Under the pieces are notes generated by a model, which saw nothing but the letters and a program-made list of their open reading frames with translations, was not told the DNA's origin and searched no databases. From the NCBI GenBank assembly GCA_900317155.1, contig ONFO01000009.1, forward strand, positions 124,001 through 188,000: DNA of 64,000 nt. The letters are read 5' to 3'. A program made the translations under genes and the position numbers. The DNA is from an uncultured Bacteroidales bacterium. GTDB taxonomy: Bacteria; Bacteroidota; Bacteroidia; Bacteroidales; F082. Of the stretch, positions 1 to 64,000 are shown in pieces. Every line of letters begins with the position of its first letter. Within the stretch, counting starts at the first letter, position 1.

Positions 1-286
1 TGGGCCAGCGGGCGAGGTCGCGCATACGGCGGTTAGTGCCTTTGCAGAAGAAGTAGCAGCCTTTTAAATTAGGCAATGTCGTACCAATGGCAATTGGGGG
101 TGTAGGACTGTCACACTGTGGCAGCCGTACAAGTTGAGAGTTAAGTTGGTCCGTGACATTAATGACGATATTGCCGCCGTTGCGCTCGGCCCAGCCTTTT
201 TGCCAGAGGTAGCTGGCCACTTCGGCCACTTGCTCAATTTGGTGTTTCAGTTCGGGGTTGTTGTCTATGATGCTTTCCATATTCAT
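1..286 (-). CDS. rhaD: Rhamnulose-1-phosphate aldolase, N-terminal part (cut by window edge)
   Basis: Cytoplasmic class II aldolase that splits L-rhamnulose 1-phosphate into DHAP and L-lactaldehyde, the last step of rhamnose breakdown. Only about the first 95 residues are in the window. They show KGWAERNGGNI (the phosphate-binding start of the class II aldolase fold) and LKGCYFFCKGTNRRMRDLAR, both typical of RhaD. The ATG at 286 directly abuts the TGA of the upstream MFS gene (TGAATG), with a second in-frame ATG at 280, so translation is probably coupled. An odd stretch (about residues 50-60, LVRLPQCDSP) coincides with a dispersed palindromic repeat at 101-132. Identity is clear from the motifs and the rhamnose operon; the rest of the gene lies off the left edge. 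Confidence 0.9.
   Translation of the reverse strand, partial: MNMESIIDNNPELKHQIEQVAEVASYLWQKGWAERNGGNIVINVTDQLNSQLVRLPQCDSPTPPIAIGTTLPNLKGCYFFCKGTNRRMRDLARWP
101..132. repeat. Dispersed palindromic repeat, copy inside rhaD
   Basis: TGTAGGACTGTCACACTGTG and its continuation match intergenic copies at 40997-41027 and 52157-52228. The arms are imperfectly complementary (TGTAGG..CTG / CAGCC.TACA). This copy lies in frame in the rhaD coding sequence. Confidence 0.7.
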
Positions 287-1630
287 TCAATAATTATCGC
301 CATAACGTTCCTTAGTAATTTGTATAAGCGACTTGCCTCGGGTGTTGGGGCAACCGATGATGCCTACAACCAATGAAATCAACAGTAGGCCAATCATGCA
401 GTAAGCTGCCACGGTGAAGCCTTCGCCGTTTTCGCCATAGATGAAAGCGAACACCAGTCCCCATACAGCCGACAGCCCTCTGACGACAAAAAACATCAGT
501 CCTTGTGCGCCAGCGCGGAACTTGGCGGGAAACAGCTCCGAACCCCATAAGGCGTAGAAGATCTGCACCGACATACCGCCTTCGATGCCCCAGAGGATGG
601 TGAACAGCCATAGTCCCGCTGTGCCATTCACGCCGACGGCCACAATGATAACCCAGGCACTGATGGCAAAGAGCAGACCTAAGATATAGATTAGTTTATG
701 ACTTGTCCTGTCGATGACCTTGGAGAGCAGGAAGGTGACGAACACGATGATGGCCCATTGGATGCAGTTCATCCAGTTGGCTTGTTCGTTGCTGATGCCA
801 CCTGCCGTCTCATAGATATGCGGTTGGAAGAAGCCCAAGACCGAGGCGACGAGGTTCCAGGTGAGGTAGATGACAGCAAGGAAGCAGGCGGTCTTGATAG
901 CGGTTTTGTTGGAGAACAACAATTTGAAAGCGTGCCAAAGACCAGTATCTTCTCCTTTGGCCTTAGCTACCTCTTGGCTGGCTTTCCACTCGGTGCTTTC
1001 CTCTAGTTTGCGCTGCAAGTTCCATGCGATGAAGGCCACTAGCAGTAATGAGAAGAAGACGATGCGCGAGCTGAACACGTTGACGGCTTCAATGGGCAGG
1101 TCGGCTCCGCCAAAGGTGTGCGCGATGCTTTCCACCCAACCGAACAGATAACCGTCGGGGGCGAAGAACATGCCCAACAGCAGGATGATCATCGGGCCGA
1201 AGCCCCACGACATTTGGGAGATACAGATATTACGACCTCGTTTGTCGTTTTCGGAACTTTCGGAGATGTAGGTCCACGAGGCCGGTACACCGATGCCTAC
1301 TGAGATGCCCGTCACTAAGAATCCCGCCAACAGCATCGGGAAGCTGACGGAGAGCATGATGAGCAGCACGCCCACCATATACACAAGCAGGTTGTAGGTG
1401 TAGATGAACTTGCGCCCGTATTTGTCGGCCAAGAAACCGCCGATGATGGCACCGAGAGCGGCACCTAAGCAATTGGCGCTGATGAAGTTGAGCCAGCCGA
1501 GATGCACTTCAGTGAGCCCCAGGTATTTCTGCCACAACGTCAGGCCACTGGCTCCGGCGACGATGGCTCCGGCATCCAAGTAGTTGGTCAGCGAGACGGC
1601 GATGGTGCTTTTTAGGCTTCCTTTATTCAT
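287..1630 (-). CDS. MFS sugar transporter (putative L-rhamnose permease)
   Basis: A 447-residue major facilitator protein with about 12 hydrophobic segments. The sugar-porter signature ADKYGRK follows TM2, and PASWTYISE occupies the place of the usual PESPR motif. It sits between rhaA and rhaD, where Bacteroides rhamnose operons usually carry a RhaT-family (DMT-type) permease, so rhamnose or a rhamnose-containing disaccharide is the likely substrate. That is inferred from context; the sequence itself only shows the sugar-porter family. Its stop codon touches the rhaD start. It is preceded by a 55-bp leader (1631-1685) that is almost identical to the leader of gpmA. Confidence 0.85.
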   Translation of the reverse strand: MNKGSLKSTIAVSLTNYLDAGAIVAGASGLTLWQKYLGLTEVHLGWLNFISANCLGAALGAIIGGFLADKYGRKFIYTYNLLVYMVGVLLIMLSVSFPMLLAGFLVTGISVGIGVPASWTYISESSENDKRGRNICISQMSWGFGPMIILLLGMFFAPDGYLFGWVESIAHTFGGADLPIEAVNVFSSRIVFFSLLLVAFIAWNLQRKLEESTEWKASQEVAKAKGEDTGLWHAFKLLFSNKTAIKTACFLAVIYLTWNLVASVLGFFQPHIYETAGGISNEQANWMNCIQWAIIVFVTFLLSKVIDRTSHKLIYILGLLFAISAWVIIVAVGVNGTAGLWLFTILWGIEGGMSVQIFYALWGSELFPAKFRAGAQGLMFFVVRGLSAVWGLVFAFIYGENGEGFTVAAYCMIGLLLISLVVGIIGCPNTRGKSLIQITKERYGDNY

Positions 1631-1685
1631 TGATTAATTGTTTGGTGTTGAATTAACTACGTTGAATCTTCGATTTGTTTAATTG
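1631..1685 (-). repeat. 55-bp leader repeat, copy 1 (before the MFS gene)
   Basis: This segment directly abuts the ATG of the MFS gene and matches 56561-56615, which directly abuts the ATG of gpmA, at about 50 of 55 positions. It is A-rich on the coding strand with the core GATTCAACGTARTTAATTC. It contains no TAnnTTTG promoter element. Confidence 0.8.
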
Positions 1686-1725
1686 TTGTTTGAGGCGGGT
1701 CAAACGCTTCAACAATTAAACAATC
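1672..1725. repeat. Imperfect long inverted repeat between rhaA and the MFS gene
   Basis: The arm GATTTGTTTAATTGTT (1672-1687) pairs with AACAATTAAACAATC (1711-1725), and inside it GTTTGA pairs with TCAAAC around a GC-rich loop. It could fold in the rhaA-MFS mRNA as an attenuator or processing site. No T-tract follows, so a simple terminator is unlikely. Confidence 0.55.
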
Positions 1726-1731
1726 AACAAT

Positions 1732-2985
1732 TCAACATCTTTTCATTGTCACTTCTTTTTCATATTGCTGTATTTTGGCGATAAACTCCTCACCGACAGG
1801 CACATCATTCTTCAAATTGAAGTAGTCATAGACGGCACCAAAAGGCAGGGATTTCATCTCTTCAAGCAAGGCTAATTTCTCAAAGCCCTGTCCTTTGTCC
1901 TCATATTGGCGCAGCAAATCAAGCGGCTCCAACAGGGCTTGCAGCAGGCATTTCTGTGTGGCGCGGGTACCGATAAGGTAGGCACCTATTCTATTAATAG
2001 ACGCGTCGAAGTAGTCGAGGCCGATATGAGCGCGGTGGAGGGCTTCGGCGCGGACGATTTCCTTAAAGAGGTCGAGGGTTTGGTCGTTCATGAGGGTCAC
2101 ATGGTCGGAGTCCCAGCGGATGGGACGGCTGACGTGCAGCATCAGTTCGGGTACATAGAGAAGCAGTGAGGGAATCATGTCGGAGACGTTCTCGGTAGGT
2201 TCGTAATGGCCCGTGTCGAGGGTGTAGATGACCTTACGCGTAGCACAGTAGCCTGCGTAAAAGTCGTGCGAGCCGACGGTGAAACTCTCCAATCCGATGC
2301 CGAAGAGTTTGGCCTCAACGCAGGATTTCATGTCGGGCAGGTCTTCGGCCAAGATTTCATCCAACGAGGCAGCCAGCAGCTCACGGTAGCGTTTGCGTTC
2401 CACGGTGAGGTCTTTCAGTCCGTCGTGTACCCAGATGTTCATGATACATGGGTCGCCTTGTGCCTTACCCATGGCATCGGCGATGCGGCGACAGCGTTTG
2501 GTATGCTCGATCCAGAAGGCGCGGATGGCGGGGTCTGGATTGGCGAGGCTGAGGTCGCCGCTTTTTGGGTGACCGAAGGAGGTGCTGTTGAAGTCGAGCT
2601 TCATGCCCACCGACTTGCCCCAGTCGATCCAGCTCTGGAAGTGCTCCACGCTCACTTGATCGCGGTCGACGAACTTGCCTCCGAAGTCGCCGTAGATTTC
2701 ATGCAGGTTGACGCGTTGCGTTCCTGCGAGCAGCGAGTTGACGAACTCGAGGTCAGCACGCACTTCATCGATAGTGCGAGCGCGACCTGGGTAGTTGCCA
2801 GTAGTCTGGATGCCGCCTGAGAGGCTGGCGTTGCTCTCGAAGCCCATCACGTCATCAGTTTGCCAGCAGTGCAGCGAGATGGGGGTCTTCTCGAGGGTGG
2901 CGATGGCTTGGTCGGTGTCGATGCCGAGGGCGGCGTAGCGTTCCTTGGCGAGGGTGTAGGCGTTGAGGATGTTTTGTGTGTTCAT
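1732..2985 (-). CDS. rhaA: L-rhamnose isomerase
   Basis: Converts L-rhamnose to L-rhamnulose in the cytoplasm, the first catabolic step. The 417-residue length and the opening ISLHCWQTDDVMGFE (about residues 36-50) are characteristic of RhaA. The metal-binding region is intact: LDTGH (256-260) and HVSRPIRWDSDH (284-295), carrying the conserved His and Asp ligands of the Mn2+ centre. The gene follows GH28 after a 170-bp gap holding two double-hairpin repeats and precedes the MFS porter by 101 bp. It is probably expressed in the same operon from the promoter upstream of GH97, though the gap repeats could modulate read-through. Confidence 0.96.
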   Translation of the reverse strand: MNTQNILNAYTLAKERYAALGIDTDQAIATLEKTPISLHCWQTDDVMGFESNASLSGGIQTTGNYPGRARTIDEVRADLEFVNSLLAGTQRVNLHEIYGDFGGKFVDRDQVSVEHFQSWIDWGKSVGMKLDFNSTSFGHPKSGDLSLANPDPAIRAFWIEHTKRCRRIADAMGKAQGDPCIMNIWVHDGLKDLTVERKRYRELLAASLDEILAEDLPDMKSCVEAKLFGIGLESFTVGSHDFYAGYCATRKVIYTLDTGHYEPTENVSDMIPSLLLYVPELMLHVSRPIRWDSDHVTLMNDQTLDLFKEIVRAEALHRAHIGLDYFDASINRIGAYLIGTRATQKCLLQALLEPLDLLRQYEDKGQGFEKLALLEEMKSLPFGAVYDYFNLKNDVPVGEEFIAKIQQYEKEVTMKRC

Positions 2986-3002
2986 AGGCGGTGTTGTTAA
3001 GA

Positions 3003-3055
3003 GCAGGGACTCACGTCGCCTGCTTACTGATGTGTCGCCCCTACGGGGCTGGGTT
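3003..3055. repeat. Double-hairpin intergenic repeat, copy 1
   Basis: GCAGG...CCTGC forms one arm pair (3003-3023) and GCCCCTACGGGGC (3037-3049) a second perfect hairpin, followed by TGGGTT. Copies 2 (3061-3120) and 3 (4662-4712) share the same order and flanks. Confidence 0.85.
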
Positions 3056-3060
3056 GAAGA

Positions 3061-3120
3061 GCAGGGGTTATGCTGTGCTCACCGCCTGCTTAATGTCCTG
3101 CGCCCCTACGGGGCTGGGTT
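3061..3120. repeat. Double-hairpin intergenic repeat, copy 2
   Basis: GCAGGGGTTA...CCGCCTGC is followed by CGCCCCTACGGGGCTGGGTT. It stands in direct tandem with copy 1 in the gap between the GH28 stop and the rhaA start. Confidence 0.85.
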
Positions 3121-3155
3121 TGGCGCAAAGATAGTGATTTATAGTGTTTTTCTCG

Positions 3156-4631
3156 TTATTTCCGTTCAAAAACGGCTTTTTTTGTGTCACTATCGGGTTC
3201 TATCACTGTTAGATTGCTGATATTATGGTTGTTAACATCATCCATCACGATGGCAGTGCGGTAGTCTTTCTTCAGTGCGGTCAACTTGATGTTGTTCATG
3301 GTCAGACCGTCGACATGTCGGATAAAGAAGCCCCAGGCGGGCAGCTCCATGTGCTGCGAGAACTCGGGATAGGCTTTAGGCATCTCGGGTACTTTGTCCA
3401 ATTCATCAAGACCGACATGAGCATAATGTGGATCGCCACCACCAGGGAATACAATTTCAATGTTTTCCAAGATGACATTTTTGATCTTGCTGTCTTTCAG
3501 TCCGATGATGCCACAAGGCGAGATATTGCGCGGCAGGTCTTCGATGGGACCTTCATATTCGTAGCCTGCATCGGGTTTGGAGGCGGCCACTTCGCAGTAG
3601 AGGTTGCGTATGGTGATGCCGTCCATGAAGCTTTGCTTGTCGCGGCGCGCACCGATGTTTAGGTAGATGGCATTGCCAACATTGGTTGCATAGAGCGAGT
3701 CGACTAGGATGTTTTCGCAAATGCCGCCGTCGACGCTTTGGATGGTGATAGCGCTGCGGTAGGTGTCATAGACAGTGTTGTTGATGATGCGCACGTTCTT
3801 AAATCCTCCTGCACCCATGGTACCAAACTTGATGCCGCTGGCACTACTTCGGACGGTGCAATTGCGCACTTCAATGTTCTGACACAACTTCTTGGCACTA
3901 TGTGATTTGAGACAGATGGCATCATCGCTGGCGTCGACATAACTATTGGTCAGCACGAAGCCATCGCAGTCCACGATGTCGATTCCGTCATTATTCCAGA
4001 AGGCGGTGCTTTGGATGCGTATGTTGTTGACTTTGACATTCTCGCATTGGTCGTACATGGTGACCCAGTTGGCAGCATTACGAAAGGTGACATTGTCGAC
4101 TTCCACATTTTTGCACTCCCTGAAAATCAGCAGTCGGGGACGGAAGCCTTCACCAACGCGGTCGTTGCTCAGCTTGTCTTTCATGAGTCCTTTGTGTACT
4201 AGGTCGGTGCAGTTGTTACCCAACTCGCGTCCTTGCCCCTCAATGACGCCACCGCTGTTATAGACACCAATGAGGCGAATGTTCTCGACGCCTTCGGCCA
4301 GGATGAGGCCATGGTCGTTAGTGGCGTTGAGTCGGTCGTAGTCGAAGGGGTTGGTGCTGCCCACGAGCACGGCACCTTCCATCAGTTCGATGGTGACATT
4401 GGACTTGAGATGGATGCTACCAGTCAGGTAGCGTCCCACCCAGAAACGCAGGGTGCCGCCGCCTTGCTCAGCGATCCAGTCGATGGCGAATTGGATGCTA
4501 CGAGTATTCATTGTCACGCCGTCGCTTCGGATGCCGAACTTCGAGGCGTTATAGGTAGGTTTGGGGTCTTGCGCTGTGGCTTGGAGTGCCATGAGCAGGG
4601 TGAGGCAGAGGGTTAGGAGGTGTTTTTTCAT
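3156..4631 (-). CDS. Glycoside hydrolase family 28 (polygalacturonase or rhamnogalacturonan hydrolase type)
   Basis: A 491-residue secreted pectin hydrolase. Residues 1-21 form a signal peptide ending ATAQ. A right-handed beta-helix follows, with GH28 catalytic motifs: NNDGID (213-218, one Asp), SDDAICLKS with the Asp pair at 236-237, and SGIKFG (265-270) in place of the usual G-H-G motif. That replacement is common in unsaturated or exo-acting GH28 branches, so exact specificity cannot be read here. Its place between a GH106 rhamnosidase and rhaA suggests cleavage of galacturonic acid linkages in rhamnogalacturonan I oligosaccharides, probably in the periplasm. Confidence 0.88.
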   Translation of the reverse strand: MKKHLLTLCLTLLMALQATAQDPKPTYNASKFGIRSDGVTMNTRSIQFAIDWIAEQGGGTLRFWVGRYLTGSIHLKSNVTIELMEGAVLVGSTNPFDYDRLNATNDHGLILAEGVENIRLIGVYNSGGVIEGQGRELGNNCTDLVHKGLMKDKLSNDRVGEGFRPRLLIFRECKNVEVDNVTFRNAANWVTMYDQCENVKVNNIRIQSTAFWNNDGIDIVDCDGFVLTNSYVDASDDAICLKSHSAKKLCQNIEVRNCTVRSSASGIKFGTMGAGGFKNVRIINNTVYDTYRSAITIQSVDGGICENILVDSLYATNVGNAIYLNIGARRDKQSFMDGITIRNLYCEVAASKPDAGYEYEGPIEDLPRNISPCGIIGLKDSKIKNVILENIEIVFPGGGDPHYAHVGLDELDKVPEMPKAYPEFSQHMELPAWGFFIRHVDGLTMNNIKLTALKKDYRTAIVMDDVNNHNISNLTVIEPDSDTKKAVFERK

Positions 4632-4661
4632 ATTGTGTCTTACTATGTTGTTTTGCTAATG

Positions 4662-4712
4662 GCAGGGGTTAAAACCGCCTGCTTAATATCCGGCGCCCCT
4701 ACGGGGTTGGGT
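4662..4712. repeat. Double-hairpin intergenic repeat, copy 3
   Basis: GCAGGGGTTAAAACCGCCTGC gives a nearly perfect hairpin (GGTT-TT-AACC core on the minus strand), followed by GCGCCCCTACGGGGTTGGGTT. It lies between GH106 and GH28, and its right end overlaps the last codons of GH106. Confidence 0.85.
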
Positions 4713-7584
4713 TGTGATATAATCTAACTGGCCCAAGTAACCCTTGGGGTTGCAGGGGCTGGTCGCGTCGTGGGTGGTTGACATATATCCATGTTGTTGG
4801 GTTCTCCTCTCGGCTGAGGGTCTTGAGGTAGTTGCCCATGGTGGTGGTCACGCGGACTTCAAGGTCGTTTTCTCCGTCTTTGAGGTATTCACCAATGTCG
4901 TAGATTCTTCTTCCAAAATATTGGACGCCAGCTGATTGTCCGTTAACGATCATTTCGGAAATGCCTTCCACGAGACCTAGATCCAAGATTGTATAGACGG
5001 TGTGCACACCGTCTCTATCACAGTTGATGGTTTTGTGATAGATAATGGTTCCGCAGAAATGTTGGAACTTTTTGCTATCCTTCAGGTCGAACAGGGTGTC
5101 GAAATGTGCATTGGTAGTATCATATAAGAGGCTATGGCACAAGGTCACATCCCAGTTGTCTGAGATGTCGGAGGCGGGTAAAGTTTCGATAAAGGTGTGG
5201 AGTGGTTGCCAGACTGGGAGGTCGATGGGTTTAGATTTTTCGAACACGACAAGCACCGACTCCACAGGACCCAAGTCAACGGTATAGCTGCCATCCTTTT
5301 CAAGGGGCAAGGCATAGCGTTTGCCGGTTTGCAAATCCCAAACTTGGGCTTGACGCTTGTGTGTCAAGGTTTTGCTGAAAGTGATTTTGGTTTGGTGAGC
5401 ATGGTAGCGATGGCTATTGCACATCAGAATCAATTCGCTACCGTCGTCAGTGGTATAGCGGTTTTGCATAACAAATGGGTCGGGATTCTCGATTTCAAGG
5501 TAATGAGGCAATTTTTGGACGTGAAGAAGGCTGTCGTACCAAGGAATGAAGCCCTCTTTCGGAGGCTCTACGAAGACAAATTGTTCCTTGTGCTGCATCA
5601 CTTTGTCCATAGTGGCTTTCACAAGGGAATCATACTTTTGATGGTTATTTGGTCTGCCCAATGATTGGTAGGGTATGGTGTCGATACAGACAATCTTGCC
5701 GCCTGATTCCACAAACTCCAGCAATCGATGAGCAGTTTCGGGATGAAGGCTTTCCACATCAATCAACATCAAAGTGTTGTATTTCCGCTTGTTGAAGCAA
5801 AGGTTGCCTCGTTTAATGTTCGATTGGTTGATGATGTTCTCGCTCACATAGTCTACACCGCCACCGCATTTGTTGATGGCCTCCCAAATCAAGGTCTTGT
5901 AAGGCGCACGAGTGGTGTTGGGGAAGGGTTCGTTCTGCATCCCGATGGTACTCCACATGTCGTTCTCGGGGTTGAGGATAGCGATGTCGGCGTGGTAGGT
6001 GCCATGCTGCAATGCATAGGAAAGTCTGGCCTTGTAATCATTGTAGTATTTGAAAAATGGCCACCAGTTGTTGTTTTCGCTGTAGTAGGCACCATAGCGT
6101 ACCCAGCCTGGGAAGTTGGCTTCAAGATTAGGTGAATAGTTGAAGCCATGGAATACACTGTGGGTCACGCCCGACATGGCCGATTGGTCACCGCCGATTT
6201 TCAGTTGCTCGAGGCTCATATTGAAGACGGTGTAGGTGTTGGTCATTTCCTCGCAGCTGATCGTACGATTGCCGGCGAGATGGGCGGCTGATGACACGAA
6301 CTTGTTGACCATAGTATAGGCACGCCCACGGCGGTAGTCGGTTTCCGACATTTCTTCGCCAGGTTTGTGTTTCAGCCAGTTGGTGGTCCACGACTCGCCC
6401 TCAGGGATGTCGTAGCCCATGGCATTCTCCAAGGGATAGAAGCCGCGACCGTAAGCTTGTGCACGGGCTTTCACTCCTAGTTGGTGGCACCATTCAAGGT
6501 AGGTAGCGGTGAAGCGTTCCTGCATCAGTTGCGCTTTGAAGTCTTCGAAGTCGTAGCGCGCGCGTTGGATTTCTTGTTGGAAGGCTTCTGTGACAGGTAT
6601 TACAAGGTCATAGTTGATTGCGCTGCCCATTGAACCGATTTTGAAGAGGATAAAAGGCAGCCATTCAGTGATGTCATAACCGTAACGCTTTTTGAATTCC
6701 TCATCCATGTCAGAGGTCCAGTTGGCACCTTCAAGCTCCATGCTGTCAGTGAATAATGCGCGGATGTTGCCTTTCAGCGGTCCAATCTGCGTCTCGATTT
6801 TGTCCGACATGTTGTAAAGGTAACGGTTAACTGCCTCGGTGTTGAAGTGGTCGAGTACGGGACCTGCCGCTCCAGGTGCCCCGTTGATGACTTCAAGGAA
6901 TCCGATGATTTTCACTAAAGCTGCCAACGTGTATTCCCCTTCTGGGACAACGATGGTGATAAGGGAATCGGCTTGAATGACATCAACATAGTCGTTTGTG
7001 CTGGAGACTGGGTTGGGATATAACCGCAACATCATCAGTTCCTTGGTGTTACCCTTGTAAGGCGAGCTCACCTTGGGCATAGCTTTTTCGCAGATGCTGT
7101 CGCGGATGATGGTCAAAGTGGTTGGACCAGTCACAGGTTCCGCATAGTTGACCACGATTTGTGCCCGCTCGTCTTCTTCCAGAAACTCGGCACCGAAAGG
7201 CCAACCTGAACCCACGAGTAAGTCGCAGTTCATATTCAAGGAGTCGGCTTCATCTAAACAAACCTTTAGCATGTTGATCCACTCTGGACTGAGCCATTGC
7301 AGTGAAGGCTTTCCAAGGCTGTCACAATAGGTAGGGAAGGCGATGGGGTTGATTTCCACGCCGCCTATGCCAGCCTCTTTCAAGAGACGCATCTCTCGAA
7401 CTAACTCGTTGGTTTCCACTTTGTCGCCGTTCCACCACCAGCGCACAAAAGGATGATATTCCGAAGTGGGTTGCTGAAACCCTTGATACAGTTGCTCCGT
7501 GGTGAATGTGTCGTGTTTTGTCCCACATTGGCAGAGGACCAACCCGATGAAAAAGAGCAATATGATTTGTAGCAAGCGTTTCAT
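4699..7584 (-). CDS. GH106-type alpha-L-rhamnosidase, lipoprotein
   Basis: A 961-residue enzyme removing terminal alpha-L-rhamnose. The N-terminus is a lipoprotein signal (LVLCQC; acylated Cys 18 or 20), placing it on a membrane surface. FVRWWWNGDKVE, EAGIGGVEINP and GSGWPFGAEFL in the first 140 residues match the GH106 (PF17132) catalytic barrel, and the C-terminus is a galactose-binding-like beta-sandwich (about residues 830-950). It is slightly shorter than the roughly 1,100-residue rhamnogalacturonan enzymes of Bacteroides. Residues near 856-864 (DRDGVHTVY) are encoded by a perfect 20-bp palindrome (4995-5014) that recurs in the mazG-glnS gap. It follows rhaB by 18 bp. Confidence 0.9.
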   Translation of the reverse strand: MKRLLQIILLFFIGLVLCQCGTKHDTFTTEQLYQGFQQPTSEYHPFVRWWWNGDKVETNELVREMRLLKEAGIGGVEINPIAFPTYCDSLGKPSLQWLSPEWINMLKVCLDEADSLNMNCDLLVGSGWPFGAEFLEEDERAQIVVNYAEPVTGPTTLTIIRDSICEKAMPKVSSPYKGNTKELMMLRLYPNPVSSTNDYVDVIQADSLITIVVPEGEYTLAALVKIIGFLEVINGAPGAAGPVLDHFNTEAVNRYLYNMSDKIETQIGPLKGNIRALFTDSMELEGANWTSDMDEEFKKRYGYDITEWLPFILFKIGSMGSAINYDLVIPVTEAFQQEIQRARYDFEDFKAQLMQERFTATYLEWCHQLGVKARAQAYGRGFYPLENAMGYDIPEGESWTTNWLKHKPGEEMSETDYRRGRAYTMVNKFVSSAAHLAGNRTISCEEMTNTYTVFNMSLEQLKIGGDQSAMSGVTHSVFHGFNYSPNLEANFPGWVRYGAYYSENNNWWPFFKYYNDYKARLSYALQHGTYHADIAILNPENDMWSTIGMQNEPFPNTTRAPYKTLIWEAINKCGGGVDYVSENIINQSNIKRGNLCFNKRKYNTLMLIDVESLHPETAHRLLEFVESGGKIVCIDTIPYQSLGRPNNHQKYDSLVKATMDKVMQHKEQFVFVEPPKEGFIPWYDSLLHVQKLPHYLEIENPDPFVMQNRYTTDDGSELILMCNSHRYHAHQTKITFSKTLTHKRQAQVWDLQTGKRYALPLEKDGSYTVDLGPVESVLVVFEKSKPIDLPVWQPLHTFIETLPASDISDNWDVTLCHSLLYDTTNAHFDTLFDLKDSKKFQHFCGTIIYHKTINCDRDGVHTVYTILDLGLVEGISEMIVNGQSAGVQYFGRRIYDIGEYLKDGENDLEVRVTTTMGNYLKTLSREENPTTWIYVNHPRRDQPLQPQGLLGPVRLYHNPTP
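4995..5014. repeat. Palindrome inside GH106, also found as intergenic hairpin
   Basis: AGACGGTGTGCACACCGTCT is a perfect 20-bp palindrome. The mazG-glnS gap (58797-58826) carries GAGACGGTGTGCACTCCGTC with the same core. In GH106 it is read in frame. Confidence 0.65.
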
Positions 7585-7602
7585 GAGAACATAGTTATGG
7601 TA

Positions 7603-9027
7603 TTATGTGTCAGGATAATATGTCTTGACTTGGATGGTCTCTGCAATCATTTTGCGCATCTCCCATCTATCATTAACCAGCTCAGCTGCCTTAGCCTGCA
7701 CCATTAAGTTGCCTATGGCGGTGGCTTCAGTGGGACCAGCTACCACAGGTATGCCTACTGCATTAGCGGTCCATTGGTTGAGCAGGTCGTTGGCCGAGCC
7801 ACCACCGATGACATGTAACTTTTCGATTTTAAACGGCGCAACTTCCTGCAACATGTCTAGCACCGCTTTGTAACGCTCGGCGAGGCTGTGGTAGATGCAG
7901 CTGAGCATCTCGGCATCGTTGGTGGGAGTGGCGTAGCCTTTGTCAGCCAAAGCAGCCTTGATTTCAGTTTCCATGTCGTCAGGGTTGGCAAAACATGGGT
8001 CGTCAGGGTTGATGCGGCCTTTATAGTCTTTAGCCGACTGTGCCATGGCAGCCATCTCGGCATAGCTATAGCCTTTTCCTTGCGCCATCCATTTCTTGCG
8101 GCATTGCTCCACAAGCCACATCCCCGTGATGTTCTTCAAGAAGCGTGTGGTGCCTTCGATGCCGCCTTCGTTGGTAAAATTGAGTCGTGCCGACTGTTCA
8201 GTGATGATAGGCTCCTTAGTCTCAATGCCCATGAGGCTCCATGTGCCGCTGCTGAGATAGGCGAAATGTTCGTTTTCAGCAGGTATAGCAACAACAGCAG
8301 AGGCGGTGTCATGGCCTGCCACAGTGACCACAGGCACTTCGCCCAAACCTGTCTCTTTGGCGATGTTGAAACGCAACTTGCCGACGACTTCTCCTGGTTG
8401 CACCCTGTCGGGTATTTGGTCTTCTGTGAGGCCTACAGCGGTCATCAGCGAAGGCTCAAACTGTTGTGTCTTAGGGTCTATCAGTCCCGAGGTGGAGGCG
8501 ATGGTATATTCACAAACTTTGCCTCGTGTCAGGAAGTAGGCGAGGAGGTCGGGCATGAAGAGAATCTTCTTAGCATGACGGTATGCTACACTGCCTTCTT
8601 CGGCTTGGGCAAACATCTGGAAAATGCTATTGAAGTTCATGATTTGGATGCCCGTCAACGCATAAAGCTTTTCATGCGGTATCTTTTTGAAGAACTTTTC
8701 GGGAATGCCATCAGTGTAAGGGTCGCGGTAGGCGCGTGGCAAACCTAACAAAGTGCCATCATGGCCGATGCAGCCAAAATCGACACCCCAAGTGTCGATG
8801 CCGATGGAATCCAATGGGATATGCCGTTTTCCCAACTCCGTCAGGCACTTGATGAAATGTTCGTAGATGCTATAGACATTCCAATAGTACTTCCCGCCGA
8901 TTTCAAGAGTCTGGTTGGGGAAGCGGTAGACCTCTTCTATGCGGAAACTACCATCGGCGAAAGTACCTAATATGGCGCGTCCACTGGTGGCACCGCAATC
9001 GAAAGCCAGGAAACGATAGGTTTTCAT
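7603..9027 (-). CDS. rhaB: Rhamnulokinase
   Basis: Phosphorylates L-rhamnulose to rhamnulose 1-phosphate, the second step of rhamnose breakdown. The 474 residues start at MKTYRFLAFDCGATSGRAIL, the phosphate-binding loop of FGGY kinases; the reading frame extends further upstream but without family similarity, so this ATG was chosen. Further signatures are GIDTWGVDFG, VAGHDTASAV (catalytic Asp region) and YLSSGTWSLMG. Length fits the family (about 480-490). It lies 77 bp after GH97, and a small perfect hairpin (9088-9105) sits at the end of GH97. Confidence 0.95.
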   Translation of the reverse strand: MKTYRFLAFDCGATSGRAILGTFADGSFRIEEVYRFPNQTLEIGGKYYWNVYSIYEHFIKCLTELGKRHIPLDSIGIDTWGVDFGCIGHDGTLLGLPRAYRDPYTDGIPEKFFKKIPHEKLYALTGIQIMNFNSIFQMFAQAEEGSVAYRHAKKILFMPDLLAYFLTRGKVCEYTIASTSGLIDPKTQQFEPSLMTAVGLTEDQIPDRVQPGEVVGKLRFNIAKETGLGEVPVVTVAGHDTASAVVAIPAENEHFAYLSSGTWSLMGIETKEPIITEQSARLNFTNEGGIEGTTRFLKNITGMWLVEQCRKKWMAQGKGYSYAEMAAMAQSAKDYKGRINPDDPCFANPDDMETEIKAALADKGYATPTNDAEMLSCIYHSLAERYKAVLDMLQEVAPFKIEKLHVIGGGSANDLLNQWTANAVGIPVVAGPTEATAIGNLMVQAKAAELVNDRWEMRKMIAETIQVKTYYPDT

Positions 9028-9087
9028 GTTTGATATCAAGAATTTGAGAATGAAGAGAAATACGGAAGTACGATTGGAATTTGAGAC

Positions 9088-9105
9088 AAAATCACGAGTG
9101 ATTTT
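9088..9105 (-). other. Short perfect hairpin at the GH97 stop codon
   Basis: AAAATCAC / GTGATTTT with a 2-nt loop overlaps the GH97 stop codon. It lacks GC strength and a long T-tract, so it is more likely an intra-operon stability or pausing element than a full terminator. Confidence 0.45.
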
Positions 9106-11099
9106 TAGAATACCATCACGGCCCCGCCGCCTTTGGCGAGATGCACTTTCACCTTGTTGCCCCACACTTGGGCTTGCTCTGAAACATAGTCTTTGGCCAC
9201 GCGGTTGGCGTTGGGACCGTCGCGGAAGATGTGTCCCGACTTGGCGCCGAAGTTGGGCAGCACGCCGAGGTCGATTTCGATGTCGCGTTCCTCCCAGTTG
9301 GTGATGGCACCCACATACCAGTGGAAGTCCTTGCGGCGGGCGATGACGAGGTATTCGCCCACCTTACCGTCGAGCACCATCGTCTCATCCCAAGTGGTGG
9401 GAACGGAAGCGATGAATTGGGTGCATTCGTCTTCCTTCATGTAGTTGCTCGGGCTGTCGCAGAGCATGTTGAAAGGTGACTCAAAGATCACATATTCTGC
9501 AAGCTGACGGCAGCGCGTGCCTTGACTCATCGGCTCGGTGTAAATGGCGGCGAAGTTGTTCTTGTTGGCGTTTTTCATCGCGCCTTGGGTGTAGTCGAGA
9601 GGACCGGCCAGCATGCGGATGAAGGGGATGGTGACTTCGTTGGTGACAAGGTCGCTCTCGTTGTCCCACTTGGCTTGTTCGAGGCCATACACGCCCTCGT
9701 GGTTGAGCACATTGGGATAGGTGCGGTTGAGGCCCGTGGGCTTGTACGCGCCATGGAAGTCGATGAAGAGGTGGTGACGGGCGGCGGTCTCGGCCATGCG
9801 GTAGTAGAAGTCGACGATCATCTGGTCGTCGCCGTCCATGAAGTCGACCTTGAAGCCTTTCACGCCCATGTCGGCATAGTGTTGGCAGACGCGCTCCATG
9901 TCCTTGTCGATGGCGGCATAGCCTACCCAAAGCACGATGCCCACATTTCGTTCGGCGCCATAGTCCACCAGTTCCTTGATGTCGATTTCGGGCACCACTT
10001 TGAAAAGGTCTGCCTTTTTGTTGACGGCCCAACCTTCGTCCAAAATGACATATTCGATGCCGTATTGCGAGGCGAAGTCGATGTAGTACTTATAGGTGTC
10101 GTTGTTGATGCCTGCCTTGAAGTCGACGCCATAGATATTCCATGCGTTCCACCAGTCCCAAGCCACCTTGCCAGGCTGGATCCACGAGACATCGCCAATG
10201 CGGTTGGGTGAGGCCAAGAGATAGACCAAGTCGTTGTCGGCCAGTTCTTTGTCGTTTTCCGAGATGGCGATGATACGCCAAGGGAAAGCGCGTTTACCCT
10301 CCACTTTGGCGATGTAGTTCTCGCGTTCCTTCACAATCCATTGCAGGTTGTTGTGGCCGCCTTGTTCGCGGGTCTTGGGATAGGGTGCGTGGACGGCAGA
10401 GAGTCCGTTTTTGCCATTGGCATTGCGCAGATACAAGCCGGGGAAGTCCTCCAAGTCGGCTTCAGTAATGACGACTTTTTTCCCGTCCTTGAGTTCGACC
10501 AACAAAGGCAAAAAAGCGAGTTTTTCGGGGTCCATTTGGCTAAGGTTGATGTGGGAGTAGGTGTTCTCAAACGAGTTGTAGAACTGCTGGTTGATGAGTG
10601 GACCTTCTTGTCCGGCACGCCTTAAAACATAAGGGATAAAGCCTTGATAATCCTTGTCAAAATTGAAATCTGCAATTTCATTTTCAATGATGATGGGCTT
10701 ACGGAATTCGGTCTCAAAACGGTAGGCCACACCAGCATCGTAGGCGCGGAAGATGACCTTGTAGTTGCCTTTGAAGGTCAGCGTCAGTTCCTCGTAGACT
10801 TCGGGAATTTCGGTTCTTTTGTAAAGTGGGGAGGCTAAGGTCTGGTTGACTGAGCGCGTCTTGGCGCTTTTTACAACGGGAACGGGGTTATGGCCAAACA
10901 TGGTGCCATCGCCGAGTTGCATGCCGATTGGCGAGGGGGCTAACACACAAGTATTGCCGTGTGTGACGGAATAGGTGAGTGGTTCGCCTATCTCAATGGT
11001 GACGGTGATATCTTTGTCGGGCGATTGCAATGTGTATTGCTTTTGGGCGAAGGCGCTCACGCAAAGCATAAGGAGCGCAGAGAGAAGGAGTTTTTTCAT
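9105..11099 (-). CDS. Glycoside hydrolase family 97 (likely retaining alpha-galactosidase type)
   Basis: A 664-residue secreted or periplasmic enzyme with signal peptide (residues 1-19, VSAFAQ). The GH97 architecture is complete: N-terminal beta-sandwich (about 20-280), (beta/alpha)8 barrel with WDWWNAW (314-320) and C-terminal sheet. The segment GFKVDFMDGDDQ carries an Asp at 419, where retaining GH97 enzymes have their nucleophile, whereas inverting SusB-like alpha-glucosidases use glutamates elsewhere. NHEGVYGLEQAKW (466-478) carries candidate acid residues. It is the first gene of the rhamnose operon and has its own well-formed promoter, so it may trim alpha-galactosyl decorations before rhamnose release. 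The substrate is inferred. Confidence 0.88.
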   Translation of the reverse strand: MKKLLLSALLMLCVSAFAQKQYTLQSPDKDITVTIEIGEPLTYSVTHGNTCVLAPSPIGMQLGDGTMFGHNPVPVVKSAKTRSVNQTLASPLYKRTEIPEVYEELTLTFKGNYKVIFRAYDAGVAYRFETEFRKPIIIENEIADFNFDKDYQGFIPYVLRRAGQEGPLINQQFYNSFENTYSHINLSQMDPEKLAFLPLLVELKDGKKVVITEADLEDFPGLYLRNANGKNGLSAVHAPYPKTREQGGHNNLQWIVKERENYIAKVEGKRAFPWRIIAISENDKELADNDLVYLLASPNRIGDVSWIQPGKVAWDWWNAWNIYGVDFKAGINNDTYKYYIDFASQYGIEYVILDEGWAVNKKADLFKVVPEIDIKELVDYGAERNVGIVLWVGYAAIDKDMERVCQHYADMGVKGFKVDFMDGDDQMIVDFYYRMAETAARHHLFIDFHGAYKPTGLNRTYPNVLNHEGVYGLEQAKWDNESDLVTNEVTIPFIRMLAGPLDYTQGAMKNANKNNFAAIYTEPMSQGTRCRQLAEYVIFESPFNMLCDSPSNYMKEDECTQFIASVPTTWDETMVLDGKVGEYLVIARRKDFHWYVGAITNWEERDIEIDLGVLPNFGAKSGHIFRDGPNANRVAKDYVSEQAQVWGNKVKVHLAKGGGAVMVF

Positions 11100-11119
11100 G
11101 ATGGTAAAGTTTTATGCAG

Positions 11120-11151
11120 GCAAAAATAGAAATTTTTGCAGCACTTCACAA
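11120..11151 (-). promoter_or_regulatory. Promoter of the GH97-rha operon
   Basis: TATTTTTGC (11120-11128) is a consensus Bacteroidetes -7 box. A TTG at 11149-11151, 20 bp upstream, fits the -33 box, and the start codon is about 20 nt downstream. The TTG lies in the T-tract of the preceding gene's terminator. Confidence 0.8.
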
Positions 11152-11181
11152 AAAAAGCCACCGAAATCGCTTTCGATGGCT
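11150..11181 (-). terminator. Rho-independent terminator of the sigma/anti-sigma operon
   Basis: On the minus strand AGCCATCGAAA-GCGA-TTTCGGTGGCT gives an 11-bp stem (one G-U pair) capped by a GNRA tetraloop and followed by a T-run. It lies downstream of the gene ending at 11319. Confidence 0.85.
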
Positions 11182-11203
11182 TTAATGATGCCTCTTTATT
11201 TGG

Positions 11204-11290
11204 CACGCAGAATCCGCAGAACTATATGAAACGCGAAGCGACGCGAAGTTTGCCTCTGGCAGGTTCAGCGTATTCTGCGATTTCTGCGTG
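11204..11290. repeat. Inverted repeat with 18-bp arms in the GH97 / GIN-gene gap
   Basis: CACGCAGAATCCGCAGAA (11204-11221) is complementary to TTCTGCGATTTCTGCGTG (11273-11290) with two mismatches. The loop contains two copies of ACGCGAAG. It resembles a dispersed repeat rather than a terminator; no T-run follows. Confidence 0.7.
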
Positions 11291-11318
11291 AGAAATAATT
11301 CATCCGGCAGGCTGTAGG

Positions 11319-12632
11319 TTATAGTTTAATCTCGACGCCAACACTTCGGAACTTGTCCGTCGTGACCCCTGGCTTGTACTCGGGCAGAAGGTTGGTGAAG
11401 ACCCTCAAACCATGGATGATGCCAAGATGACGGGTGTTGAAACTGAGACCCACCTCCAATTTCCAAGGGTTGAAGATGTTGTCAAGATGGTCTATTGTCC
11501 CAGGAAAGAGAACGCCGATACCAAAGGGCTTGGTTGGGTCTTTGCTGGTGACGAGCGCTTCTCCTAATAGGCGACCGCAATACAAGTCCAGAGAGAAGCT
11601 TTCGGTCTGCTTTTTACCGAGGTAATAACTAAGTGAAACAGGGATGCCCATGTAAAGGTTATACAGTCGGTTGCGTTGATAATCCCCTTGCCCGTCAACC
11701 ACTATCAATTCGTTGTTTTCATATTTTACTTGGTGGCATAGCGACTTCCAATTCTCGTTCCATTGAAGCCCTGTGCGCAAGCCCCAACGGTTGCTGAGTT
11801 TGAAATAGGTGGTAAAACCGATGTTGACCGACACTGTGTTGTATTGCAAGAAGGGGCTGTTGGGATTTGTTGGTGTGTTGCCTTGTTGTATGCCGAGTCC
11901 AATGTCAAGAACAAGCGCGTCATTCCATACCTTTCTACGGTCGGTCGTGACCAGTTCGCCATCCACTTCCTTGGTCTTGATTATCCTCCACTCCCTTTGC
12001 ATATATGGCCAATCAGAAGTGTTTTCATGTTCACACAGTTTAATTTTGCCTCGCAGGATATTGGTGCCGTATTGAAAATCTCCTTCATAAACATTCATCA
12101 TGACATTGCCTTCGCCCGAAATGGTATCGATAGTCAGTTGGGCATGGTCCCAAATCTCCATTCCAGGCGAGTTTTCTGGGTTGGGGATGTGATAGTGCCG
12201 GACATGAAAGTTTGAATTTTTGGATAGGTTGAGGTTGCTCAAGTCCTTCGGTACTGACGCCACGGATGCAACGACAAAATCCGCTTCAGCCATCGCTCTG
12301 TCCAAAAGGCTGATTTGCCCGAAGTTCATGGGGCCTTCAATCTCCACCACGGTGCCTAGGGGCAGCTGGGTGTTCTCAAGGATGGTCAAAGTTTGGTCTT
12401 TGACATTGCAGAGCTGAACGTTGTAGGCCCGTGCCGCCAAATCATCTTCGGTGATGATGGCCACGCGGTAGCCGCTGTCGGCCTCGTGGTGAATGAGATG
12501 GACATCCCATCCGGAACTGATTTCCAGCTTGTTGATGCGCTGGTTGATGTTTTGCTCGATGGCGACTTCTTCTTGGGCAAAGCCTATCTGTGCAGCCAAA
12601 AGAATGGCAATTGATAAAATAATGCGTTTCAT
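11319..12632 (-). CDS. Envelope protein: GIN-like (DUF2807) head plus outer-membrane barrel
   Basis: A 437-residue protein with signal peptide (MKRIILSIAILLAAQIGFAQ). Residues about 22-210 look like the head GIN / DUF2807 beta-helix domain (KLEISSGWDVHLIH, then repeated short strands), and residues about 240-437 alternate strands with turns in the manner of a PorT-like outer-membrane barrel ending in VGVEIKL. The reading frame is open 9 bp further to a TTG, but the ATG gives a clean signal peptide. It follows the membrane protein gene by 12 bp and ends at a strong terminator, closing an ECF sigma operon. It could be the envelope target or sensor of that sigma factor; function unknown. Confidence 0.7.
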   Translation of the reverse strand: MKRIILSIAILLAAQIGFAQEEVAIEQNINQRINKLEISSGWDVHLIHHEADSGYRVAIITEDDLAARAYNVQLCNVKDQTLTILENTQLPLGTVVEIEGPMNFGQISLLDRAMAEADFVVASVASVPKDLSNLNLSKNSNFHVRHYHIPNPENSPGMEIWDHAQLTIDTISGEGNVMMNVYEGDFQYGTNILRGKIKLCEHENTSDWPYMQREWRIIKTKEVDGELVTTDRRKVWNDALVLDIGLGIQQGNTPTNPNSPFLQYNTVSVNIGFTTYFKLSNRWGLRTGLQWNENWKSLCHQVKYENNELIVVDGQGDYQRNRLYNLYMGIPVSLSYYLGKKQTESFSLDLYCGRLLGEALVTSKDPTKPFGIGVLFPGTIDHLDNIFNPWKLEVGLSFNTRHLGIIHGLRVFTNLLPEYKPGVTTDKFRSVGVEIKL

Positions 12633-12644
12633 GGTTTCCAAGTT

Positions 12645-13352
12645 TTAATTAAATTTGATTTCCAAGGCCAGCGATCCGTTTTTCATGTTCGGGTCTTGCG
12701 GCTGACCGAATAAGGTCCTGTCTTCCATGACAGGTTTGGTGAAGAATTCGGGGTCCTTCTGACATTCGTAGCACACCAGGTTGAGGCTCCGGATGACTCT
12801 CCGTTGTGGCTTTTGAACGGCTGAAGGCGTTTCGTTTTCAGTGGGTATGGTATTGGATCCAATATTCGTGGTGTCTTTGGTTTTCGTTGGCTTGACCTCG
12901 GCAAGCATGGGCTGTTCAACCACTTCTTCGATGATTTGAGTCTTCGGTTTCTCTTTTTTCATCGGGGCGTTTTGTGGGACGATGGGTGTCTCTTCTGCCA
13001 AAAAAGCTTCGTTAGCAACAGGTTGTTCAAAGACGGCATCGTTCACCTCGGTCTTGACGGAATCAAGGTTTTTCGTTTCCTCGACAAGGATTTCCTGTTC
13101 CATCTCGGGTTGCTGTTTCGCGTTCGGTTTGACGAGCAGCCAAAGCAGTAGGCAAGCGGCTGCCGCGCCCATGGCCCACCAAAGCGGGGTGAGTGTTCTA
13201 TGCTTGCGCGGCATTGCAACCGTCTTTTCCTCATCGGCAAGACGGTCAATCAGGTCGCTGAGATCTTGCTGTCGGCGAGCGTTCTTCCCGTGTTCTTCCA
13301 GGCTGTCGAGCAGCTGGCGGACTTCCTCGTTCATTTCGTTTTCAGTATTCAT
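12645..13352 (-). CDS. Single-pass membrane protein, putative anti-sigma factor
   Basis: A 235-residue protein with a charged cytoplasmic N-terminus (residues 1-54; helical, EVRQLLDSLEEHGK), one transmembrane helix (about 57-76, WWAMGAAAACLLLWLLV) and a long low-complexity Glu/Thr/Pro-rich periplasmic tail. It overlaps the ECF sigma gene by 4 bp, the usual arrangement for a sigma/anti-sigma pair. It lacks the FecR domain and any obvious zinc anti-sigma HxxxCxxC motif, so the anti-sigma role rests on gene order and topology only. The C-terminus contains LVCYECQKD, a possible Cys pair. Confidence 0.65.
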   Translation of the reverse strand: MNTENEMNEEVRQLLDSLEEHGKNARRQQDLSDLIDRLADEEKTVAMPRKHRTLTPLWWAMGAAAACLLLWLLVKPNAKQQPEMEQEILVEETKNLDSVKTEVNDAVFEQPVANEAFLAEETPIVPQNAPMKKEKPKTQIIEEVVEQPMLAEVKPTKTKDTTNIGSNTIPTENETPSAVQKPQRRVIRSLNLVCYECQKDPEFFTKPVMEDRTLFGQPQDPNMKNGSLALEIKFN

Positions 13353-13840
13353 CCTTGTTTCTCCTTATATTGTTTTATGGCTTCACGCAACGACTTGTAG
13401 GCGCGCGACAGCGTTGCATACACATGGGTGCTGCTCATGCCCGTCGCCTTCTCGATTTCCTCTACGCTGAGACCGTCCTCGTATTTCATCAGAATGGTAT
13501 CGCGTTGGCGTTGGGGCAGTTGTTCGACGAGTTTTCGGGCCAGTCGGTAGCGTTCCTCGTTATCGTCCTGCGGTGGCTCGGCAAGCATCAGGCTTTCCGT
13601 GTCGATAGGTATGGTGGGTCGTTGTTTCCTAAGCAAGTCGATGCTACGCCGTTTCACGATGGTCAGGCTGAGTTTTTCTATGTCCTGGCTTTTTATCGTC
13701 GCGCGTTGTTCCCAAAGTGTGATGACGGCTTCTTGAACGGCATCCGCTGCGCTGTCGGCGTCGCCGACGATGCTCTCGGCGGTCCGCTGCAATCGGGGTT
13801 GCAGTCGCATGATGTCTCGTTTGAACTCTTCGGTCGTCAT
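13349..13840 (-). CDS. ECF-type RNA polymerase sigma factor
   Basis: A 163-residue sigma-70 family protein. Region 2 (about residues 10-80) contains DADSAADAVQEAVITLWEQR, the sigma2 core-binding helix. Region 4 (about 105-158) contains LPQRQRDTILMKYEDGLSVE and the recognition helix GMSSTHVYATLSRAYKSLRE. It is the first gene of a three-gene operon with a membrane protein and an envelope protein, an arrangement typical of envelope-responsive ECF regulation. There is no clear TAnnTTTG box upstream, so it may be transcribed by another sigma or by itself. Confidence 0.92.
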   Translation of the reverse strand: MTTEEFKRDIMRLQPRLQRTAESIVGDADSAADAVQEAVITLWEQRATIKSQDIEKLSLTIVKRRSIDLLRKQRPTIPIDTESLMLAEPPQDDNEERYRLARKLVEQLPQRQRDTILMKYEDGLSVEEIEKATGMSSTHVYATLSRAYKSLREAIKQYKEKQG

Positions 13841-13915
13841 TACCTTCGGTCGTTTGCTATTATATCGTGGAAATGGACGGAATCTTACATTTTTTGGAAA
13901 AAATACAGCAAACTT

Positions 13916-14027
13916 CGGAAAAGTGTATATTTTGACCTATAATTTTATCGGAAAAATGTATTTTTTTTATTGCTATTTATACGGAAAAGTGTATTTTTGC
14001 AGATGAAAAATTATAGGAAAAGTGTAT
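13916..14027 (+). promoter_or_regulatory. Four operator-like direct repeats spaced 33 bp
   Basis: CGGAAAAGTGTAT, CGGAAAAATGTAT, CGGAAAAGTGTAT and AGGAAAAGTGTAT start at 13916, 13949, 13982 and 14015, each exactly 33 bp apart. The third overlaps the -7 box of the ATPase gene and the fourth its start codon. Confidence 0.85.
13970..14000 (+). promoter_or_regulatory. Promoter of the DUF4143 ATPase gene
   Basis: TATTTTTGC at 13992-14000 with TTG at 13970-13972, a 19-bp spacer. It is embedded in the 33-bp repeat array. Confidence 0.75.
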
Positions 14028-15375
14028 GTTAAGAAGAAAAGTTCAAACAGAAATCGCTGAATATCTTGATAATGGGTCTGAAAAGATACTGATTCTCGAT
14101 GGAGCACGACAGATAGGAAAGTCCTATATCATTAGACATGAAGGGAAAAAGCGTTTCAAGAATTACATCGAGATTGATTTGTATGAGGATAAGAAAGGCG
14201 ACCGGCTTTTTGAAGGTACCCGTAATAAAGAAGACTTTTACCTCCGGCTCAGCACCATTGCCGGCAACCGATTGGGTGAGAAATCAAACACATTGGTGTT
14301 TTTGGATGAGATACAGGCCTATCCCGACATGCTCACTCTTTTGAAATTCCTGCGTCAAGATGATAGGTTTACTTATATTGTCAGCGGTTCGCAGTTGGGG
14401 ATTGCGTTAAACGAGACGCTTTCAAAGCCTGGTGGGAGAATCAAGGTGGTGAAAATGTTTCAGCTTGATTTTGAGGAGTTTCTATGGGCTAACAATGTAG
14501 GAGAGGAGTTTATCAATCATGCACGACAGAGTTATATGCAAAGAGTCTCATTGGACGAACCGTTGCATAATCGAATGATGGACTTGTTCAAAAAATATCT
14601 ATTGGTCGGGGGGTTGCCTGATGCCGTGAACAAGTTCATAGAGACACATAATATTGTCGAAGTGAGATCGGCACAAAAGGATGTCTATGAACTTTACAAG
14701 GGCGATGCGAGCCAGTACGACAAAGAACGGAAATTGGTCATTGAGCGCATATATGAGTTGGTGCCCTCCTATCTTGAGAACAAAAAGAAACGGGTTCATT
14801 TCAACCAGATAGAGAACAAGAAACAGGCAAGAGCATGGCAGTATCAAGCTGAGTTTGAGTATCTTGTGAAAAGCGGTATCTGCAACGAAGTGAAGGCCGT
14901 CTCCAACCCAAGGTTCCCGCTTGTGGAATCGGAGAGCAAGAACCTGCTGAAACTGTATCTGAACGATGTGGGGCTGTTGACGCGGCTTCTTTATCAGTAT
15001 AGTATTTCCGCCATCATGAATGATGAAAAAAGCGTTAACTTGGGTTCGGTATATGAATCGGTGGTGTGCAGCGAACTTGTTGCACACGGCTTCCCGCTGT
15101 TCTATTATGACAGTAAGAAGAAAGGCGAGGTTGAGTTTCTTGTAAATGATTACGACCTGCTTTCGGTGGTTCCTGTCGAGGTGAAGTCGGGGAAGGATTA
15201 CAACATACATGCCTCGTTGGATGCTTTTGTCTCTACACCGGACTATCACATCAAGCAGGGCTTTGTGTTATCAAACGAACGAGAAGTCACACAAAACGGG
15301 AAAGTGACTTACCTTCCCGTTTATTTTGTCATGTTTTTTATTCCCTCAACGCCACCTGAAAAGATGATAGTGTGA
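14026..15375 (+). CDS. AAA-family ATPase with C-terminal DUF4143 domain
   Basis: A 449-residue protein of the COG1373 family. Walker A is GARQIGKS (residues 26-33) and Walker B TLVFLDEIQ (89-97), with sensor-like YIVSGSQLG after it. The C-terminal DUF4143 part ends in GEVEFLV...VVPVEVKSGK, the E...E-x-K core of a PD-(D/E)XK nuclease-like fold. Family members are widespread, often accessory or mobile, and have no settled function. The gene stands alone and divergent from the sigma operon. Its start codon (ATG 14026) lies inside the fourth operator-like repeat, which suggests autoregulation. Confidence 0.9.
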   Translation: MLRRKVQTEIAEYLDNGSEKILILDGARQIGKSYIIRHEGKKRFKNYIEIDLYEDKKGDRLFEGTRNKEDFYLRLSTIAGNRLGEKSNTLVFLDEIQAYPDMLTLLKFLRQDDRFTYIVSGSQLGIALNETLSKPGGRIKVVKMFQLDFEEFLWANNVGEEFINHARQSYMQRVSLDEPLHNRMMDLFKKYLLVGGLPDAVNKFIETHNIVEVRSAQKDVYELYKGDASQYDKERKLVIERIYELVPSYLENKKKRVHFNQIENKKQARAWQYQAEFEYLVKSGICNEVKAVSNPRFPLVESESKNLLKLYLNDVGLLTRLLYQYSISAIMNDEKSVNLGSVYESVVCSELVAHGFPLFYYDSKKKGEVEFLVNDYDLLSVVPVEVKSGKDYNIHASLDAFVSTPDYHIKQGFVLSNEREVTQNGKVTYLPVYFVMFFIPSTPPEKMIV

Positions 15376-15424
15376 TTTTTAGTGCAAGCGCTTTCGATGG
15401 CTTAGGAGTAACTATGAAGTATGT

Positions 15425-16024
15425 TTAGAACCGATGCTCATAACCCATTGTAAGAAAGGTACCGAAGAAACCTCCATAAAAAGAGGATTGGCCTTTTTCG
15501 GTTACATGGTTGGCACATAATTGACTTTGCATGCCTATACGGAGACGATCATTTTCGGATAGTCGTATGCGACCGCCCAATTCCACTTCTGGGCCTATAC
15601 CAAAGTTGATGGTCTCGTTGGCATCATAGCGTGTGTTCGTCGCGCGTTCCACAAAAAGTCCTGCATTGACATAAAACCATTTGTGCGTGAACTCGGCGCG
15701 AACAGGAATGCGGATGAAATGCCGTAGTCCTTCCCTGTGGTCGTCTGGAATAATATAATCGCCTTCGGAAAAGCCCCATCGGTAATTATACTCAACACCA
15801 GCCAGCAACGACCAATGCTCGTTGAAACTGACTTTGGCGTCCACTCCTGCATTCGCGTGATAGACCTCATCTAATAGTCTTACCGAACCATCCAATACAT
15901 ATCCTATTTTTGTATAAGGAATAATTGACCATTCTTTCGAGTCCTGTGCCTTTGCCGTAAAGCAGCAAAGCAAAGCGATGGCCATTGTGGCCAAAACCCG
16001 CTTATTGAAATTAATTGTTTTCAT
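15425..16024 (-). CDS. Small outer-membrane beta-barrel protein
   Basis: A 199-residue protein with signal peptide (cleavage after TAKAQ, about residue 27). The rest alternates aromatic and polar residues in strand-like stretches (WSLLAGVEYNYRW, FIRIPVRAEFTHKWFYVNAG, RLRIGMQSQLCANH) and ends with GYEHRF, a typical C-terminal barrel strand with terminal Phe. This fits the OMP_b-brl / PorT-like group of Bacteroidetes; the ligand or role is unknown. It sits 34 bp downstream of the BspA-like T9SS gene and may be co-transcribed with it. Confidence 0.65.
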   Translation of the reverse strand: MKTINFNKRVLATMAIALLCCFTAKAQDSKEWSIIPYTKIGYVLDGSVRLLDEVYHANAGVDAKVSFNEHWSLLAGVEYNYRWGFSEGDYIIPDDHREGLRHFIRIPVRAEFTHKWFYVNAGLFVERATNTRYDANETINFGIGPEVELGGRIRLSENDRLRIGMQSQLCANHVTEKGQSSFYGGFFGTFLTMGYEHRF

Positions 16025-16058
16025 AACTTATTGATTTTAAAGTTACATATTCTATGGC

Positions 16059-17603
16059 TTATCTTTTTACCATAATGCGTTCCGTCTGCGAAACTCCTTT
16101 TGCATCGGTAATCCTCACCAAATAAACTCCTTCCGCCAAACCAGCCACATTAATTTCATTTGAGTTCCGCACCGTCTTCACCACCCGCCCTAAGGCATTA
16201 TAAACCTTCACTTCGGCAACTTCAATACCATCAATCGTCACTTTTTCCTTGGCAGGGTTGGGATAGACAGAGATTTGGATATGGCTTGCTTCGTTTTCGT
16301 CCACTGACATCAAACCGTCCTCGATGAAATTGGTGAACTCGTTCCAATAAGGTGCGCTTTGATAGTCGGCAAGCGTCCCGACGGGGATGTGGACGGGTAT
16401 ATCACGCGAAACCCCACTAAAAGCGCTATACCAACACTCTGGCGGAACCTCGCAATGGACTTTCAGGCAATTCAGCCGATCGCAGTGTTGGAAAACTCCC
16501 GATCCGATGCTGTCGACCTCCGACTGGATTTCCACCATTTCCAAGCGGGTGCAATTGTAAAAAGTATTCCACTCAATGGTTTTCAGCGATTTGGGAAGAT
16601 GGATTTCCGAAACCCCTGAATTGGTAAATGTATATTCGCCAATAAAGGAAACACCGTCGGGAATATACAACGCCCCCGTACAATAGCTGAAATAAAATGC
16701 GTATTTCCCAATATACTGCAAGTTCTCGGGAAGGTTCAAGTTGCCAGTGAAGTGCGCATATTTGAAGGCCTCGTCTTCAATGGAGATAACGGATTGAGGA
16801 ATGACAAGGTTCCCTTTGTTCTCGACGGCCTCAAACGCCATCGCTCCAATAACGGTAATGTCTTCGGGGATGACGGTGGTCTTTGTGGCCTGCACCAGTT
16901 TCTTCGTCTCGCGCTCGATAACGGCGTTGCTTTCGGAATAATAGACCGGATTGTTCTCATCGACTTCCAAGGTCACGAGTTTCGAGCAGGCCCAAATGAA
17001 ACCAGGTTCTAAATAGGTGACCGACTCGGGAATACTAAAAGCAGTGATTTTCCAAAAACTGGCAAAAGCCTTTTCTCCTATGGCAACCACTGAATTGGGG
17101 ATGCTGACACTTGTAATCTCATTCATGGAATTGAAAGCCATTCTGCCAATGATGGTTACGCCATCGGGAATTTCCAAAGCACCCGTGAATCGATAGCAAC
17201 AATCGAAAGCATAGTATCCAATGAAGGTCACCGTATTAGGTATGATCAAGCTGCCTGTCATTCCGCTACATTGCCTAAACGCTCCGTCGTCAATGACGGT
17301 AACGGTGTAAGTCTGTCCCTCGTGGGTCACTTCTGACGGAAAAACGATGTCACCCGTAGGTTTGTCAAACCCCTCCCAAAAATCCAGTGTCACATAACTG
17401 TAAGGTGCGGGATGTGTCAATGCCACCTCGTAATTGACAGAATCTATGATTCTATAATACAAGGTTTGCCCTGTTTCGCACTCGGTGCTGAAGTCATAAC
17501 CGGTCCAAGGACTATAGTATATCCAAGGCTCAATTTGTCCGTAACTCGTCGCCGCCAAAATCATCAGGCAGCAGACCATCATGAATTTTTTTGTCGTTTT
17601 CAT
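16059..17603 (-). CDS. BspA-like leucine-rich-repeat protein with T9SS sorting domain
   Basis: A 514-residue secreted surface protein. The signal peptide (residues 1-22) is followed by about nine LRR_5 units of the Treponema/BspA type (NTVTFIGYYAFDCC, DGVTIIGRMAFNSM and so on; about residues 75-400). The C-terminus (about 435-514) is a type IX secretion sorting domain: SVYPNPAKEKVTIDG, KVYNALGRVV and a basic end, RIMVKR. It is therefore exported by the Por machinery and probably anchored to A-LPS. BspA-like proteins often bind host or microbial surface ligands. A good promoter precedes it, with two AATCCATA boxes just upstream. Confidence 0.88.
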   Translation of the reverse strand: MKTTKKFMMVCCLMILAATSYGQIEPWIYYSPWTGYDFSTECETGQTLYYRIIDSVNYEVALTHPAPYSYVTLDFWEGFDKPTGDIVFPSEVTHEGQTYTVTVIDDGAFRQCSGMTGSLIIPNTVTFIGYYAFDCCYRFTGALEIPDGVTIIGRMAFNSMNEITSVSIPNSVVAIGEKAFASFWKITAFSIPESVTYLEPGFIWACSKLVTLEVDENNPVYYSESNAVIERETKKLVQATKTTVIPEDITVIGAMAFEAVENKGNLVIPQSVISIEDEAFKYAHFTGNLNLPENLQYIGKYAFYFSYCTGALYIPDGVSFIGEYTFTNSGVSEIHLPKSLKTIEWNTFYNCTRLEMVEIQSEVDSIGSGVFQHCDRLNCLKVHCEVPPECWYSAFSGVSRDIPVHIPVGTLADYQSAPYWNEFTNFIEDGLMSVDENEASHIQISVYPNPAKEKVTIDGIEVAEVKVYNALGRVVKTVRNSNEINVAGLAEGVYLVRITDAKGVSQTERIMVKR

Positions 17604-17627
17604 AACAATTAGGATTTGAAATTTTCG

Positions 17628-17660
17628 GCAAAACTACACCAACATCCCCACACCTGTCAA
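17628..17660 (-). promoter_or_regulatory. Promoter of the BspA-like gene
   Basis: TAGTTTTGC (17628-17636) with TTG in CTTGACA at 17658-17660 and a 21-bp spacer. Two direct repeats TATGGATT (17672-17679, 17682-17689) lie just upstream. Confidence 0.75.
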
Positions 17661-17709
17661 GAAAAACAATGTATGGATTTGTATGGATTTTCAACTATCG
17701 TACCGATAA

Positions 17710-19623
17710 TCAGATAGATGCAGAACCACTTGCAAAGCTCATGAGAGTAACAGAAAGAGGTTCTTCCGTACCGAAAACAGTTTTAATTTTTCGGCTGCGC
17801 TCGCTCACGGTGGCGTAGGCGCGCTGCATCAAAGCCGCAACATCAGCATCCGAAAGTCCCAGCAGATACAGGCAGCAATAGTCAAGGTCGCCCTTGGTGA
17901 GGTTGGGATAGGCCTTGGCCAAACGGACGGTGAACTGGTTGAAGTGGCGGTCGGCAGCCTCGCGCAACGCCATCACCTGCTCCTTGCCCAAGGCATAGTC
18001 CTGGTATAGCCTGCAGTCCATCTGCGCCTTGAATTGTCCTTCGTTCACCCGCTCCATAATGAGGCGACAGATAGGCTCATCGGTGAACGACACCGCTTGC
18101 GCCTCCTGTTTCGGGGCGCCGTTGCCCGCTTGTTGCCGCATCTGGTCCTTCAGCTCGCGCAGCTCCTGGTTGCTCTTCTTCAGCCTTCCCGACATCGAGG
18201 CTTTCTCCAATCGATGCGCCTCTCGTTCGGCCTCCATTCTCTGGCTCTCCATCCGTCGAGCCTCCTGCACAGCTTCCATCTGTTGGCTTGCCTCGTCGCG
18301 CTGCTGCTTCATCTTGCGCCTATGCAGCAGCCAAGCCAACAGCGCCGCCACCGCAACCAGAACGCTCACCACGACGATCATCCTGTTCCTCCGCAGCCGC
18401 GCCGCCTCCTGCCTTTCGGCCTCGGCTCGCTCTTGCTCCCACTGCAAATGCTGCTGAAACAATTCGTTGAGTTTAGAAACCTGCGCGTTGCTTTCTGCTT
18501 CCGAAACAGCATTTTCCGCTTGAAACATGGCATATCGAGCGGCTTTCAGTGTATCGCCACGGCCTTGGTAAATGTTGCGCAATTTTCCAGCGAAATCCCA
18601 TTTCAACAACACATCATCCGTATTTTCAAACACTCGTGTCAAATAAACCATTGCCGAGTCATATTGGCTGTTTTCAAAATAAATGGAACCGATGGTAAAG
18701 AATCGTGTCAGCCTTTCATCTTCATCTGTAGTTTGTGTGGCCATTCGTTTTAAGTCGCATACCGCTGGCTCTACACCTTTGCCCGAATAGTAATTATACA
18801 ATGCCAATCCTGAAATCAAATCACGATAGGCCAAATTGTTTGTATCGGCTAAATACTTAAATGCCTCATTGAAATAGTATCCGGCACTGTCCATTTGTTG
18901 CAAAATGCTATATTGATTTCCAAGGAGACTCATCAAATTGGCAATACCATTGGCCGATGTAGGTTCAATTTTGCTGAAAACTAAAGAGTTCTTGTAGCAG
19001 ACGATGGCAGGTTCCTGCATAAATTGGCCGGAAAACAATTCACCGAGCCGCCCGTATGTCAACGCCATGAACCTAGGCAGGTGGTTGGGCTGTAGAGACG
19101 TGCCATGGCGCGTCTCAATCCCCGGGAAATGCGTCTCCACCATCTCCAGCGCCTTCAGATACTCCCCGCAAGCCGCCACCACGCTATCCCGTTCATAGAA
19201 TCCCACACCATTAATATAATGTGCCCGCGCCGCCAAAAACGCATCCCGCTCTTGTACGGACACACCGCGTGTGTCCGTTCCATACCCATCCATCCCCACA
19301 ATCGAATCAAAATAATGAACCGCCTTCAGCACCTCTTCGCGGTTGCTCTGCCCATAGTCATTCTTATAAAGCAGCTCCGCCACCAGCACCTGGCAAAAAT
19401 GCCCCTCAAACACATCCATGCTGTCCGCCTCATCACTCCCCGCAAACTCCAACATCACCTTCAGCGCACTATCCGCTTGCTTCCACATCAAACTATCAAT
19501 CCCCTCCAAAGCCTCGTGCGCCAGCCCTTCCCCCTCTGAGAGGGGGTGCCCAACGGGCGGGGGAGTATTACATCCCATCACAAGCACCATCAAAACAATC
19601 CCTATATAAACACGCAGTTTCAC
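17710..19623 (-). CDS. Transmembrane TPR-HTH lipoprotein regulator (paralog C)
   Basis: A 637-residue protein. The N-terminal lipobox is LVMGC (Cys 18). TPR-like helical pairs fill about residues 40-390 (periplasmic), one TM helix spans about 400-420, then a long charged coiled coil (about 420-500). The C-terminal cytoplasmic domain has LTKGDLDYCCLYLLGLSDAD followed by TVSERSRKIK, a LuxR-like helix-turn-helix. The start is GTG (19623); a -7 box ends only 4 bp before it, so the mRNA is probably leaderless. Residues 20-33 (TPPPVGHPLSEGEG) are encoded by a dispersed palindromic repeat. The gene lies between a BspA-like gene and a TonB-receptor-like barrel; the ligand is unknown. Confidence 0.75.
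   Translation of the reverse strand: MKLRVYIGIVLMVLVMGCNTPPPVGHPLSEGEGLAHEALEGIDSLMWKQADSALKVMLEFAGSDEADSMDVFEGHFCQVLVAELLYKNDYGQSNREEVLKAVHYFDSIVGMDGYGTDTRGVSVQERDAFLAARAHYINGVGFYERDSVVAACGEYLKALEMVETHFPGIETRHGTSLQPNHLPRFMALTYGRLGELFSGQFMQEPAIVCYKNSLVFSKIEPTSANGIANLMSLLGNQYSILQQMDSAGYYFNEAFKYLADTNNLAYRDLISGLALYNYYSGKGVEPAVCDLKRMATQTTDEDERLTRFFTIGSIYFENSQYDSAMVYLTRVFENTDDVLLKWDFAGKLRNIYQGRGDTLKAARYAMFQAENAVSEAESNAQVSKLNELFQQHLQWEQERAEAERQEAARLRRNRMIVVVSVLVAVAALLAWLLHRRKMKQQRDEASQQMEAVQEARRMESQRMEAEREAHRLEKASMSGRLKKSNQELRELKDQMRQQAGNGAPKQEAQAVSFTDEPICRLIMERVNEGQFKAQMDCRLYQDYALGKEQVMALREAADRHFNQFTVRLAKAYPNLTKGDLDYCCLYLLGLSDADVAALMQRAYATVSERSRKIKTVFGTEEPLSVTLMSFASGSASI
19528..19566. repeat. Palindromic repeat inside the TPR lipoprotein gene
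   Basis: CCCCCTCTGAGAGGGGG (19530-19546), then GCCCAACGGGC and GGGGGAGT. It matches the intergenic copy at 19683-19716 and is read in frame just after the lipidated Cys codon. Confidence 0.8.
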
Positions 19624-19626
19624 GCC

Positions 19627-19652
19627 GCAAAATTACTCAAAATTTCCTTCAA
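19627..19652 (-). promoter_or_regulatory. Promoter of TPR-HTH paralog C
   Basis: TAATTTTGC (19627-19635) with a TTG at 19650-19652 (spacer 14 bp, short). The predicted transcription start coincides with the GTG start codon. Confidence 0.55.
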
Positions 19653-19682
19653 CCCCCATCGTAATCCCGTTAGCACGCATAA

Positions 19683-19716
19683 CGCTTCCCCCTCTAAGAG
19701 GGGGCAAGGGGGAGTC
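19683..19716. repeat. Palindromic repeat, intergenic copy
   Basis: CCCCCTCTAAGAGGGGG (19688-19704) has 8-bp perfect arms, followed by CAAGGGGGAGT. It lies between the TPR gene and the outer-membrane protein gene. Confidence 0.8.
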
Positions 19717-19777
19717 ACTCCCTAATCCATTTCCCACTCTCCACTTCCATGCCATTGGTCATCATCCTTCCATCCAT

Positions 19778-22408
19778 TCAAATCACCTTTAACCTCACCC
19801 TAAGCATCACACTCCTCGGCCTAATCAGGTAAGCCGAATAATACCCATAAATCCCTGAATAATAGGAATAAATGAAACTGTCGGTGTTGAGGATGTTATT
19901 CACATCAAGGCTAAACTTCACTTTGCGGAAAGTGTAGCCCAGGCTGCAATCCAAGAGCACGAAATTGTCGGTACACTCTTCGGAACGGGTGTGATAGAAC
20001 TCCACCGAGGGCGTGACGGACAAGCCGAAAGGCAAAACCACACTCAGATTGGCGTTGTCGATGAGACTCACAATCGGTTGACTATCATCATTAAAGCCCT
20101 CCAACGAGGAAGTCATCTGGCTAAAACTGCCTTTGTTGTTGAAAAAGATGTAGTCTGTTATTGCGATGCTGGCGGTCAGGTTGGCGTTCCAGCCCTGATT
20201 GTAATAGATGGCCACCTGATTCTGAACCAAATGCGGCGAGCGCCCCAATCCGTAGGAGCATTTCGCGTTGATGTTCAACTTTTTCCAACTGAAGCCCTTG
20301 CCCGCATACAGAGAAACGGACAGGTAATCGCCCCAACTCGGCTGCTCCACGGCATTGATGACCATGGTGTTGCCCTCAAAAGATTGAGCGTACATCACCT
20401 CGTTACGGTAGCGGTTGTAGTTCACCGAGAAGTCACCGAAGGCATATTTCATCACATTCTTGTATGAAAACGTCAGCGATCCGTTGGCACCGTATGTGTC
20501 AGCCAGAGGACAGTCGTAGTGCGACAAAGTTCTGTAATTCTGCAAGATGTAACCCGAATAAAGCGTCCGCAAACTCGGGGTGTTGTTGTAGGTGGCAATC
20601 TTGGTGCTCACTTTCCAGTTATGGCTGAAATCATAACGGAACGAAAGCGAAGGCTGGGACAAAACCTTGATTTGTGGGTCGGAACCGTTGACGATGCGGT
20701 CGTCCAATTGCAGGTAACGCAACTGCACAGGCACCATTAGCGTCACATTCACGCGCCGACGGTCGTAAGTGAAATAGGCGCCTGCGGCAGGTTGGTACTT
20801 GTGCCAACGGATTTCGTTATCGAACTGGTTTTCTGCAAACTGAAGAGTCAAACCTTCTGCATTTTGCCCTATGAGGCTCGAATTAAGCGCTTGCTCCTCC
20901 ATACTAAAATTGAAATAAGGCATAATGCGCAGCCTTTTCCAAACCACGCTGGTAAGAAATCGAAGGAAATTCTCGCTCTTAAAGGACTGAAAAACTATGT
21001 TTTGTAAAGTCATAGGGTAATCTTCACCGTCGTTGAGGACTTCTGGGAAACAACCTGGCGCGACTTGCAATACGTAGGGCAAAGTACCATAACTCGTTGT
21101 GGAATTGAACTCTATGCCACTTTCTGGGTCGCGGCGGCTCTTGCGAATCCAGTGGATGTTGGCCTTGGCGCACAGCGACTGGTAGTTTTCCTCCTGCCGA
21201 ATCAGTTCGCCATTGTCTACCAAGCCCTCGCCCCAGTTGCGGTGCCCCGATGCGGTGAGGCTGATTGTCAGATAGTCCAAGTCTTTGTTGAGATTGTAGT
21301 TGATGCTTCCTTCGAGCATTCTGGCCGTTTCCAACGACTGCATCCGCTCAACGAGGTTGAGCGTGTCGTCGGGAAGGAGATAAAGCGTATGCGACTTGCT
21401 CGATTTGCGGTTGCGGTCGCTGCCAACAAGGAGGTTAAACGAGAGATCTGCGTCGTTTTTCAGTTTGTGCAGGCTGTTGAGGGTAATCCCTTGCGAGCGG
21501 TTCAACGTGTGCCGCACTCCAGAAATGCCCGGAGCGCTCGGCTCGACCATCGAGGCCATCGGATAGACCGTGACATTCTCGTTGTCAACAAGGTTGATGC
21601 CGGCATTATTGGCCTTCAAGGTGCCTAGAAACTGATTGCGTTTTGCAAAATACATCCCTGTAAGGCTGCCTTCGTATTGCAAACTATCGGCCCAACCCAC
21701 GCCAAGGTCGGCCATCAAGGCGAAGGTGCCTTTGGCGTTTTCCTTCAACTTGATGTTGAGGGCCACATTGTCCGAGAACTGGATGTTTTGCAGCGCCCTC
21801 ACCTCCTGATGGTTCTCCATCACCTGCACCGAGGCCACATCGGAAGCGGCAATGCTGGTGGTGGCGAGGTTGTAGCGGCCTTGCAGCATGTCCATGTTCT
21901 CGATGTAGAACTTCGAGATGGGCTTGCCCTTGTATTCCACCTTGCCGTCGTCCTTCACCTCGATGCCTGGCATCTTCTTCAGCACGTCGGCGATGACGAG
22001 GTCGGTGGTGTCGCGGAAGGCGTCCACGACATAATTCACCGTGTCGTTGCCACCCCAAATCTTCTCCGACTTCACGCTCACTTCTTTCAGTTGCAATGCC
22101 TCTTCCTGCACCGTGAAATCGACAGTCTGTGTCTTGTTTTCCACCTCCTTGAACTGTCGCTTCAGGTTGAAGCCATAAACCGCAATGAGCAGTTTGGCTT
22201 CTTCGCTTTGCGTAACCAACTGATAATGACCTTTCTCATCCGTAAAGGTATAGGCCATCGGCAGGCTGTCCGTCACGCGCAACAACATCACCGAGGCATT
22301 ATAAACGGGTTGTTTCTTCTCGTTGTGTACCTCGCCGGAAATGGTCGTTTGGGCGAAGGCTTGAACGCCGAAGAAAATACTAATTATCAGAAAAACAAGC
22401 CGTTTCAT
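19778..22408 (-). CDS. TonB-receptor-like outer-membrane protein with carboxypeptidase-regulatory N-domain
   Basis: An 876-residue protein with signal peptide (VQAFAQ). Residues about 22-100 form a CarboxypepD-reg (CNA-B-like) domain (TISGEVHNEKKQPVYNASV). A plug-like domain follows (VIADVLKKMPGIEVKDDG, YKGKPISKFYIENMDML), then a long beta-barrel typical of the outer-membrane beta-barrel family related to TonB receptors. No SusD partner is present; instead two GLPGLI genes precede it (5-bp and 21-bp gaps), the usual neighbours of this subfamily. Substrate unknown; metal or peptide handling has been suggested for such loci but is not visible here. Confidence 0.85.
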   Translation of the reverse strand: MKRLVFLIISIFFGVQAFAQTTISGEVHNEKKQPVYNASVMLLRVTDSLPMAYTFTDEKGHYQLVTQSEEAKLLIAVYGFNLKRQFKEVENKTQTVDFTVQEEALQLKEVSVKSEKIWGGNDTVNYVVDAFRDTTDLVIADVLKKMPGIEVKDDGKVEYKGKPISKFYIENMDMLQGRYNLATTSIAASDVASVQVMENHQEVRALQNIQFSDNVALNIKLKENAKGTFALMADLGVGWADSLQYEGSLTGMYFAKRNQFLGTLKANNAGINLVDNENVTVYPMASMVEPSAPGISGVRHTLNRSQGITLNSLHKLKNDADLSFNLLVGSDRNRKSSKSHTLYLLPDDTLNLVERMQSLETARMLEGSINYNLNKDLDYLTISLTASGHRNWGEGLVDNGELIRQEENYQSLCAKANIHWIRKSRRDPESGIEFNSTTSYGTLPYVLQVAPGCFPEVLNDGEDYPMTLQNIVFQSFKSENFLRFLTSVVWKRLRIMPYFNFSMEEQALNSSLIGQNAEGLTLQFAENQFDNEIRWHKYQPAAGAYFTYDRRRVNVTLMVPVQLRYLQLDDRIVNGSDPQIKVLSQPSLSFRYDFSHNWKVSTKIATYNNTPSLRTLYSGYILQNYRTLSHYDCPLADTYGANGSLTFSYKNVMKYAFGDFSVNYNRYRNEVMYAQSFEGNTMVINAVEQPSWGDYLSVSLYAGKGFSWKKLNINAKCSYGLGRSPHLVQNQVAIYYNQGWNANLTASIAITDYIFFNNKGSFSQMTSSLEGFNDDSQPIVSLIDNANLSVVLPFGLSVTPSVEFYHTRSEECTDNFVLLDCSLGYTFRKVKFSLDVNNILNTDSFIYSYYSGIYGYYSAYLIRPRSVMLRVRLKVI

Positions 22409-22413
22409 ATCAA

Positions 22414-23289
22414 TTATTCCAATTCCGCTGGGTTATAAGGCAACACTTTCTTTTCACCCACAGATACTTTTTCAAAAGAACCATCATTCTTGGCACGCAC
22501 AATTATTCCTGGAAAGACCCTACGAACATAGGCATTCCAATCGGCATGATAATCCTCCATTTGCCTGACGATATCAGTGCGCGTACAAGACTGATAATCA
22601 ACACTATTACACCATACAATCGGCTTTTTTCGCATCTCGATGCCAATGCAACGGAAAGCATAATGCCCATGCGATTCCTCCATTTCGAGAATCAGTCCGG
22701 GCAAGCCGCAGAATTTCCACGGGCCGTCCTGCACGGGAATCTGCATCGTACACCAAGCCGTCCAATGCCGTCCACGGAAGTCGCACTCGGCCTTGAAGCA
22801 TTGATAACCAAGGATTTCCTTCGTCTCAAACGACACCTTCCAGTCCATCAAGTCCAATGGTTCTTCATACAGATAAACTGGAACAAAGTTTCCTGGCACC
22901 TCCATCCGATGCATAACCGTCATCTGCTTCTTAATATAATACTTGTAAACATCTGGTACCCAGACATCTCCGTTTTCCCCAACGAAATGACGGAGACCTT
23001 GATAAGAATCCCTTCCTTTATGCGCACACCTTATTGTATATGCGGAGTCAAATCGGTGCATGGTGTTACTGTAACAAGTTGAAATTGAATCGCCTACCAT
23101 CAAAACAAGACGGTCAAATTTGTGCTCTGTAGGTTTCAGCGAGTCTTTGGTCATCATCACTTCGTATGTGACGATGAAGCGGCTTTGGTCAAGAACCTTG
23201 TATTCATCAAGGTTGACGGGCGGCTGCGAAAGTGCCAAACGCGAAACGGCGAATATCAGCAACAAAACGAAATGGGCGTTTTTAGTCAT
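22414..23289 (-). CDS. GLPGLI family protein, copy 1
   Basis: A 291-residue secreted protein (signal peptide about residues 1-21) of the GLPGLI / Porph_ging family, named after the motif GLPGLI present at 195-200. It is a tandem paralog of the next gene; the segment YQCFKAECDFRGRHWTAW to GLPGLILEMEES is nearly identical. This copy has extra cysteines at 180 and 194, where the other copy has Phe and Gly, so a copy-specific disulfide is possible. It lies 5 bp before the TonB-receptor-like gene, with which it is co-transcribed. Family function is unknown; members accompany TonB-receptor-like proteins throughout Bacteroidetes. Confidence 0.88.
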   Translation of the reverse strand: MTKNAHFVLLLIFAVSRLALSQPPVNLDEYKVLDQSRFIVTYEVMMTKDSLKPTEHKFDRLVLMVGDSISTCYSNTMHRFDSAYTIRCAHKGRDSYQGLRHFVGENGDVWVPDVYKYYIKKQMTVMHRMEVPGNFVPVYLYEEPLDLMDWKVSFETKEILGYQCFKAECDFRGRHWTAWCTMQIPVQDGPWKFCGLPGLILEMEESHGHYAFRCIGIEMRKKPIVWCNSVDYQSCTRTDIVRQMEDYHADWNAYVRRVFPGIIVRAKNDGSFEKVSVGEKKVLPYNPAELE

Positions 23290-23310
23290 AATATTATGAT
23301 TTTCAATTCT

Positions 23311-24204
23311 TCACTCCAATTCCACAGGATTGTAAGGCAACGCCTTCTTATAGCCTTCGGGAGCTTCTTCCGAACCAGCATATTTGCCAGAAGCGTCCAT
23401 TTTGGCGATATGTATCTTGATACCAGGATTCGCCATCCGAATATAGCCAATAAAATCGGCATGATAATCCTCCTCTTGCTTCATGACATCAGCACGGGTG
23501 CAACGCTGATAATCTTCAAAACGAGGGCCATCATACCAGATCATCGGTTTTTGCTGGTTTTCAATGCCAATGCAACGGAAGGCGTAATGCCCTCGCGATT
23601 CCTCCATTTCGAGAATCAGTCCGGGCAAGCCGCCGAATTTCCACGGGCCGTCTTTCACGGGAATCTGCATCGTGAACCAAGCCGTCCAATGCCGTCCACG
23701 GAAGTCGCATTCGGCCTTGAAGCACTGATAGCCAAGGATTTCTTTCGTCCCAAACGACATCTTCCAGTCCATCAAGTCCAAAGGCTCATCGTAAAGGTAA
23801 ATCGGCACCCGAGCCTCATCTATCCGGTGCATGACGGTCATCCGCTTTGAGCCGTAATACTTGTACACATCGGGAACCCAAACGCCACCAGAGTCTCCAA
23901 CGAAATGGCTCATGTTTTTATAACCGTCATGGCCTTTTCGCTCGCTTATCGTAAAGGCGGAATCATAACGGTACATGGTGTTGCTGTAACATCTTGAAAT
24001 GGAGTCACCCACCATCAGGACAAGGCGGTCGTAGTTGTGTTCGGTAGGTTTCAGTGAGTCGTCGGTCATCATTGCTTCGTAGGTGATGATGAAACGGCTT
24101 TGGTCAATGACCATGTACTCATCAATGTTGACGGGATTCTGCGAGAACGCCAAGCGTGGAATGGCGAGCGTCAGCAGCAAAACGTAATACAGTTTTTTAT
24201 TCAT
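23311..24204 (-). CDS. GLPGLI family protein, copy 2
   Basis: A 297-residue secreted protein starting MNKKLYYVLLLTLAIPRLAF (signal peptide). The frame is open upstream, but a -7 box at 24228-24236 and the signal peptide fix this start. It contains WKFGGLPGLILEMEES and shares most of its length with copy 1, so the pair is a tandem duplication with probable later conversion of the central block. It heads a GLPGLI-GLPGLI-barrel operon. An 18-bp-arm inverted repeat lies upstream of its promoter (24261-24312). Confidence 0.87.
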   Translation of the reverse strand: MNKKLYYVLLLTLAIPRLAFSQNPVNIDEYMVIDQSRFIITYEAMMTDDSLKPTEHNYDRLVLMVGDSISRCYSNTMYRYDSAFTISERKGHDGYKNMSHFVGDSGGVWVPDVYKYYGSKRMTVMHRIDEARVPIYLYDEPLDLMDWKMSFGTKEILGYQCFKAECDFRGRHWTAWFTMQIPVKDGPWKFGGLPGLILEMEESRGHYAFRCIGIENQQKPMIWYDGPRFEDYQRCTRADVMKQEEDYHADFIGYIRMANPGIKIHIAKMDASGKYAGSEEAPEGYKKALPYNPVELE

Positions 24205-24611
24205 GGTGATTTGTTTTATGTAAGTGTTCAAAATTAAACTGCAATATCTTTTGACTTCGGGACACGGGACTATGGGACTTCGAGACAAGCCCATGTCCCG
24301 TAGTCTCGTGTCTATGTAGACGGACGAGAACGCCGTTTTGTGACATGACGCAAAACTATCGCATTTGTCAAGCGGCTGAAAGGCCAGTCCAAACAATTTT
24401 GGATTCTAAAAACTGTAATATTTTGGAAATGAATAAGTTGAAATCTCATTCATTCCAAACTTTTTCTGGAAAAAGTCCAACATAAATTTCTCATTGAATA
24501 AACTTTTCCTTTTTAAAACATTAATTATCATTAATTTATCACGAATTATTCATTAATTCTAATTTTTGAAAATTCGTGTTCAATCATGGCAATTCGTGTA
24601 AAAACAAAGAA
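24205..24611. other. 407-bp non-coding gap with hairpins
   Basis: It holds the -7 box TAATTTTG (24229-24236, minus) of the GLPGLI operon, a long inverted repeat (24261-24312), a weaker hairpin GGAAATGAATAAG/CTCATTCATTCC (around 24427-24458), and a pair CACGAATT/AATTCGTG (around 24540-24578) followed by another AATTCGTG. The right half is very A+T-rich. No coding potential is seen. Confidence 0.6.
24261..24312. repeat. Inverted repeat, 18-bp arms
   Basis: GACACGGGACTATGGGAC (24261-24278) pairs with GTCCCGTAGTCTCGTGTC (24295-24312), 16 of 18 complementary, with a 16-nt loop. No T-tract on either side; probably a dispersed palindromic element. Confidence 0.75.
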
Positions 24612-26045
24612 CTATTCATGTCTTTCCATCTTCTTTCTCACCCGCCCACGCATTTTATCCACCATATTCACGGTAGTTCCAAGATAATCCGCTTCCTCTT
24701 GCCGTGAGACCTTGAAATGCGATAGGATGAAGGATTTCTTCTCGTCCTCGTCCAAGTCGGGGTATTTTTGTCCGAGGGTCTCCCAAAGGCCAGGGTATTT
24801 CTCCTCCACCACAGCGAGCATGGCCTTCCAATGGTCTTTTTTGCCGAAAACGGAATGCTCCAAGTCATTGAGATGGTTGGCTTTCTTGCTGTTGTTCAAG
24901 TAGATGTCCAATAGCATCATTGTTTGTTGCTCCTTGTCCAAAGCCTCCGAAAGACGGTCGGCATAGTCCTGTTGGATTTGCTCATGCTCGGCATCCTTTT
25001 GCGCCAAGGCTTGGCTCTGTTGCTTGAAGTGGAACAGTTCGGCGTTGATTTCAGCTTCCCGTTTGCGGTTGCGCGCCAATCGGATTTGCGAGATTAAGAA
25101 GGCCAACAAAACCAAAGCTGCTATTCCACTAATGAAAATGATAACACGCTGTTTGTGAATGACCTTCTCGTTCAACTCGTTTTGCATCACCTCTGCATCA
25201 TATTTATGGCTGATGAGTGCGAGGTTGTTTTTCTGCTGTTCTATGTCGTAATGCGCATCGTGTTTTTCGTACCAATACATGTACTCGCAAGCCTTCTCAA
25301 AATCGCCGCGCATCTCGGCAAAATTAGCAAGTGCGCCATAATACCATGCACTTTCGTTTTGTGCTGAACAATCTGGTTCTGAACTGGTTAAAATTTCCTC
25401 CAAGCGACCGTAGTAATAAGTCGTCGAATCCATATTACCCATCTTAAAATAGACATTCCCCATATTGTGGTAATAATACATCAACACGCTATCGCTTGGA
25501 TCAGGAGGGTAGGTCTGAAAGTACTGCTGCAAGTAGTCGCCTGACTTTTTGTATTCCTTGGCATTGAAGCACTTCACATGAAAAGCAGACAAGGCACAGC
25601 GTTTCGCATCCACCGAACCACTTCTTTCCGCAAAGTCCATCGCCCGGTTCAAATAGACCTCCGCGCTGTCGAATTGCCTGTGGAATTGGTAATAATCGCC
25701 CCAAAAGGTCATCACCTTGGCGCGCTCGGTGTAATTGTCGCCAAAGCCCTCGTCGGCAGCTTTTAATAGCGAAAAGAGCTCCTCTTCATTGGCATACTCA
25801 CCCAAGCATCTCGCAATATTGAACCGCGCATAAGCCAAAGTCAGCGTGTCGTCTGCCAATAGACCGTAATGTTCAGCCTCCTTGAACAAACGCATGGCAT
25901 CCATTTTATTACCCGAATCCAACTGGATGCGGGCGTTTTCCAAGGCATCGCGGGCGACTTGCCGTGCATCGCGTGGTGTGGTGTGGCAACCGATGAAGAC
26001 AATGGCTATAAAAGCGAAAAGTATGGTTTTCAGGAGGTTTCGCAT
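24612..26045 (-). CDS. Transmembrane TPR-HTH lipoprotein regulator (paralog B)
   Basis: A 477-residue protein with lipobox VFIGC (Cys 20), TPR-like repeats (about residues 25-295), a TM helix (about 303-324, FISGIAALVLLAFLISQI), a coiled coil (about 325-400), and a C-terminal helical domain DLDEDEKKSFILSHFKVSRQ + EADYLGTTVNMVDKMRGRVR that looks like a LuxR/sigma4-like HTH. The frame extends 34 codons upstream into the next gene's end, but the lipobox and a TAATTTTGT box at 26092-26100 support this ATG. It lies 61 bp after paralog A. A periplasmic sensor wired through the membrane to a DNA-binding domain is inferred from the layout. Confidence 0.78.
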   Translation of the reverse strand: MRNLLKTILFAFIAIVFIGCHTTPRDARQVARDALENARIQLDSGNKMDAMRLFKEAEHYGLLADDTLTLAYARFNIARCLGEYANEEELFSLLKAADEGFGDNYTERAKVMTFWGDYYQFHRQFDSAEVYLNRAMDFAERSGSVDAKRCALSAFHVKCFNAKEYKKSGDYLQQYFQTYPPDPSDSVLMYYYHNMGNVYFKMGNMDSTTYYYGRLEEILTSSEPDCSAQNESAWYYGALANFAEMRGDFEKACEYMYWYEKHDAHYDIEQQKNNLALISHKYDAEVMQNELNEKVIHKQRVIIFISGIAALVLLAFLISQIRLARNRKREAEINAELFHFKQQSQALAQKDAEHEQIQQDYADRLSEALDKEQQTMMLLDIYLNNSKKANHLNDLEHSVFGKKDHWKAMLAVVEEKYPGLWETLGQKYPDLDEDEKKSFILSHFKVSRQEEADYLGTTVNMVDKMRGRVRKKMERHE

Positions 26046-26091
26046 AGTTTCAAGTAAGACATCCGAATAAGCAAGACATCGTTTTGCGCAG

Positions 26092-26100
26092 ACAAAATTA
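26092..26100 (-). promoter_or_regulatory. -7 box of TPR-HTH paralog B
   Basis: TAATTTTGT matches TAnnTTTGY; the leader would be about 42 nt. No clear -33 TTG. Confidence 0.5.
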
Positions 26101-26106
26101 CTAAAA

Positions 26107-27798
26107 CTATCCGATAAACGGCCTGATGATTTCAGCAAGGTCATCATTACCCGTTTTTTTCTTGATGGAGATGCGGGCTTTGCTTACCGTGTTTTCGCGC
26201 AGGTCGAGGATGTAGGCGATTTCCTTCACGCGGAATGAGAAAAATGACAGCAAACAGATGGCACGTTCAGTGTCAGTCAATTCGGCATGGTTGACTTCAA
26301 AGTGACTTAAAGCATTGGGATACACCGCATTGAACTCTGTAATGAGACGGTCATAGAGATTATCGTTGCGTTCTTTGTAAATCGTCTGCATACGTAGTCT
26401 CAGGGCCTCGATGGATAGACGTTCTTTGTCGTCGTAGTTCTTTTGTAATTGCTGTTTCTCCTGACTCAGTTGCAGGTTTTTCACTTCGTTTTCCTTTTGG
26501 TGGCGGTAGGCGAAGAATACCACGGCCATCAGCACAATCATCAAGGCGGCGATGAGTAGGTAGAGTCGCATTCGTTTTAGTTGTTGTTCGCTTTGAAGTT
26601 GTTGGATTTCAATTTGTTTTTGGTGCACATCGGTCGCTTCGGCCACGTCTTTCCCGATGAATTCAAATTCCCAAGTTTTGTCGAAATAGAGGTCTGCATA
26701 ACGTCGGGCGTTTTCGATGTCGGCCGTGGCCAAATAGGAAAGCAGCAGATATTTGTAGGTTTGTGCCGCCACCAAGTCATCCTCTTCCAACCCAATGGCT
26801 TGTTGGCCGAAATACAGCGCGGAGTCGTATTGTTGCAGTTCATAATAGCCATCGCAGAGGCTTTGGCTGAGTTGTGCCTTGAAACTGACCGCCATAGGTG
26901 CGTCAATGGAGTCACTGAGGACTTCCAATCCCTTACGACTAGTCGCTACCGCCTTGCGAAGCAGTTGTCGCCGCTCTTCTTCCGAATCATATTGCTCGTA
27001 ATCGATGAGGGTCATGTAGTAGAGGTTGGTGGCCACATAATAATAAGCACCTTCCACCACATCATTGACAGCCTCGGCAAAACACAACCCACGGTCGCAA
27101 TACATCAGGCAAGTGTCGTATTCACCAAGTTCCAAGTAATTGTTTCCCAACGAGAAAGAGGTTCTGATACGCTTGAGTTTCAGGTCGTGATTGGCGAAGA
27201 ATTGGTCGGCCAGTTTCGCGTAATGGATAGACTCTTCCACAAATCCTGTGCTGGCGTAAAGGCTACTTAGTCCCATTTGGATTTGGCTTCTCAGCGAACC
27301 GATTTTATACTGTTCGTCGGCCTCTTTTTCCGAGCATTGCAATAGGCGCGGGTCAAGGTGCTGGCAGTCTTCGATACATTGCAAGGCTTTGAGCATCAGT
27401 TCTGTACATTCCTTCTCGTTTTGGGTTTCCAATCCCATGGTAACGCCCATTCGCCTGCTTTGGTTGAAATACGTGAGGGCCTCGAAATATTCGTCATCAT
27501 GACGCGAGAAATAAGCCGCTGCAACATTTAGTAGTGAATCAGCTTCTGCGTTGCTGAAATCCATCTGAAGGATGGTTTGCGCCTTCAGCAGGCAGAAATG
27601 CGCCTTTTCTTTTTCTGACAATTTTTCAACAACCAAAGTGTCAAGGATTTGCATTGCGCTGTCAGGATGGTTGTAGTAAAAGCACTCAACTTGATAGAGC
27701 TGGTCTTCTTCGGGTGTTGGAATATGGTGCTGCTGGCAGGCGGAGAAACCCGATAGTAATGCAACAAGAATGCTTAATTTTTTGAAAATCCGTTTCAT
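26107..27798 (-). CDS. Transmembrane TPR-HTH lipoprotein regulator (paralog A)
   Basis: A 563-residue protein with lipobox FSAC (Cys 21), TPR-like helical repeats (about 30-400), a TM helix (about 411-433, LYLLIAALMIVLMAVVFF), a coiled coil (435-490) and a convincing C-terminal LuxR-type HTH: LTDTERAICLLSFFSFRVKE followed by IAYILDLRENTVSKARISIK. It is the clearest of the three paralogs for a DNA-binding end. The -7 box TATATTTGC ends 4 bp before the ATG, predicting a leaderless mRNA. It follows two paralogous T9SS cargo genes and may control one or more of these surface genes. Confidence 0.8.
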   Translation of the reverse strand: MKRIFKKLSILVALLSGFSACQQHHIPTPEEDQLYQVECFYYNHPDSAMQILDTLVVEKLSEKEKAHFCLLKAQTILQMDFSNAEADSLLNVAAAYFSRHDDEYFEALTYFNQSRRMGVTMGLETQNEKECTELMLKALQCIEDCQHLDPRLLQCSEKEADEQYKIGSLRSQIQMGLSSLYASTGFVEESIHYAKLADQFFANHDLKLKRIRTSFSLGNNYLELGEYDTCLMYCDRGLCFAEAVNDVVEGAYYYVATNLYYMTLIDYEQYDSEEERRQLLRKAVATSRKGLEVLSDSIDAPMAVSFKAQLSQSLCDGYYELQQYDSALYFGQQAIGLEEDDLVAAQTYKYLLLSYLATADIENARRYADLYFDKTWEFEFIGKDVAEATDVHQKQIEIQQLQSEQQLKRMRLYLLIAALMIVLMAVVFFAYRHQKENEVKNLQLSQEKQQLQKNYDDKERLSIEALRLRMQTIYKERNDNLYDRLITEFNAVYPNALSHFEVNHAELTDTERAICLLSFFSFRVKEIAYILDLRENTVSKARISIKKKTGNDDLAEIIRPFIG

Positions 27799-27801
27799 GG
27801 C

Positions 27802-27810
27802 GCAAATATA
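27802..27810 (-). promoter_or_regulatory. -7 box of TPR-HTH paralog A
   Basis: TATATTTGC matches the consensus; transcription would begin at or within a few bases of the ATG. No TTG at -33. Confidence 0.5.
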
Positions 27811-27822
27811 AGGAAATAATCC

Positions 27823-29475
27823 TTACTCCTTAATCCACTTCCCAGTCTCCACCACTTTCCTCTCTGTCATTATCTTCCAAACATAACCCCCTTCAGCCCA
27901 ATCCTTAGCATCAATTGCCGTCACGTTCTCCGTGAAGGCTTGGCTGCGGATGAGCTTCCCATTCGTATCATATACCTCCACTTGCGCATCCTGTAATCCC
28001 GTCCTGATGTTCAGCACATCCTTCCCTGGATTAGGATAGGCGATGGCCACCTTCAGCCCATTGTCATGCGCCTCGTCGATACCTACAAAGGTTTCGGCGG
28101 GGAATTTGGTTATCGTCGTCCAACGTTGGTTGGTATTGTCAAGGTTCTTGGATTGATACACAAGCAACAAACCACCGTCATTTGTTGCCAAAATGCTCGA
28201 GGCGGTACTATGGATGCGCTCCCCCTCATGGTCATAATACAACGTTGATATTGTGTCGAAACCGGGAGATAAATGCTCTATCATCATCCATGAATCGAGA
28301 TTGCTCCAAAAGCCAATGTTCAATGTGTAGGCAAAGCAAAGACTGTTGTCATCAAACAATTCGATGCCACTTGGCCAATCCAAATCATCGGAAGTGCGAG
28401 TAATGTATTGCAACGAAGGAATGTAGGGCTCCGTTCCGTCAATATCGTCGTCCAACTCGTAAAGCCTCACATCATAATCTGTGGCTTTCGCGGGGTTGTT
28501 TGACGCTAATTCAACGGCAAAATAAGATGTATTGTGCCGACTCCTTTTCACCTTGATTCCTTGCATCAGGTCATCAAATTGTGAAAGCGGATCGATTTTC
28601 TTGTAAGGCCTCACCTTTAGCAGATTGAGGTTATTGTCAAGATAAACAACATGGTAATAGTTTCCATCATCGACAAAACGGAACGGACAATACAACATAT
28701 AACCCGTTTCCGATTTGAACAGCAATTCCCTTCCCAAAAAATGAAGACAACTGCCACCGCTACCCATATAGGGAAGCTCAAATCCCTGTTGGCCAAGGAT
28801 ATTCCCTTCAAAATCCATACGAAATACGAACAAGGAATCGGGGCCATGCGGGTCGGTCGGATACCTGCTATATGTCTTCATATAGGCACCAACTATTATG
28901 TCATCATCAACGACAGGAGGAACCATCACCAATGCACCACATTGTTCGAGCGGAACGTCTTCCCATTGTTGGTCACGGTATTCCGAGGTGTCAATTTTGA
29001 TATGGTGTTCGTATGCCTCCACAATATTCAGTTGGTCGTCAAGTTTGTACAATCCGTAAATGCCTTCATCAGGCGGATTGTCATAGTTTAGAAAGTAATT
29101 GAACGAGGTGTAGTCGTGGTCAGGGGTGTAGGAGGCCATCATATACAGTTCCCCTTTTTTGTTTTCAATGATGTGCGGGTGTCCTCCATAGTAGGCAGGT
29201 TTGAAATAAAGGTTTTCCGCCAACTCCGTTCCGTCAGCCGCAAACATTTTCAAAGCGGGGTGTGGCGCATAAAAATCGCCCCAACCACACTTGTAATATT
29301 GATTTGTCGAAACAACGATGTTACCCGAGGAAGTTTCGTATGGTTTGACCAAATCAAATTCCTCGTCATCGGAAAAATGCCATTCGTAGGACTGCTCCCA
29401 TTCCTGCCCAAAGGCATTGCCCCAGAAAAGCAGCGCGAGGGTGAATGTAACTATAAATCTGTTTTTCATTTTCAT
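27823..29475 (-). CDS. T9SS-secreted protein of unknown function (paralog 2)
   Basis: A 550-residue protein with signal peptide (LLFWGNAFGQ). The body (about residues 25-450) is beta-rich with W/Y-rich strands resembling a propeller of self-reported value type, and no catalytic motif is recognised. The C-terminal about 80 residues are a T9SS sorting domain: VAIAYPNPGKDVLNIRTG, VEVYDTNGKLIRSQ, GGYVWKI, then GKWIKE. It is clearly paralogous to the next gene, sharing the sequence GIDEAHDNGLKVAIAYPNPG. It starts 21 bp after that gene's stop and is co-transcribed with it. Confidence 0.8.
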   Translation of the reverse strand: MKMKNRFIVTFTLALLFWGNAFGQEWEQSYEWHFSDDEEFDLVKPYETSSGNIVVSTNQYYKCGWGDFYAPHPALKMFAADGTELAENLYFKPAYYGGHPHIIENKKGELYMMASYTPDHDYTSFNYFLNYDNPPDEGIYGLYKLDDQLNIVEAYEHHIKIDTSEYRDQQWEDVPLEQCGALVMVPPVVDDDIIVGAYMKTYSRYPTDPHGPDSLFVFRMDFEGNILGQQGFELPYMGSGGSCLHFLGRELLFKSETGYMLYCPFRFVDDGNYYHVVYLDNNLNLLKVRPYKKIDPLSQFDDLMQGIKVKRSRHNTSYFAVELASNNPAKATDYDVRLYELDDDIDGTEPYIPSLQYITRTSDDLDWPSGIELFDDNSLCFAYTLNIGFWSNLDSWMMIEHLSPGFDTISTLYYDHEGERIHSTASSILATNDGGLLLVYQSKNLDNTNQRWTTITKFPAETFVGIDEAHDNGLKVAIAYPNPGKDVLNIRTGLQDAQVEVYDTNGKLIRSQAFTENVTAIDAKDWAEGGYVWKIMTERKVVETGKWIKE

Positions 29476-29496
29476 GTTTTATTGATTTAGAATTTG

Positions 29497-31164
29497 TTAT
29501 TCTTTCATCCATTTTCCAGTCTCCGCTTCTTTTCCATTTTCAACCACTTTCCAAAGATATGTTCCCGAAGGCCAACTTTCAGCGTTTATCGCGGTAATTT
29601 CGCCAGTAATCTCTTGCTTATAAATGAGTTTACCCGTCAAATCATAGATTTCAACATGGGCATCCTTCAACCCTGTGCGGATATTCAGCAGATCCTTCCC
29701 AGGATTAGGATAGGCGATGGCCACCTTCAGGCCGTTGTCGTGGGCTTCATCAATGCCCACAAAAGCCTCGGGAGGGAACTTGGTAACACAACTCCAGCGT
29801 TGGTTGGTTTGGTCGAGGTTCTTGGCTCCATAAACGATGATACAACCTCCGTCTCTCGTCGCTGTGATTGACGACATAAAACTGCGAACGCGCTCGCCCT
29901 CATGGTCATAATATAGCGTACGGATGGTGTCGAAGTGGGCATAAAGGTGCTCTATTATCATCCACGAATCGGTGGAATTGGTGACGGTGTTCAATGTGTA
30001 GCCATAATAGATTGTCCAGTCGATGGGACAAACATCGACACCCAAGGATGGCGTTCGATCCATGCGGTTGAATTGGTATCTCTGCAAATGATGCAACATG
30101 TTCAGGTAACCCGACTTGCTGTCTCTGCCATCGTCGTATTCATAGAGCGCGCAACTTGAGATGCCCGATGACGATTGGCTCGCATCATAGTATTCTGTTG
30201 AAACCAGATTGGTACCCCAGGGAGTCCGCACTACCGACATGTCATAAAAGCTGCTATGTGGCTGGTTATAGTGCCGAAAAGCCTTTACTTTGATGGGATT
30301 GAAGTTGTGGTCGAGATATAAGGCATAGCCTTCGCTTTCAAAATCTGTTTCTTCCTTGCCTGATAGGTATAAATTGTTTGACAAATCAAAAAAAATGAAA
30401 CCATTGCCATTTCTGACCATGTGATGGGTACGAAGGAACAATGTCCTTGACAAACTGCTGCTTGTGCTTTTCATACGATAACCCACCTTATCGAGGACTT
30501 GACCTTGATAATCCATACGGAAAAAAAACATGCTGTCGTTTGCATAGTGTCCCATGCTGTACCGTTTCACATATGCACCTACAATGGCGTTGTCATCCTG
30601 CAAGGCTGAGAACAGGAATAAGCTTCCGCTGTAATCGTTGGGCATGGCCTGCCAATCGTGGTTATCGCGCAACTCAAAGGTGTCGATGGGCATTCTGGTC
30701 TCAAAACTATTCGTAATGTCAAGATGATTGTCCAATTTGTATAGACCTAAAATGGCATAATCGTGTTGTTCTTCATAGTTTCTGTGGTAGTTGAAATAGG
30801 TGAAGTCATGGTCGGGCGTATATGTTGCTAGAAGAAAGAGGGTGTCGTTTTTCTCAAATACATAGGGAATGTTGCTGGTATAAAAACCTGGTTTGAAGTA
30901 AGATTGTTGTTCGCAATACGGGATTTGGGCGGGTTTGATGATAGCCACTCCTGGTTGCAAGGAATAGAAATCACCCACGCCACTCTTATAGGCCATGGTG
31001 GAAGCGACAGCGATGTTGCCATTGTTCATTTCGCTGGCTTCACTATAAGAGAAGACACAAGTGTCGGAATAGGCATATTCGTGAGAATGCTCCCACTCCT
31101 GTCCATAGGTTTTTGCCCCTAAAATCAAGGCTAACATCACTAAAATTTGGACTTTTGTATTCAT
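29497..31164 (-). CDS. T9SS-secreted protein of unknown function (paralog 1)
   Basis: A 555-residue protein starting MNTKVQILVMLALILGAKTY (signal peptide; the longer upstream frame has no similarity and overlaps the promoter). Like its neighbour it opens with QEWEHSHEYAYSD, contains repeated strand motifs such as TLYYDHEGERVRS, and ends in a T9SS sorting domain (YPNPGKDLLNIRTGLKDAHV, VEIYDLTGKLIY, KWMKE). It heads the two-gene cargo operon. A perfect palindrome built on AATCCATA lies upstream. Confidence 0.8.
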   Translation of the reverse strand: MNTKVQILVMLALILGAKTYGQEWEHSHEYAYSDTCVFSYSEASEMNNGNIAVASTMAYKSGVGDFYSLQPGVAIIKPAQIPYCEQQSYFKPGFYTSNIPYVFEKNDTLFLLATYTPDHDFTYFNYHRNYEEQHDYAILGLYKLDNHLDITNSFETRMPIDTFELRDNHDWQAMPNDYSGSLFLFSALQDDNAIVGAYVKRYSMGHYANDSMFFFRMDYQGQVLDKVGYRMKSTSSSLSRTLFLRTHHMVRNGNGFIFFDLSNNLYLSGKEETDFESEGYALYLDHNFNPIKVKAFRHYNQPHSSFYDMSVVRTPWGTNLVSTEYYDASQSSSGISSCALYEYDDGRDSKSGYLNMLHHLQRYQFNRMDRTPSLGVDVCPIDWTIYYGYTLNTVTNSTDSWMIIEHLYAHFDTIRTLYYDHEGERVRSFMSSITATRDGGCIIVYGAKNLDQTNQRWSCVTKFPPEAFVGIDEAHDNGLKVAIAYPNPGKDLLNIRTGLKDAHVEIYDLTGKLIYKQEITGEITAINAESWPSGTYLWKVVENGKEAETGKWMKE

Positions 31165-31191
31165 GGTGTTGAAGTTTTTGTTTGACACCAA

Positions 31192-31224
31192 CAAAAGTAT
31201 ATAAAAAAACCGCCAAAAAACCAA
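31192..31224 (-). promoter_or_regulatory. Promoter of the T9SS cargo pair
   Basis: TACTTTTG (31192-31199) with TTG at 31222-31224 (22-bp spacer). Confidence 0.6.
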
Positions 31225-31236
31225 GATTTCAGCCAA

Positions 31237-31263
31237 ATCCATATTTTTGTCAAAAATATGGAT
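31237..31263. promoter_or_regulatory. Perfect palindrome upstream of T9SS cargo genes
   Basis: ATCCATATTTTTG and CAAAAATATGGAT are 13-bp perfect arms around one base; a half-copy lies at 31291-31303. The AATCCATA core also occurs twice upstream of the BspA-like gene. Candidate operator. Confidence 0.55.
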
Positions 31264-31308
31264 TGAAAATCAGATGATTACAAAATTGAAATCCATATTT
31301 TTGTAAGC

Positions 31309-32772
31309 TCAATTCCTCCAAAAACTTCGCGAAACCAGCATAATCAGCGAGAAGAGTTCAACCCTGCCGAGGAGCATGAAGAGCATGAGCAGCCATTTGG
31401 CGATTTGTGGGAAGAGGACATACGAGCCTCCTGGTCCCACCTGACCCAGACCCGTACCGACATTGCTCAGTGTAGCAACAGAAGCACCAAGTGCGGTCTC
31501 AATGTCGATGCCCAAGGCCAACAAAATGATGGCACCGATGAGGAAGACCAAGAAATAGACAAATATGAAAGTGATGTGCTTATAGACACCGCTGGTGGAG
31601 ATGGCTTTTCCGTTCACTTTCACGGGCAACACAGCATTGGGGTGGATGATGCGCTTTAGTTCGAGCACCGAGTTCTTGACGAAGATAAGGTGACGGAAAA
31701 TCTTGACACCACCCGAAGTAGAACCCGAACAAGCACCGATGAACATCAGCAGGAAGAGAATGACCCAAAGGAAGATAGGCCAAGTCATGTAGTCGCTGAC
31801 AAAGAAGCCGGTAGTGGTGAAGGCCGAGATGACGCTGAAGAACGACTCACGGAAAGAGGAGCCAAAGCTTTTATGGCAACCAAAGAACAGCACTAACCCA
31901 ATGGCTATGCCCAAAAACACGGTATAGAGCAAGAAAGTCCTAAACTCTTGGTTTTTCAGGATAGTGAACGAACGCCAACTCAAGGAGAGAAGCAACAGGG
32001 AGAAGTTGCAGCCCGACAATACCATAAAGACGGTAATCACGACCTGCGAATAGTTAGAGAACGCTCCGATGTTGGCCGTTCGGGTGGAGAAGCCGCCCGA
32101 ACTGATGGTGCTCAACGAGTGACAAAGGGCATCATAGAAGTCCATGTCGCCTCGATAGAGCAAAAGTGTTTCCAATAGCGTGAAAAACAGATAGATAAAC
32201 CAAATACGCCTAACGGTGTGCATGATGCGCGGGTGTAGTTTGTCGTAGGTGATGCCGTTGATTTCAGAGACGAAGAGTTGCATGCCGCTCATGCCGAGGT
32301 AGGGCAGGATGGCCAACGAAAAGACGATGATAGCCAGACCACCGATCCATTGCGTCATGCTGCGCCAAAGGAGGATGTCTTTTGGGATGGCCTCGATACG
32401 GGTGAAGATGGTGGCTCCAGTGGTCGTGAAACCCGACAAAGCCTCAAAAAAGCCGTCGGTGAAGTTGGGCACACTCTTGCTTAACAAGAAAGGCATGGCT
32501 CCGAATAAGGACAACACAAGCCATGAGATGCAAACGATGAACACACCGTCGCGCGAGGTGGTCTTGTCGTCTTTGTGGCTGCTGGTGGCGATAAGAAGGA
32601 TGAAACCAGTCAGCAAAGTGATAAGGGCCGAGAAAGGCATACTGAAGGCATAGAGCCCGTGGTGGAAATAGGTCACGGGGAGCACCGCCAGCATGAAGAG
32701 GCCTTCGATGAGCAGCAGTTGGCCTTCGATGCGGAGGACTAAAGGATGGTTTATTTTAGTTTTCCACTTCAT
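31309..32772 (-). CDS. trkH: Trk potassium uptake channel subunit TrkH
   Basis: An inner-membrane K+ channel-forming subunit of 487 residues, with about 8-10 TM segments and pore loops carrying the TrkH selectivity-type stretches (GFTTTGATIF, SAFTTTGFF, SNVGTGLGQVGP). The conserved segment WIGGLAIIVFSLAILPYLG is typical of TrkH/KtrB. It starts 3 bp after trkA, forming a compact trkA-trkH operon. Length fits E. coli TrkH (483). Confidence 0.95.
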   Translation of the reverse strand: MKWKTKINHPLVLRIEGQLLLIEGLFMLAVLPVTYFHHGLYAFSMPFSALITLLTGFILLIATSSHKDDKTTSRDGVFIVCISWLVLSLFGAMPFLLSKSVPNFTDGFFEALSGFTTTGATIFTRIEAIPKDILLWRSMTQWIGGLAIIVFSLAILPYLGMSGMQLFVSEINGITYDKLHPRIMHTVRRIWFIYLFFTLLETLLLYRGDMDFYDALCHSLSTISSGGFSTRTANIGAFSNYSQVVITVFMVLSGCNFSLLLLSLSWRSFTILKNQEFRTFLLYTVFLGIAIGLVLFFGCHKSFGSSFRESFFSVISAFTTTGFFVSDYMTWPIFLWVILFLLMFIGACSGSTSGGVKIFRHLIFVKNSVLELKRIIHPNAVLPVKVNGKAISTSGVYKHITFIFVYFLVFLIGAIILLALGIDIETALGASVATLSNVGTGLGQVGPGGSYVLFPQIAKWLLMLFMLLGRVELFSLIMLVSRSFWRN

Positions 32773-32775
32773 TGG

Positions 32776-34116
32776 TTAATGGAACAGTCGTTCAACAGCT
32801 GGGATACCGGCAGGCAAGGCCAGCACCACCACTTGGTCATCGGTTTCGATTTGGAAGTCATCGGTGGCGATGAAACTCTCGCCGTCGCGTGTGATACCGC
32901 ATATGATGGCGTCAGTGGGCATGGCCAGTTGTCCGATGGGCTTGCGTGTGACCGCCGATCCAGCCCTCACCTCGAACTCCACGATGTCGGCATCGATGCC
33001 GCTGAGGCTCTTCAGTGTGGAGACCTTGGCGCCGAGGGTGTATTTCACCATGTAGCTGGCCGCGATGAGTTTCTTGTTGATGATGGAGTCGATGCCGATG
33101 TTCTGCGAGATGTCGATATAGTCGATGTTCTCGACGAGGGCGATGGTCTTTTTCACGCCGAACGACTTGGCCTGGAGGCAGGTCAGTATGTTGGTCTCGG
33201 TGTTGTCGCTGACGGCGATGAAGGCATCCATATCCTTGATGCCTTCGTCCTCAAGTAAGTCGAGGTTGCGGGCGTCGGCATTGACGACCAAGGCCTCTGA
33301 GAGGTAATTGGTCAGGTCCATGCAACGCTCTTTGTTGATTTCCAAAATCTTGATGTTCAAGTCTTTCTCAAGACGTTTGGCAGTGATGCGTCCCACACGT
33401 CCGCCGCCCACAATCATCACATTGTGGACATTGATCTGTTTCTTGCCGCTCAGTTTGATGATGTCCTTGATGGCGTGAGGCTTGGTGACCACATATACCA
33501 TATCAGCTACTTGGAAGACCTCGTCGCCTTGCGGCACAAAAGTGTTTTGTCGGCGATGGATGGCAGCGATACGGAACTCAATATGCTCATATTGGTTGAT
33601 AACCTCATCGACAGTCTTGCCGAGGATTTCGGCCTCAGGTTCAAGCTTTACCATGAAGAGCTGCAAGTTGCCGCCTGCAAAATCATAAGTTTCTGATGAG
33701 GCATTCTTCTTCAGTAGGGAGATAATCTCTTGAGCAGCAATGTCTTCTGGTGAAAGCAGACCGTCGATGCCTAGGTCCTGGTACATGCGCCATACCTCGG
33801 GGCTGAGGTTCTCCATCGTGTTGACGCGCGCGATGACTTTTTTAGCTCCTAGTTTCTTGGCGATGATGCCTGTCAGCAGGTTAATGTGCTCGTCGTGGAG
33901 TACGGCAATCAAGAGGTCGGCCTTTTTTACGTTGGCGCGTTGCAAAACCGCAGTCGAAGTGGAGTCACCTGTGATGGTCATCAGGTCGCTGTGCGACTCC
34001 ATCATTTTCAGCAGTTCCTCGTGCGGATCCACGATGGTGATGTTATGGTTGCTGCGCACCAAGGCCTCAGCCAGGTGCATGCCTACTTCTCCGTCTCCAG
34101 CAATAACTATATTCAT
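32776..34116 (-). CDS. trkA: Trk potassium uptake regulator TrkA
   Basis: A cytoplasmic NAD-binding gating subunit for TrkH, 446 residues. Two RCK_N domains each carry a Rossmann dinucleotide motif: IAGDGEVGMHLAEAL (about residues 4-18) and IVGGGRVGRITAKRL (about 234-248). RCK_C domains follow each (AEILGKTVDEV; PIGQLAMPTDAII). The promoter is at 34138-34171; its -33 region lies in the last codons of the upstream barrel gene. Confidence 0.95.
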   Translation of the reverse strand: MNIVIAGDGEVGMHLAEALVRSNHNITIVDPHEELLKMMESHSDLMTITGDSTSTAVLQRANVKKADLLIAVLHDEHINLLTGIIAKKLGAKKVIARVNTMENLSPEVWRMYQDLGIDGLLSPEDIAAQEIISLLKKNASSETYDFAGGNLQLFMVKLEPEAEILGKTVDEVINQYEHIEFRIAAIHRRQNTFVPQGDEVFQVADMVYVVTKPHAIKDIIKLSGKKQINVHNVMIVGGGRVGRITAKRLEKDLNIKILEINKERCMDLTNYLSEALVVNADARNLDLLEDEGIKDMDAFIAVSDNTETNILTCLQAKSFGVKKTIALVENIDYIDISQNIGIDSIINKKLIAASYMVKYTLGAKVSTLKSLSGIDADIVEFEVRAGSAVTRKPIGQLAMPTDAIICGITRDGESFIATDDFQIETDDQVVVLALPAGIPAVERLFH

Positions 34117-34137
34117 GGTTTACAATATTTCAAAATT

Positions 34138-34171
34138 GCAAATGTATAGATTTTTTCGAAATCCCTACCAA
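34138..34171 (-). promoter_or_regulatory. Promoter of trkA-trkH
   Basis: TACATTTGC (34138-34146) and TTG at 34169-34171 with a 22-bp spacer, overlapping the 3' end of the upstream gene. Confidence 0.7.
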
Positions 34172-34794
34172 ATATCCGACCAAGTAACCGAAATTACATG
34201 GTTGGTAGATTTTTCATTTTCCTTGAAAACATTGGCCAAGCCAAAGGTGTAGCGCACTTCGATGAACCAATAGCTCAGCGCTGCCGTGAGGCCATAGTCA
34301 AGGCGGTTAAAGCTACCCAATTCCCAAGGGGTGATGTATTGCTGTTTCTTTCGGCCTTTCACTTCCTTCACTTCCTTGCCACCTATACATAAGCCAATTT
34401 GGGGCCCGATACGCAACCGAGGAATCATCGATTCGTCTTCGTCATCTTCATTCCACTTGCGAAGATAGATGTTGAGCAACAGCGGAACATTGATGTAGTG
34501 TGATTTCTCCAAGTAGCGGATGCTGTTGTTACTTTCATCCAAACCTTTCTTTGAACTTGTGCCTTGTCGAGAATAAATCACATCTATCTCTCCGCCTATG
34601 ATGGACCGTTCAGGGATGAGCGCAATGCGTACTCCTCCAGTAAAATCGGTGCGGAAGGTAGTGCTATCGTTACCGCTGATCTTCATGGTGGAGAAGGTCG
34701 GGCCAAGCATTAAGCCGCCACCGAGGTGTTGGGCAAAGGATGATGCTATAAAAGACAAGAATAGCAGAATGAGGTATATGTTTTTACATTTCAT
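34165..34794 (-). CDS. PorT-like outer-membrane beta-barrel protein
   Basis: A 209-residue protein with signal peptide (FIASSFAQ, about residue 21). It has the layout of PorT / OMP_b-brl_2 proteins: a glycine-rich opening (HLGGGLMLGPTFSTM), strands such as GGVRIALIPERSIIGGEID + VIYSRQG, INVPLLLNIYL, RLRIGPQIGLCIGG and a terminal strand ending in W. The role is unknown. It stands as a single gene, 48 bp upstream of trkA. Confidence 0.75.
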   Translation of the reverse strand: MKCKNIYLILLFLSFIASSFAQHLGGGLMLGPTFSTMKISGNDSTTFRTDFTGGVRIALIPERSIIGGEIDVIYSRQGTSSKKGLDESNNSIRYLEKSHYINVPLLLNIYLRKWNEDDEDESMIPRLRIGPQIGLCIGGKEVKEVKGRKKQQYITPWELGSFNRLDYGLTAALSYWFIEVRYTFGLANVFKENEKSTNHVISVTWSDIW

Positions 34795-34879
34795 TGTAAT
34801 TCAAATAATTAAATGTATATTATGAGATTTATCGGTAACAAATGAAGTCATAAAACTATATGTGTGACAGCCTTACATT

Positions 34880-36085
34880 TTATTCTACCAGCAAAACCAA
34901 GCCTTTAAGATAGGCCCCTTCGGGGTGGAAGATGTTGATGGGATGGTCGGCGGGTTGTGAAAGTTGGTCGAGGATACGCACGTTGCGTTTGGCCTCGATG
35001 GCCGCAGCGGTGACGATACCTTGGAAGGTGGCTTTGTCGACAGCCTGTGAGCAGCTGAAGGTAAACAGCAGTCCGCCCTTGGCGATGCGTTTGATGGCTT
35101 CGGCGTTGATGAACTTATAGCCGCTCAAACCACGGTGACGGTCATGGTGTCGCTTGGCAAACGCGGGTGGGTCGAGGATGATGAGGTCGAAGGCACCCTC
35201 ACGCATGTCTGTCACATAATCCTTCATGTCGGCCACATAACAAGGATTCTCTTCCTTTGAATAGCCGTTCAGTTCGAGGTTGGCCTCAGCAGTGGCGATG
35301 GCTTTCTTGGAGGCGTCGACGGTGACGGCTCGTCTGGCACCGCCTTTCAGTGCAGTGACGGAGAAACCACCTGTGTAGCCGAAAGCGTTAAGTACGGTTT
35401 TGCCTTGTGAAAAGTGGCGTACCAGTTCACGGTTCTCGCGTTGGTCAAGGAAAAAGCCCGTCTTTTGGCCTTCTTCCCAGTTGGGAAGGAATTGGCTGTC
35501 GTTTTCCAAAATTACTTCATCCAATCTGTTGCCAAAGAGGTAGCCATCTTCTATCGCGGCATCTTCCTTGCCCATGCGTTGCATGGCATCAGCACTTTTG
35601 TTGAAAATAGCTTGTAGGCCAAGGTCGGGCATCAGTTTGAGGGCGCGGACGATTTCTTTCAGGTGAAGGGCCATGCCTTCGGTCTGCGCTTGCACCACAG
35701 CGGTGTGGCCGTAAATGTCGATGATGAGGCCAGCCAAGCCGTCGCCTTCGGAGTGTACGAGGCGGAAACAGTTGGTGTGGGGATTGTTGGTGAGACCTAT
35801 GATGCGGCGTGCCTCGTAGGCTTGTTTGAGTCGGTCGAGGAAAAACCATTCATCAATGTGGCGGTTGTCGAAGCTGAGTATCTTCACGGCGATGCTGTCG
35901 GACTCGCAGAAGCCGGTGCCGAGGATGTTACCATCGTAGTCGGTGACCGTAACGGTGTCGCCAGCCTGTAAGCCTTTTGCAGCATCATGGATGGCACCCG
36001 AAAACACCCAAGGATGGAAACGGTGCAAGGCTTCTTCCTTGCCTGGATTGAGTCGTATGACGGGATAAAAAGGATTTTGTGACAT
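34880..36085 (-). CDS. Class I SAM-dependent rRNA methyltransferase (RlmI-like)
   Basis: A 401-residue protein of the RlmI/YccW family, which methylates C5 of a cytosine in 23S rRNA. The N-terminal PUA domain (about residues 5-80) includes HPWVFSGAI. The Rossmann methyltransferase domain starts with LNAFGYTGGFSVTALKGGAR (SAM binding), then TVDAS, and the catalytic LDPPAFAKRH. The E. coli number C1962 is taken from family knowledge. It is a single gene divergent from the S46 peptidase. Confidence 0.9.
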   Translation of the reverse strand: MSQNPFYPVIRLNPGKEEALHRFHPWVFSGAIHDAAKGLQAGDTVTVTDYDGNILGTGFCESDSIAVKILSFDNRHIDEWFFLDRLKQAYEARRIIGLTNNPHTNCFRLVHSEGDGLAGLIIDIYGHTAVVQAQTEGMALHLKEIVRALKLMPDLGLQAIFNKSADAMQRMGKEDAAIEDGYLFGNRLDEVILENDSQFLPNWEEGQKTGFFLDQRENRELVRHFSQGKTVLNAFGYTGGFSVTALKGGARRAVTVDASKKAIATAEANLELNGYSKEENPCYVADMKDYVTDMREGAFDLIILDPPAFAKRHHDRHRGLSGYKFINAEAIKRIAKGGLLFTFSCSQAVDKATFQGIVTAAAIEAKRNVRILDQLSQPADHPINIFHPEGAYLKGLVLLVE

Positions 36086-36104
36086 AGAATATTCGTATTT
36101 TGGC

Positions 36105-36113
36105 GCAAAGGTA
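36105..36113 (-). promoter_or_regulatory. -7 box of the rRNA methyltransferase gene
   Basis: TACCTTTGC, about 20 nt upstream of the ATG; no good TTG at -33. Confidence 0.55.
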
Positions 36114-36133
36114 AGGAATTATCATTGGACATT

Positions 36134-36166
36134 TTGAAAACAACTCAAAGAATTCTTTATTTTTGC
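36134..36166 (+). promoter_or_regulatory. Promoter of the S46 peptidase
   Basis: TTG at 36134-36136, 21-bp spacer, TATTTTTGC at 36158-36166; leader about 42 nt containing AATTCAACAATAAAC. Confidence 0.8.
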
Positions 36167-36213
36167 AGCCAACTAACTATATAAAACAATAATTCAACAA
36201 TAAACTACATTCA

Positions 36214-38352
36214 ATGAAACGTTTTACCTTATTTATCACCCTCATCCTCACGCTCTCAGTCGGCATTGTAAGAGCCGGTGAAGGCATGTGGATTCCCATG
36301 TTGCTGCAGTATAACGAGAAAGAAATGCAGGAGATGGGCATGAAAATCACCGCTGAAGACATCTACAGCATCAACCACAGCAGCTTGAAAGACGCCATCG
36401 TTCTCTTTGGTGGCGGTTGCACGGGTGAAATCGTCAGCGACTACGGCCTGCTGCTTACCAATCACCATTGCGGCTACGACTACATCCAAAAGCACAGCTC
36501 AGTGGAACACGACTACCTTACCAACGGCTTTTGGGCCATGAATAGGGGAGAGGAGTTGCCCTGTCCTGGCCTCAGTGTCATCTTCCTCCGCGAAATGCGC
36601 GACGTGACCAAACAAGTGCTTGAAGGTGTCAGTGTTGATATGCCTGAAGACGAGCGCCAAGCGCTTGTTGACAAAAATATGAAAAGTATCATCGCTTCGG
36701 TGGAAAAAGAGACCAAGTACAAAGTCAGCATCAAGCCCTTCTTCTTGGGCAATGAGTACTATCTGTTGCTCAACGAGGTCTACACCGATGTGCGTCTCGT
36801 GGGTTGTCCGCCGAGCAACATCGGTAAGTTTGGCGGCGACACCGACAACTGGGTCTGGCCACGCCATACGGGTGACTTCAGCATCTTCCGCGTCTATGCC
36901 GACAAGGACGGACATCCGGCTGTGTACGACAAGGACAATGTGCCTTACAAGCCTGCTAAGCATTTGGACATCTCATTGAAGGGCGCCGAGGAAGGCGACT
37001 TCGCCTTTGTGTTCGGCTATCCTGCCCGCACCAATGAATACCTGCCCGCAGTGGCCGTCGACCAAGAAGCCAACCTCATCGATCCCATCATGGTCGACCT
37101 GCGCGGCAAGGTGCTCGACATCTACAACAAATACCAGGAGCAAGACCCCAAGGTGCGCATCCAGTATGCCTCCAAGCATGCTGGACTCGGCAACGGTTGG
37201 AAGAAATGGATGGGCGTGACCGAGGGCATCAACCATTTTCACGGCGTGCAAAAGAAACATGACTATGAGAGCCGTTTCTACGACTGGGTGATGCAGTCGC
37301 GTAGCCGCTATATGTACGCCAACCTGCTGAAGGACTTCAAACAAAGCTATAAGGAACTGGAGCCTTATCAGTTGGCTTACACCTACATGACAGAGGCGGG
37401 ACTGCGCATCGAGTTGGTCAGCTTTGCAGGACGTTTTGCCAGACTCTCCGAAGTGACCAAAGACATGCCTCAAGACAAAATCGACCAGATGGTGGCCAAC
37501 CTGAAGGCCTCCTCTGCGAGTTTCTTCAAAGACTACTACGAACCTATCGACCGTGAAGTGGCTGTTATGGCTCTTAGCGAATACCTGAAAGCTCAGCCCG
37601 CCGATTTCCGCCCCGCTTTCCTCAACGATATCAAGGACGTGGATGAATATGTTGACAAGCTTTTCGCCAAATCCATGTTTACCGATGAGGCAAAAGTGAA
37701 TGAATTGTTGGACAACTTCAAACCCAACAAGGCCAAGAAACTCGCCAATGACCCCGCTTTGGTGATTTACCAAAGTCTCATTAGCTTCTATCGTAACGAA
37801 GTCTATGATCATATTTCGAGCCTCAACGCCAACATCGACCGTTTGCGTCGCATCTATATGAAAGGTCAGATGGAGATGGAACCAGAGAAACGTTTCTCGC
37901 CTGATGCCAACTTCACGTTGCGTGTCACTTACGGCAAGGTGGAAGGTTTCAAGCCCAAAGATGGCATGACCTACAGGCATTTCACTACACTAGAGGGCAT
38001 CATGCAGAAGGAAAACCCCGATATCTACGACTATGTAGTGGAGCCGCGCTTGAAGCAACTTTATAATAATAAGGACTATGGTCGCTATGCCGACAAGGAC
38101 GGCACCATGCATGTGGCCTTCACCGCGAGTGTGCACACCACTGGAGGCAACTCGGGCAGCCCGATCTTGAATGCCGAAGGTCAACTCCTCGGCCTCAACT
38201 TCGACCGCTGTTGGGAAGGTACGATGAGCGACCTCATTTACGACTCGGATATTTGCCGTAATATCAGCGTCGACATTCGTTATGTGCTCTTCATCATCGA
38301 CAAGTTCGCTGGAGCAGGGCATCTGATAGATGAGATGACAATAGTAGAATGA
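36214..38352 (+). CDS. S46 family dipeptidyl-peptidase, DPP11-like
   Basis: A 712-residue periplasmic exopeptidase that removes dipeptides from peptide N-termini. After a signal peptide (residues 1-21) the chymotrypsin-like triad is visible: His85 (LLTNHHCGYD), Asp221 (RHTGDFSIFR) and Ser647 (GGNSGSPILN). Eighteen residues after the Ser, in GLNFDRCWEG, stands Arg665. In Porphyromonas DPP11 an Arg at the equivalent position confers P1 Asp/Glu preference, whereas DPP7 has Gly, so acidic-peptide specificity is likely. Such enzymes feed amino-acid fermentation. It is transcribed alone and ends in a palindromic terminator. Confidence 0.93.
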   Translation: MKRFTLFITLILTLSVGIVRAGEGMWIPMLLQYNEKEMQEMGMKITAEDIYSINHSSLKDAIVLFGGGCTGEIVSDYGLLLTNHHCGYDYIQKHSSVEHDYLTNGFWAMNRGEELPCPGLSVIFLREMRDVTKQVLEGVSVDMPEDERQALVDKNMKSIIASVEKETKYKVSIKPFFLGNEYYLLLNEVYTDVRLVGCPPSNIGKFGGDTDNWVWPRHTGDFSIFRVYADKDGHPAVYDKDNVPYKPAKHLDISLKGAEEGDFAFVFGYPARTNEYLPAVAVDQEANLIDPIMVDLRGKVLDIYNKYQEQDPKVRIQYASKHAGLGNGWKKWMGVTEGINHFHGVQKKHDYESRFYDWVMQSRSRYMYANLLKDFKQSYKELEPYQLAYTYMTEAGLRIELVSFAGRFARLSEVTKDMPQDKIDQMVANLKASSASFFKDYYEPIDREVAVMALSEYLKAQPADFRPAFLNDIKDVDEYVDKLFAKSMFTDEAKVNELLDNFKPNKAKKLANDPALVIYQSLISFYRNEVYDHISSLNANIDRLRRIYMKGQMEMEPEKRFSPDANFTLRVTYGKVEGFKPKDGMTYRHFTTLEGIMQKENPDIYDYVVEPRLKQLYNNKDYGRYADKDGTMHVAFTASVHTTGGNSGSPILNAEGQLLGLNFDRCWEGTMSDLIYDSDICRNISVDIRYVLFIIDKFAGAGHLIDEMTIVE

Positions 38353-38382
38353 AAAAAGGCGGCTTAGCCGCCTTTTTTCATT
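38348..38382. terminator. Bidirectional terminator carrying both stop codons
   Basis: A perfect palindrome AATGAAAAAAGGCGGC-TTA- and its complement. The TGA of the S46 gene (38350-38352) and the TGA of the convergent BspA-like gene (38378-38380) both lie in the stem. Confidence 0.92.
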
Positions 38383-39574
38383 TGCCTTCTACCACAATCC
38401 GTTTTGTCAAAATGCCATTCTTTGTTTGGATTCTAACAATATAACCCCCAACATCAAGAGGGTTGAAATCATATTCAATGCCATTACCACTTGCTGTGAC
38501 TTCAAACAACTTTTCACCCAACATGTTATAGACGCTGATACCTTCCATGTTTTCAGCCTCTATTGTAATTGTCCCGTTGGTCGGATTGGGATATACGGTT
38601 GCCATCGTTTCATCAAGTTCTGGTACATTATTACAATCGTCGATGATTGTGGAGAAATAGCCATGCCACTCCGAGTTTTGGTATGCAGGAATGCAGTGGC
38701 AAGGAACGGTGAGCGTCGTGCAGCTGAATCCTGCAAACACATCTTCAAATGAGAACACCGGTGGCTCTGTAGCCAAAGTAATGACTTCAGTAAACCCGCT
38801 GCAATTATAGAAGGCCTCTCCGCCAATGCTGACCAATGCACTGCCTAAGGTCAATGTACCAGTAAACCCGCTGCAATTGCGGAAAGCATTAGGTTCGATA
38901 CACGTCACGGAATTAGGTATGGTCAGAGAATCTGTAAACCCTGAACAGCCCCAAAAAGCAGAAGTGCCGATGAAAGTTACCGCATCGCTGAGACTTAAAC
39001 TGGAAAAGCCGGTGCATCTATAAAAAGTCGCACTTTCGATGCGTTCCACCCCGTTGCCGATAGTCAGTGCTCCGGTAAAACCAGTGCAGCCATAAAATGC
39101 CGCAGTTTCCATCGATTTTACCGAATTGGGGATAGTCAGTGAGCCAGTAAAACCCTTGCAGCCATAAAATGCCGCAGGCCCAATGGTATCCAAGGCATCG
39201 CCCAGGTCTAATTCTGTTAATCCGCTGCAACCCAAGAATGCGTTTTCACCAAGATAGGTCACGGTATTGGGAATGGTCAAGAGACCTGTTAGGTTTCCGC
39301 ACGATATGAATGCGTTTTTCCCAATCCTGGTCACAGCATAGTTGTTTCCATTATAACTGATGGTTGACGGAATGCTTAACTCACCAGTCGCTGCAGGGCC
39401 ATCAATATGACTCATAAGCGTTGCAGAAACGCCGTCATCATTGATTTGATAATAAAAATCCCCTACAGAAAAGACGTCTTGTGCATTCAGATGCGTAAGC
39501 CCAATAACTCCCAGAAAAAGAATGGATAAGACAACGTATGCTGCTTTTTTGCAAAATGATGAATCGCTTTTCAT
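38378..39574 (-). CDS. BspA-like leucine-rich-repeat protein with T9SS sorting domain (second)
   Basis: A 398-residue secreted protein. A signal anchor or signal peptide (AAYVVLSILFLGVIGLTHLN, after a 12-residue basic start) is followed by about nine LRR_5 repeats of the form NSVTCIEPNAFRNCSGFTGT (about residues 70-285). A T9SS sorting domain follows (MATVYPNPTNGTITIEAENM, ISVYNMLGEKLFEV, KRIVVEGK). The DNA shows many near-identical units, consistent with recent repeat expansion. It is a single gene convergent with the S46 peptidase. Confidence 0.87.
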   Translation of the reverse strand: MKSDSSFCKKAAYVVLSILFLGVIGLTHLNAQDVFSVGDFYYQINDDGVSATLMSHIDGPAATGELSIPSTISYNGNNYAVTRIGKNAFISCGNLTGLLTIPNTVTYLGENAFLGCSGLTELDLGDALDTIGPAAFYGCKGFTGSLTIPNSVKSMETAAFYGCTGFTGALTIGNGVERIESATFYRCTGFSSLSLSDAVTFIGTSAFWGCSGFTDSLTIPNSVTCIEPNAFRNCSGFTGTLTLGSALVSIGGEAFYNCSGFTEVITLATEPPVFSFEDVFAGFSCTTLTVPCHCIPAYQNSEWHGYFSTIIDDCNNVPELDETMATVYPNPTNGTITIEAENMEGISVYNMLGEKLFEVTASGNGIEYDFNPLDVGGYIVRIQTKNGILTKRIVVEGK

Positions 39575-39642
39575 AATTAAGGTATTAGTCAGGACTGCTA
39601 GTTGGGTTTATTGTGGAAAAACGTCTGTTCGGATAGGGTTCA

Positions 39643-40167
39643 TTACTTCCCAAAGATCTTGCCCAAGCCGCCGAGAATGCTGCCTAGGCCACCTGTGCTT
39701 TGGCTTTGTGAGCCGCCGCCAAGAAGAGCACCGAGCAGGCCACCCAAACCCGCTGCGCCTGAGTTGCCGTTCTGCTTGCCAAGGAGAGCGAGCAGGCTGG
39801 GAGCGATCGAGGAAAGGATATTGCCTACTGCGTTGGAGGCCACGCCCGTCTGCTTGGAGATGCCACTCACAACGGATGACAAGTCGCCACCAAAAATATG
39901 GCCCAAAATCTTGGAGCCGTCGACAAGGTCGGCACCTTTTAGGTTATTGATGATGTTGCCAGCATTGCTAGCATGGTCGCCAAGGGCCTTGGCCAAGGCT
40001 TCGGCACCGCCAGGTGTAGAGGCGTTCTTTTGCATGGCACCCAGCAGTGAGGGTAATGCGTTGGAGATAACAGACGACACTTGATTTTGGTCGATCTTGA
40101 GGTTTTGTGAGATGGCACCGATGGCATCATTGCCTGTCAATGCGCCTAAGATGTTTGATAATTCCAT
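39643..40167 (-). CDS. DUF937 family protein
   Basis: A 174-residue protein of the DUF937 (YidB-like) group: an N-terminal helical repeat with LSNILGALTGNDAIGAISQN (residues 3-22) and SVISNALPSLLGAMQKNAST, a second repeat GVASNAVGNILSSIAPSLLA, and a glycine-rich low-complexity tail (GGLLGALLGGGSQSQSTGG). The internal ATG is chosen because the longer frame crosses the promoter at 40232-40265. Likely cytoplasmic; function not established. Confidence 0.82.
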   Translation of the reverse strand: MELSNILGALTGNDAIGAISQNLKIDQNQVSSVISNALPSLLGAMQKNASTPGGAEALAKALGDHASNAGNIINNLKGADLVDGSKILGHIFGGDLSSVVSGISKQTGVASNAVGNILSSIAPSLLALLGKQNGNSGAAGLGGLLGALLGGGSQSQSTGGLGSILGGLGKIFGK

Positions 40168-40231
40168 GATTGTAATAGTTAAGAGTTTAAATTGTTTCGT
40201 CGAGTTCTCCCAAAAGGAAATCTTCAAAGAT

Positions 40232-40265
40232 GCAAATGTAGAAAAAAACGATTGATTTGAAACAA
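40232..40265 (-). promoter_or_regulatory. Promoter of the DUF937 gene
   Basis: TACATTTGC (40232-40240), TTG at 40263-40265 (22-bp spacer). Confidence 0.6.
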
Positions 40266-40326
40266 AAAACAACAATATGGTAAAAAAAACCGAAAAAAAG
40301 GTAAACCAAAAGTGAATAATATGATG

Positions 40327-40335
40327 TATTTTTGC
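40327..40335 (+). promoter_or_regulatory. -7 box of the flavodoxin gene
   Basis: TATTTTTGC with a leader of about 22 nt; no TTG at -33. Confidence 0.6.
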
Positions 40336-40361
40336 CAATTCAAAACATAACTTAATTCACT

Positions 40362-40976
40362 ATGAAAAAATTTGCCATTATCATGGTGCTGACCGCTCTA
40401 TTTAGTTGTGGTACAGCCCAAAACAAAGAAAACAAACAAGAAAACAACGGTGCAACAGAAACAACGACCGTGACAGAACAAACCCAAAATAACAACACTA
40501 TGAAAGCATTAGTGACCTACTTTTCGGCTTCGGGTGTCACCCGTAATGCCGCAAAACAAGTGGCCGACATCATCGGTGCCGACCTCTTTGAAATCACCCC
40601 CGAACAACTCTACACTGACGCCGACCTCGATTGGCGCGACAAACAATCACGCTCGACCATCGAAATGAACGACAAGAGCTCGCGTCCAGCCATTAAAGAC
40701 GGTGGCAAGGTAAAGAACCTCGACCAGTATGATGTGGTTTATGTGGGCTTCCCCATCTGGTGGTACACCGCCCCGACCATCATCAACACCTTCATCGAGG
40801 CTAACGACTTCACGGGCAAGACCATCGTGCCCTTCGCCACCTCGGGAGGCAGCAACATCAAGAAAGCTTGTGAAGACCTGCAAGCCACTTATCCTGACTA
40901 CAAATTCGGCGAAGGCAAATTGCTGAATAGCATCAACAAGGCCGACATCGAGAGATGGGCTGCGGCGGTGAAATGA
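40362..40976 (+). CDS. Flavodoxin-like protein with lipoprotein signal
   Basis: A 204-residue protein. The N-terminus is a lipobox signal (MVLTALFSCG, Cys 16) and a polar linker rich in Asn/Thr/Glu (17-46). From residue 47 it is a complete flavodoxin_4-type domain (MKALVTYFSASGVTRNAAK, the FMN phosphate loop; YVGFPIWWYTAP; PFATSGGSNI). An internal ATG at 40500 could give a cytoplasmic flavodoxin of ordinary size, so a dual-start gene is possible. If only the long form is made, it is an envelope flavoprotein. Its neighbours give no pathway clue. Confidence 0.85.
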   Translation: MKKFAIIMVLTALFSCGTAQNKENKQENNGATETTTVTEQTQNNNTMKALVTYFSASGVTRNAAKQVADIIGADLFEITPEQLYTDADLDWRDKQSRSTIEMNDKSSRPAIKDGGKVKNLDQYDVVYVGFPIWWYTAPTIINTFIEANDFTGKTIVPFATSGGSNIKKACEDLQATYPDYKFGEGKLLNSINKADIERWAAAVK

Positions 40977-40996
40977 TTTGATTTTTTGTGAATCCT

Positions 40997-41027
40997 TGTA
41001 GGGCTGTCACATTGTGGTAGCCCTACA
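40997..41027. repeat. Dispersed palindromic repeat, copy after the flavodoxin gene
   Basis: TGTAGGGCTGTCACATTGTG ending GTAGCCCTACA: 9-bp perfect arms. Same family as 101-132 and 52157-52228. Confidence 0.8.
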
Positions 41028-41031
41028 TATT

Positions 41032-42078
41032 TTATTCCGACAATTCCAAGGCAAACCACAAGGTATCCACTGTTCTTCCACCCACGATGCCGTAGCCGCC
41101 GTTCACGTTGGTATGCGTCTGGACGGGTTCGGCAAAGAACTGGTCTATCTCGCTGCCTTGCTCGCAGGTGTTCAGATAGTAGTAGTATTCCTTGCTGAGA
41201 TGCTGCAAACTGACGGATATTTGGAAGAAATCCTCGTCGAAGTCTTCCCACAAAGTGAAATAAAGATAGAGCGGCAGCTTGATTTGGTATGACCTGCCAT
41301 CGAAAAGTATGTCCGTGAACACGCCTTCAGGCCTCGACTGAAAATCGATGTTGATGTAATCATTGTCAGAGACATTGGCACCGAAAACAGGGTCGTCGTA
41401 TGACGTGCTGATGTAGAAACTGTTGCCATTATCATAGTCGGAATAGCCGTCGTTTTCCAAATGAATCTTGAAATAGTCGGTCTGCCCGGGATTGGGGTCG
41501 GCGATTTCAACGGTCAGTTCCAATTGACCCATAATCGTCCAAATCGTATCCCCCTCATATTCCTCAAACGACACCTCCCAAAGTTTGGTTTGGCAATCGC
41601 CAAGGCTCCATGTCACCGTATTGGGCACAGGACTTGTCGAACCTTCAACGTCGTCGAAACCATTGGCCGAGGCCGTGATTTTCACCACATCGCCTTCTTG
41701 TGGACAGTAGTCGCTGACGAAAGCGGGAACTATCTTGTAAACAGGTTTCACGCTATCCATGTCAACATATTCATAACTCGTCCAAACGGTGTCGGGTTGC
41801 CGTGTCAATCCACCGATGCGGTTGCCGTTCACGAAAAGGGTGGCCACAACGTCATCAGGGACTTGCATGTTGCTATCATTGTCGAGGAAGAAAATGCTCT
41901 TGCTGATGTAAGCCTTCACGGGCTGCCCCGGCTCAACGATGCTGTTGATAACCAACTTCGGGTCGACTTGCTCACCGTTGAACTCGATTTCCTTTTCGCA
42001 GGAAGCAAGGAGTATTGCGCTGATTAATAACAAAATAACTCTCCTTATATTTTGCTTGTTTTGAAGGTTTTGTGACAT
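41032..42078 (-). CDS. DUF4249 lipoprotein (partner of TonB receptor)
   Basis: A 348-residue lipoprotein (lipobox LLASC, Cys 27) with the DUF4249 pattern: KLVINSIVEPGQPVKAYISK near the N-terminus, FVNGNRIGG, VKITASANGFDDVEGST and a C-terminal YYYLNTCEQG. It follows the TonB-dependent receptor by 6 bp, the standard receptor-DUF4249 pair of Bacteroidetes. It is thought to act at the cell surface with the receptor, in the place of SusD; the ligand is not identifiable here. Confidence 0.88.
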   Translation of the reverse strand: MSQNLQNKQNIRRVILLLISAILLASCEKEIEFNGEQVDPKLVINSIVEPGQPVKAYISKSIFFLDNDSNMQVPDDVVATLFVNGNRIGGLTRQPDTVWTSYEYVDMDSVKPVYKIVPAFVSDYCPQEGDVVKITASANGFDDVEGSTSPVPNTVTWSLGDCQTKLWEVSFEEYEGDTIWTIMGQLELTVEIADPNPGQTDYFKIHLENDGYSDYDNGNSFYISTSYDDPVFGANVSDNDYINIDFQSRPEGVFTDILFDGRSYQIKLPLYLYFTLWEDFDEDFFQISVSLQHLSKEYYYYLNTCEQGSEIDQFFAEPVQTHTNVNGGYGIVGGRTVDTLWFALELSE

Positions 42079-42084
42079 AATAAC

Positions 42085-44499
42085 TCAGAATTTATAACTC
42101 AAACTAAATGAAGGAATTATTGGAAATATACTGACTTGCATCAGTTTTTTCTCGGCTTGTTGGGTGGATTCGTCGTAAACATAATCCGTATAGACGAGGA
42201 AAGGGTTGTTGTGGTTATAGACATTGTAAACGCTGAAATTGAGGGTGAGCAAACCCGGATTCAATGGGAAGTGCAAGTTGGCGCCCAAGTCGAGGCGATG
42301 ATAGTTGCCCATGCGGAAGTTGTTGCGCTCCAAGGCGTTGATGTGCTGGAATTCGCCCCAATCGTTGGGCAATCCTTCATAAACCTGCGTTCCGAGCGTG
42401 CCGCAATTGCCACTGCTGAAAACCCAAGTGCCGCTCAAGTCGAAACTGTCGCTGAACTTGTGCTGCACGGTGACGCTGATGTCGTGGCGGCGGTCGTATT
42501 TGGCCGGAAACACTTTTCCATTATTAATTATCTGTCCCTCGCGGTCGAACTGCCGCTTGGAATGCGCCCAAGTGTAGCCAATCCAACCCGTGGTCTTGCC
42601 GAAACTGCGCTGCACGAGCAACTCAACGCCGTAGGCCCAGCCTTTGCCCATGCAAACTTTCTCGTCCCATCGCTCTGAGGAGCCGAAAAACGATGCGCCG
42701 TCCTTATATTCGAGCAAGTTGTCCATAGTCTTATAATAGCCTTCTACCGAAATGTCGAACAGGCGCGGCAACTCGTAAAACGCCCCAACCGACCATTGGT
42801 GGGCGTTCATCGGGACGATCTTCGCCGTCACGGGCACCCACAAGTCGGTGGGCAGGCTGAGGCTGCTATTCGACAGCAAATGAACATATTGCGTCATGTA
42901 GGCATAGCCCGCCTTCAACGAAAGGTTGGAGGCCAACATCAGGCTGGTGCTGACACGCGGCTGCACACTTTGGTAAGTCTTGCCCTCGACGGTGAAGGTG
43001 GAATAGTGGACACCGAGGTTCATGCGGAAGATGTCGCCAAAGGTCATGTTGTCCTCGGCGTAAAGCGCCGTTTCGTGGGCATACACATTCGGCGAACCCG
43101 TGACGGTGTCAACCAAAGATTGTTGGCTTTCGCTCATCTGAATGGATTGTACCTCGGGGCGGAAGATATGGTAGGTATAGTTGCCGCCGAAACGGATTTC
43201 GTGGTTGGGCAGGGGCGTATAGTCGAAGTCGACCTTGGCCGTCAAATCGTTGATGCCCGACTTGTAGACCATGTCGAACACATTTTTCGAAACTGTGTTG
43301 GTGGGCAGATAAGTGTCTTCTTCCGTCAGATTCATGCCGAGGTTGTGGCGGTATTGCGTATAGTTGACAGAGGCATCCATGAAAAGCTTTTGCGAAACGA
43401 CATGGTTCCAGCGCAAGGCGGCCACTTTGTTGCCCCATTTCCAGTTCAACTTGATGCGATGTGTATATTGTGTGCTGTCCGACATGAAGTCCTTGTTTTT
43501 CACGCCGAAATAAATGGCATCATCACCGGTATAGAAACTGAGGTAAAGGCGGTCCTTGTCCGAAATCTTCCAGTTGAGTTTGGCGTTGAAATCGTAGAAA
43601 TAATAACCTACGCTCAGCTTGCTGATTTCAGGCGTGCTCCACGAAGCAATCCATAGGGCGGGCTTGATGAGCAGGTCGCCGTAGGTGCGGCGATACGACA
43701 GGTTGAACGACAATTTGTCTTTCACTATCGGGCCCTCGAAGTTGAACTTTGAGGAAATCAGGCCGATGCTGGCGTTACCATGGTATTTTTGCATGTCACC
43801 TTCCTTCATGCGGATGTCGACCACCGACGAGAGGCGGCCTCCGAAATGTGCTGGGAAGCTGCCTTTATACAAAGTGACATTCTTCAAGGCATCGGGATTA
43901 AAAACAGAGAAGAAACCGAGCATGTGATTGACATTGTATATCGGCACACCATCAAGCAAGAGCAGGTTTTCGTCGGGACCGCCGCCGCGCACATACATAC
44001 CCGCTGAGCCTTCCGATCCGTTCTGAACGCCAGGCAGCAGTTGGATGGCTTTCAACACGTCGGCTTCGCCAAACAAAGTCGGGATGCTCTTAATTTGTTG
44101 CACGGGCAGCTCCACCACGCTCATCTGTGGGTTGCGGGCACTTACTGTGGCGCGTGTGCCTTCCACTACCACCTCGTCCAAGGTCGTATTGGTTTCGAGC
44201 ATGAAGTTGAGGCTGAGATTTTCTTTCAGGTCAAGTGCACGGCTTTGTTGGGTATAGCCCACATACGACACTTGCAGGTCCACTTGACCTTGGTTCAAGG
44301 TTAGGGTGTAGAAGCCGTAACTATTGGTGGCACAGCCTTTCCCTGAGTTTTTGTCAAAAATAGTCGCCCCGATGAGCGTCTCCTTACTGGCGGCGTCCAT
44401 CACATAGCCGCTGATGGTGCGTTTCTGCGCGAAGGTAGGCATGCAGGCAAGTACCAAGCCGATGACAACAAGCCACCGGCAGAAATAATGATGTTTCAT
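42085..44499 (-). CDS. TonB-dependent receptor with carboxypeptidase-regulatory domain
   Basis: An outer-membrane transporter of 804 residues. Signal peptide MKHHYFCRWL...PTFAQ; CarboxypepD-reg domain (about 25-110, ISGYVMDAASKETLIGATIF); plug domain with VVEGTRATVSARNPQMSVVE, VLKAIQLLPGVQNGSEGSAG + MYVRGGGPDENLLLLDGVPI; then a 22-strand type barrel ending SFSLSYKF. The reading frame opens 9 bp further at a TTG; the ATG is preferred. It is co-transcribed with DUF4249. Substrate unknown. Confidence 0.93.
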   Translation of the reverse strand: MKHHYFCRWLVVIGLVLACMPTFAQKRTISGYVMDAASKETLIGATIFDKNSGKGCATNSYGFYTLTLNQGQVDLQVSYVGYTQQSRALDLKENLSLNFMLETNTTLDEVVVEGTRATVSARNPQMSVVELPVQQIKSIPTLFGEADVLKAIQLLPGVQNGSEGSAGMYVRGGGPDENLLLLDGVPIYNVNHMLGFFSVFNPDALKNVTLYKGSFPAHFGGRLSSVVDIRMKEGDMQKYHGNASIGLISSKFNFEGPIVKDKLSFNLSYRRTYGDLLIKPALWIASWSTPEISKLSVGYYFYDFNAKLNWKISDKDRLYLSFYTGDDAIYFGVKNKDFMSDSTQYTHRIKLNWKWGNKVAALRWNHVVSQKLFMDASVNYTQYRHNLGMNLTEEDTYLPTNTVSKNVFDMVYKSGINDLTAKVDFDYTPLPNHEIRFGGNYTYHIFRPEVQSIQMSESQQSLVDTVTGSPNVYAHETALYAEDNMTFGDIFRMNLGVHYSTFTVEGKTYQSVQPRVSTSLMLASNLSLKAGYAYMTQYVHLLSNSSLSLPTDLWVPVTAKIVPMNAHQWSVGAFYELPRLFDISVEGYYKTMDNLLEYKDGASFFGSSERWDEKVCMGKGWAYGVELLVQRSFGKTTGWIGYTWAHSKRQFDREGQIINNGKVFPAKYDRRHDISVTVQHKFSDSFDLSGTWVFSSGNCGTLGTQVYEGLPNDWGEFQHINALERNNFRMGNYHRLDLGANLHFPLNPGLLTLNFSVYNVYNHNNPFLVYTDYVYDESTQQAEKKLMQVSIFPIIPSFSLSYKF

Positions 44500-44561
44500 T
44501 TCAGTCAAAGATGGTTAAAACTTCCGTAAAGATTTAAACTTCCGTTTTTAACGAACTCATT

Positions 44562-44595
44562 TCAAAAATATTGTAAAAAAAAGGTTTCGTATCAA
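44562..44595 (-). promoter_or_regulatory. Promoter of the TonB receptor operon
   Basis: TATTTTTGA (44562-44570), TTG at 44593-44595 (22-bp spacer). Back to back with the YtxH promoter. Confidence 0.7.
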
Positions 44596-44603
44596 AAAAG
44601 GTG

Positions 44604-44612
44604 TAAATTTGC
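44604..44612 (+). promoter_or_regulatory. -7 box of the YtxH-holin operon
   Basis: TAAATTTGC, about 44 nt upstream of the ATG. Confidence 0.6.
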
Positions 44613-44655
44613 AGCATAAAATCAGAGAACACTAACTCTTATAAATATTACGCTT

Positions 44656-44871
44656 ATGAAATCAGGTTCGTTTTTTGCGCTGCTGGCTGGCGTTGCTGTC
44701 GGTGCTACGTTAGGTATCCTTTTGGCTCCTGACAAAGGAGAAGAAACCCGTAAGAAGATAAAAAGAACAGCGGGGGACTGCGTCGACAAAGTCAAGGAAA
44801 AGATTTCCGACCTCAAAGCCTCTAAGGAGGACGATGATGTTGACCCTGTCGAACAACCTAATCTCGCCTAA
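44656..44871 (+). CDS. YtxH domain protein
   Basis: A 71-residue small membrane protein: one glycine-rich TM segment (FFALLAGVAVGATLGILLAP) followed by DKGEETRKKIKR and a charged helical tail, the YtxH/GvpP pattern linked to general stress. Its stop codon is one base before the next start (TAAgATG), so the two genes are translationally coupled. Confidence 0.85.
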   Translation: MKSGSFFALLAGVAVGATLGILLAPDKGEETRKKIKRTAGDCVDKVKEKISDLKASKEDDDVDPVEQPNLA

Positions 44872-44872
44872 G

Positions 44873-45427
44873 ATGAGTAAGTTCACAGCTCCTGTCGACA
44901 AATTGGTCCACGAGACCACATGCTACGTCAATGCGCAGATAGACGATGTGAAGCTGCGCACGATCAAAGGCCTTTCTCAAGGCACGTCGGTCGTTACGAG
45001 GATCCTGCTTATCATGATTGTGGTTGGTGCCGCAATAACAACCTTGTCTTTTGCGGTTGTTCTGTGGATTGGGGAATTGCTGCACAGCTATGCGCTGGCT
45101 GCTTTCATTATGTTTGGTGTGCTGCTGCTTGCCCTTGTGGTGCTTTTCTTGCTGCGCAAGCATATTTTCAAAAACAGCTTTGTTTCCATGTATACCGATG
45201 TCTTCTACCATAAAGAAAAAAAGCCAGAGGGTTTGAAAACTATGGAAGGCGTAGACATGGCTATCTGGAATGCAGAAAACCATATCAAGGAAAAAGAAGA
45301 GGACATTTCCTATGCGTTCACACAATGCAAGGATTTCTATTCGTTCAAGCGCGTTGTGCGGGAGGGGATTTCAGCTGCTATTAGTTCTCTCTTCTGGAAA
45401 AATGAGAAGAAAGACAAGCCAAATTGA
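44873..45427 (+). CDS. Putative holin-superfamily (Phage_holin_3_6-like) membrane protein
   Basis: A 184-residue protein with two adjacent TM helices (about residues 43-65 and 73-96, ILLIMIVVGAAITTLSFAVV and ALAAFIMFGVLLLALVVLFL), a juxtamembrane N-terminal helix and a C-terminal charged region. This is the shape of the chromosomal Holin-X group commonly found beside YtxH genes. No prophage genes surround it, so it is probably a stress-related membrane protein rather than a lysis holin. The start at 44873 is preferred to an in-frame ATG at 44834 inside the YtxH gene. Confidence 0.78.
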   Translation: MSKFTAPVDKLVHETTCYVNAQIDDVKLRTIKGLSQGTSVVTRILLIMIVVGAAITTLSFAVVLWIGELLHSYALAAFIMFGVLLLALVVLFLLRKHIFKNSFVSMYTDVFYHKEKKPEGLKTMEGVDMAIWNAENHIKEKEEDISYAFTQCKDFYSFKRVVREGISAAISSLFWKNEKKDKPN

Positions 45428-45445
45428 TACAAAAACATCGTTACT

Positions 45446-45491
45446 AAAACGAAGGGCTGCCTTGATTGATGTGGCAGCCCTTCGTTTTTTT
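45446..45491 (+). terminator. Terminator of the YtxH-holin operon
   Basis: AAAACGAAGGGCTGCC pairs with GGCAGCCCTTCGTTTT around an 11-nt loop and is followed by T-run. Confidence 0.93.
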
Positions 45492-45509
45492 ATAACTCTT
45501 AATTGTCAT

Positions 45510-46532
45510 CTAATTAAGAATCCAGTCTGCTGCCGTCTCAATCACGTTGTCGACGCCTTGAGCGGTACAGGCAGGGTCGAGGATGACGCGCACATCGGGC
45601 GGAACGCCGTTCTCGTAGTTGCCTCCATCGATGGCAATGGTGCGACTGGTGCTGAAGCGATAGGCCCACCCATTGGGTAAGATTCCGCCATTGGGCACTC
45701 CGAGACCGCCACCGCTATAGTCCCCAAAAAGCTTGACATTGTCGAAAGCCATGGTGCAGATGGCGAAGAAGGAAGTCGCACTATAGGAACCACGGTCAAT
45801 AAGGACGGCTACGGGTTTCGTGTAAGGATTCTTACCTAACAAACTACTGTCGGCGGCATACACTGTTGTGGCTTCTGTGAATGCGTCGTGTTCTGGACCC
45901 GATTTCACTTGAGTCTGATATAGCGTCTGCTTATGGTTGTCGAAGATGCTGAGTAAAGTGAGCACATTGCTCATGCTGCCGCCACCGTTTTGTCGCAAAT
46001 CGAGAATCATCCCACTACAAGACTTGTAGTAGTTTACCAAATATTTCAGAACCATATCGTTGACTTCATTCGAAAACGAGGTATAACGGAGATAAGCCAC
46101 TGCGCCATCGCGGATGGCATTGTGCTTAAAACTACCTGTCGAATGTTGGTTGACGGTCAGATAGTTCAAAAAAACCACTTCGTCATTTATGTTTTTGTCT
46201 GCATGCATCTTGTAAAACACCGAATCGTTATAAGAAACGTCAAATCCTGAAATCAAATTGGTATGTCCGTCGCGCAAAGTGTTGAGCATAGCCGCACAAA
46301 TACGAAACAGACTATCGTCTCTTGTATTATCATTGACTTTGGGACGATACACCTCGCGCACCGAGTCCCAATCGATGCCTTTCACATCGAAGAACGTGTA
46401 GTTTTGGTCCACCTGATTCCAAAGATACTCGAACACGTTGACGGGATTATCGGGTTCGTCTTGATCCATAAAAGCGCGTTCGCAGGAAGCAAAGGCAAAA
46501 AGGCAAAGGAGGATGGAAAATAATCTTTTCAT
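45510..46532 (-). CDS. S41 family peptidase, lipoprotein
   Basis: A 340-residue lipoprotein (MKRLFSILLCLFAFASC, Cys 17) of the tail-specific protease family. DLRQNGGG marks the S41 fold, and RGSYSATSFF carries the catalytic Ser of the S/K type. The conserved TLRDGHTNL sits before it. No PDZ domain is evident, unlike CtpA, so this is the short Bacteroidetes S41 type. The frame opens a little earlier at a TTG; the ATG at 46532 gives a clean lipobox. It follows the upstream gene by 8 bp. Confidence 0.88.
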   Translation of the reverse strand: MKRLFSILLCLFAFASCERAFMDQDEPDNPVNVFEYLWNQVDQNYTFFDVKGIDWDSVREVYRPKVNDNTRDDSLFRICAAMLNTLRDGHTNLISGFDVSYNDSVFYKMHADKNINDEVVFLNYLTVNQHSTGSFKHNAIRDGAVAYLRYTSFSNEVNDMVLKYLVNYYKSCSGMILDLRQNGGGSMSNVLTLLSIFDNHKQTLYQTQVKSGPEHDAFTEATTVYAADSSLLGKNPYTKPVAVLIDRGSYSATSFFAICTMAFDNVKLFGDYSGGGLGVPNGGILPNGWAYRFSTSRTIAIDGGNYENGVPPDVRVILDPACTAQGVDNVIETAADWILN

Positions 46533-46540
46533 GGTTCTAA

Positions 46541-47395
46541 TCAATTGATTCTAAACATAAAGGATAAGTTAAGGCTATGAAGGGCATGGTCGTATCGATG
46601 GGCTCCTTTTTTGCCTGTTGTGAGATAATCCCAACGATATGATAAACCAATGCGATTGGCGTTGAGTAAATTCAGATAAAGGCCTAGCTCTGTACTTGCT
46701 CCAGGAAAGAACTTGGCAAAGGTTTCATTTTCGCTAAATAAAGCATTGTAGTTGATGGTTGGATTGCCAATATAGGCATAGCCTGGTCGGCTCACGACAC
46801 ATGCTAACGGTAAACATAGCTTGCCATAGGCGGACAACCACGTATGTGTCTTTTCGCGGTTAAAGGCAAAGTCATATTGCATCATCCCCGTAGCGCAAAA
46901 GTTTCCAAAAAGTGAATAACTCGTAGCCGCATTTTGCAACAAAGGGATATTTCTCATGTCCATAAAGCCTTGCAATGTGCCACCCGCCCAAAAATTCAGT
47001 CGGTTGATACGAGTGAGATGGTACAGAAACTCGGTGTAAAAGTCAATATCATAGGCCGTTCCAGAGGGAGAGTCAAGTTCCGTATAAAATCCCCGTCCCT
47101 CAGCTTGCACATGACATCGACCCCATTCAATGGTAATGCCACCTTTTGCATTTGCACCGAAACCCTTGTATCGATAAGGAATGGTGCCTTTGTCGAAACA
47201 TTCGGCAAAATTTGCGCCCAACGAGAAATCTAACCAAATGGGCACTTTGCTTTGCCTCGAATTGTACAAATGCGGTTTCAGCGATTGGTATTCTTGGGAA
47301 GCTATGGGGATTCCTATCGCATCGCCCGAGTTTTGGGCGAAAACATTGGCCGTCATTAGTAAGATAGCCAACAAAATGAAGCGTTTTTTTCTCAT
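46541..47395 (-). CDS. Outer-membrane beta-barrel-like protein, unknown function
   Basis: A 284-residue protein with signal peptide (LLMTANVFAQ). Strand-like stretches (WLDFSLGANFAECFD, FGANAKGGITIEWG, ELGLYLNLLNANRIGLSYRW) and the end LNLSFMFRIN suggest an outer-membrane barrel. It is the first gene of an operon with the S41 lipoprotein, which suggests a joint envelope task such as peptide processing. Family not recognised. Confidence 0.65.
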   Translation of the reverse strand: MRKKRFILLAILLMTANVFAQNSGDAIGIPIASQEYQSLKPHLYNSRQSKVPIWLDFSLGANFAECFDKGTIPYRYKGFGANAKGGITIEWGRCHVQAEGRGFYTELDSPSGTAYDIDFYTEFLYHLTRINRLNFWAGGTLQGFMDMRNIPLLQNAATSYSLFGNFCATGMMQYDFAFNREKTHTWLSAYGKLCLPLACVVSRPGYAYIGNPTINYNALFSENETFAKFFPGASTELGLYLNLLNANRIGLSYRWDYLTTGKKGAHRYDHALHSLNLSFMFRIN

Positions 47396-47436
47396 TTATA
47401 ATGTATTAATAACACTAAACATGCTGGTTTCAACCC

Positions 47437-47469
47437 GCAAAAATACCGTATTTTCGGCTTCACCATCAA
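47437..47469 (-). promoter_or_regulatory. Promoter of the barrel-S41 operon
   Basis: TATTTTTGC (47437-47445), TTG at 47467-47469 (21-bp spacer). Divergent from metG. Confidence 0.75.
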
Positions 47470-47505
47470 CAATTCAACAAATAAACAAGTCAACAATCAA
47501 CAAAT
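47466..47505 (+). repeat. CAACAATTCAAC-type leader tract before metG
   Basis: TCAACAATTCAACAAATAAA and similar units on the coding strand; part of a family of A/C-rich, G-free tracts upstream of several genes. Confidence 0.6.
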
Positions 47506-47510
47506 ATCAT

Positions 47511-47519
47511 TACCTTTGC
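47511..47519 (+). promoter_or_regulatory. -7 box of metG
   Basis: TACCTTTGC, about 27 nt upstream of the metG ATG at 47546. Confidence 0.65.
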
Positions 47520-47545
47520 ACCCGTTTTTCAAAAATAAATACACT

Positions 47546-49606
47546 ATGGAATCAACGAACAAACACTTCAAACGTTACACGGTAACTACGGCCTTGCCCT
47601 ACGCAAACGGCCCCGTCCACATCGGTCACTTAGCTGGCGTCTATATCCCCGCCGACACTTACGTCCGCTATCTGCGAATGCGTGGCGAAGAAGTCTTGTT
47701 TGTCGGTGGTTCCGACGAGCACGGCGTGCCGATTACCATCAAAGCTGAGAAGGAAGGCTGCACGCCTCAAGACATCGTGGACCGTTACCACGAGATCATC
47801 AAGAAGTCGTTTGAGGAGTTGGGCATCAGCTACGACATCTACTCACGCACTTCTTCGAAGATGCACCGTGCCACTGCCCAGGAGTTCTTCAAGAAACTCT
47901 ACGACGAAGGGAAGTTTATAGAGAAGGAGACAGAGCAATATTTTGACCCCGAACGTCAGAAGTTCCTTTCCGATAGATATATTGTGGGTACTTGCCCGAA
48001 ATGCGGTGCCGACGGCGCTTATGGCGACCAATGTGAGAAATGCGGCTCTTCCTTGAGCCCCGATGAACTCATCAACCCGCACTCGCAACTCAGCGGCGCG
48101 GCATTGGTTAAGAAACCGACCAAACACTGGTACTTGCCCCTTGACCAATACGAGCCTTGGCTCCGCGAGTGGATTCTCGAAGGCCACAAGGAATGGAAAT
48201 CTAACGTTTACGGTCAGGTGAAGAGCTGGCTCGACGGAGGCTTGCAGCCTCGTGCCGTCACCCGCGACCTCGACTGGGGCGTTCCCGTCCCGCTGGAGAA
48301 TGCCGAAGGCAAGGTGCTGTATGTCTGGTTTGATGCGCCCATCGGCTACATTAGCAACACCAAGGAAATCTGCGAGAAGCGCGGCGAAGACTGGGAAAAG
48401 TGGTGGAAAGACCCTGAGACCAAACTGGTGCACTTCATCGGCAAGGATAACATCGTATTCCACTGCATCATCTTCCCATGCATGATGAAAGCCTACGGCG
48501 ACTATATCATGCCTGACAACGTGCCCGCCAATGAGTTCCTCAACCTAGAAAATGACAAAATCTCGACTTCCCGCAACTGGGCCGTCTGGCTGCATGAATA
48601 TCTGCAGGAGTTCCCTGGCAAGCAAGATGTGTTGCGCTATGTGTTGACTGCCAACGCACCCGAGACCAAAGACAACAACTTCACTTGGAAGGACTACCAA
48701 GACCGCAACAACAACGAATTGTTGGCCATCTTCGGCAACTTCGTCAACCGTACCTTGGTGCTGACGCATAAGTACTATGAAGGCGCTGTGCCTGCCTTGG
48801 GTAACCTCAACGATACCGACAAAGCTGTCATCGAAGAGATGAACGCCTATCCCTCCAAAATCGGTCACCTGCTAGACACCTATAAGTTCCGCGAGGCCCT
48901 CTCAGAGCTGATGAACTTGGCTCGTCTGGGTAACAAATACCTCACCGACAATGAGCCTTGGAAGCAAATCAAGACTGACCCCGAGCGCGTGAAGACCGTG
49001 ATGGCCGTCAGTTTGCAGATTGTGGCACATTTGGCTATTTTGAGCGAGCCCTTCCTGCCTTTCAGTGCGAAGAAGTTGCAGCAGATGATTGGCTTGGAAG
49101 TGAAGGGCTGGAACGATGCCGAGAACACCGTTTTGCTGCCCGAAGGCCATGTCATCAACCAGCCCGAGCTGCTGTTCGAGAAGGTTGAAGACAGCGTGGT
49201 GGCTGCCCAGCTGCAGAAGCTTGAGGACACCAAGAAAGCCAACCAACTCAATGCTTGGAAACCCGCTGAGGTGAAACCCAACGTTAGCTTCGACGACTTT
49301 ATGAAGGTCGACATCCGCGTGGGTACCATCCTAGAGTGCTGCAAAGTGCCGAAGGCCGACAAGTTGTTACAGTTCCTCATCGATGATGGCATGAACAAAC
49401 GCACCATCGTCAGTGGCATCGCCAAATATTATACCGAGCCAGAGAAGCTGGTCGGCAAGCAGGTCTGCTTCATCGCCAACTTTGAGCCGCGCAAGCTCAA
49501 GGGTGTGGTCAGCGAGGGCATGATTCTCTCTGCCGAGGACAAGGACGGTCGTCTTGTGTTGCTTACTCCGAGTGATTTGGTGACACCTGGATGCAATGTT
49601 GGATAA
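47546..49606 (+). CDS. metG: Methionyl-tRNA synthetase
   Basis: A class I synthetase of 686 residues. HIGH is at 25-28 ([12 protein letters not shown]). A zinc-knuckle region [18 protein letters not shown] lies in the connective peptide. The KMSKS loop is the variant KISTS (338-342). The C-terminal about 110 residues are a tRNA-binding (EMAPII/Arc1p-like) domain, [18 protein letters not shown]. The start at 47546 is chosen because the -7 box overlaps the upstream extension. purC follows after 15 bp, so the two are probably co-transcribed. Confidence 0.97.
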
Positions 49607-49621
49607 AAAATAGGATTCAAT

Positions 49622-50566
49622 ATGAATGCTTTAACTAGAACAGATTATCAATTCCCTGGCCAGACCAAGGTCTATCACGGCAAGGTCCGCGATTGTTATT
49701 TCATCAACGACAAATACATGGTGATGGTCGCCACCGACCGCATCTCGGCTTTCGACGTCATCCTGCCCAAGGGTATTCCCTATAAGGGACAGGTGCTCAA
49801 CCAGATTGCCGCCATGTTCCTCGACGCCACCGCCGACATCGTCCCCAACTGGAAGCTTGCCACCCCCGACCCGATGGTCACCGTGGGACGTCTCTGCAAG
49901 CCTTTCCCTATCGAGATGATCATTAGAGGTTACCTCACCGGCAGCTCGTGGCGCACCTACAAGAGCGGTCAACACACCATCTGTGGCGTGCAGATTCCTG
50001 ACGGCATGAAGGAACACCAACGTTTTGCCGAACCCATCATCACCCCGACCACCAAAGCCGAGGAAGGCCACGACGAAGACATCTCACGCGAGGAAATCAT
50101 CGCCAAAGGACTGATTAGCGAGAAAGATTACACTCAAATTGAGGATATTACGAGAAAGCTTTTCCAGCGCGGTACCGAAATCGCCGCCAAACAGGGTTTG
50201 ATCCTCGTCGATACCAAATACGAATTCGGCAAGATTGGCGACCAAATCGTGCTGATGGACGAAATCCACACACCTGATTCGTCGCGTTATTTCATCGCCG
50301 ACCAGTACGAGGAACGTTTTGCCAAGGGCGAGCCTCAGGTGCAGCTCTCGAAGGAGTTCGTCCGCGAGTGGTTGATGGCCAACGGCTTCCAAGGCAAAGA
50401 AGGTCAGCAAGTGCCCGAGATGACGCCTGAATACGTGAACAGTGTTTCGGAGCGATACATCGAGCTTTACGAGAAGGTCACGGGACACAAATTTGAGAAG
50501 GCTCCGGATTCGGAGGACTTGGTCAAACGAATTGAAAACAACGTGATGAACTATTTGAAGCTGTAA
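49622..50566 (+). CDS. purC: Phosphoribosylaminoimidazole-succinocarboxamide synthase
   Basis: A purine biosynthesis enzyme that joins aspartate to CAIR with ATP. The 314-residue length is that of the longer bacterial/eukaryotic-type SAICAR synthase. Signatures are [30 protein letters not shown] and [19 protein letters not shown], with [20 protein letters not shown] near the C-terminus. It lies in an operon with metG and ends at a strong terminator (50591-50635). Confidence 0.97.
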
Positions 50567-50590
50567 AATTTACTATGGCTTATGGCTTAT

Positions 50591-50635
50591 GACTATGGCC
50601 GCTCTTACAGAAGTGAGAGTGGCCATAGTCTTTTT
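50591..50635 (+). terminator. Terminator after purC
   Basis: GACTATGGCC pairs with GGCCATAGTC around a loop with inner pairing (CTCT/GAGA), then TTTTT. Confidence 0.92.
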
Positions 50636-50636
50636 G

Positions 50637-51506
50637 TCACAGGCCAATTTCTATGAAACGCCCGTTCTTGAAATTGACTACGCTTCGATAGCCCGCTTGC
50701 TTCAAGGCTTCTTCGGCGGCAGAAAATTCGAGGGTGATTTCGCTGAAATGATGCGCATCAGCAGAGATGATGGCAGGAACGCCCATCTTGCAGGCTTCCT
50801 CCATCAGCCACGGCGAGGGATAGAAGCCATTGTAGCGTTTCTTGTAGATGCCGCGCGTGTTGATTTCCATTACCAGGCCTTTCTCGCGGATGAGATCGAG
50901 AGTCTCAAGAGCTAGTTTGCGATACCAAGGTTCGTCTTCATGGAAATAGCGATCGCGGTTGTGCATCTTAATTTTGTCGAAGTGGGCAATGATGTCGAAC
51001 TGCTCGTTTTCAATCATTTCGTTCGACTGTTCGAAAAATCTACGCACGGCGCGGCGGATATCGCCATTGAAGAACTTTTGCAAGCCTTCGTCATAAACTT
51101 CCCACTTGGGACCGTCAATGAACCAGATATTTTCTGAAAGTGCCGGCCCTTCGACAGGCTCAGGGACCTTATCGACAACAAGATGCACCCCACCAATCAG
51201 ATAATCAAGGTGATACCTCTCTTTGGTTACGGCAAAAGGCTCGGAAACGCCCGTGAGATAATCGGCCTCCAAACCGCAATACAGGTCGATTTTATCCTTG
51301 AATTCCGCTTTCAGTTGGGCAATTTCCGCCACATAACGCGGCATATCGGCCTGCTTGACGGAAAAATTATTGTCGAATGGCAAAGGGCTATGCTCCGAAA
51401 AGCCCAAGGTCGTCAAGCCCTGACGGACAGCCTCTTCCACGATTTCGCGCGGTTGCGACTTGCCGTCGGAATAAATGCTATGAGTGTGTAGGTTATAGTT
51501 TTGCAT
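50637..51506 (-). CDS. PHP-domain phosphatase (histidinol-phosphatase-like)
   Basis: A 289-residue metal-dependent hydrolase of the PHP superfamily. Motif I is NLHTHSIYSDG (residues 5-14), GFSEHSPLPF follows (35-44), then the YCGLEADY and IAHFDKIKMHNRD metal ligands, and ISADAHHFSE near the C-terminus. It resembles HisK-type histidinol-phosphate phosphatases. Residues 113-122 (KVPEPVEGPA) are encoded by a dispersed repeat (51145-51168) common in Bacteroidetes intergenic DNA, inserted in a loop after GGVHLVVD. It is convergent with purC. Confidence 0.88.
   Translation of the reverse strand: MQNYNLHTHSIYSDGKSQPREIVEEAVRQGLTTLGFSEHSPLPFDNNFSVKQADMPRYVAEIAQLKAEFKDKIDLYCGLEADYLTGVSEPFAVTKERYHLDYLIGGVHLVVDKVPEPVEGPALSENIWFIDGPKWEVYDEGLQKFFNGDIRRAVRRFFEQSNEMIENEQFDIIAHFDKIKMHNRDRYFHEDEPWYRKLALETLDLIREKGLVMEINTRGIYKKRYNGFYPSPWLMEEACKMGVPAIISADAHHFSEITLEFSAAEEALKQAGYRSVVNFKNGRFIEIGL
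51145..51168. repeat. Dispersed repeat (PEPVEG type) inside the PHP gene
   Basis: GGCCCTTCGACAGGCTCAGG then GACC; related copies at 53491-53512 and 58351-58416. It is read in frame as VPEPVEGP. Confidence 0.85.
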
Positions 51507-51542
51507 GATTGCTCTTTTTCGGTTTTATGTAGAAAGAATTAT

Positions 51543-51551
51543 GCAAAAATA
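51543..51551 (-). promoter_or_regulatory. -7 box of the PHP phosphatase gene
   Basis: TATTTTTGC, about 37 nt upstream of the ATG at 51506. Confidence 0.55.
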
Positions 51552-51634
51552 CGGCTTTTTGCAAAAAATCTTCTTGATTTGTAACTTTTCGGCGATTTCT
51601 CCGTATTACTATGGAAATTCAAATCCAATCAACA

Positions 51635-52150
51635 ATGAAAACACAAATCTTAAACAGAGCTTTGATGCTGATGGCTTTATGCCTCGTTGCCTTTGGTTGC
51701 AACGCCCAAAAAATCGACAACTCCACCGTGAAAACCATCGACTTGAACCGCTATGCTGGCGAATGGTACGAGATTGCCCGTTTTGACCACCGTTTTGAAC
51801 GTGACCTTGACTATTGCAAAGCTACCTACGTGCTGTGTTGCGACAACCGAATCAATGTTTTAAATACAGGTCAGAAAAACGGCCAATTCAAGTCTTCATC
51901 AGGGAAAGCCAAGACAACCAAAGAGCCTGGCCGCCTGCGCGTTTCCTTCTTCGGGCCTTTCTATTCTGATTACCGTGTCATGATGCTTGACCCTGATTAT
52001 CAGTATGCCCTCGTAGGCAGCAAAAGCGCAAAGTACCTTTGGATCCTTTCTCGCACACCGAAACTGGACGAGAACGTAAAGCAAGCCATTCTTGCAGAAG
52101 CCACACGCCGAGGCTACGATGTCAGCAAGCTTATTTGGGTAAAGCAATGA
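51635..52150 (+). CDS. Bacterial lipocalin (Blc-like lipoprotein)
   Basis: A 171-residue outer-membrane lipoprotein. Lipobox VAFGC (Cys 22); the lipocalin signature GxW appears in NRYAGEWYEIARFDHRFER, with YALVGSKSAKYLWILSRTP as the second conserved strand pair and VSFFGPFYSDYRVM between. Family members bind lipids or lysophospholipids and are stress-induced in E. coli. An in-frame ATG at 51611 exists, but the signal peptide fits 51635, which follows the A/C-rich leader CAATCAACA. Confidence 0.92.
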   Translation: MKTQILNRALMLMALCLVAFGCNAQKIDNSTVKTIDLNRYAGEWYEIARFDHRFERDLDYCKATYVLCCDNRINVLNTGQKNGQFKSSSGKAKTTKEPGRLRVSFFGPFYSDYRVMMLDPDYQYALVGSKSAKYLWILSRTPKLDENVKQAILAEATRRGYDVSKLIWVKQ

Positions 52151-52156
52151 ATGGTT

Positions 52157-52228
52157 TGTAGGACTGTCATACTATGGCCGCCGCACGACGAATTTTCGAA
52201 GCGGCTGCCTCGGTGCGACAGCCCTACA
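52157..52228. repeat. Dispersed palindromic repeat, long copy
   Basis: TGTAGGACTGTC at the left is complementary to GACAGCCCTACA at the right, with inner arms CGCAC/GTGCG. It fills the gap between the lipocalin and U32 genes. Confidence 0.8.
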
Positions 52229-53465
52229 TGGTGGAAATCACCTTATAAACCTTATCCCCGCGCCTCACCAACGACTTCACGGGAATGGAGCAAAATTCGC
52301 CTTTCACGGTTTGTTCAACCGAGCCTAAATCCACGCGGATTTCGCTCAAAGTATCTTCATAAACGCCAGTTGTCGGGCCGATAATCATGATTTGTTCACC
52401 GAGTTTGAGGTCGTGGCTGTCCATTCGGATTTCGGCCACGCCCAATTTGCTGTAGTAGTTGGTAATCAGGCCGATATATTCCTTGGTTTGGGTGGCTTGC
52501 GAGCCGTATTGCTTTGACCACTCGAAGGTGCGCCGGCCCAAATAATAGCCGTCCCAAAAACCACGATTATAAACGCTCTTCAACCGTTCCATCCAAGCGT
52601 CAATCTTGTCTTGCGTAAACGATCCTTCCTGAATGGCTTTCACCGCCTCGCTATAAACTACCACGGTCACTTTTGTGTATTCTGGCGAGCGGCCACGACC
52701 TTCAATTTTCAGCACCTCGACGCCTGCATCCAAGACTCTATCCAAAAAGGGCAAGGTGCAGAGGTCTTTTGGTGACATAATATATTCATTGTCAAGCATC
52801 AACTCATAGCCTTCCTCGCGCTCACGCACATCGTAGCCACGACGACAAAGCTGCATGCATGCACCACGGTTGGAAGACGAGTTGTAGATGTCTTGGCTCA
52901 GGTTGCACTTGCCCGAAATGGCCATGCACAAGGCACCGTGACAGAACACTTCAATGCGCACTAAATTACCATGGGGACCGCGTATTTGTTGGCGTTCAAT
53001 CTCTTCAGTGATGTGGCGTACCTGGTCGATATTCAACTCGCGGGCGGTCACCATCACGTCGGCGAACTGCGAATAGTAGCGCACGGCCTCAAGGTTGGTG
53101 ATGTTGCATTGCGTAGACATGTGCACCTCAATGCCGATTTGTCGGGCATATTGAATCACACTTTGGTCGGAGGCAATGATGGCCGAGATGCCGTTGGCCT
53201 TGATGGCATTGAGCAACTGATGCATCTCCTCCATCTCCTCGTCATAGATGATGGTGTTGACTGTGACATAACTCTTTACGCCGTTTTCGTTGCAGGTCTC
53301 GGCCAGTTGGCGCAGGTCGTCCAGAGTAAAGTTCTTCGCCGAGCGTGAGCGCATATTGAGCTTGCCAATACCGAAGTAAACGCTTCCGGCACCAGCTTGT
53401 ATGGCGGCTGACAGGGCTTCGTATGAGCCCACTGGAGCCATGATTTCGATGTTGGGTTTCATCAT
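52224..53465 (-). CDS. Peptidase U32 family protein (TrhP/YegQ-like)
   Basis: A 413-residue protein starting MMKPNIEIMAPVGSYEALSA. The U32 core is clear: AGAGSVYFGIGKLNMRSRS, EVHMSTQCNITN, FCHGALCMAISGKCNLSQ with the conserved Cys cluster (CxxxxxGKC...NRGACMQLCR) and EVLKIEGRGRSPEYT. In E. coli the relative TrhP takes part in tRNA uridine hydroxylation, so a tRNA-modification role is more likely than proteolysis. The frame is open into the tRNA-Pro gene upstream, but a terminator lies between, so that extension was rejected. Confidence 0.9.
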   Translation of the reverse strand: MMKPNIEIMAPVGSYEALSAAIQAGAGSVYFGIGKLNMRSRSAKNFTLDDLRQLAETCNENGVKSYVTVNTIIYDEEMEEMHQLLNAIKANGISAIIASDQSVIQYARQIGIEVHMSTQCNITNLEAVRYYSQFADVMVTARELNIDQVRHITEEIERQQIRGPHGNLVRIEVFCHGALCMAISGKCNLSQDIYNSSSNRGACMQLCRRGYDVREREEGYELMLDNEYIMSPKDLCTLPFLDRVLDAGVEVLKIEGRGRSPEYTKVTVVVYSEAVKAIQEGSFTQDKIDAWMERLKSVYNRGFWDGYYLGRRTFEWSKQYGSQATQTKEYIGLITNYYSKLGVAEIRMDSHDLKLGEQIMIIGPTTGVYEDTLSEIRVDLGSVEQTVKGEFCSIPVKSLVRRGDKVYKVISTM

Positions 53466-53490
53466 TTTTTCATTAGGGCGACCCTTCGCG

Positions 53491-53512
53491 TCCTTCGACG
53501 GAATCAGGAACC
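53491..53512. repeat. Degenerate PEPVEG-type repeat
   Basis: TCCTTCGACGGAATCAGGAA plus CC: same family as 51145-51168, between the U32 gene and the tRNA terminator. Confidence 0.6.
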
Positions 53513-53533
53513 AGTTCAGGGTCCGCAGTACTA

Positions 53534-53564
53534 CAAAAAAACCAGCCTGAAACTCAAGCTGGCT
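53534..53564 (-). terminator. Terminator after tRNA-Pro
   Basis: On the minus strand CCAGCTTGA pairs with TCAGGCTGG around a 3-nt loop, followed by a run of T. Confidence 0.9.
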
Positions 53565-53573
53565 TTGACAAAG

Positions 53574-53647
53574 TCGGGATGACAAGATTCGAACTTGCGG
53601 CCTCTTCGTCCCGAACGAAGCGCGCTACCGGGCTGCGCTACATCCCG
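53574..53647 (-). tRNA. tRNA-Pro (anticodon CGG)
   Basis: A 74-nt cloverleaf. Acceptor CGGGATG pairs with CATCCCG. The D-arm is GCGC-AGCCCGGTA-GCGC. Anticodon stem CTTCG/CGAAG closes the loop TTCGGGA (anticodon CGG). The T-arm is GCAAG-TTCGAAT-CTTGT, with discriminator A; CCA is not encoded. A -7 box lies 15 nt upstream and a terminator just downstream, so it is probably its own unit although mntP ends 20 bp before it. Confidence 0.96.
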
Positions 53648-53661
53648 AACCGTTTTGCGCT

Positions 53662-53670
53662 GCAAAATTA
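53662..53670 (-). promoter_or_regulatory. -7 box of tRNA-Pro, overlapping the mntP stop codon
   Basis: TAATTTTGC; its first three bases (TAA) are the mntP stop codon. Confidence 0.6.
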
Positions 53671-54240
53671 CACACTGATAATGCCCAAATGCTCCAAAAG
53701 GATTTTCAATCCTATGATAATCAATATAATACCACCAATAATCCCCGCAGACTTTTCATATTTCGCACCAAACACATTGCCGATCTTTACGCCCAAGACG
53801 GAGAAAACAAAGGTGGTCAGGCCGATGACGAGCACCGACGACCACAAATTCACTTGGATGCAGGCAAAAGAAACACCTACCGCCAAGGCATCGATGCTGG
53901 TGGCGATGGCCAAAAAGAACATGGTCTTTAAATCAAGGGAATTGCTTTCTTTATCCTCTTCTTTGTTATCCCAAACGGCCTCACGAATCATGTTGGCACC
54001 CACCAAAAAGAGTAATCCGAAAGCAATCCAATGCGCGTAAGAATCGATAAAGTCCTCAAATTGGGCACCCAAAAAATACCCAATGACAGGCATCATGACC
54101 TGGAATCCACCAAACCATAAGGCACAAATTATGGCCATGCGCCAAGAGAATTTCTTGGTGGTCAAGCCTTTGCAGATGGAGACTGAGAAGGCATCCATGG
54201 AAAGTCCAACGGCAATCAATAGTAGTTCGAGGAAGGACAT
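53668..54240 (-). CDS. mntP: Manganese efflux pump MntP
   Basis: A 190-residue inner-membrane exporter with six TM helices in two repeats. Conserved acidic positions are visible: Asp16 in [15 protein letters not shown], and Asp in [16 protein letters not shown] of the second repeat. The frame is open 56 codons upstream, but that extension crosses the promoter TATTTTTGC at 54258-54266, and [14 protein letters not shown] is the family's usual start. It protects against excess Mn2+. No yybP-ykoY riboswitch is seen in the short (about 13-nt) leader. Confidence 0.93.
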
Positions 54241-54257
54241 TTCAATTGATTTATGGC

Positions 54258-54266
54258 GCAAAAATA
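54258..54266 (-). promoter_or_regulatory. -7 box of mntP
   Basis: TATTTTTGC, divergent from and adjacent to the promoter of the Omp85-like gene. Confidence 0.65.
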
Positions 54267-54275
54267 GGATTATTT

Positions 54276-54306
54276 TTGGCTGTAATAGAAAAAACCATAC
54301 TTTTGC
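54276..54306 (+). promoter_or_regulatory. Promoter of the Omp85-like gene
   Basis: TTG at 54276-54278, 19-bp spacer, TACTTTTGC at 54298-54306; leader about 18 nt. Confidence 0.75.
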
Positions 54307-54328
54307 AACCATTAAAACTGACACGAAT

Positions 54329-55678
54329 ATGAAAAGGACCTTACTACTAATGCTCGCCCTGCTATTGGCTGCGGGCACCTTCGCACAAGACAAGCCAAAG
54401 AAAGCCAAGAAAGAAAAAACTTACAACGAAAAAGGCGAAATCATCAAGAAAGGCTGGAACTTCGGTCCGCTGCCCGTGGTGGGCTATGATGCCGACTTGG
54501 GCTTCCAATACGGTGTGACCTGCGACATCTTCAACTTCGGCGATGGCTCGCGCTATCCGCGCTACGACTACAAGTTCAATGTGGAAGCCTCGCGCTACAC
54601 CAAAGGCTCAGGTGTGTTCCGCTTCTATAGCGACATGCCTTACGTCGTGAAAGACACCAAACTCTTTTTCGACGTGACCTATTTCTATGCCAAGAAATAC
54701 GAGTTCTTCGGCTTCAATGGCTTCGAGGCCAGCACATTCGATCCTTATGCTGGTTTAGAAGGCATTAAGAGCGGCTATCATTTCATCAACCGCAACCAGT
54801 TCCGCTTTGTGGGCAGTATGCAACGACCTTTCTTTGGCGTGCCTAACCTTTATTGGACAGCAGGCTTGGCATACTACAACACCAAGGTCGACCGAATCAA
54901 CCTGAAAGGCTACGAAGACCAAGTGACATTGTATGAAAACTATGTGAACAATAATATCATCAAGGAAGATGAAGCCCATGGCGGCAATACCACGCAAATT
55001 CGCCTCGGCATGGTCTACGATAGTCGCGACCACAACAGCGACCCGACGAAGGGCATCTATGCTGAAGCCACTCTTGTTGGCGCCCCCGACTTCATCGACC
55101 GCAAGGGCTACAGCAACCTGTCGTACACCTTCTTGTGGAGACACTATATCCCCGTTTATAAAGACAAACTGACCTTTGCCTACCGTTTGGGCGCACAAAA
55201 TCGCCTTGCAGGTAAGACCCCATGGTATATGATTAACAACCTGAATACCATGTTCTTCCAGAAGATGTATACCGAAGGTTTGGGCGGCAGCGTAACCATG
55301 CGTGGCGTGAATCGCAACGGCGTACTCGGCGAAGGCTTCGCCTTTGCCAATTTGGAGTTGCGTTGGCGCATCGTAGGTTTCCAATTCATCAACCAGAACT
55401 GGCAAGTGGCTTTGAATCCCTTCTTCGATGCAGGCATGGTGACACAAAAATTCCGCGAAAAGGAAATGATAGATGCGGAGCCGATGATGCCTGCCATCCC
55501 AGGTTGTGGTCCGATGTATTATAGCGGCGAGAAAGAGAGCATCCACATGGCTGCTGGCTGTGGCCTCAAACTCATCATGAACCGCAACCTCGTTGTGTCC
55601 GTCGACCTAGGGAAAGCCTTGGACAAACGCGACGGCAATGGCTTAAAACCTTTTATCGGATTTAATTATATTTTCTGA
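54329..55678 (+). CDS. Omp85-family (BamA/TamA barrel-like) outer-membrane protein
   Basis: A 449-residue protein with signal peptide (LLAAGTFAQ) and a short Lys-rich linker. No POTRA repeats are visible, so this is a barrel-only Omp85-type surface antigen. Typical features are RLGMVYDSRDHNSDPTKGIY, YAEATLVGAPDF, LGGSVTMRGVNRNGVLGEGF (the substrate-pore RG(F/Y/V) loop of Omp85 proteins) and the final strand PFIGFNYIF. The start is set by the promoter and signal peptide; the frame is open 82 codons further upstream, through mntP. Its role could be export or surface display; unknown. Confidence 0.85.
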   Translation: MKRTLLLMLALLLAAGTFAQDKPKKAKKEKTYNEKGEIIKKGWNFGPLPVVGYDADLGFQYGVTCDIFNFGDGSRYPRYDYKFNVEASRYTKGSGVFRFYSDMPYVVKDTKLFFDVTYFYAKKYEFFGFNGFEASTFDPYAGLEGIKSGYHFINRNQFRFVGSMQRPFFGVPNLYWTAGLAYYNTKVDRINLKGYEDQVTLYENYVNNNIIKEDEAHGGNTTQIRLGMVYDSRDHNSDPTKGIYAEATLVGAPDFIDRKGYSNLSYTFLWRHYIPVYKDKLTFAYRLGAQNRLAGKTPWYMINNLNTMFFQKMYTEGLGGSVTMRGVNRNGVLGEGFAFANLELRWRIVGFQFINQNWQVALNPFFDAGMVTQKFREKEMIDAEPMMPAIPGCGPMYYSGEKESIHMAAGCGLKLIMNRNLVVSVDLGKALDKRDGNGLKPFIGFNYIF

Positions 55679-55683
55679 TTTTT

Positions 55684-55812
55684 TATCGGAAACAAATCTT
55701 ACATAAATCTTACATAAATCTTACATTAATAGACTACAAAGCAATCGGCCGGCGAGGAAATCCCTTGTCGACCGATTCTTATTTGTAACAGATTTGTGGT
55801 AGATTTGTTTCC
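55684..55812. repeat. Nested inverted repeat between convergent genes
   Basis: GGAAACAAATCTTACA with three tandem ATCTTACATAA-type units on the left; on the right GTAGATTTGTTTCC is its inverse. Between them AATCGG...CCGATT pairs. It may serve as a bidirectional terminator, though classical T-runs are missing. Confidence 0.6.
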
Positions 55813-55813
55813 C

Positions 55814-56560
55814 TTACTTCGCTTTGCCTTGATTAGCGACAGCAGCCATCAGCGCGGCCACCTTTTCAGGATCGCCGAGGAAGAAGTCCTTTTGTAACTT
55901 CATGTTGTCGTCAAATTCGAAGACATACGGGATGCCCGTCGGGATGTTGAAAGCGATGATTTCGTCATTGCTCATACCTTTCAGCACCTTGACCACGCCA
56001 CGCAGGCTGTTGCCGTGAGCCACCACCAGCACTTGATCGTGTGTCTCGAAGGCCTTCATAATGTTGTTCTCATAGTAAGGCATCACACGCTCGATGGTGT
56101 CGCAAAGGGCCTCGGTGAGCGGGATTTGATCGTCGGTGAGCTCGGCATAGCGCGGGTCCATGCGGGGACTCTTGGGGTCGTTCATATCTAACGCAGGCGG
56201 ACGCACATCGAAGGCGCGACGCCACAGGCGCACTTGCTCGTCACCGTATTTCTCAGCGGTCATCTTCTTGTCGAGGCCTTGCAGCTGGCCATACGATTTC
56301 TCATTAAGTCTCCATGACTTGTACACTGGCAGCCAGTCCATGTCCATGGCTTCGAGAGCCAAGTTCAAGGTCTTGATGGCGCGCTTCAGATAAGAGGTGA
56401 AGCAGATTTCAGGTTTGTAACCGTTTTCTTTCAATGTTTTGCCTGCTTCGATGGCTTCTTGTACGCCTTTCTCCGAGAGGTCGACATTGGTCCACCCCGT
56501 AAAGAGGTTCAATTTGTTCCATTCACTTTCTCCGTGACGGATAAGGATTAATTTCTTCAT
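55814..56560 (-). CDS. gpmA: 2,3-bisphosphoglycerate-dependent phosphoglycerate mutase
   Basis: A glycolytic enzyme interconverting 3- and 2-phosphoglycerate, 248 residues. The phosphohistidine motif is LIRHGESEWN (catalytic His9). It also has TGWTNVDLSEKG, the mutase-specific insert SWRLNEKSYGQLQGLDK and the second His in LVVAHGNSLRG. The length is that of E. coli GpmA. It is preceded by the 55-bp leader repeat shared with the MFS gene of the rhamnose operon, which overlaps the stop codon of the OstA-like gene. Confidence 0.96.
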   Translation of the reverse strand: MKKLILIRHGESEWNKLNLFTGWTNVDLSEKGVQEAIEAGKTLKENGYKPEICFTSYLKRAIKTLNLALEAMDMDWLPVYKSWRLNEKSYGQLQGLDKKMTAEKYGDEQVRLWRRAFDVRPPALDMNDPKSPRMDPRYAELTDDQIPLTEALCDTIERVMPYYENNIMKAFETHDQVLVVAHGNSLRGVVKVLKGMSNDEIIAFNIPTGIPYVFEFDDNMKLQKDFFLGDPEKVAALMAAVANQGKAK

Positions 56561-56615
56561 TGTTTAATTGTTTATTGTTGAATTAATTACGTTGAATCTT
56601 CGATTTGTTTAATCG
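56561..56615 (-). repeat. 55-bp leader repeat, copy 2 (before gpmA)
   Basis: It abuts the gpmA ATG and matches 1631-1685 at about 50 of 55 positions, at exactly the same distance (zero) from the start codon. Confidence 0.8.
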
Positions 56616-58276
56616 CTGTTTTCTTTTCTGGGTCGGTGCCGTTTCGGTTGTTCTTCTTGGACTTCCGTTTCTTCAGCTTCTTCCGTTGACGTTTCGGTTT
56701 GGATTTCTGTGGGTGCGACTTCGACCTGAGGCATCTCGGCTTCAACACGTCGGAAGATGTCGTCCTTATCCCTAGGTCGGGCATCGTCGTGCCATTTGAA
56801 ACCTTGTAAATAGCGTCTGCTTTCTATAAGATCATCTTCGGGATACATAGTTTCCGTGATGCCTTTGAAGCCTTTTATCTTGGAGATCCCGTTATTTTTC
56901 ATCTCAATAACCATGGTTTCCGACTTCGAAACATCGATGCCGATAAGCCCTCCGTCATCGTCACGAATCCAATAGATGGTCTCAGCATTGTCGCCATCCA
57001 CGTTGACATGATGGATATCGCCGTCCTTGAAAAGTGAGGTGATGTCCATCCCTTTGATTTGGTTGAAACCCTCAATGGTATCTTGTGAAATGATGAAAGC
57101 ATTCCCTTTTTGCAGCACCCATTCCACCGTGCTCTCCTTGATTTTGATGTCGATATCCGTACCCGACATCTGACTGTCTTCAGTCCATAGGATAGGTGCC
57201 ACACGCATCCTAATGGTGGAATCGGACATCAAGTAAGTCAAAGTGTCGCATTTGCCTTGCAGATCCGACTTAAAGAAGCGCACATGTCGGCGGGCGATGA
57301 GTTTCTTGGCCTCTTCTTTCTGTTTGTCGAAATGCAAAAACAAGGTGTCGCCATGGATATAAAGCGAGTCACCGCCGTCATAACTAATAGCGTAGGCACT
57401 GTCTGTTGCAAAACTAAATCCTTGGTCTTCCCACATTTCCACATAATCGCCACGCATGATGACTTTATATGAAGTGTCAATCATATCCACTTGGCTATAA
57501 GCCTGAGCCAGACCCAGGTTGCGGTCGTAGAAGATAGAATCCGACCACATCAGTTGGGTCTCGTTGTGCATGAAAGGCCGTTGGTCGAGATACACATAGT
57601 CTTCATTCACAAGATAATAACCATGCTTACCTTCCAGCACATTCTCTTTATTGATTATGGTTGTTGGCCCTTGGAACCACATCTTTTCGATGCCTGTGTT
57701 GTAAAACAAAGTATCGGTGTACATCTGGTATTTCGGGCTGTAGACCTCCACATTCTCAAAAAACGAGAACTCCTTAAGTCGATCGCGATAATAGCCGTAA
57801 TGGCTTTTCAAGGTTTTGTCGCCACGGATTGTGGTTGCACTATCTGGGTAACTGGCCAAATGCAGGTTGCGGTCGTAAGTCAAGTATTCAGTATAAAGCA
57901 TGGTGGAGTCGTCACGCAGACGCACATTGTCGTGAAACTCGGCAAAGCGTGTGTTTCCGTCATAATCCAACAAGTCACTGAAAATTTCCACACTGTCGTT
58001 GACGATGATGTGTACATTCTGGAAAGCGTTGAAATTGTTGGTCTTCTCATAGAAATAGGCACTATCGCAGAAAAAATAGGCCGAGTCGTGGCGCATCTTC
58101 ACATGACCGATGAGGCGTTGCATGTCGCCCATGCTCTTCGAAAAAGTGGCGACATCGTAATGCTCTATATGGATGCGGGTCTTCTTGCGTTGCACAGTGT
58201 CTTGCTCCTGAGCCACAAGCATTTGCGACAACAAGAAGAAAAACGAAACTATGAGCAAAAACTTGGCTTTCATCAT
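56609..58276 (-). CDS. OstA-like protein (LptA/LptD N-domain-like)
   Basis: A 555-residue exported protein (signal peptide ending MLVAQ). The body consists of OstA-type beta-strand repeats (GHVKMRHDSAYFFCDSAYFY, YDGNTRFAEFHDNVRLRDDS, LEGKHGYYLVNEDYVYLDQR), as in the large Bacteroidetes OstA-like proteins thought to carry LPS across the periplasm. The C-terminus is a charged low-complexity tail (TEEAEETEVQEEQPKRH). The -7 box TAATTTTGC at 58290-58298 excludes the longer upstream start. gpmA follows after 48 bp. Confidence 0.87.
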   Translation of the reverse strand: MMKAKFLLIVSFFFLLSQMLVAQEQDTVQRKKTRIHIEHYDVATFSKSMGDMQRLIGHVKMRHDSAYFFCDSAYFYEKTNNFNAFQNVHIIVNDSVEIFSDLLDYDGNTRFAEFHDNVRLRDDSTMLYTEYLTYDRNLHLASYPDSATTIRGDKTLKSHYGYYRDRLKEFSFFENVEVYSPKYQMYTDTLFYNTGIEKMWFQGPTTIINKENVLEGKHGYYLVNEDYVYLDQRPFMHNETQLMWSDSIFYDRNLGLAQAYSQVDMIDTSYKVIMRGDYVEMWEDQGFSFATDSAYAISYDGGDSLYIHGDTLFLHFDKQKEEAKKLIARRHVRFFKSDLQGKCDTLTYLMSDSTIRMRVAPILWTEDSQMSGTDIDIKIKESTVEWVLQKGNAFIISQDTIEGFNQIKGMDITSLFKDGDIHHVNVDGDNAETIYWIRDDDGGLIGIDVSKSETMVIEMKNNGISKIKGFKGITETMYPEDDLIESRRYLQGFKWHDDARPRDKDDIFRRVEAEMPQVEVAPTEIQTETSTEEAEETEVQEEQPKRHRPRKENSD

Positions 58277-58289
58277 TTCAATTAATGCT

Positions 58290-58298
58290 GCAAAATTA
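58290..58298 (-). promoter_or_regulatory. -7 box of the OstA-like gene
   Basis: TAATTTTGC, about 14 nt upstream of the ATG; no good -33. Confidence 0.6.
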
Positions 58299-58350
58299 AG
58301 ATTATTGTTGGAATTGGAGGGCATAAAAGAAAAAACAACTATTTTTGGTC

Positions 58351-58416
58351 GGCCCTTCGACGGGCTCAGGAATCTTTGCCAAACAAAAAGTGAAGGGTGC
58401 CTGAGTCTGTCGATGG
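58351..58416. repeat. PEPVEG-type repeat as inverted pair upstream of mazG
   Basis: GGCCCTTCGACGGGCTCAGG (58351-58370) and the inverse arm CCTGAGTCTGTCGATGG (58400-58416) with a 29-nt loop. Confidence 0.75.
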
Positions 58417-58420
58417 CTCC

Positions 58421-58453
58421 GTTTCAACAATTCAACAATCAACAATTCAACAA
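58421..58453 (+). repeat. CAACAATTCAAC-type leader tract before mazG
   Basis: CAACAATTCAACAATCAACA and continuation run directly into the ATG of mazG. Confidence 0.7.
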
Positions 58454-58792
58454 ATGTCTATCAAAGAAGCCCAAACCGCCGTTGACGAATGGATAAAGAC
58501 TTACGGCGTGCGTTATTTCAGCGAATTGACCAACATGGCACTGCTGACCGAGGAAGTCGGCGAGTTGGCCCGCATCATCGCCCGCACCTATGGCGACCAA
58601 TCGTTCAAAGAATCAGACAAAAACCGCAATATGGCCGATGAAATGGCCGACATCCTCTGGGTGTTGCTCTGCCTAGCCAACCAAACCGGCGTCGACCTCA
58701 CAGAAGCCTTCGCCAAGAACATGGAGAAGAAGACCATGCGCGACAGGGAACGCCATATCCATAACGACAAACTGCGTGACCCCATCGCATAA
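58454..58792 (+). CDS. MazG-type nucleotide pyrophosphohydrolase
   Basis: A 112-residue all-helical NTP pyrophosphatase of the MazG-like/RS21-C6 group. The metal-binding signature is present: LLTEEVGELARII (ExxE) and ADEMADILWVLLCLANQTGV (ExxD). Such small enzymes cleave dCTP or modified nucleotides. The start at 58454 follows an A/C-rich leader, and the shorter form agrees with the family length. It is convergent with glnS, which shares the terminator. Confidence 0.92.
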   Translation: MSIKEAQTAVDEWIKTYGVRYFSELTNMALLTEEVGELARIIARTYGDQSFKESDKNRNMADEMADILWVLLCLANQTGVDLTEAFAKNMEKKTMRDRERHIHNDKLRDPIA

Positions 58793-58796
58793 AAAA

Positions 58797-58826
58797 TGTG
58801 GAGACGGTGTGCACTCCGTCTCCACA
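58797..58826 (-). terminator. Terminator of glnS (also a dispersed palindrome)
   Basis: TGTGGAGACGG pairs with CCGTCTCCACA (11-bp arms). On the minus strand it is followed by ATTTTTT. The core GAGACGGTGTGCAC also occurs inside the GH106 gene. Confidence 0.88.
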
Positions 58827-58852
58827 AAACAATGCATTCAAGATGATTACAA

Positions 58853-60598
58853 TTACATTGTCTTAGCCCATGTGTCTTTTAACGCCACAGTGCGGTTGAA
58901 GACCAGATGATTGGCCGTGCTGTCTTTATCGACGGTAAAATAGCCGATACGCTGGAACTGGAAGTGGTCGACTGGCTTGGCATCGGCCAAGAATTCCTCC
59001 ACATAGCACACGGGACGCACCTCAAGCGAGTTGGGGTTCATCATCTCCTTCATGGCTTCCAATGCGGTCTTGCCTTCGTTTTGCAGACGAGCGAGTTCAT
59101 CGCGCGGATTTTCTACCTTCCACAAGCGGTCGTACATGCGCACCTCGGCTTGGAGGCAACGCTCGCAGCTCACCCAGTGAATGGTGCCTTTCACCTTACG
59201 GTTGGCGCCAGGCATGCCGCTCTTCGTATCGGGGTCATATTCGGCATAGACTTCGACGACTTCGCCATTTTCGTCCTTCTTGCAGCCTGTGCATTTCACG
59301 ATGTAGGCGTTCTTGAGGCGCACCTCGTTGCCAGGCGTCATACGGAAGTATTTCTTCGGAGCATCCTCCATGAAGTCCTCTTTCTCAATCCACAACTCGC
59401 GGCTGAAGGCAATCTTGTGGCTGCCAGCCGTTTCGTCTTCAGGGTTGTTAATGGCTTCCATCTCCTCAATTTGTCCTTCAGGATAGTTGGTGATGACGAG
59501 CTTCACCGGATTGACCACAGCAGCCACGCGGGTGGCTGTGGCATTGAGGTCCTCGCGGATGGCGCTCTCCATCAGGGCGAAATCGTTCAGAGCATCGTAG
59601 GTGGTATAACCAATCTTGTCGATGAACTTGTGGATGCCACCTGGGGTGTAGCCACGGCGACGGAAGCCACAGATTGTGGGCATGCGCGGGTCATCCCAAC
59701 CGCTCACCAAACCCTCGTTGACGAGAACGAGCAGGTTGCGCTTGCTCAAAAGGATATAGTTGAGGTTCAGCTTGTTGAACTCGGTCTGACGCGGACGGTT
59801 GTCGTCCATGTTGTCGCCCTCGCCACGGATTTCCTTGAGCCAATCGACAAAGAGGTCGTAGAGTGGACGATGCACCACAAATTCCAAGGTGCAAAGCGAG
59901 TGGGTGACACCCTCGAAGTAGTCGCTTTGCCCGTGGGCGAAGTCATACATCGGGTAGGCGTGCCACTTGGTGCCCGTGCGGTGGTGTGGCGTGTCGACCA
60001 CACGATAGATGATGGGGTCGCGGAAGTGCATGTTCGGGTTGGCCATGTCGATCTTGGCACGAAGCACCATCTTTCCCTCGCCAATCTCGCCGTTGTTCAT
60101 TTTGTTGAACAGGTCAAGCGATTCTTCAATGGGACGGTTGCGGTAGGGGCTTTCCACGCCTGGTTGCGTAGGCGTGCCCTTCTGTGCGGCAATCTCCTCG
60201 GAGCTTTGCTCATCGATGTAAGCCTTACCTCTTTTAATTAGTTCTATGGCAAAATCCCAAAGTTGCTGGAAGTAATCGGAGGCGTAGTATTCGTTACCCC
60301 ACTGGTAGCCAAGCCATTGGATATCCTCTTTGATGGCATCGACATACTCCATATTCTCCTTGGTGGGGTTGGTGTCGTCGAAGCGCAGGTTGCACACGCC
60401 ACCGTGTTGCGCGGCGATGCCGAAGTCGAGGCAAATGGCCTTGGCATGGCCAATGTGGAGGTAACCGTTCGGCTCTGGGGGGAAGCGCGTCTGTACACGA
60501 CCGCCGTTCTTACCGTTGGCGAGGTCTTCTTCCACTTTCGCTTCAATGAAATTGAGCGACTTCTTTTCCGTTACTTTTTCTTCTTCTGGGTTTGTCAT
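58853..60598 (-). CDS. glnS: Glutaminyl-tRNA synthetase
   Basis: A class I synthetase of 581 residues. HIGH stands at 48-51 (PPEPNGYLHIGHAKAI). DDTNPTKE follows (74-81). The KMSKS equivalent is LLSKRN (283-288). The C-terminal anticodon-binding beta-barrels include VNPVKLVITNYPEG and FQRIGYFTVDKDST. The presence of GlnRS fits Bacteroidetes, which charge tRNA-Gln directly. It follows the C69 gene's end... by direction it is downstream of that gene, with 42 bp of CAACAATCAAC leader between them. Confidence 0.97.
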   Translation of the reverse strand: MTNPEEEKVTEKKSLNFIEAKVEEDLANGKNGGRVQTRFPPEPNGYLHIGHAKAICLDFGIAAQHGGVCNLRFDDTNPTKENMEYVDAIKEDIQWLGYQWGNEYYASDYFQQLWDFAIELIKRGKAYIDEQSSEEIAAQKGTPTQPGVESPYRNRPIEESLDLFNKMNNGEIGEGKMVLRAKIDMANPNMHFRDPIIYRVVDTPHHRTGTKWHAYPMYDFAHGQSDYFEGVTHSLCTLEFVVHRPLYDLFVDWLKEIRGEGDNMDDNRPRQTEFNKLNLNYILLSKRNLLVLVNEGLVSGWDDPRMPTICGFRRRGYTPGGIHKFIDKIGYTTYDALNDFALMESAIREDLNATATRVAAVVNPVKLVITNYPEGQIEEMEAINNPEDETAGSHKIAFSRELWIEKEDFMEDAPKKYFRMTPGNEVRLKNAYIVKCTGCKKDENGEVVEVYAEYDPDTKSGMPGANRKVKGTIHWVSCERCLQAEVRMYDRLWKVENPRDELARLQNEGKTALEAMKEMMNPNSLEVRPVCYVEEFLADAKPVDHFQFQRIGYFTVDKDSTANHLVFNRTVALKDTWAKTM

Positions 60599-60601
60599 AG
60601 G

Positions 60602-60640
60602 ATGTTGAATCGTTGATTGTTGATTGTTTAATTGTTGTCT
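60602..60640 (-). repeat. CAACAATCAAC-type leader tract before glnS
   Basis: On the coding strand ACAACAATTAAACAATCAAC and CAATCAACGATTCAAC precede the ATG by 3 nt. Confidence 0.65.
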
Positions 60641-62383
60641 TTAGTATGCTTTGTATTTATCACCAGTCTTCTCGATAAGGATCCGATAATACTCGTCGCT
60701 ATACTTGGGATGCTCGCTCTTGATGGGCGTGTATTTCTGTCCAGGCTTATTAGGTTGGGCAGTATTCAGATTGCCGTCCATATACTTCATGAACAATTGC
60801 TGATAGAATTTCTTCCAACCTTGCGTCATCTTATTGGCTTGGTTGCAGGAGAATTGGGTGAGTTCCTTAACCTGCGCTTCTCTTCCTTTGATGGTATTAA
60901 CGCGTGCATCTAAAGTGGGGATTTCTTTTTCCACCCAACTGGTCTCCATCTCACGTTGGCGTTTGCGGATTTCAGGATGGATGTAATTGTACTTCGTGTA
61001 GGCCCAGTTGCTCATCTGGTTGAAGGTCCAGAAAGCAGAGGTCTCCGACCATTCGCTCATCGAGCCGTTGCCTTCGCGGAAGCACTCGGGAATCTCGGTC
61101 ATGCAGGTGTACATGGGGCAGTAGACGCAGTTGTCGGTGTCGTCGACGCCGAACCAAATGATACCACCGATAGGCCATTCAAGATAACCGCGGCTTTGCG
61201 CGACAAAGCTGAAGCCTGTCTGTTGGGTGGCGGTGGTGCGCTCATGCACGTAGGTCACGCCATCAACTTCCCAGTCCATAGGACGCCAACGGTAAGGGCA
61301 GTGGAAGGGACCAGCACCCACGTCTTGCGACATGTCGAGGTCGGTGCCTTCGAGATGGTCGCGCATGAAGTCCATCATGTCGAGCACGCTCACTTTTTTG
61401 TTGGGCAACACCCACAAAGGCATACGGTTGGTGGGGAAGTTGTCGGGGGTTTGGCACATGCCTGCGGTATAAGGCTGCACGCGCTTGATATCGCGACCCG
61501 TGGCATAGCCCCAATAGTCTTTTATGTTGTCGGTCACTTTGTTGAACATGGCCCACACGCGAAGGTCGCAGAAGCGGGCACCGTCAAAAGTAACGGGGTT
61601 GTAGACATCGGAGAAGGAGAACTTATCGTCGGGACCATCATATAGTTTGGCCTCCTTAGCGAAGCTGATGACATCGTCAGCATAGACACAGTCGATGTTC
61701 GGGTCTTTCAGGAGTTTGTCGATGTTTTTGAAAGTGATGCTGGTCTTGCACTTACGCGTGGCCAGTGGGAAGGTGGTGATGCGGGCCTGGTTGGCGTGAC
61801 CGCTCACATAGCCATCGGGAATACGGCGAGCTACCCACACGGCGCCTTTGTTATCCTTGCCTTTACCAATCATCTCAAGGATCCAGCACTCTTCGGTGTC
61901 GGAGATGGAGAATGACTCGCCTTCGCTGACATAGCCATAGTTGGCCACCAGTTCACCCATGCACTTGATGGCTTCGCGGGCGGTCTTGGCACGCTGCAAT
62001 GTGATGTAAATCAGGCTACCATAGTCGATGATACCAGGGCCTTCCCAAAGACTTTCGATGCCACCGTATGTTGTCTCACCAATGGCCAGCTGCCATTCGT
62101 TCATGTTGCCGACCACATTATAGGTATGTGCCACCTGCGGGATTTGACCACGATACATGCCACCGTCCCAGTCATAGACGTCAAGCATGGCACCTGCCGG
62201 CCAATCTTTGGCAGGATAATGATAAAGTTCGCCATACAGCACGTGACTGTCGGCGGCGTAAGAGATCATGCAGGAGCCATCGGTTGAGGCACCTTTGGTA
62301 ATCAAGAAATTAGTGCAGGCATTGGCTTTCCCGAAAGAAAAAACGAGAACCAAAGCCACGATTGCTGAGAAAACTTTTTTCAT
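60641..62383 (-). CDS. C69 family dipeptidase (PepD-like)
   Basis: A 580-residue secreted dipeptidase of the Ntn-hydrolase fold. The signal peptide (residues 1-22, ends KANA) is followed directly by Cys23 of ACTNFLITKGASTDGS, so signal cleavage should expose the catalytic N-terminal Cys. Other conserved parts are IGETTYGG, VANYGYVSEGESFSISD and TQQTGFSFVAQSRG. The reading frame opens 15 codons upstream, but the promoter TATTTTTGT at 62425-62433 excludes it. It probably works with the S46 and S41 peptidases in peptide use. Confidence 0.92.
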   Translation of the reverse strand: MKKVFSAIVALVLVFSFGKANACTNFLITKGASTDGSCMISYAADSHVLYGELYHYPAKDWPAGAMLDVYDWDGGMYRGQIPQVAHTYNVVGNMNEWQLAIGETTYGGIESLWEGPGIIDYGSLIYITLQRAKTAREAIKCMGELVANYGYVSEGESFSISDTEECWILEMIGKGKDNKGAVWVARRIPDGYVSGHANQARITTFPLATRKCKTSITFKNIDKLLKDPNIDCVYADDVISFAKEAKLYDGPDDKFSFSDVYNPVTFDGARFCDLRVWAMFNKVTDNIKDYWGYATGRDIKRVQPYTAGMCQTPDNFPTNRMPLWVLPNKKVSVLDMMDFMRDHLEGTDLDMSQDVGAGPFHCPYRWRPMDWEVDGVTYVHERTTATQQTGFSFVAQSRGYLEWPIGGIIWFGVDDTDNCVYCPMYTCMTEIPECFREGNGSMSEWSETSAFWTFNQMSNWAYTKYNYIHPEIRKRQREMETSWVEKEIPTLDARVNTIKGREAQVKELTQFSCNQANKMTQGWKKFYQQLFMKYMDGNLNTAQPNKPGQKYTPIKSEHPKYSDEYYRILIEKTGDKYKAY

Positions 62384-62424
62384 ATTGTTGAGATTTTGTT
62401 GATTGTTGCTTTGAAAAAATCGCC

Positions 62425-62454
62425 ACAAAAATAGGAAATAATATGCAAATCCAA
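62425..62454 (-). promoter_or_regulatory. Promoter of the C69 dipeptidase gene
   Basis: TATTTTTGT (62425-62433), TTG at 62452-62454 (18-bp spacer). Confidence 0.6.
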
Positions 62455-62600
62455 AAACAATTTGATAAACAACTCTATTACAGCATAATACCCGACAGCA
62501 AACGACAACAAACGACTACTGTCGACTACAAACGTTTAATCAACGGCTTTGTTTTGGCGGACGATGTTACTTTGCAGTACAAAACTATAAATCTACAACA

Positions 62601-63086
62601 ATGGAAACACCAAAGTATATTGAAGACATTCCGACAGAAAAGAAAAAGTCAAGAAATCGAAGGAAAATCATCAAAAGAGAATACATCAGTTTGATAGAGA
62701 AACTCCAAAACACTCGTGGAAAAAAAGCAGTGTATAACGATTATCTTCAGACTGATGTCTATATCATAATGAGAGAAAGCGAGAAAAAAGCAAGTAACAG
62801 CGCGGCTTTCAATTGGCAATCAACTTATGCTGTAATACATCTTGAAGATGTAATTAAAAAGGCCATTCCAATGGAAGGAAAACCGATTTTTACTTTACCA
62901 AAGCCAACAGGAAAACAAAAGGAATTCGGTTATGTGAATATGGCTACCTTGTATTATGATTTTCAATCTACTGAATATGAATATCTTAATTTTACTGTAA
63001 AACTAGTATTAGGAATTAAAAGTGATGGAAGACATGTGCAATATAGCGTCAACAAGATAGAGTTGGCAGAAAAAAGCACTCTGTAA
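62601..63086 (+). CDS. Protein of unknown function, A+T-rich gene
   Basis: A 161-residue protein that I do not recognise. No signal peptide or TM helix is seen. The N-terminus is strongly basic (TEKKKSRNRRKIIKREY, residues 12-28). The middle reads MRESEKKASNSAAFNWQSTY, and the C-terminal half alternates strands (FGYVNMATLYYDFQSTEYEY, NFTVKLVLGIKSDGRHV). The whole block is clearly richer in A+T than its neighbours, suggesting recent acquisition. A weak promoter-like TTACTTTGC lies at about 62569. Its last codons lie opposite the terminator of a candidate small RNA. Confidence 0.7.
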   Translation: METPKYIEDIPTEKKKSRNRRKIIKREYISLIEKLQNTRGKKAVYNDYLQTDVYIIMRESEKKASNSAAFNWQSTYAVIHLEDVIKKAIPMEGKPIFTLPKPTGKQKEFGYVNMATLYYDFQSTEYEYLNFTVKLVLGIKSDGRHVQYSVNKIELAEKSTL

Positions 63087-63183
63087 TAAAGTCGTCATTG
63101 TATAAACAATCGCTTGTACAGAGTGCCTTAAATCGGAGTTACTGATGGGCTTGCTGCCCAGCATTTCCCGTCCGATGGTTTTT
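63070..63183 (-). ncRNA. Candidate small RNA with promoter and terminator
   Basis: About 114 nt. It begins 6-8 nt after TAATTTTGC (63190-63198). The first part folds as ATCGGA...TCCGAT enclosing TGGGC-AGCAA-GCCCA. It ends in a terminator: GCACTCTGTA and TACAGAGTGC (10-bp perfect stem), a nested hairpin ATTGT-TTAT-ACAAT in the loop, then TTTTTT. No open frame of note. I cannot match it to 6S, SRP or tmRNA. Confidence 0.6.
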
Positions 63184-63189
63184 ATGACT

Positions 63190-63198
63190 GCAAAATTA
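63190..63198 (-). promoter_or_regulatory. -7 box of the candidate small RNA
   Basis: TAATTTTGC on the minus strand; no protein-coding gene lies downstream on that strand for 690 bp. Confidence 0.55.
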
Positions 63199-63253
63199 CA
63201 ACAAAAACTAATACACCACCATAAAAATGAAAAATAATTACTACTTTAGCACA

Positions 63254-64000
63254 ATGAACACGATTCAAAACATGGCACAGCAAACTTTTGTCAACCAGAA
63301 ACTTGACTTCGTTGAGGAACTGGTGCTCTACACCGACTCGCACATCTTTCTTACGGGAAAGGCAGGCACGGGCAAGACCACTTTCCTGAAAAATCTGCCG
63401 CTAAAGACCTACAAACGTATGGTCGTGGTCGCACCTACTGGTGTGGCGGCCATCAATGCGGGCGGGCAGACGATTCACTCTTTCTTTCAGCTGCCTTTTG
63501 GACCTTTACCACCCAATGCAAGCACCATAACAGCACAGCTACACCGTATGAAGAAGCAAAAGCTCAACCTCATGCGCAGCCTCGACCTGCTTATCATTGA
63601 TGAAATCAGTATGGTGCGTGCCGATGTTTTGGATGCTATCGATGCGGTGTTGCGCCGAGTGCGCCGCTCGCAAAAACCCTTCGGAGGCGTGCAACTGCTG
63701 ATGATTGGCGACGTGCACCAGTTGGCGCCTGTAGCCAAACCCGAAGAATGGGAAGTGTTGTCGCCGTATTACGATACGCCATATTTCTTTGGTAGCCAAG
63801 TGCTAAGAAAAACGCCCTATGTCTGCGTCGAGTTGGAGCACATCTACCGTCAACATGATGACGATTTTATCACATTATTAAACAAAGTGCGCAACAATCG
63901 CATGGATGCCGATTGCGTGCGACTGCTCAACACACGCTTTAAGCCTGACTTTAAGCCTAAGGACAATGAAGGCTACATCACCTTGACCACCCACAACTAC
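63254..64000 (+). CDS. Pif1/RecD-like ATP-dependent DNA helicase, N-terminal part
   Basis: An open frame of 249 codons running off the right edge. Walker A is GKAGTGKTT (residues 35-43), followed by RMVVVAPTGVAAINAGGQTI + HSFF (motif Ia of the Pif1/RecD group), Walker B LLIIDEISMV and MIGDVHQLAPV (motif III). It belongs to superfamily 1B. In Bacteroidetes such proteins are often longer with a C-terminal HTH or HRDC domain, which cannot be checked here. The ATG at 63254 is chosen; MAQQTF at 63272 is an alternative. Confidence 0.9.
   Translation, partial: MNTIQNMAQQTFVNQKLDFVEELVLYTDSHIFLTGKAGTGKTTFLKNLPLKTYKRMVVVAPTGVAAINAGGQTIHSFFQLPFGPLPPNASTITAQLHRMKKQKLNLMRSLDLLIIDEISMVRADVLDAIDAVLRRVRRSQKPFGGVQLLMIGDVHQLAPVAKPEEWEVLSPYYDTPYFFGSQVLRKTPYVCVELEHIYRQHDDDFITLLNKVRNNRMDADCVRLLNTRFKPDFKPKDNEGYITLTTHNY

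Follow-up and report, generated by a model that had tools for sequence, protein, structure and literature searches.

The gene at 17710-19623 lies on the minus strand of the window, the whole stretch of 64,000 nucleotides that was analysed, and encodes a 637-residue lipoprotein. Its membrane segment, near residue 415, and its lipobox were judged by eye. The product matches Pfam TPR_1 below the cut-off and NCBIfam NF053779 with 43 bits against a cut-off of 940; its resemblance to the BT3442 family is distant. The features discussed below are the following.

17710-19623, minus strand: lipoprotein gene with GTG start, signal peptide, Cys18, linker, TPR region, membrane segment and C-terminal part (637 aa)
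19092-19116, plus strand: element B, GTAG and a GAGACG...CGTCTC palindrome, read in frame as residues IETRHGTSL within the TPR region of 17710-19623
19501-19572, minus strand: linker from Cys18 to the conserved IDSLMW motif, 17-53 residues in relatives, with A, B, C or no repeat
19528-19567, minus strand: copy of element A inside the gene, composed of ACTCCCCC, inner hairpin GCCCGTTGGGC, A, CCCCCTCTCAGAGGGGG and AA
19530-19546, no strand assigned: perfect palindrome of the copy inside the lipoprotein gene, from a pattern search
19669-19684, plus strand: GTTAGCACGCATAACG, a second short repeat adjoining the intergenic copy of A, flanks judged by eye
19685-19715, minus strand: short intergenic copy of A, upstream of the lipoprotein gene in a gap of 154 nt; TTG replaces the inner hairpin
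51148-51161, minus strand: element C, coding in frame for residues VPEPVEGP of the PHP-type gene 50637-51506

The palindrome CCCCCTCT-N-AGAGGGGG, which a sequence-only reading had reported at 19530-19546 and 19688-19704, is perfect at both places; a search allowing up to three mismatches matched it nowhere else in the window, and shuffles give a chance expectation of 0.09. As that reading stated, the 19530-19546 copy on the minus strand encodes TPPPVGHPLSEGEG, residues 20-33 behind Cys18 in ORF 17710-19623, and the match of the flanks (ACTCCCCC and GGGGGAAG) is also correct. The real unit of A is longer than the palindrome first noted: it spans about 40 nt and contains two hairpins. Its minus-strand reading is ACTCCCCC, a variable inner hairpin, A and CCCCCTCTNAGAGGGGG, often followed by AAG or ACG. 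The inner hairpin, placed between ACTCCCCC and the palindrome, keeps a stem of at least 4 bp in 63 of 66 copies through 22 different sequences, compared to 6.8% after shuffling. Behind the A stem AAG is found in 35, ACG in 21 and other triplets in 75 of the 131 rows of our collection (defined below), and a CGTC tag is not fixed, with CTTC or CGTC present in a minority of these rows. Most copies are single and are unremarkable as DNA folds (z -1.84 and -2.10). Seven distinct units of 91-139 nt are inverted pairs of A, as in REPINs; one of them gives fold z values of -10.6 and -11.0 for its two strands, and a whole inverted unit is found in the PolA frame of genome G161. The repeat finder did not include A among its 20 largest direct families and 25 longest inverted pairs, and an Rfam search of 19000-20000 with E values up to 1 matched no known structured RNA.

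Further genomic copies, expected if the palindrome is a dispersed repeat, are present in the window's own genome and across the genus. The own genome (3.80 Mb in 65 contigs) has six exact A palindromes and one with a single mismatch, versus none in the control; one reversed-pattern control was uninformative because a palindromic pattern reads identically backwards (5 versus 5). Within this ruminant-gut genus of Bacteroidales, the exact A 18-mer is present in 38 of the 80 genomes, with a control of 0. A scan of 84,980 named species genomes yielded 53 stretches, mostly from uncultured Bacteroidia or Bacteroidales MAGs, many of them labelled as coming from rumen (RUG) or another ruminant gut site, while three are on one Sphingobacteriales chromosome, CP096135.1. 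These three (L244, L265, L289) carry the A pattern outside the order Bacteroidales. Listed places of A were merged if their context of 30 nt on each side was identical, leaving 131 rows, a few of them from G028, which is outside the set of 80 genomes; they correspond to 127 distinct palindromes, four being counted on both strands. The copy in the window gene shares 40 identical nt with an intergenic copy on contig C62 of the same genome (L010), and 55 with a related lipoprotein gene in genome G110. By eye, GTTAGCACGCATAACG adjoins A copies on contigs C62 and C42 as well, and isolated A copies are also found between unrelated genes. That such palindromes are chance products of GC-rich DNA or assembly artefacts is highly improbable: all the relatives are draft assemblies, mostly MAGs, and the own genome is itself in 65 contigs, but the shuffle and reversed-pattern controls are near 0, which rules out a chance origin, many independent genomes hold the repeat, and the reading frames that cross it stay open through long conserved genes.

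Placed in ORFs of at least 180 aa are 71 of the 131 A rows, a figure to be read knowing that many of these ORFs are unproven or have A in a doubtful 5' extension. Hosts were recognised by a Pfam or NCBIfam match of a representative, otherwise by BLAST clustering. The 47 rows in recognised hosts fall in the lipoprotein family (17), PolA (13), DUF3987/PriCT_2 proteins (8), Rho (2), PglX (2), U32 (2), BrxL (1), SufS (1) and a protein kinase (1). Four strand and frame combinations are used among them, sense 1 and 2 and antisense 0 and 1, so that identical DNA encodes HPLSEGE, TPSQRGT/PSERG or PPLRGGG depending on the protein. This use of four combinations in unrelated proteins indicates that A recurs as DNA and not as a peptide. 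The reverse, a peptide conserved with different codons as expected of a proline/glycine-rich linker motif that is merely read back as a DNA repeat, has in its favour that several related lipoproteins have TPPPVGHPLSEGEG or TPPGPLSEGE in common. The shared peptide comes, however, with identical DNA (the 55 nt in common with G110), and A yields the three other peptides elsewhere besides being intergenic; frame usage rules this explanation out, and we give it hardly any credence. Two of the host types are BREX defence genes, PglX (L152, L115) and BrxL (L054), and in PglX the A copy lies directly behind a copy of C.

The same protein sites hold different repeats in different genomes. We compared 30 lipoprotein loci picked by similarity alone, 29 of which have the N-terminus: the linker carries A in six, B (GAGACG...CGTCTC) in four, C (CCTGAGCTTGTCGAAGG, with a substitution in two cases) in nine and no repeat in ten. 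Alternation is found even within the own genome, where nine lipoprotein matches were counted and seven fetched; the six with an N-terminus include one with A, three with C, one with a degenerate B and one with no repeat. A tree was built from the mature portion of 56 lipoprotein genes, a set in part selected for its A copies. It requires no fewer than 25 changes of repeat type; shuffles give 29.9 and come down to 25 in 2 of 200, so that repeat type clusters weakly on the tree. A further repeat, CTCACCCCGACCCTCTCC..., read SPRPSPGGEG, is in frame between or beside A units in the lipoprotein linkers of L046, L075, L157 and L056.

In the best 30 of the 77 genomes with a PolA match, the PolA linker has A in 15, C together with E in six, E in two, E reversed in one and no repeat in six, one of the latter (L351) resembling a decayed E. 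The PolA tree gives 14 changes of repeat type versus 13.8 in shuffles, with no clustering; this is a quick tree in which 6 of 27 inner branches are starred, and the starred ones alone force four changes for A. The SufS set had 16 chosen genomes, 15 of which matched and 14 of which are shown. Their SufS loop has A reversed in two, an A-like repeat in two, B in two, E reversed in one, a simple repeat in five and none in two. The simple repeat is a tandem ACTCTCA (L355, L357, L358, L359, L362) that occupies the place where other genomes hold palindromes. There is no repeat in the window genome (G000) and G137 and there is A in G104 and G161, at 88-92% protein identity, the loop being rewritten between them.

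The comparison of relatives gives the in-frame accommodation of A a less simple form than a clean insertion. The sequence-only reading had looked to orthologues that are collinear with the window protein and lack only residues 20-33. Element-free linkers exist and have 17-23 residues, compared to 24 in the window gene, so that the linker looks rewritten rather than simply enlarged. Among the relatives compared none was empty at residues 20-33 while having the same signal peptide, and the gene bodies closest to the window lipoprotein carry a different one. The TPR lipoprotein family, with 9-13 matches in many genomes, swaps 5' modules, as seen for instance in L019/L021 and L016/L017. Behind IDSLMW, L019 (G083) and L021 (G104) are identical at 53 of 60, 58 of 60, 114 of 120, 230 of 240 and 356 of 360 positions; their signal peptides agree at 28 of 66 positions and their upstream regions at 32-36 of 100. 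Elsewhere among the eight compared, discordant pairs are less clear-cut.

Near-identical bodies with different 5' modules imply that recombination between paralogues, and not fresh insertion, explains part of the repeat switching in lipoproteins. It is conceivable, if somewhat less probable than the contrary, that the repeats as a whole spread mainly by homologous recombination or gene conversion among paralogues and strains instead of by transposition, riding on lipoprotein 5' modules. The L019/L021 pair, with its unlike signal peptide and upstream DNA, and the fact that signal-peptide type goes with repeat type in the lipoproteins agree with such a route. PolA, on the other hand, switches likewise and is single-copy in most genomes, so that module exchange cannot explain its switching, and the isolated copies between unrelated genes also speak against spread by recombination.

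Element B, unrelated to A, is a second palindromic repeat in frame in the window lipoprotein gene. At 19092-19116 this gene is a net 7 codons longer than L025, L220, L027, L028, L228 and L026. Other relatives have different versions of B at the site (GAGACGCGCCATGGCACGTCTC, GAGACGGTGTGCACACCGTCTC, GAGACGCAAGATTTTGCGTCTC; decayed in G104), and the versions are also dispersed in the own genome. The arms at this site, aligned in eight rows, pair in 87.5% of cells versus 73.2 after shuffling. Their covariation score is 0.409 versus 0.129 in shuffles (0 of 500) and at most 0.143 in slid versions, values inflated by the relatedness of the rows. Five measures were taken, and those based on pairs changed on both sides and on pair types do not exceed the shuffles. 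The arms of B clearly change together, be it through compensation or through replacement by another copy of B. The element is present in 66 of the 80 genus genomes (control 0) and carries a GTAG tag, the window copy starting with GTAG and several relatives reading GTAGAGACG. Element C occurs at 38 places in the own genome (control 0), and the PHP gene named earlier as a case of the same kind does hold it in frame at 51148-51161. Several E copies in PolA read CGTCATTGCGAGGAACGAAGCAATCCAG, with a CGTC tag, a stem starting with AT, a CCA tail and, by eye, a 5-bp stem, compared to 8-9 bp in passages of Di Nocera et al. 2013 (PMC3733652).

RAYT genes are found next to some of these repeats. The one of the own genome (G000 contig C23, L015:1108-1857) scores 83.7 bits to NF047646, for a cut-off of 80, and is surrounded by three copies of palindrome D, which read CCTGCAATCGGCCCGATTGCAGG or a variant of it; one copy is translated in frame close to the C-terminus of the RAYT itself. 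D is found at four RAYT loci, in the own genome and three others. Exact or variant B lies on both sides of the RAYT-like genes L313, L314 and L315 and beside and/or inside L311, L318 and L321; the scores of these genes stay under the cut-off of NF047646. At L312, B-like hairpins stand on either side. Besides the flanking copies, B is inside the matched region of L311, L313, L315, L318 and L321. Since they adjoin RAYT genes, B and D look like RAYT-borne REPs and were likely moved by such enzymes, while no RAYT is linked to A. A RAYT as mover of A was looked for and not found: A is absent from the surroundings of all 30 RAYT loci, and BLAST detected no Y1-like ORF in 97 A loci; as positive control, the same search recovers all 33 Y1 loci from the proteins of other loci. 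The in-frame accommodation that the sequence-only reading ascribed to a "selfish or structural" repeat holds for A, but "selfish" is not supported for it, no transposase lying nearby.

We favour as probable, with good confidence, the interpretation that A, in frame behind the lipid-anchored Cys, is one case of a genus-wide process in which REP-type palindromes are tolerated at protein linkers and loops and turned over there. Unrelated palindrome families of this type, A, B, C, E and also D around RAYT, are spread through the genomes of the genus, and selection would let copies in genes persist solely at linkers or surface loops that accept whatever peptide the frame yields, the added residues being presumably neutral. 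Such tolerant sites may be rewritten repeatedly as repeats arrive, duplicate, decay and give way to other families. B and D are likely moved by RAYT-type Y1 transposases acting on single-stranded hairpins. A may have been moved by a RAYT working in trans, or its copies may have recombined and converted one another. The main claim of the sequence-only reading, that a dispersed DNA repeat is accommodated in frame in a lipoprotein linker as are the Rickettsia palindromic elements, is well supported by these observations.

Tolerance may be only part of the account. By a rough estimate, PolA linkers contain about 1,500 exact A palindromes per Mb, lipoprotein linkers about 300 and noncoding DNA 2-5. 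These figures assume a noncoding share of 8-20%, about nine homologues a genome and linkers of 75-105 nt, include inherited copies more than once, and were computed with 12 PolA palindromes and 81 rows outside recognised hosts, for which the exact numbers are 13 and 80. Neutral tolerance alone is no obvious explanation of this excess of A in PolA and lipoprotein linkers over the rough noncoding estimate. The linkers might be preferred targets to which resident hairpins attract others, or the repeats might confer a benefit as an mRNA hairpin behind the signal peptide, an adjustable linker or a foothold for recombination. The stacking of repeats at one site, with two to three A units in lipoproteins, C and E in PolA and C and A in PglX, and the presence of three repeat families at one linker point the same way. 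The repeat-free genes, 6 of 30 for PolA and 10 of 29 for the lipoproteins, show that no repeat is required at these sites and count against targeting or benefit, both of which we regard as rather doubtful additions to tolerance. The density excess, rough as it is, gives a reason to test targeting or selection and is not a proof. A bolder version, equally tentative and in our judgement unlikely, is that the linkers behind the lipoprotein Cys and between the PolA nuclease domains and the surface loop of SufS are preferred ports for palindromic mobile DNA, where unrelated REP families compete for a codon position and where their arrival and turnover outpace those in neutral noncoding DNA by far. 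Resident hairpins would then serve as targets for incoming elements, or a hairpin would be useful at that position of the gene; if this is true, bacterial genes have reusable insertion slots.

The interpretation that we favour, tolerance and turnover, finds partial parallels in known systems. Passages of Di Nocera et al. 2013 (PMC3733652) describe intragenic REPs, tagged with GTAG or CGTC, in ORFs of many species, DNA polymerase I included, suggest that flexible linkers and loops tolerate them, and report CGTC REPs from Bacteroidetes without a dedicated transposase. B carries GTAG and E starts with CGTC, the tag of REPs of RPE-4/RPE-6 type, while A differs by its two hairpins and its lack of a consistent tag. 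For one gene, Xanthomonas recB, the passages mention different REPs at roughly one position, whereas the same-site alternation described here spans dozens of genomes and three proteins. Rickettsia palindromic elements, cited within the same paper as in-frame insertions in ORFs, are likewise short, dispersed palindromic repeats that functional genes accommodate in frame, with protein surfaces or linkers as the tolerant places. They belong to another host phylum and have other sequences, and here several unrelated families alternate at one site. Likeness to RAYT/REP systems and REPINs lies in the placement of B and D beside or inside RAYT-like genes and in the inverted A pairs of 91-139 nt; differences are that A has no linked RAYT, that copy numbers are moderate and that intragenic use is frequent. 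The inverted-pair form of A is also akin to bacterial MITEs in having long terminal inverted repeats and no coding capacity. PARCELs, according to passages of PMC2996958, are apparently mobile protein-coding DNA with dyad symmetry, found in lipoproteins; they are tandem 25-residue motifs with a conserved amphipathic pattern, unlike the present repeats, which conserve no protein pattern, and A does not fit as a PARCEL.

Searches of an open-licence library listed no paper whose title or abstract opening describes these elements in this genus, or same-site alternation of unrelated repeats apart from one sentence on recB, in the passages of PMC3733652. Element A, the host genus and the way in which unrelated repeat families turn over at a single codon position are new; intragenic REPs were already known. 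Outside Rickettsia, in free-living gut bacteria, apparently mobile palindromes would thus supply new peptide to conserved proteins, PolA and SufS included. Because different repeats are present at the same codon position in many close relatives, whether they are tolerated, targeted or useful is a directly testable question. Annotators and phylogeneticists should be aware that identical HPLSEGE, PSQRG, PPLRGG or ELVEGPT peptides in unrelated proteins can be DNA repeats and not a sign of homology. Related repeats of the CAACAATTCAACA type are also found between genes of the window, at 1697-1737, 47447-47502 and 58420-58460.
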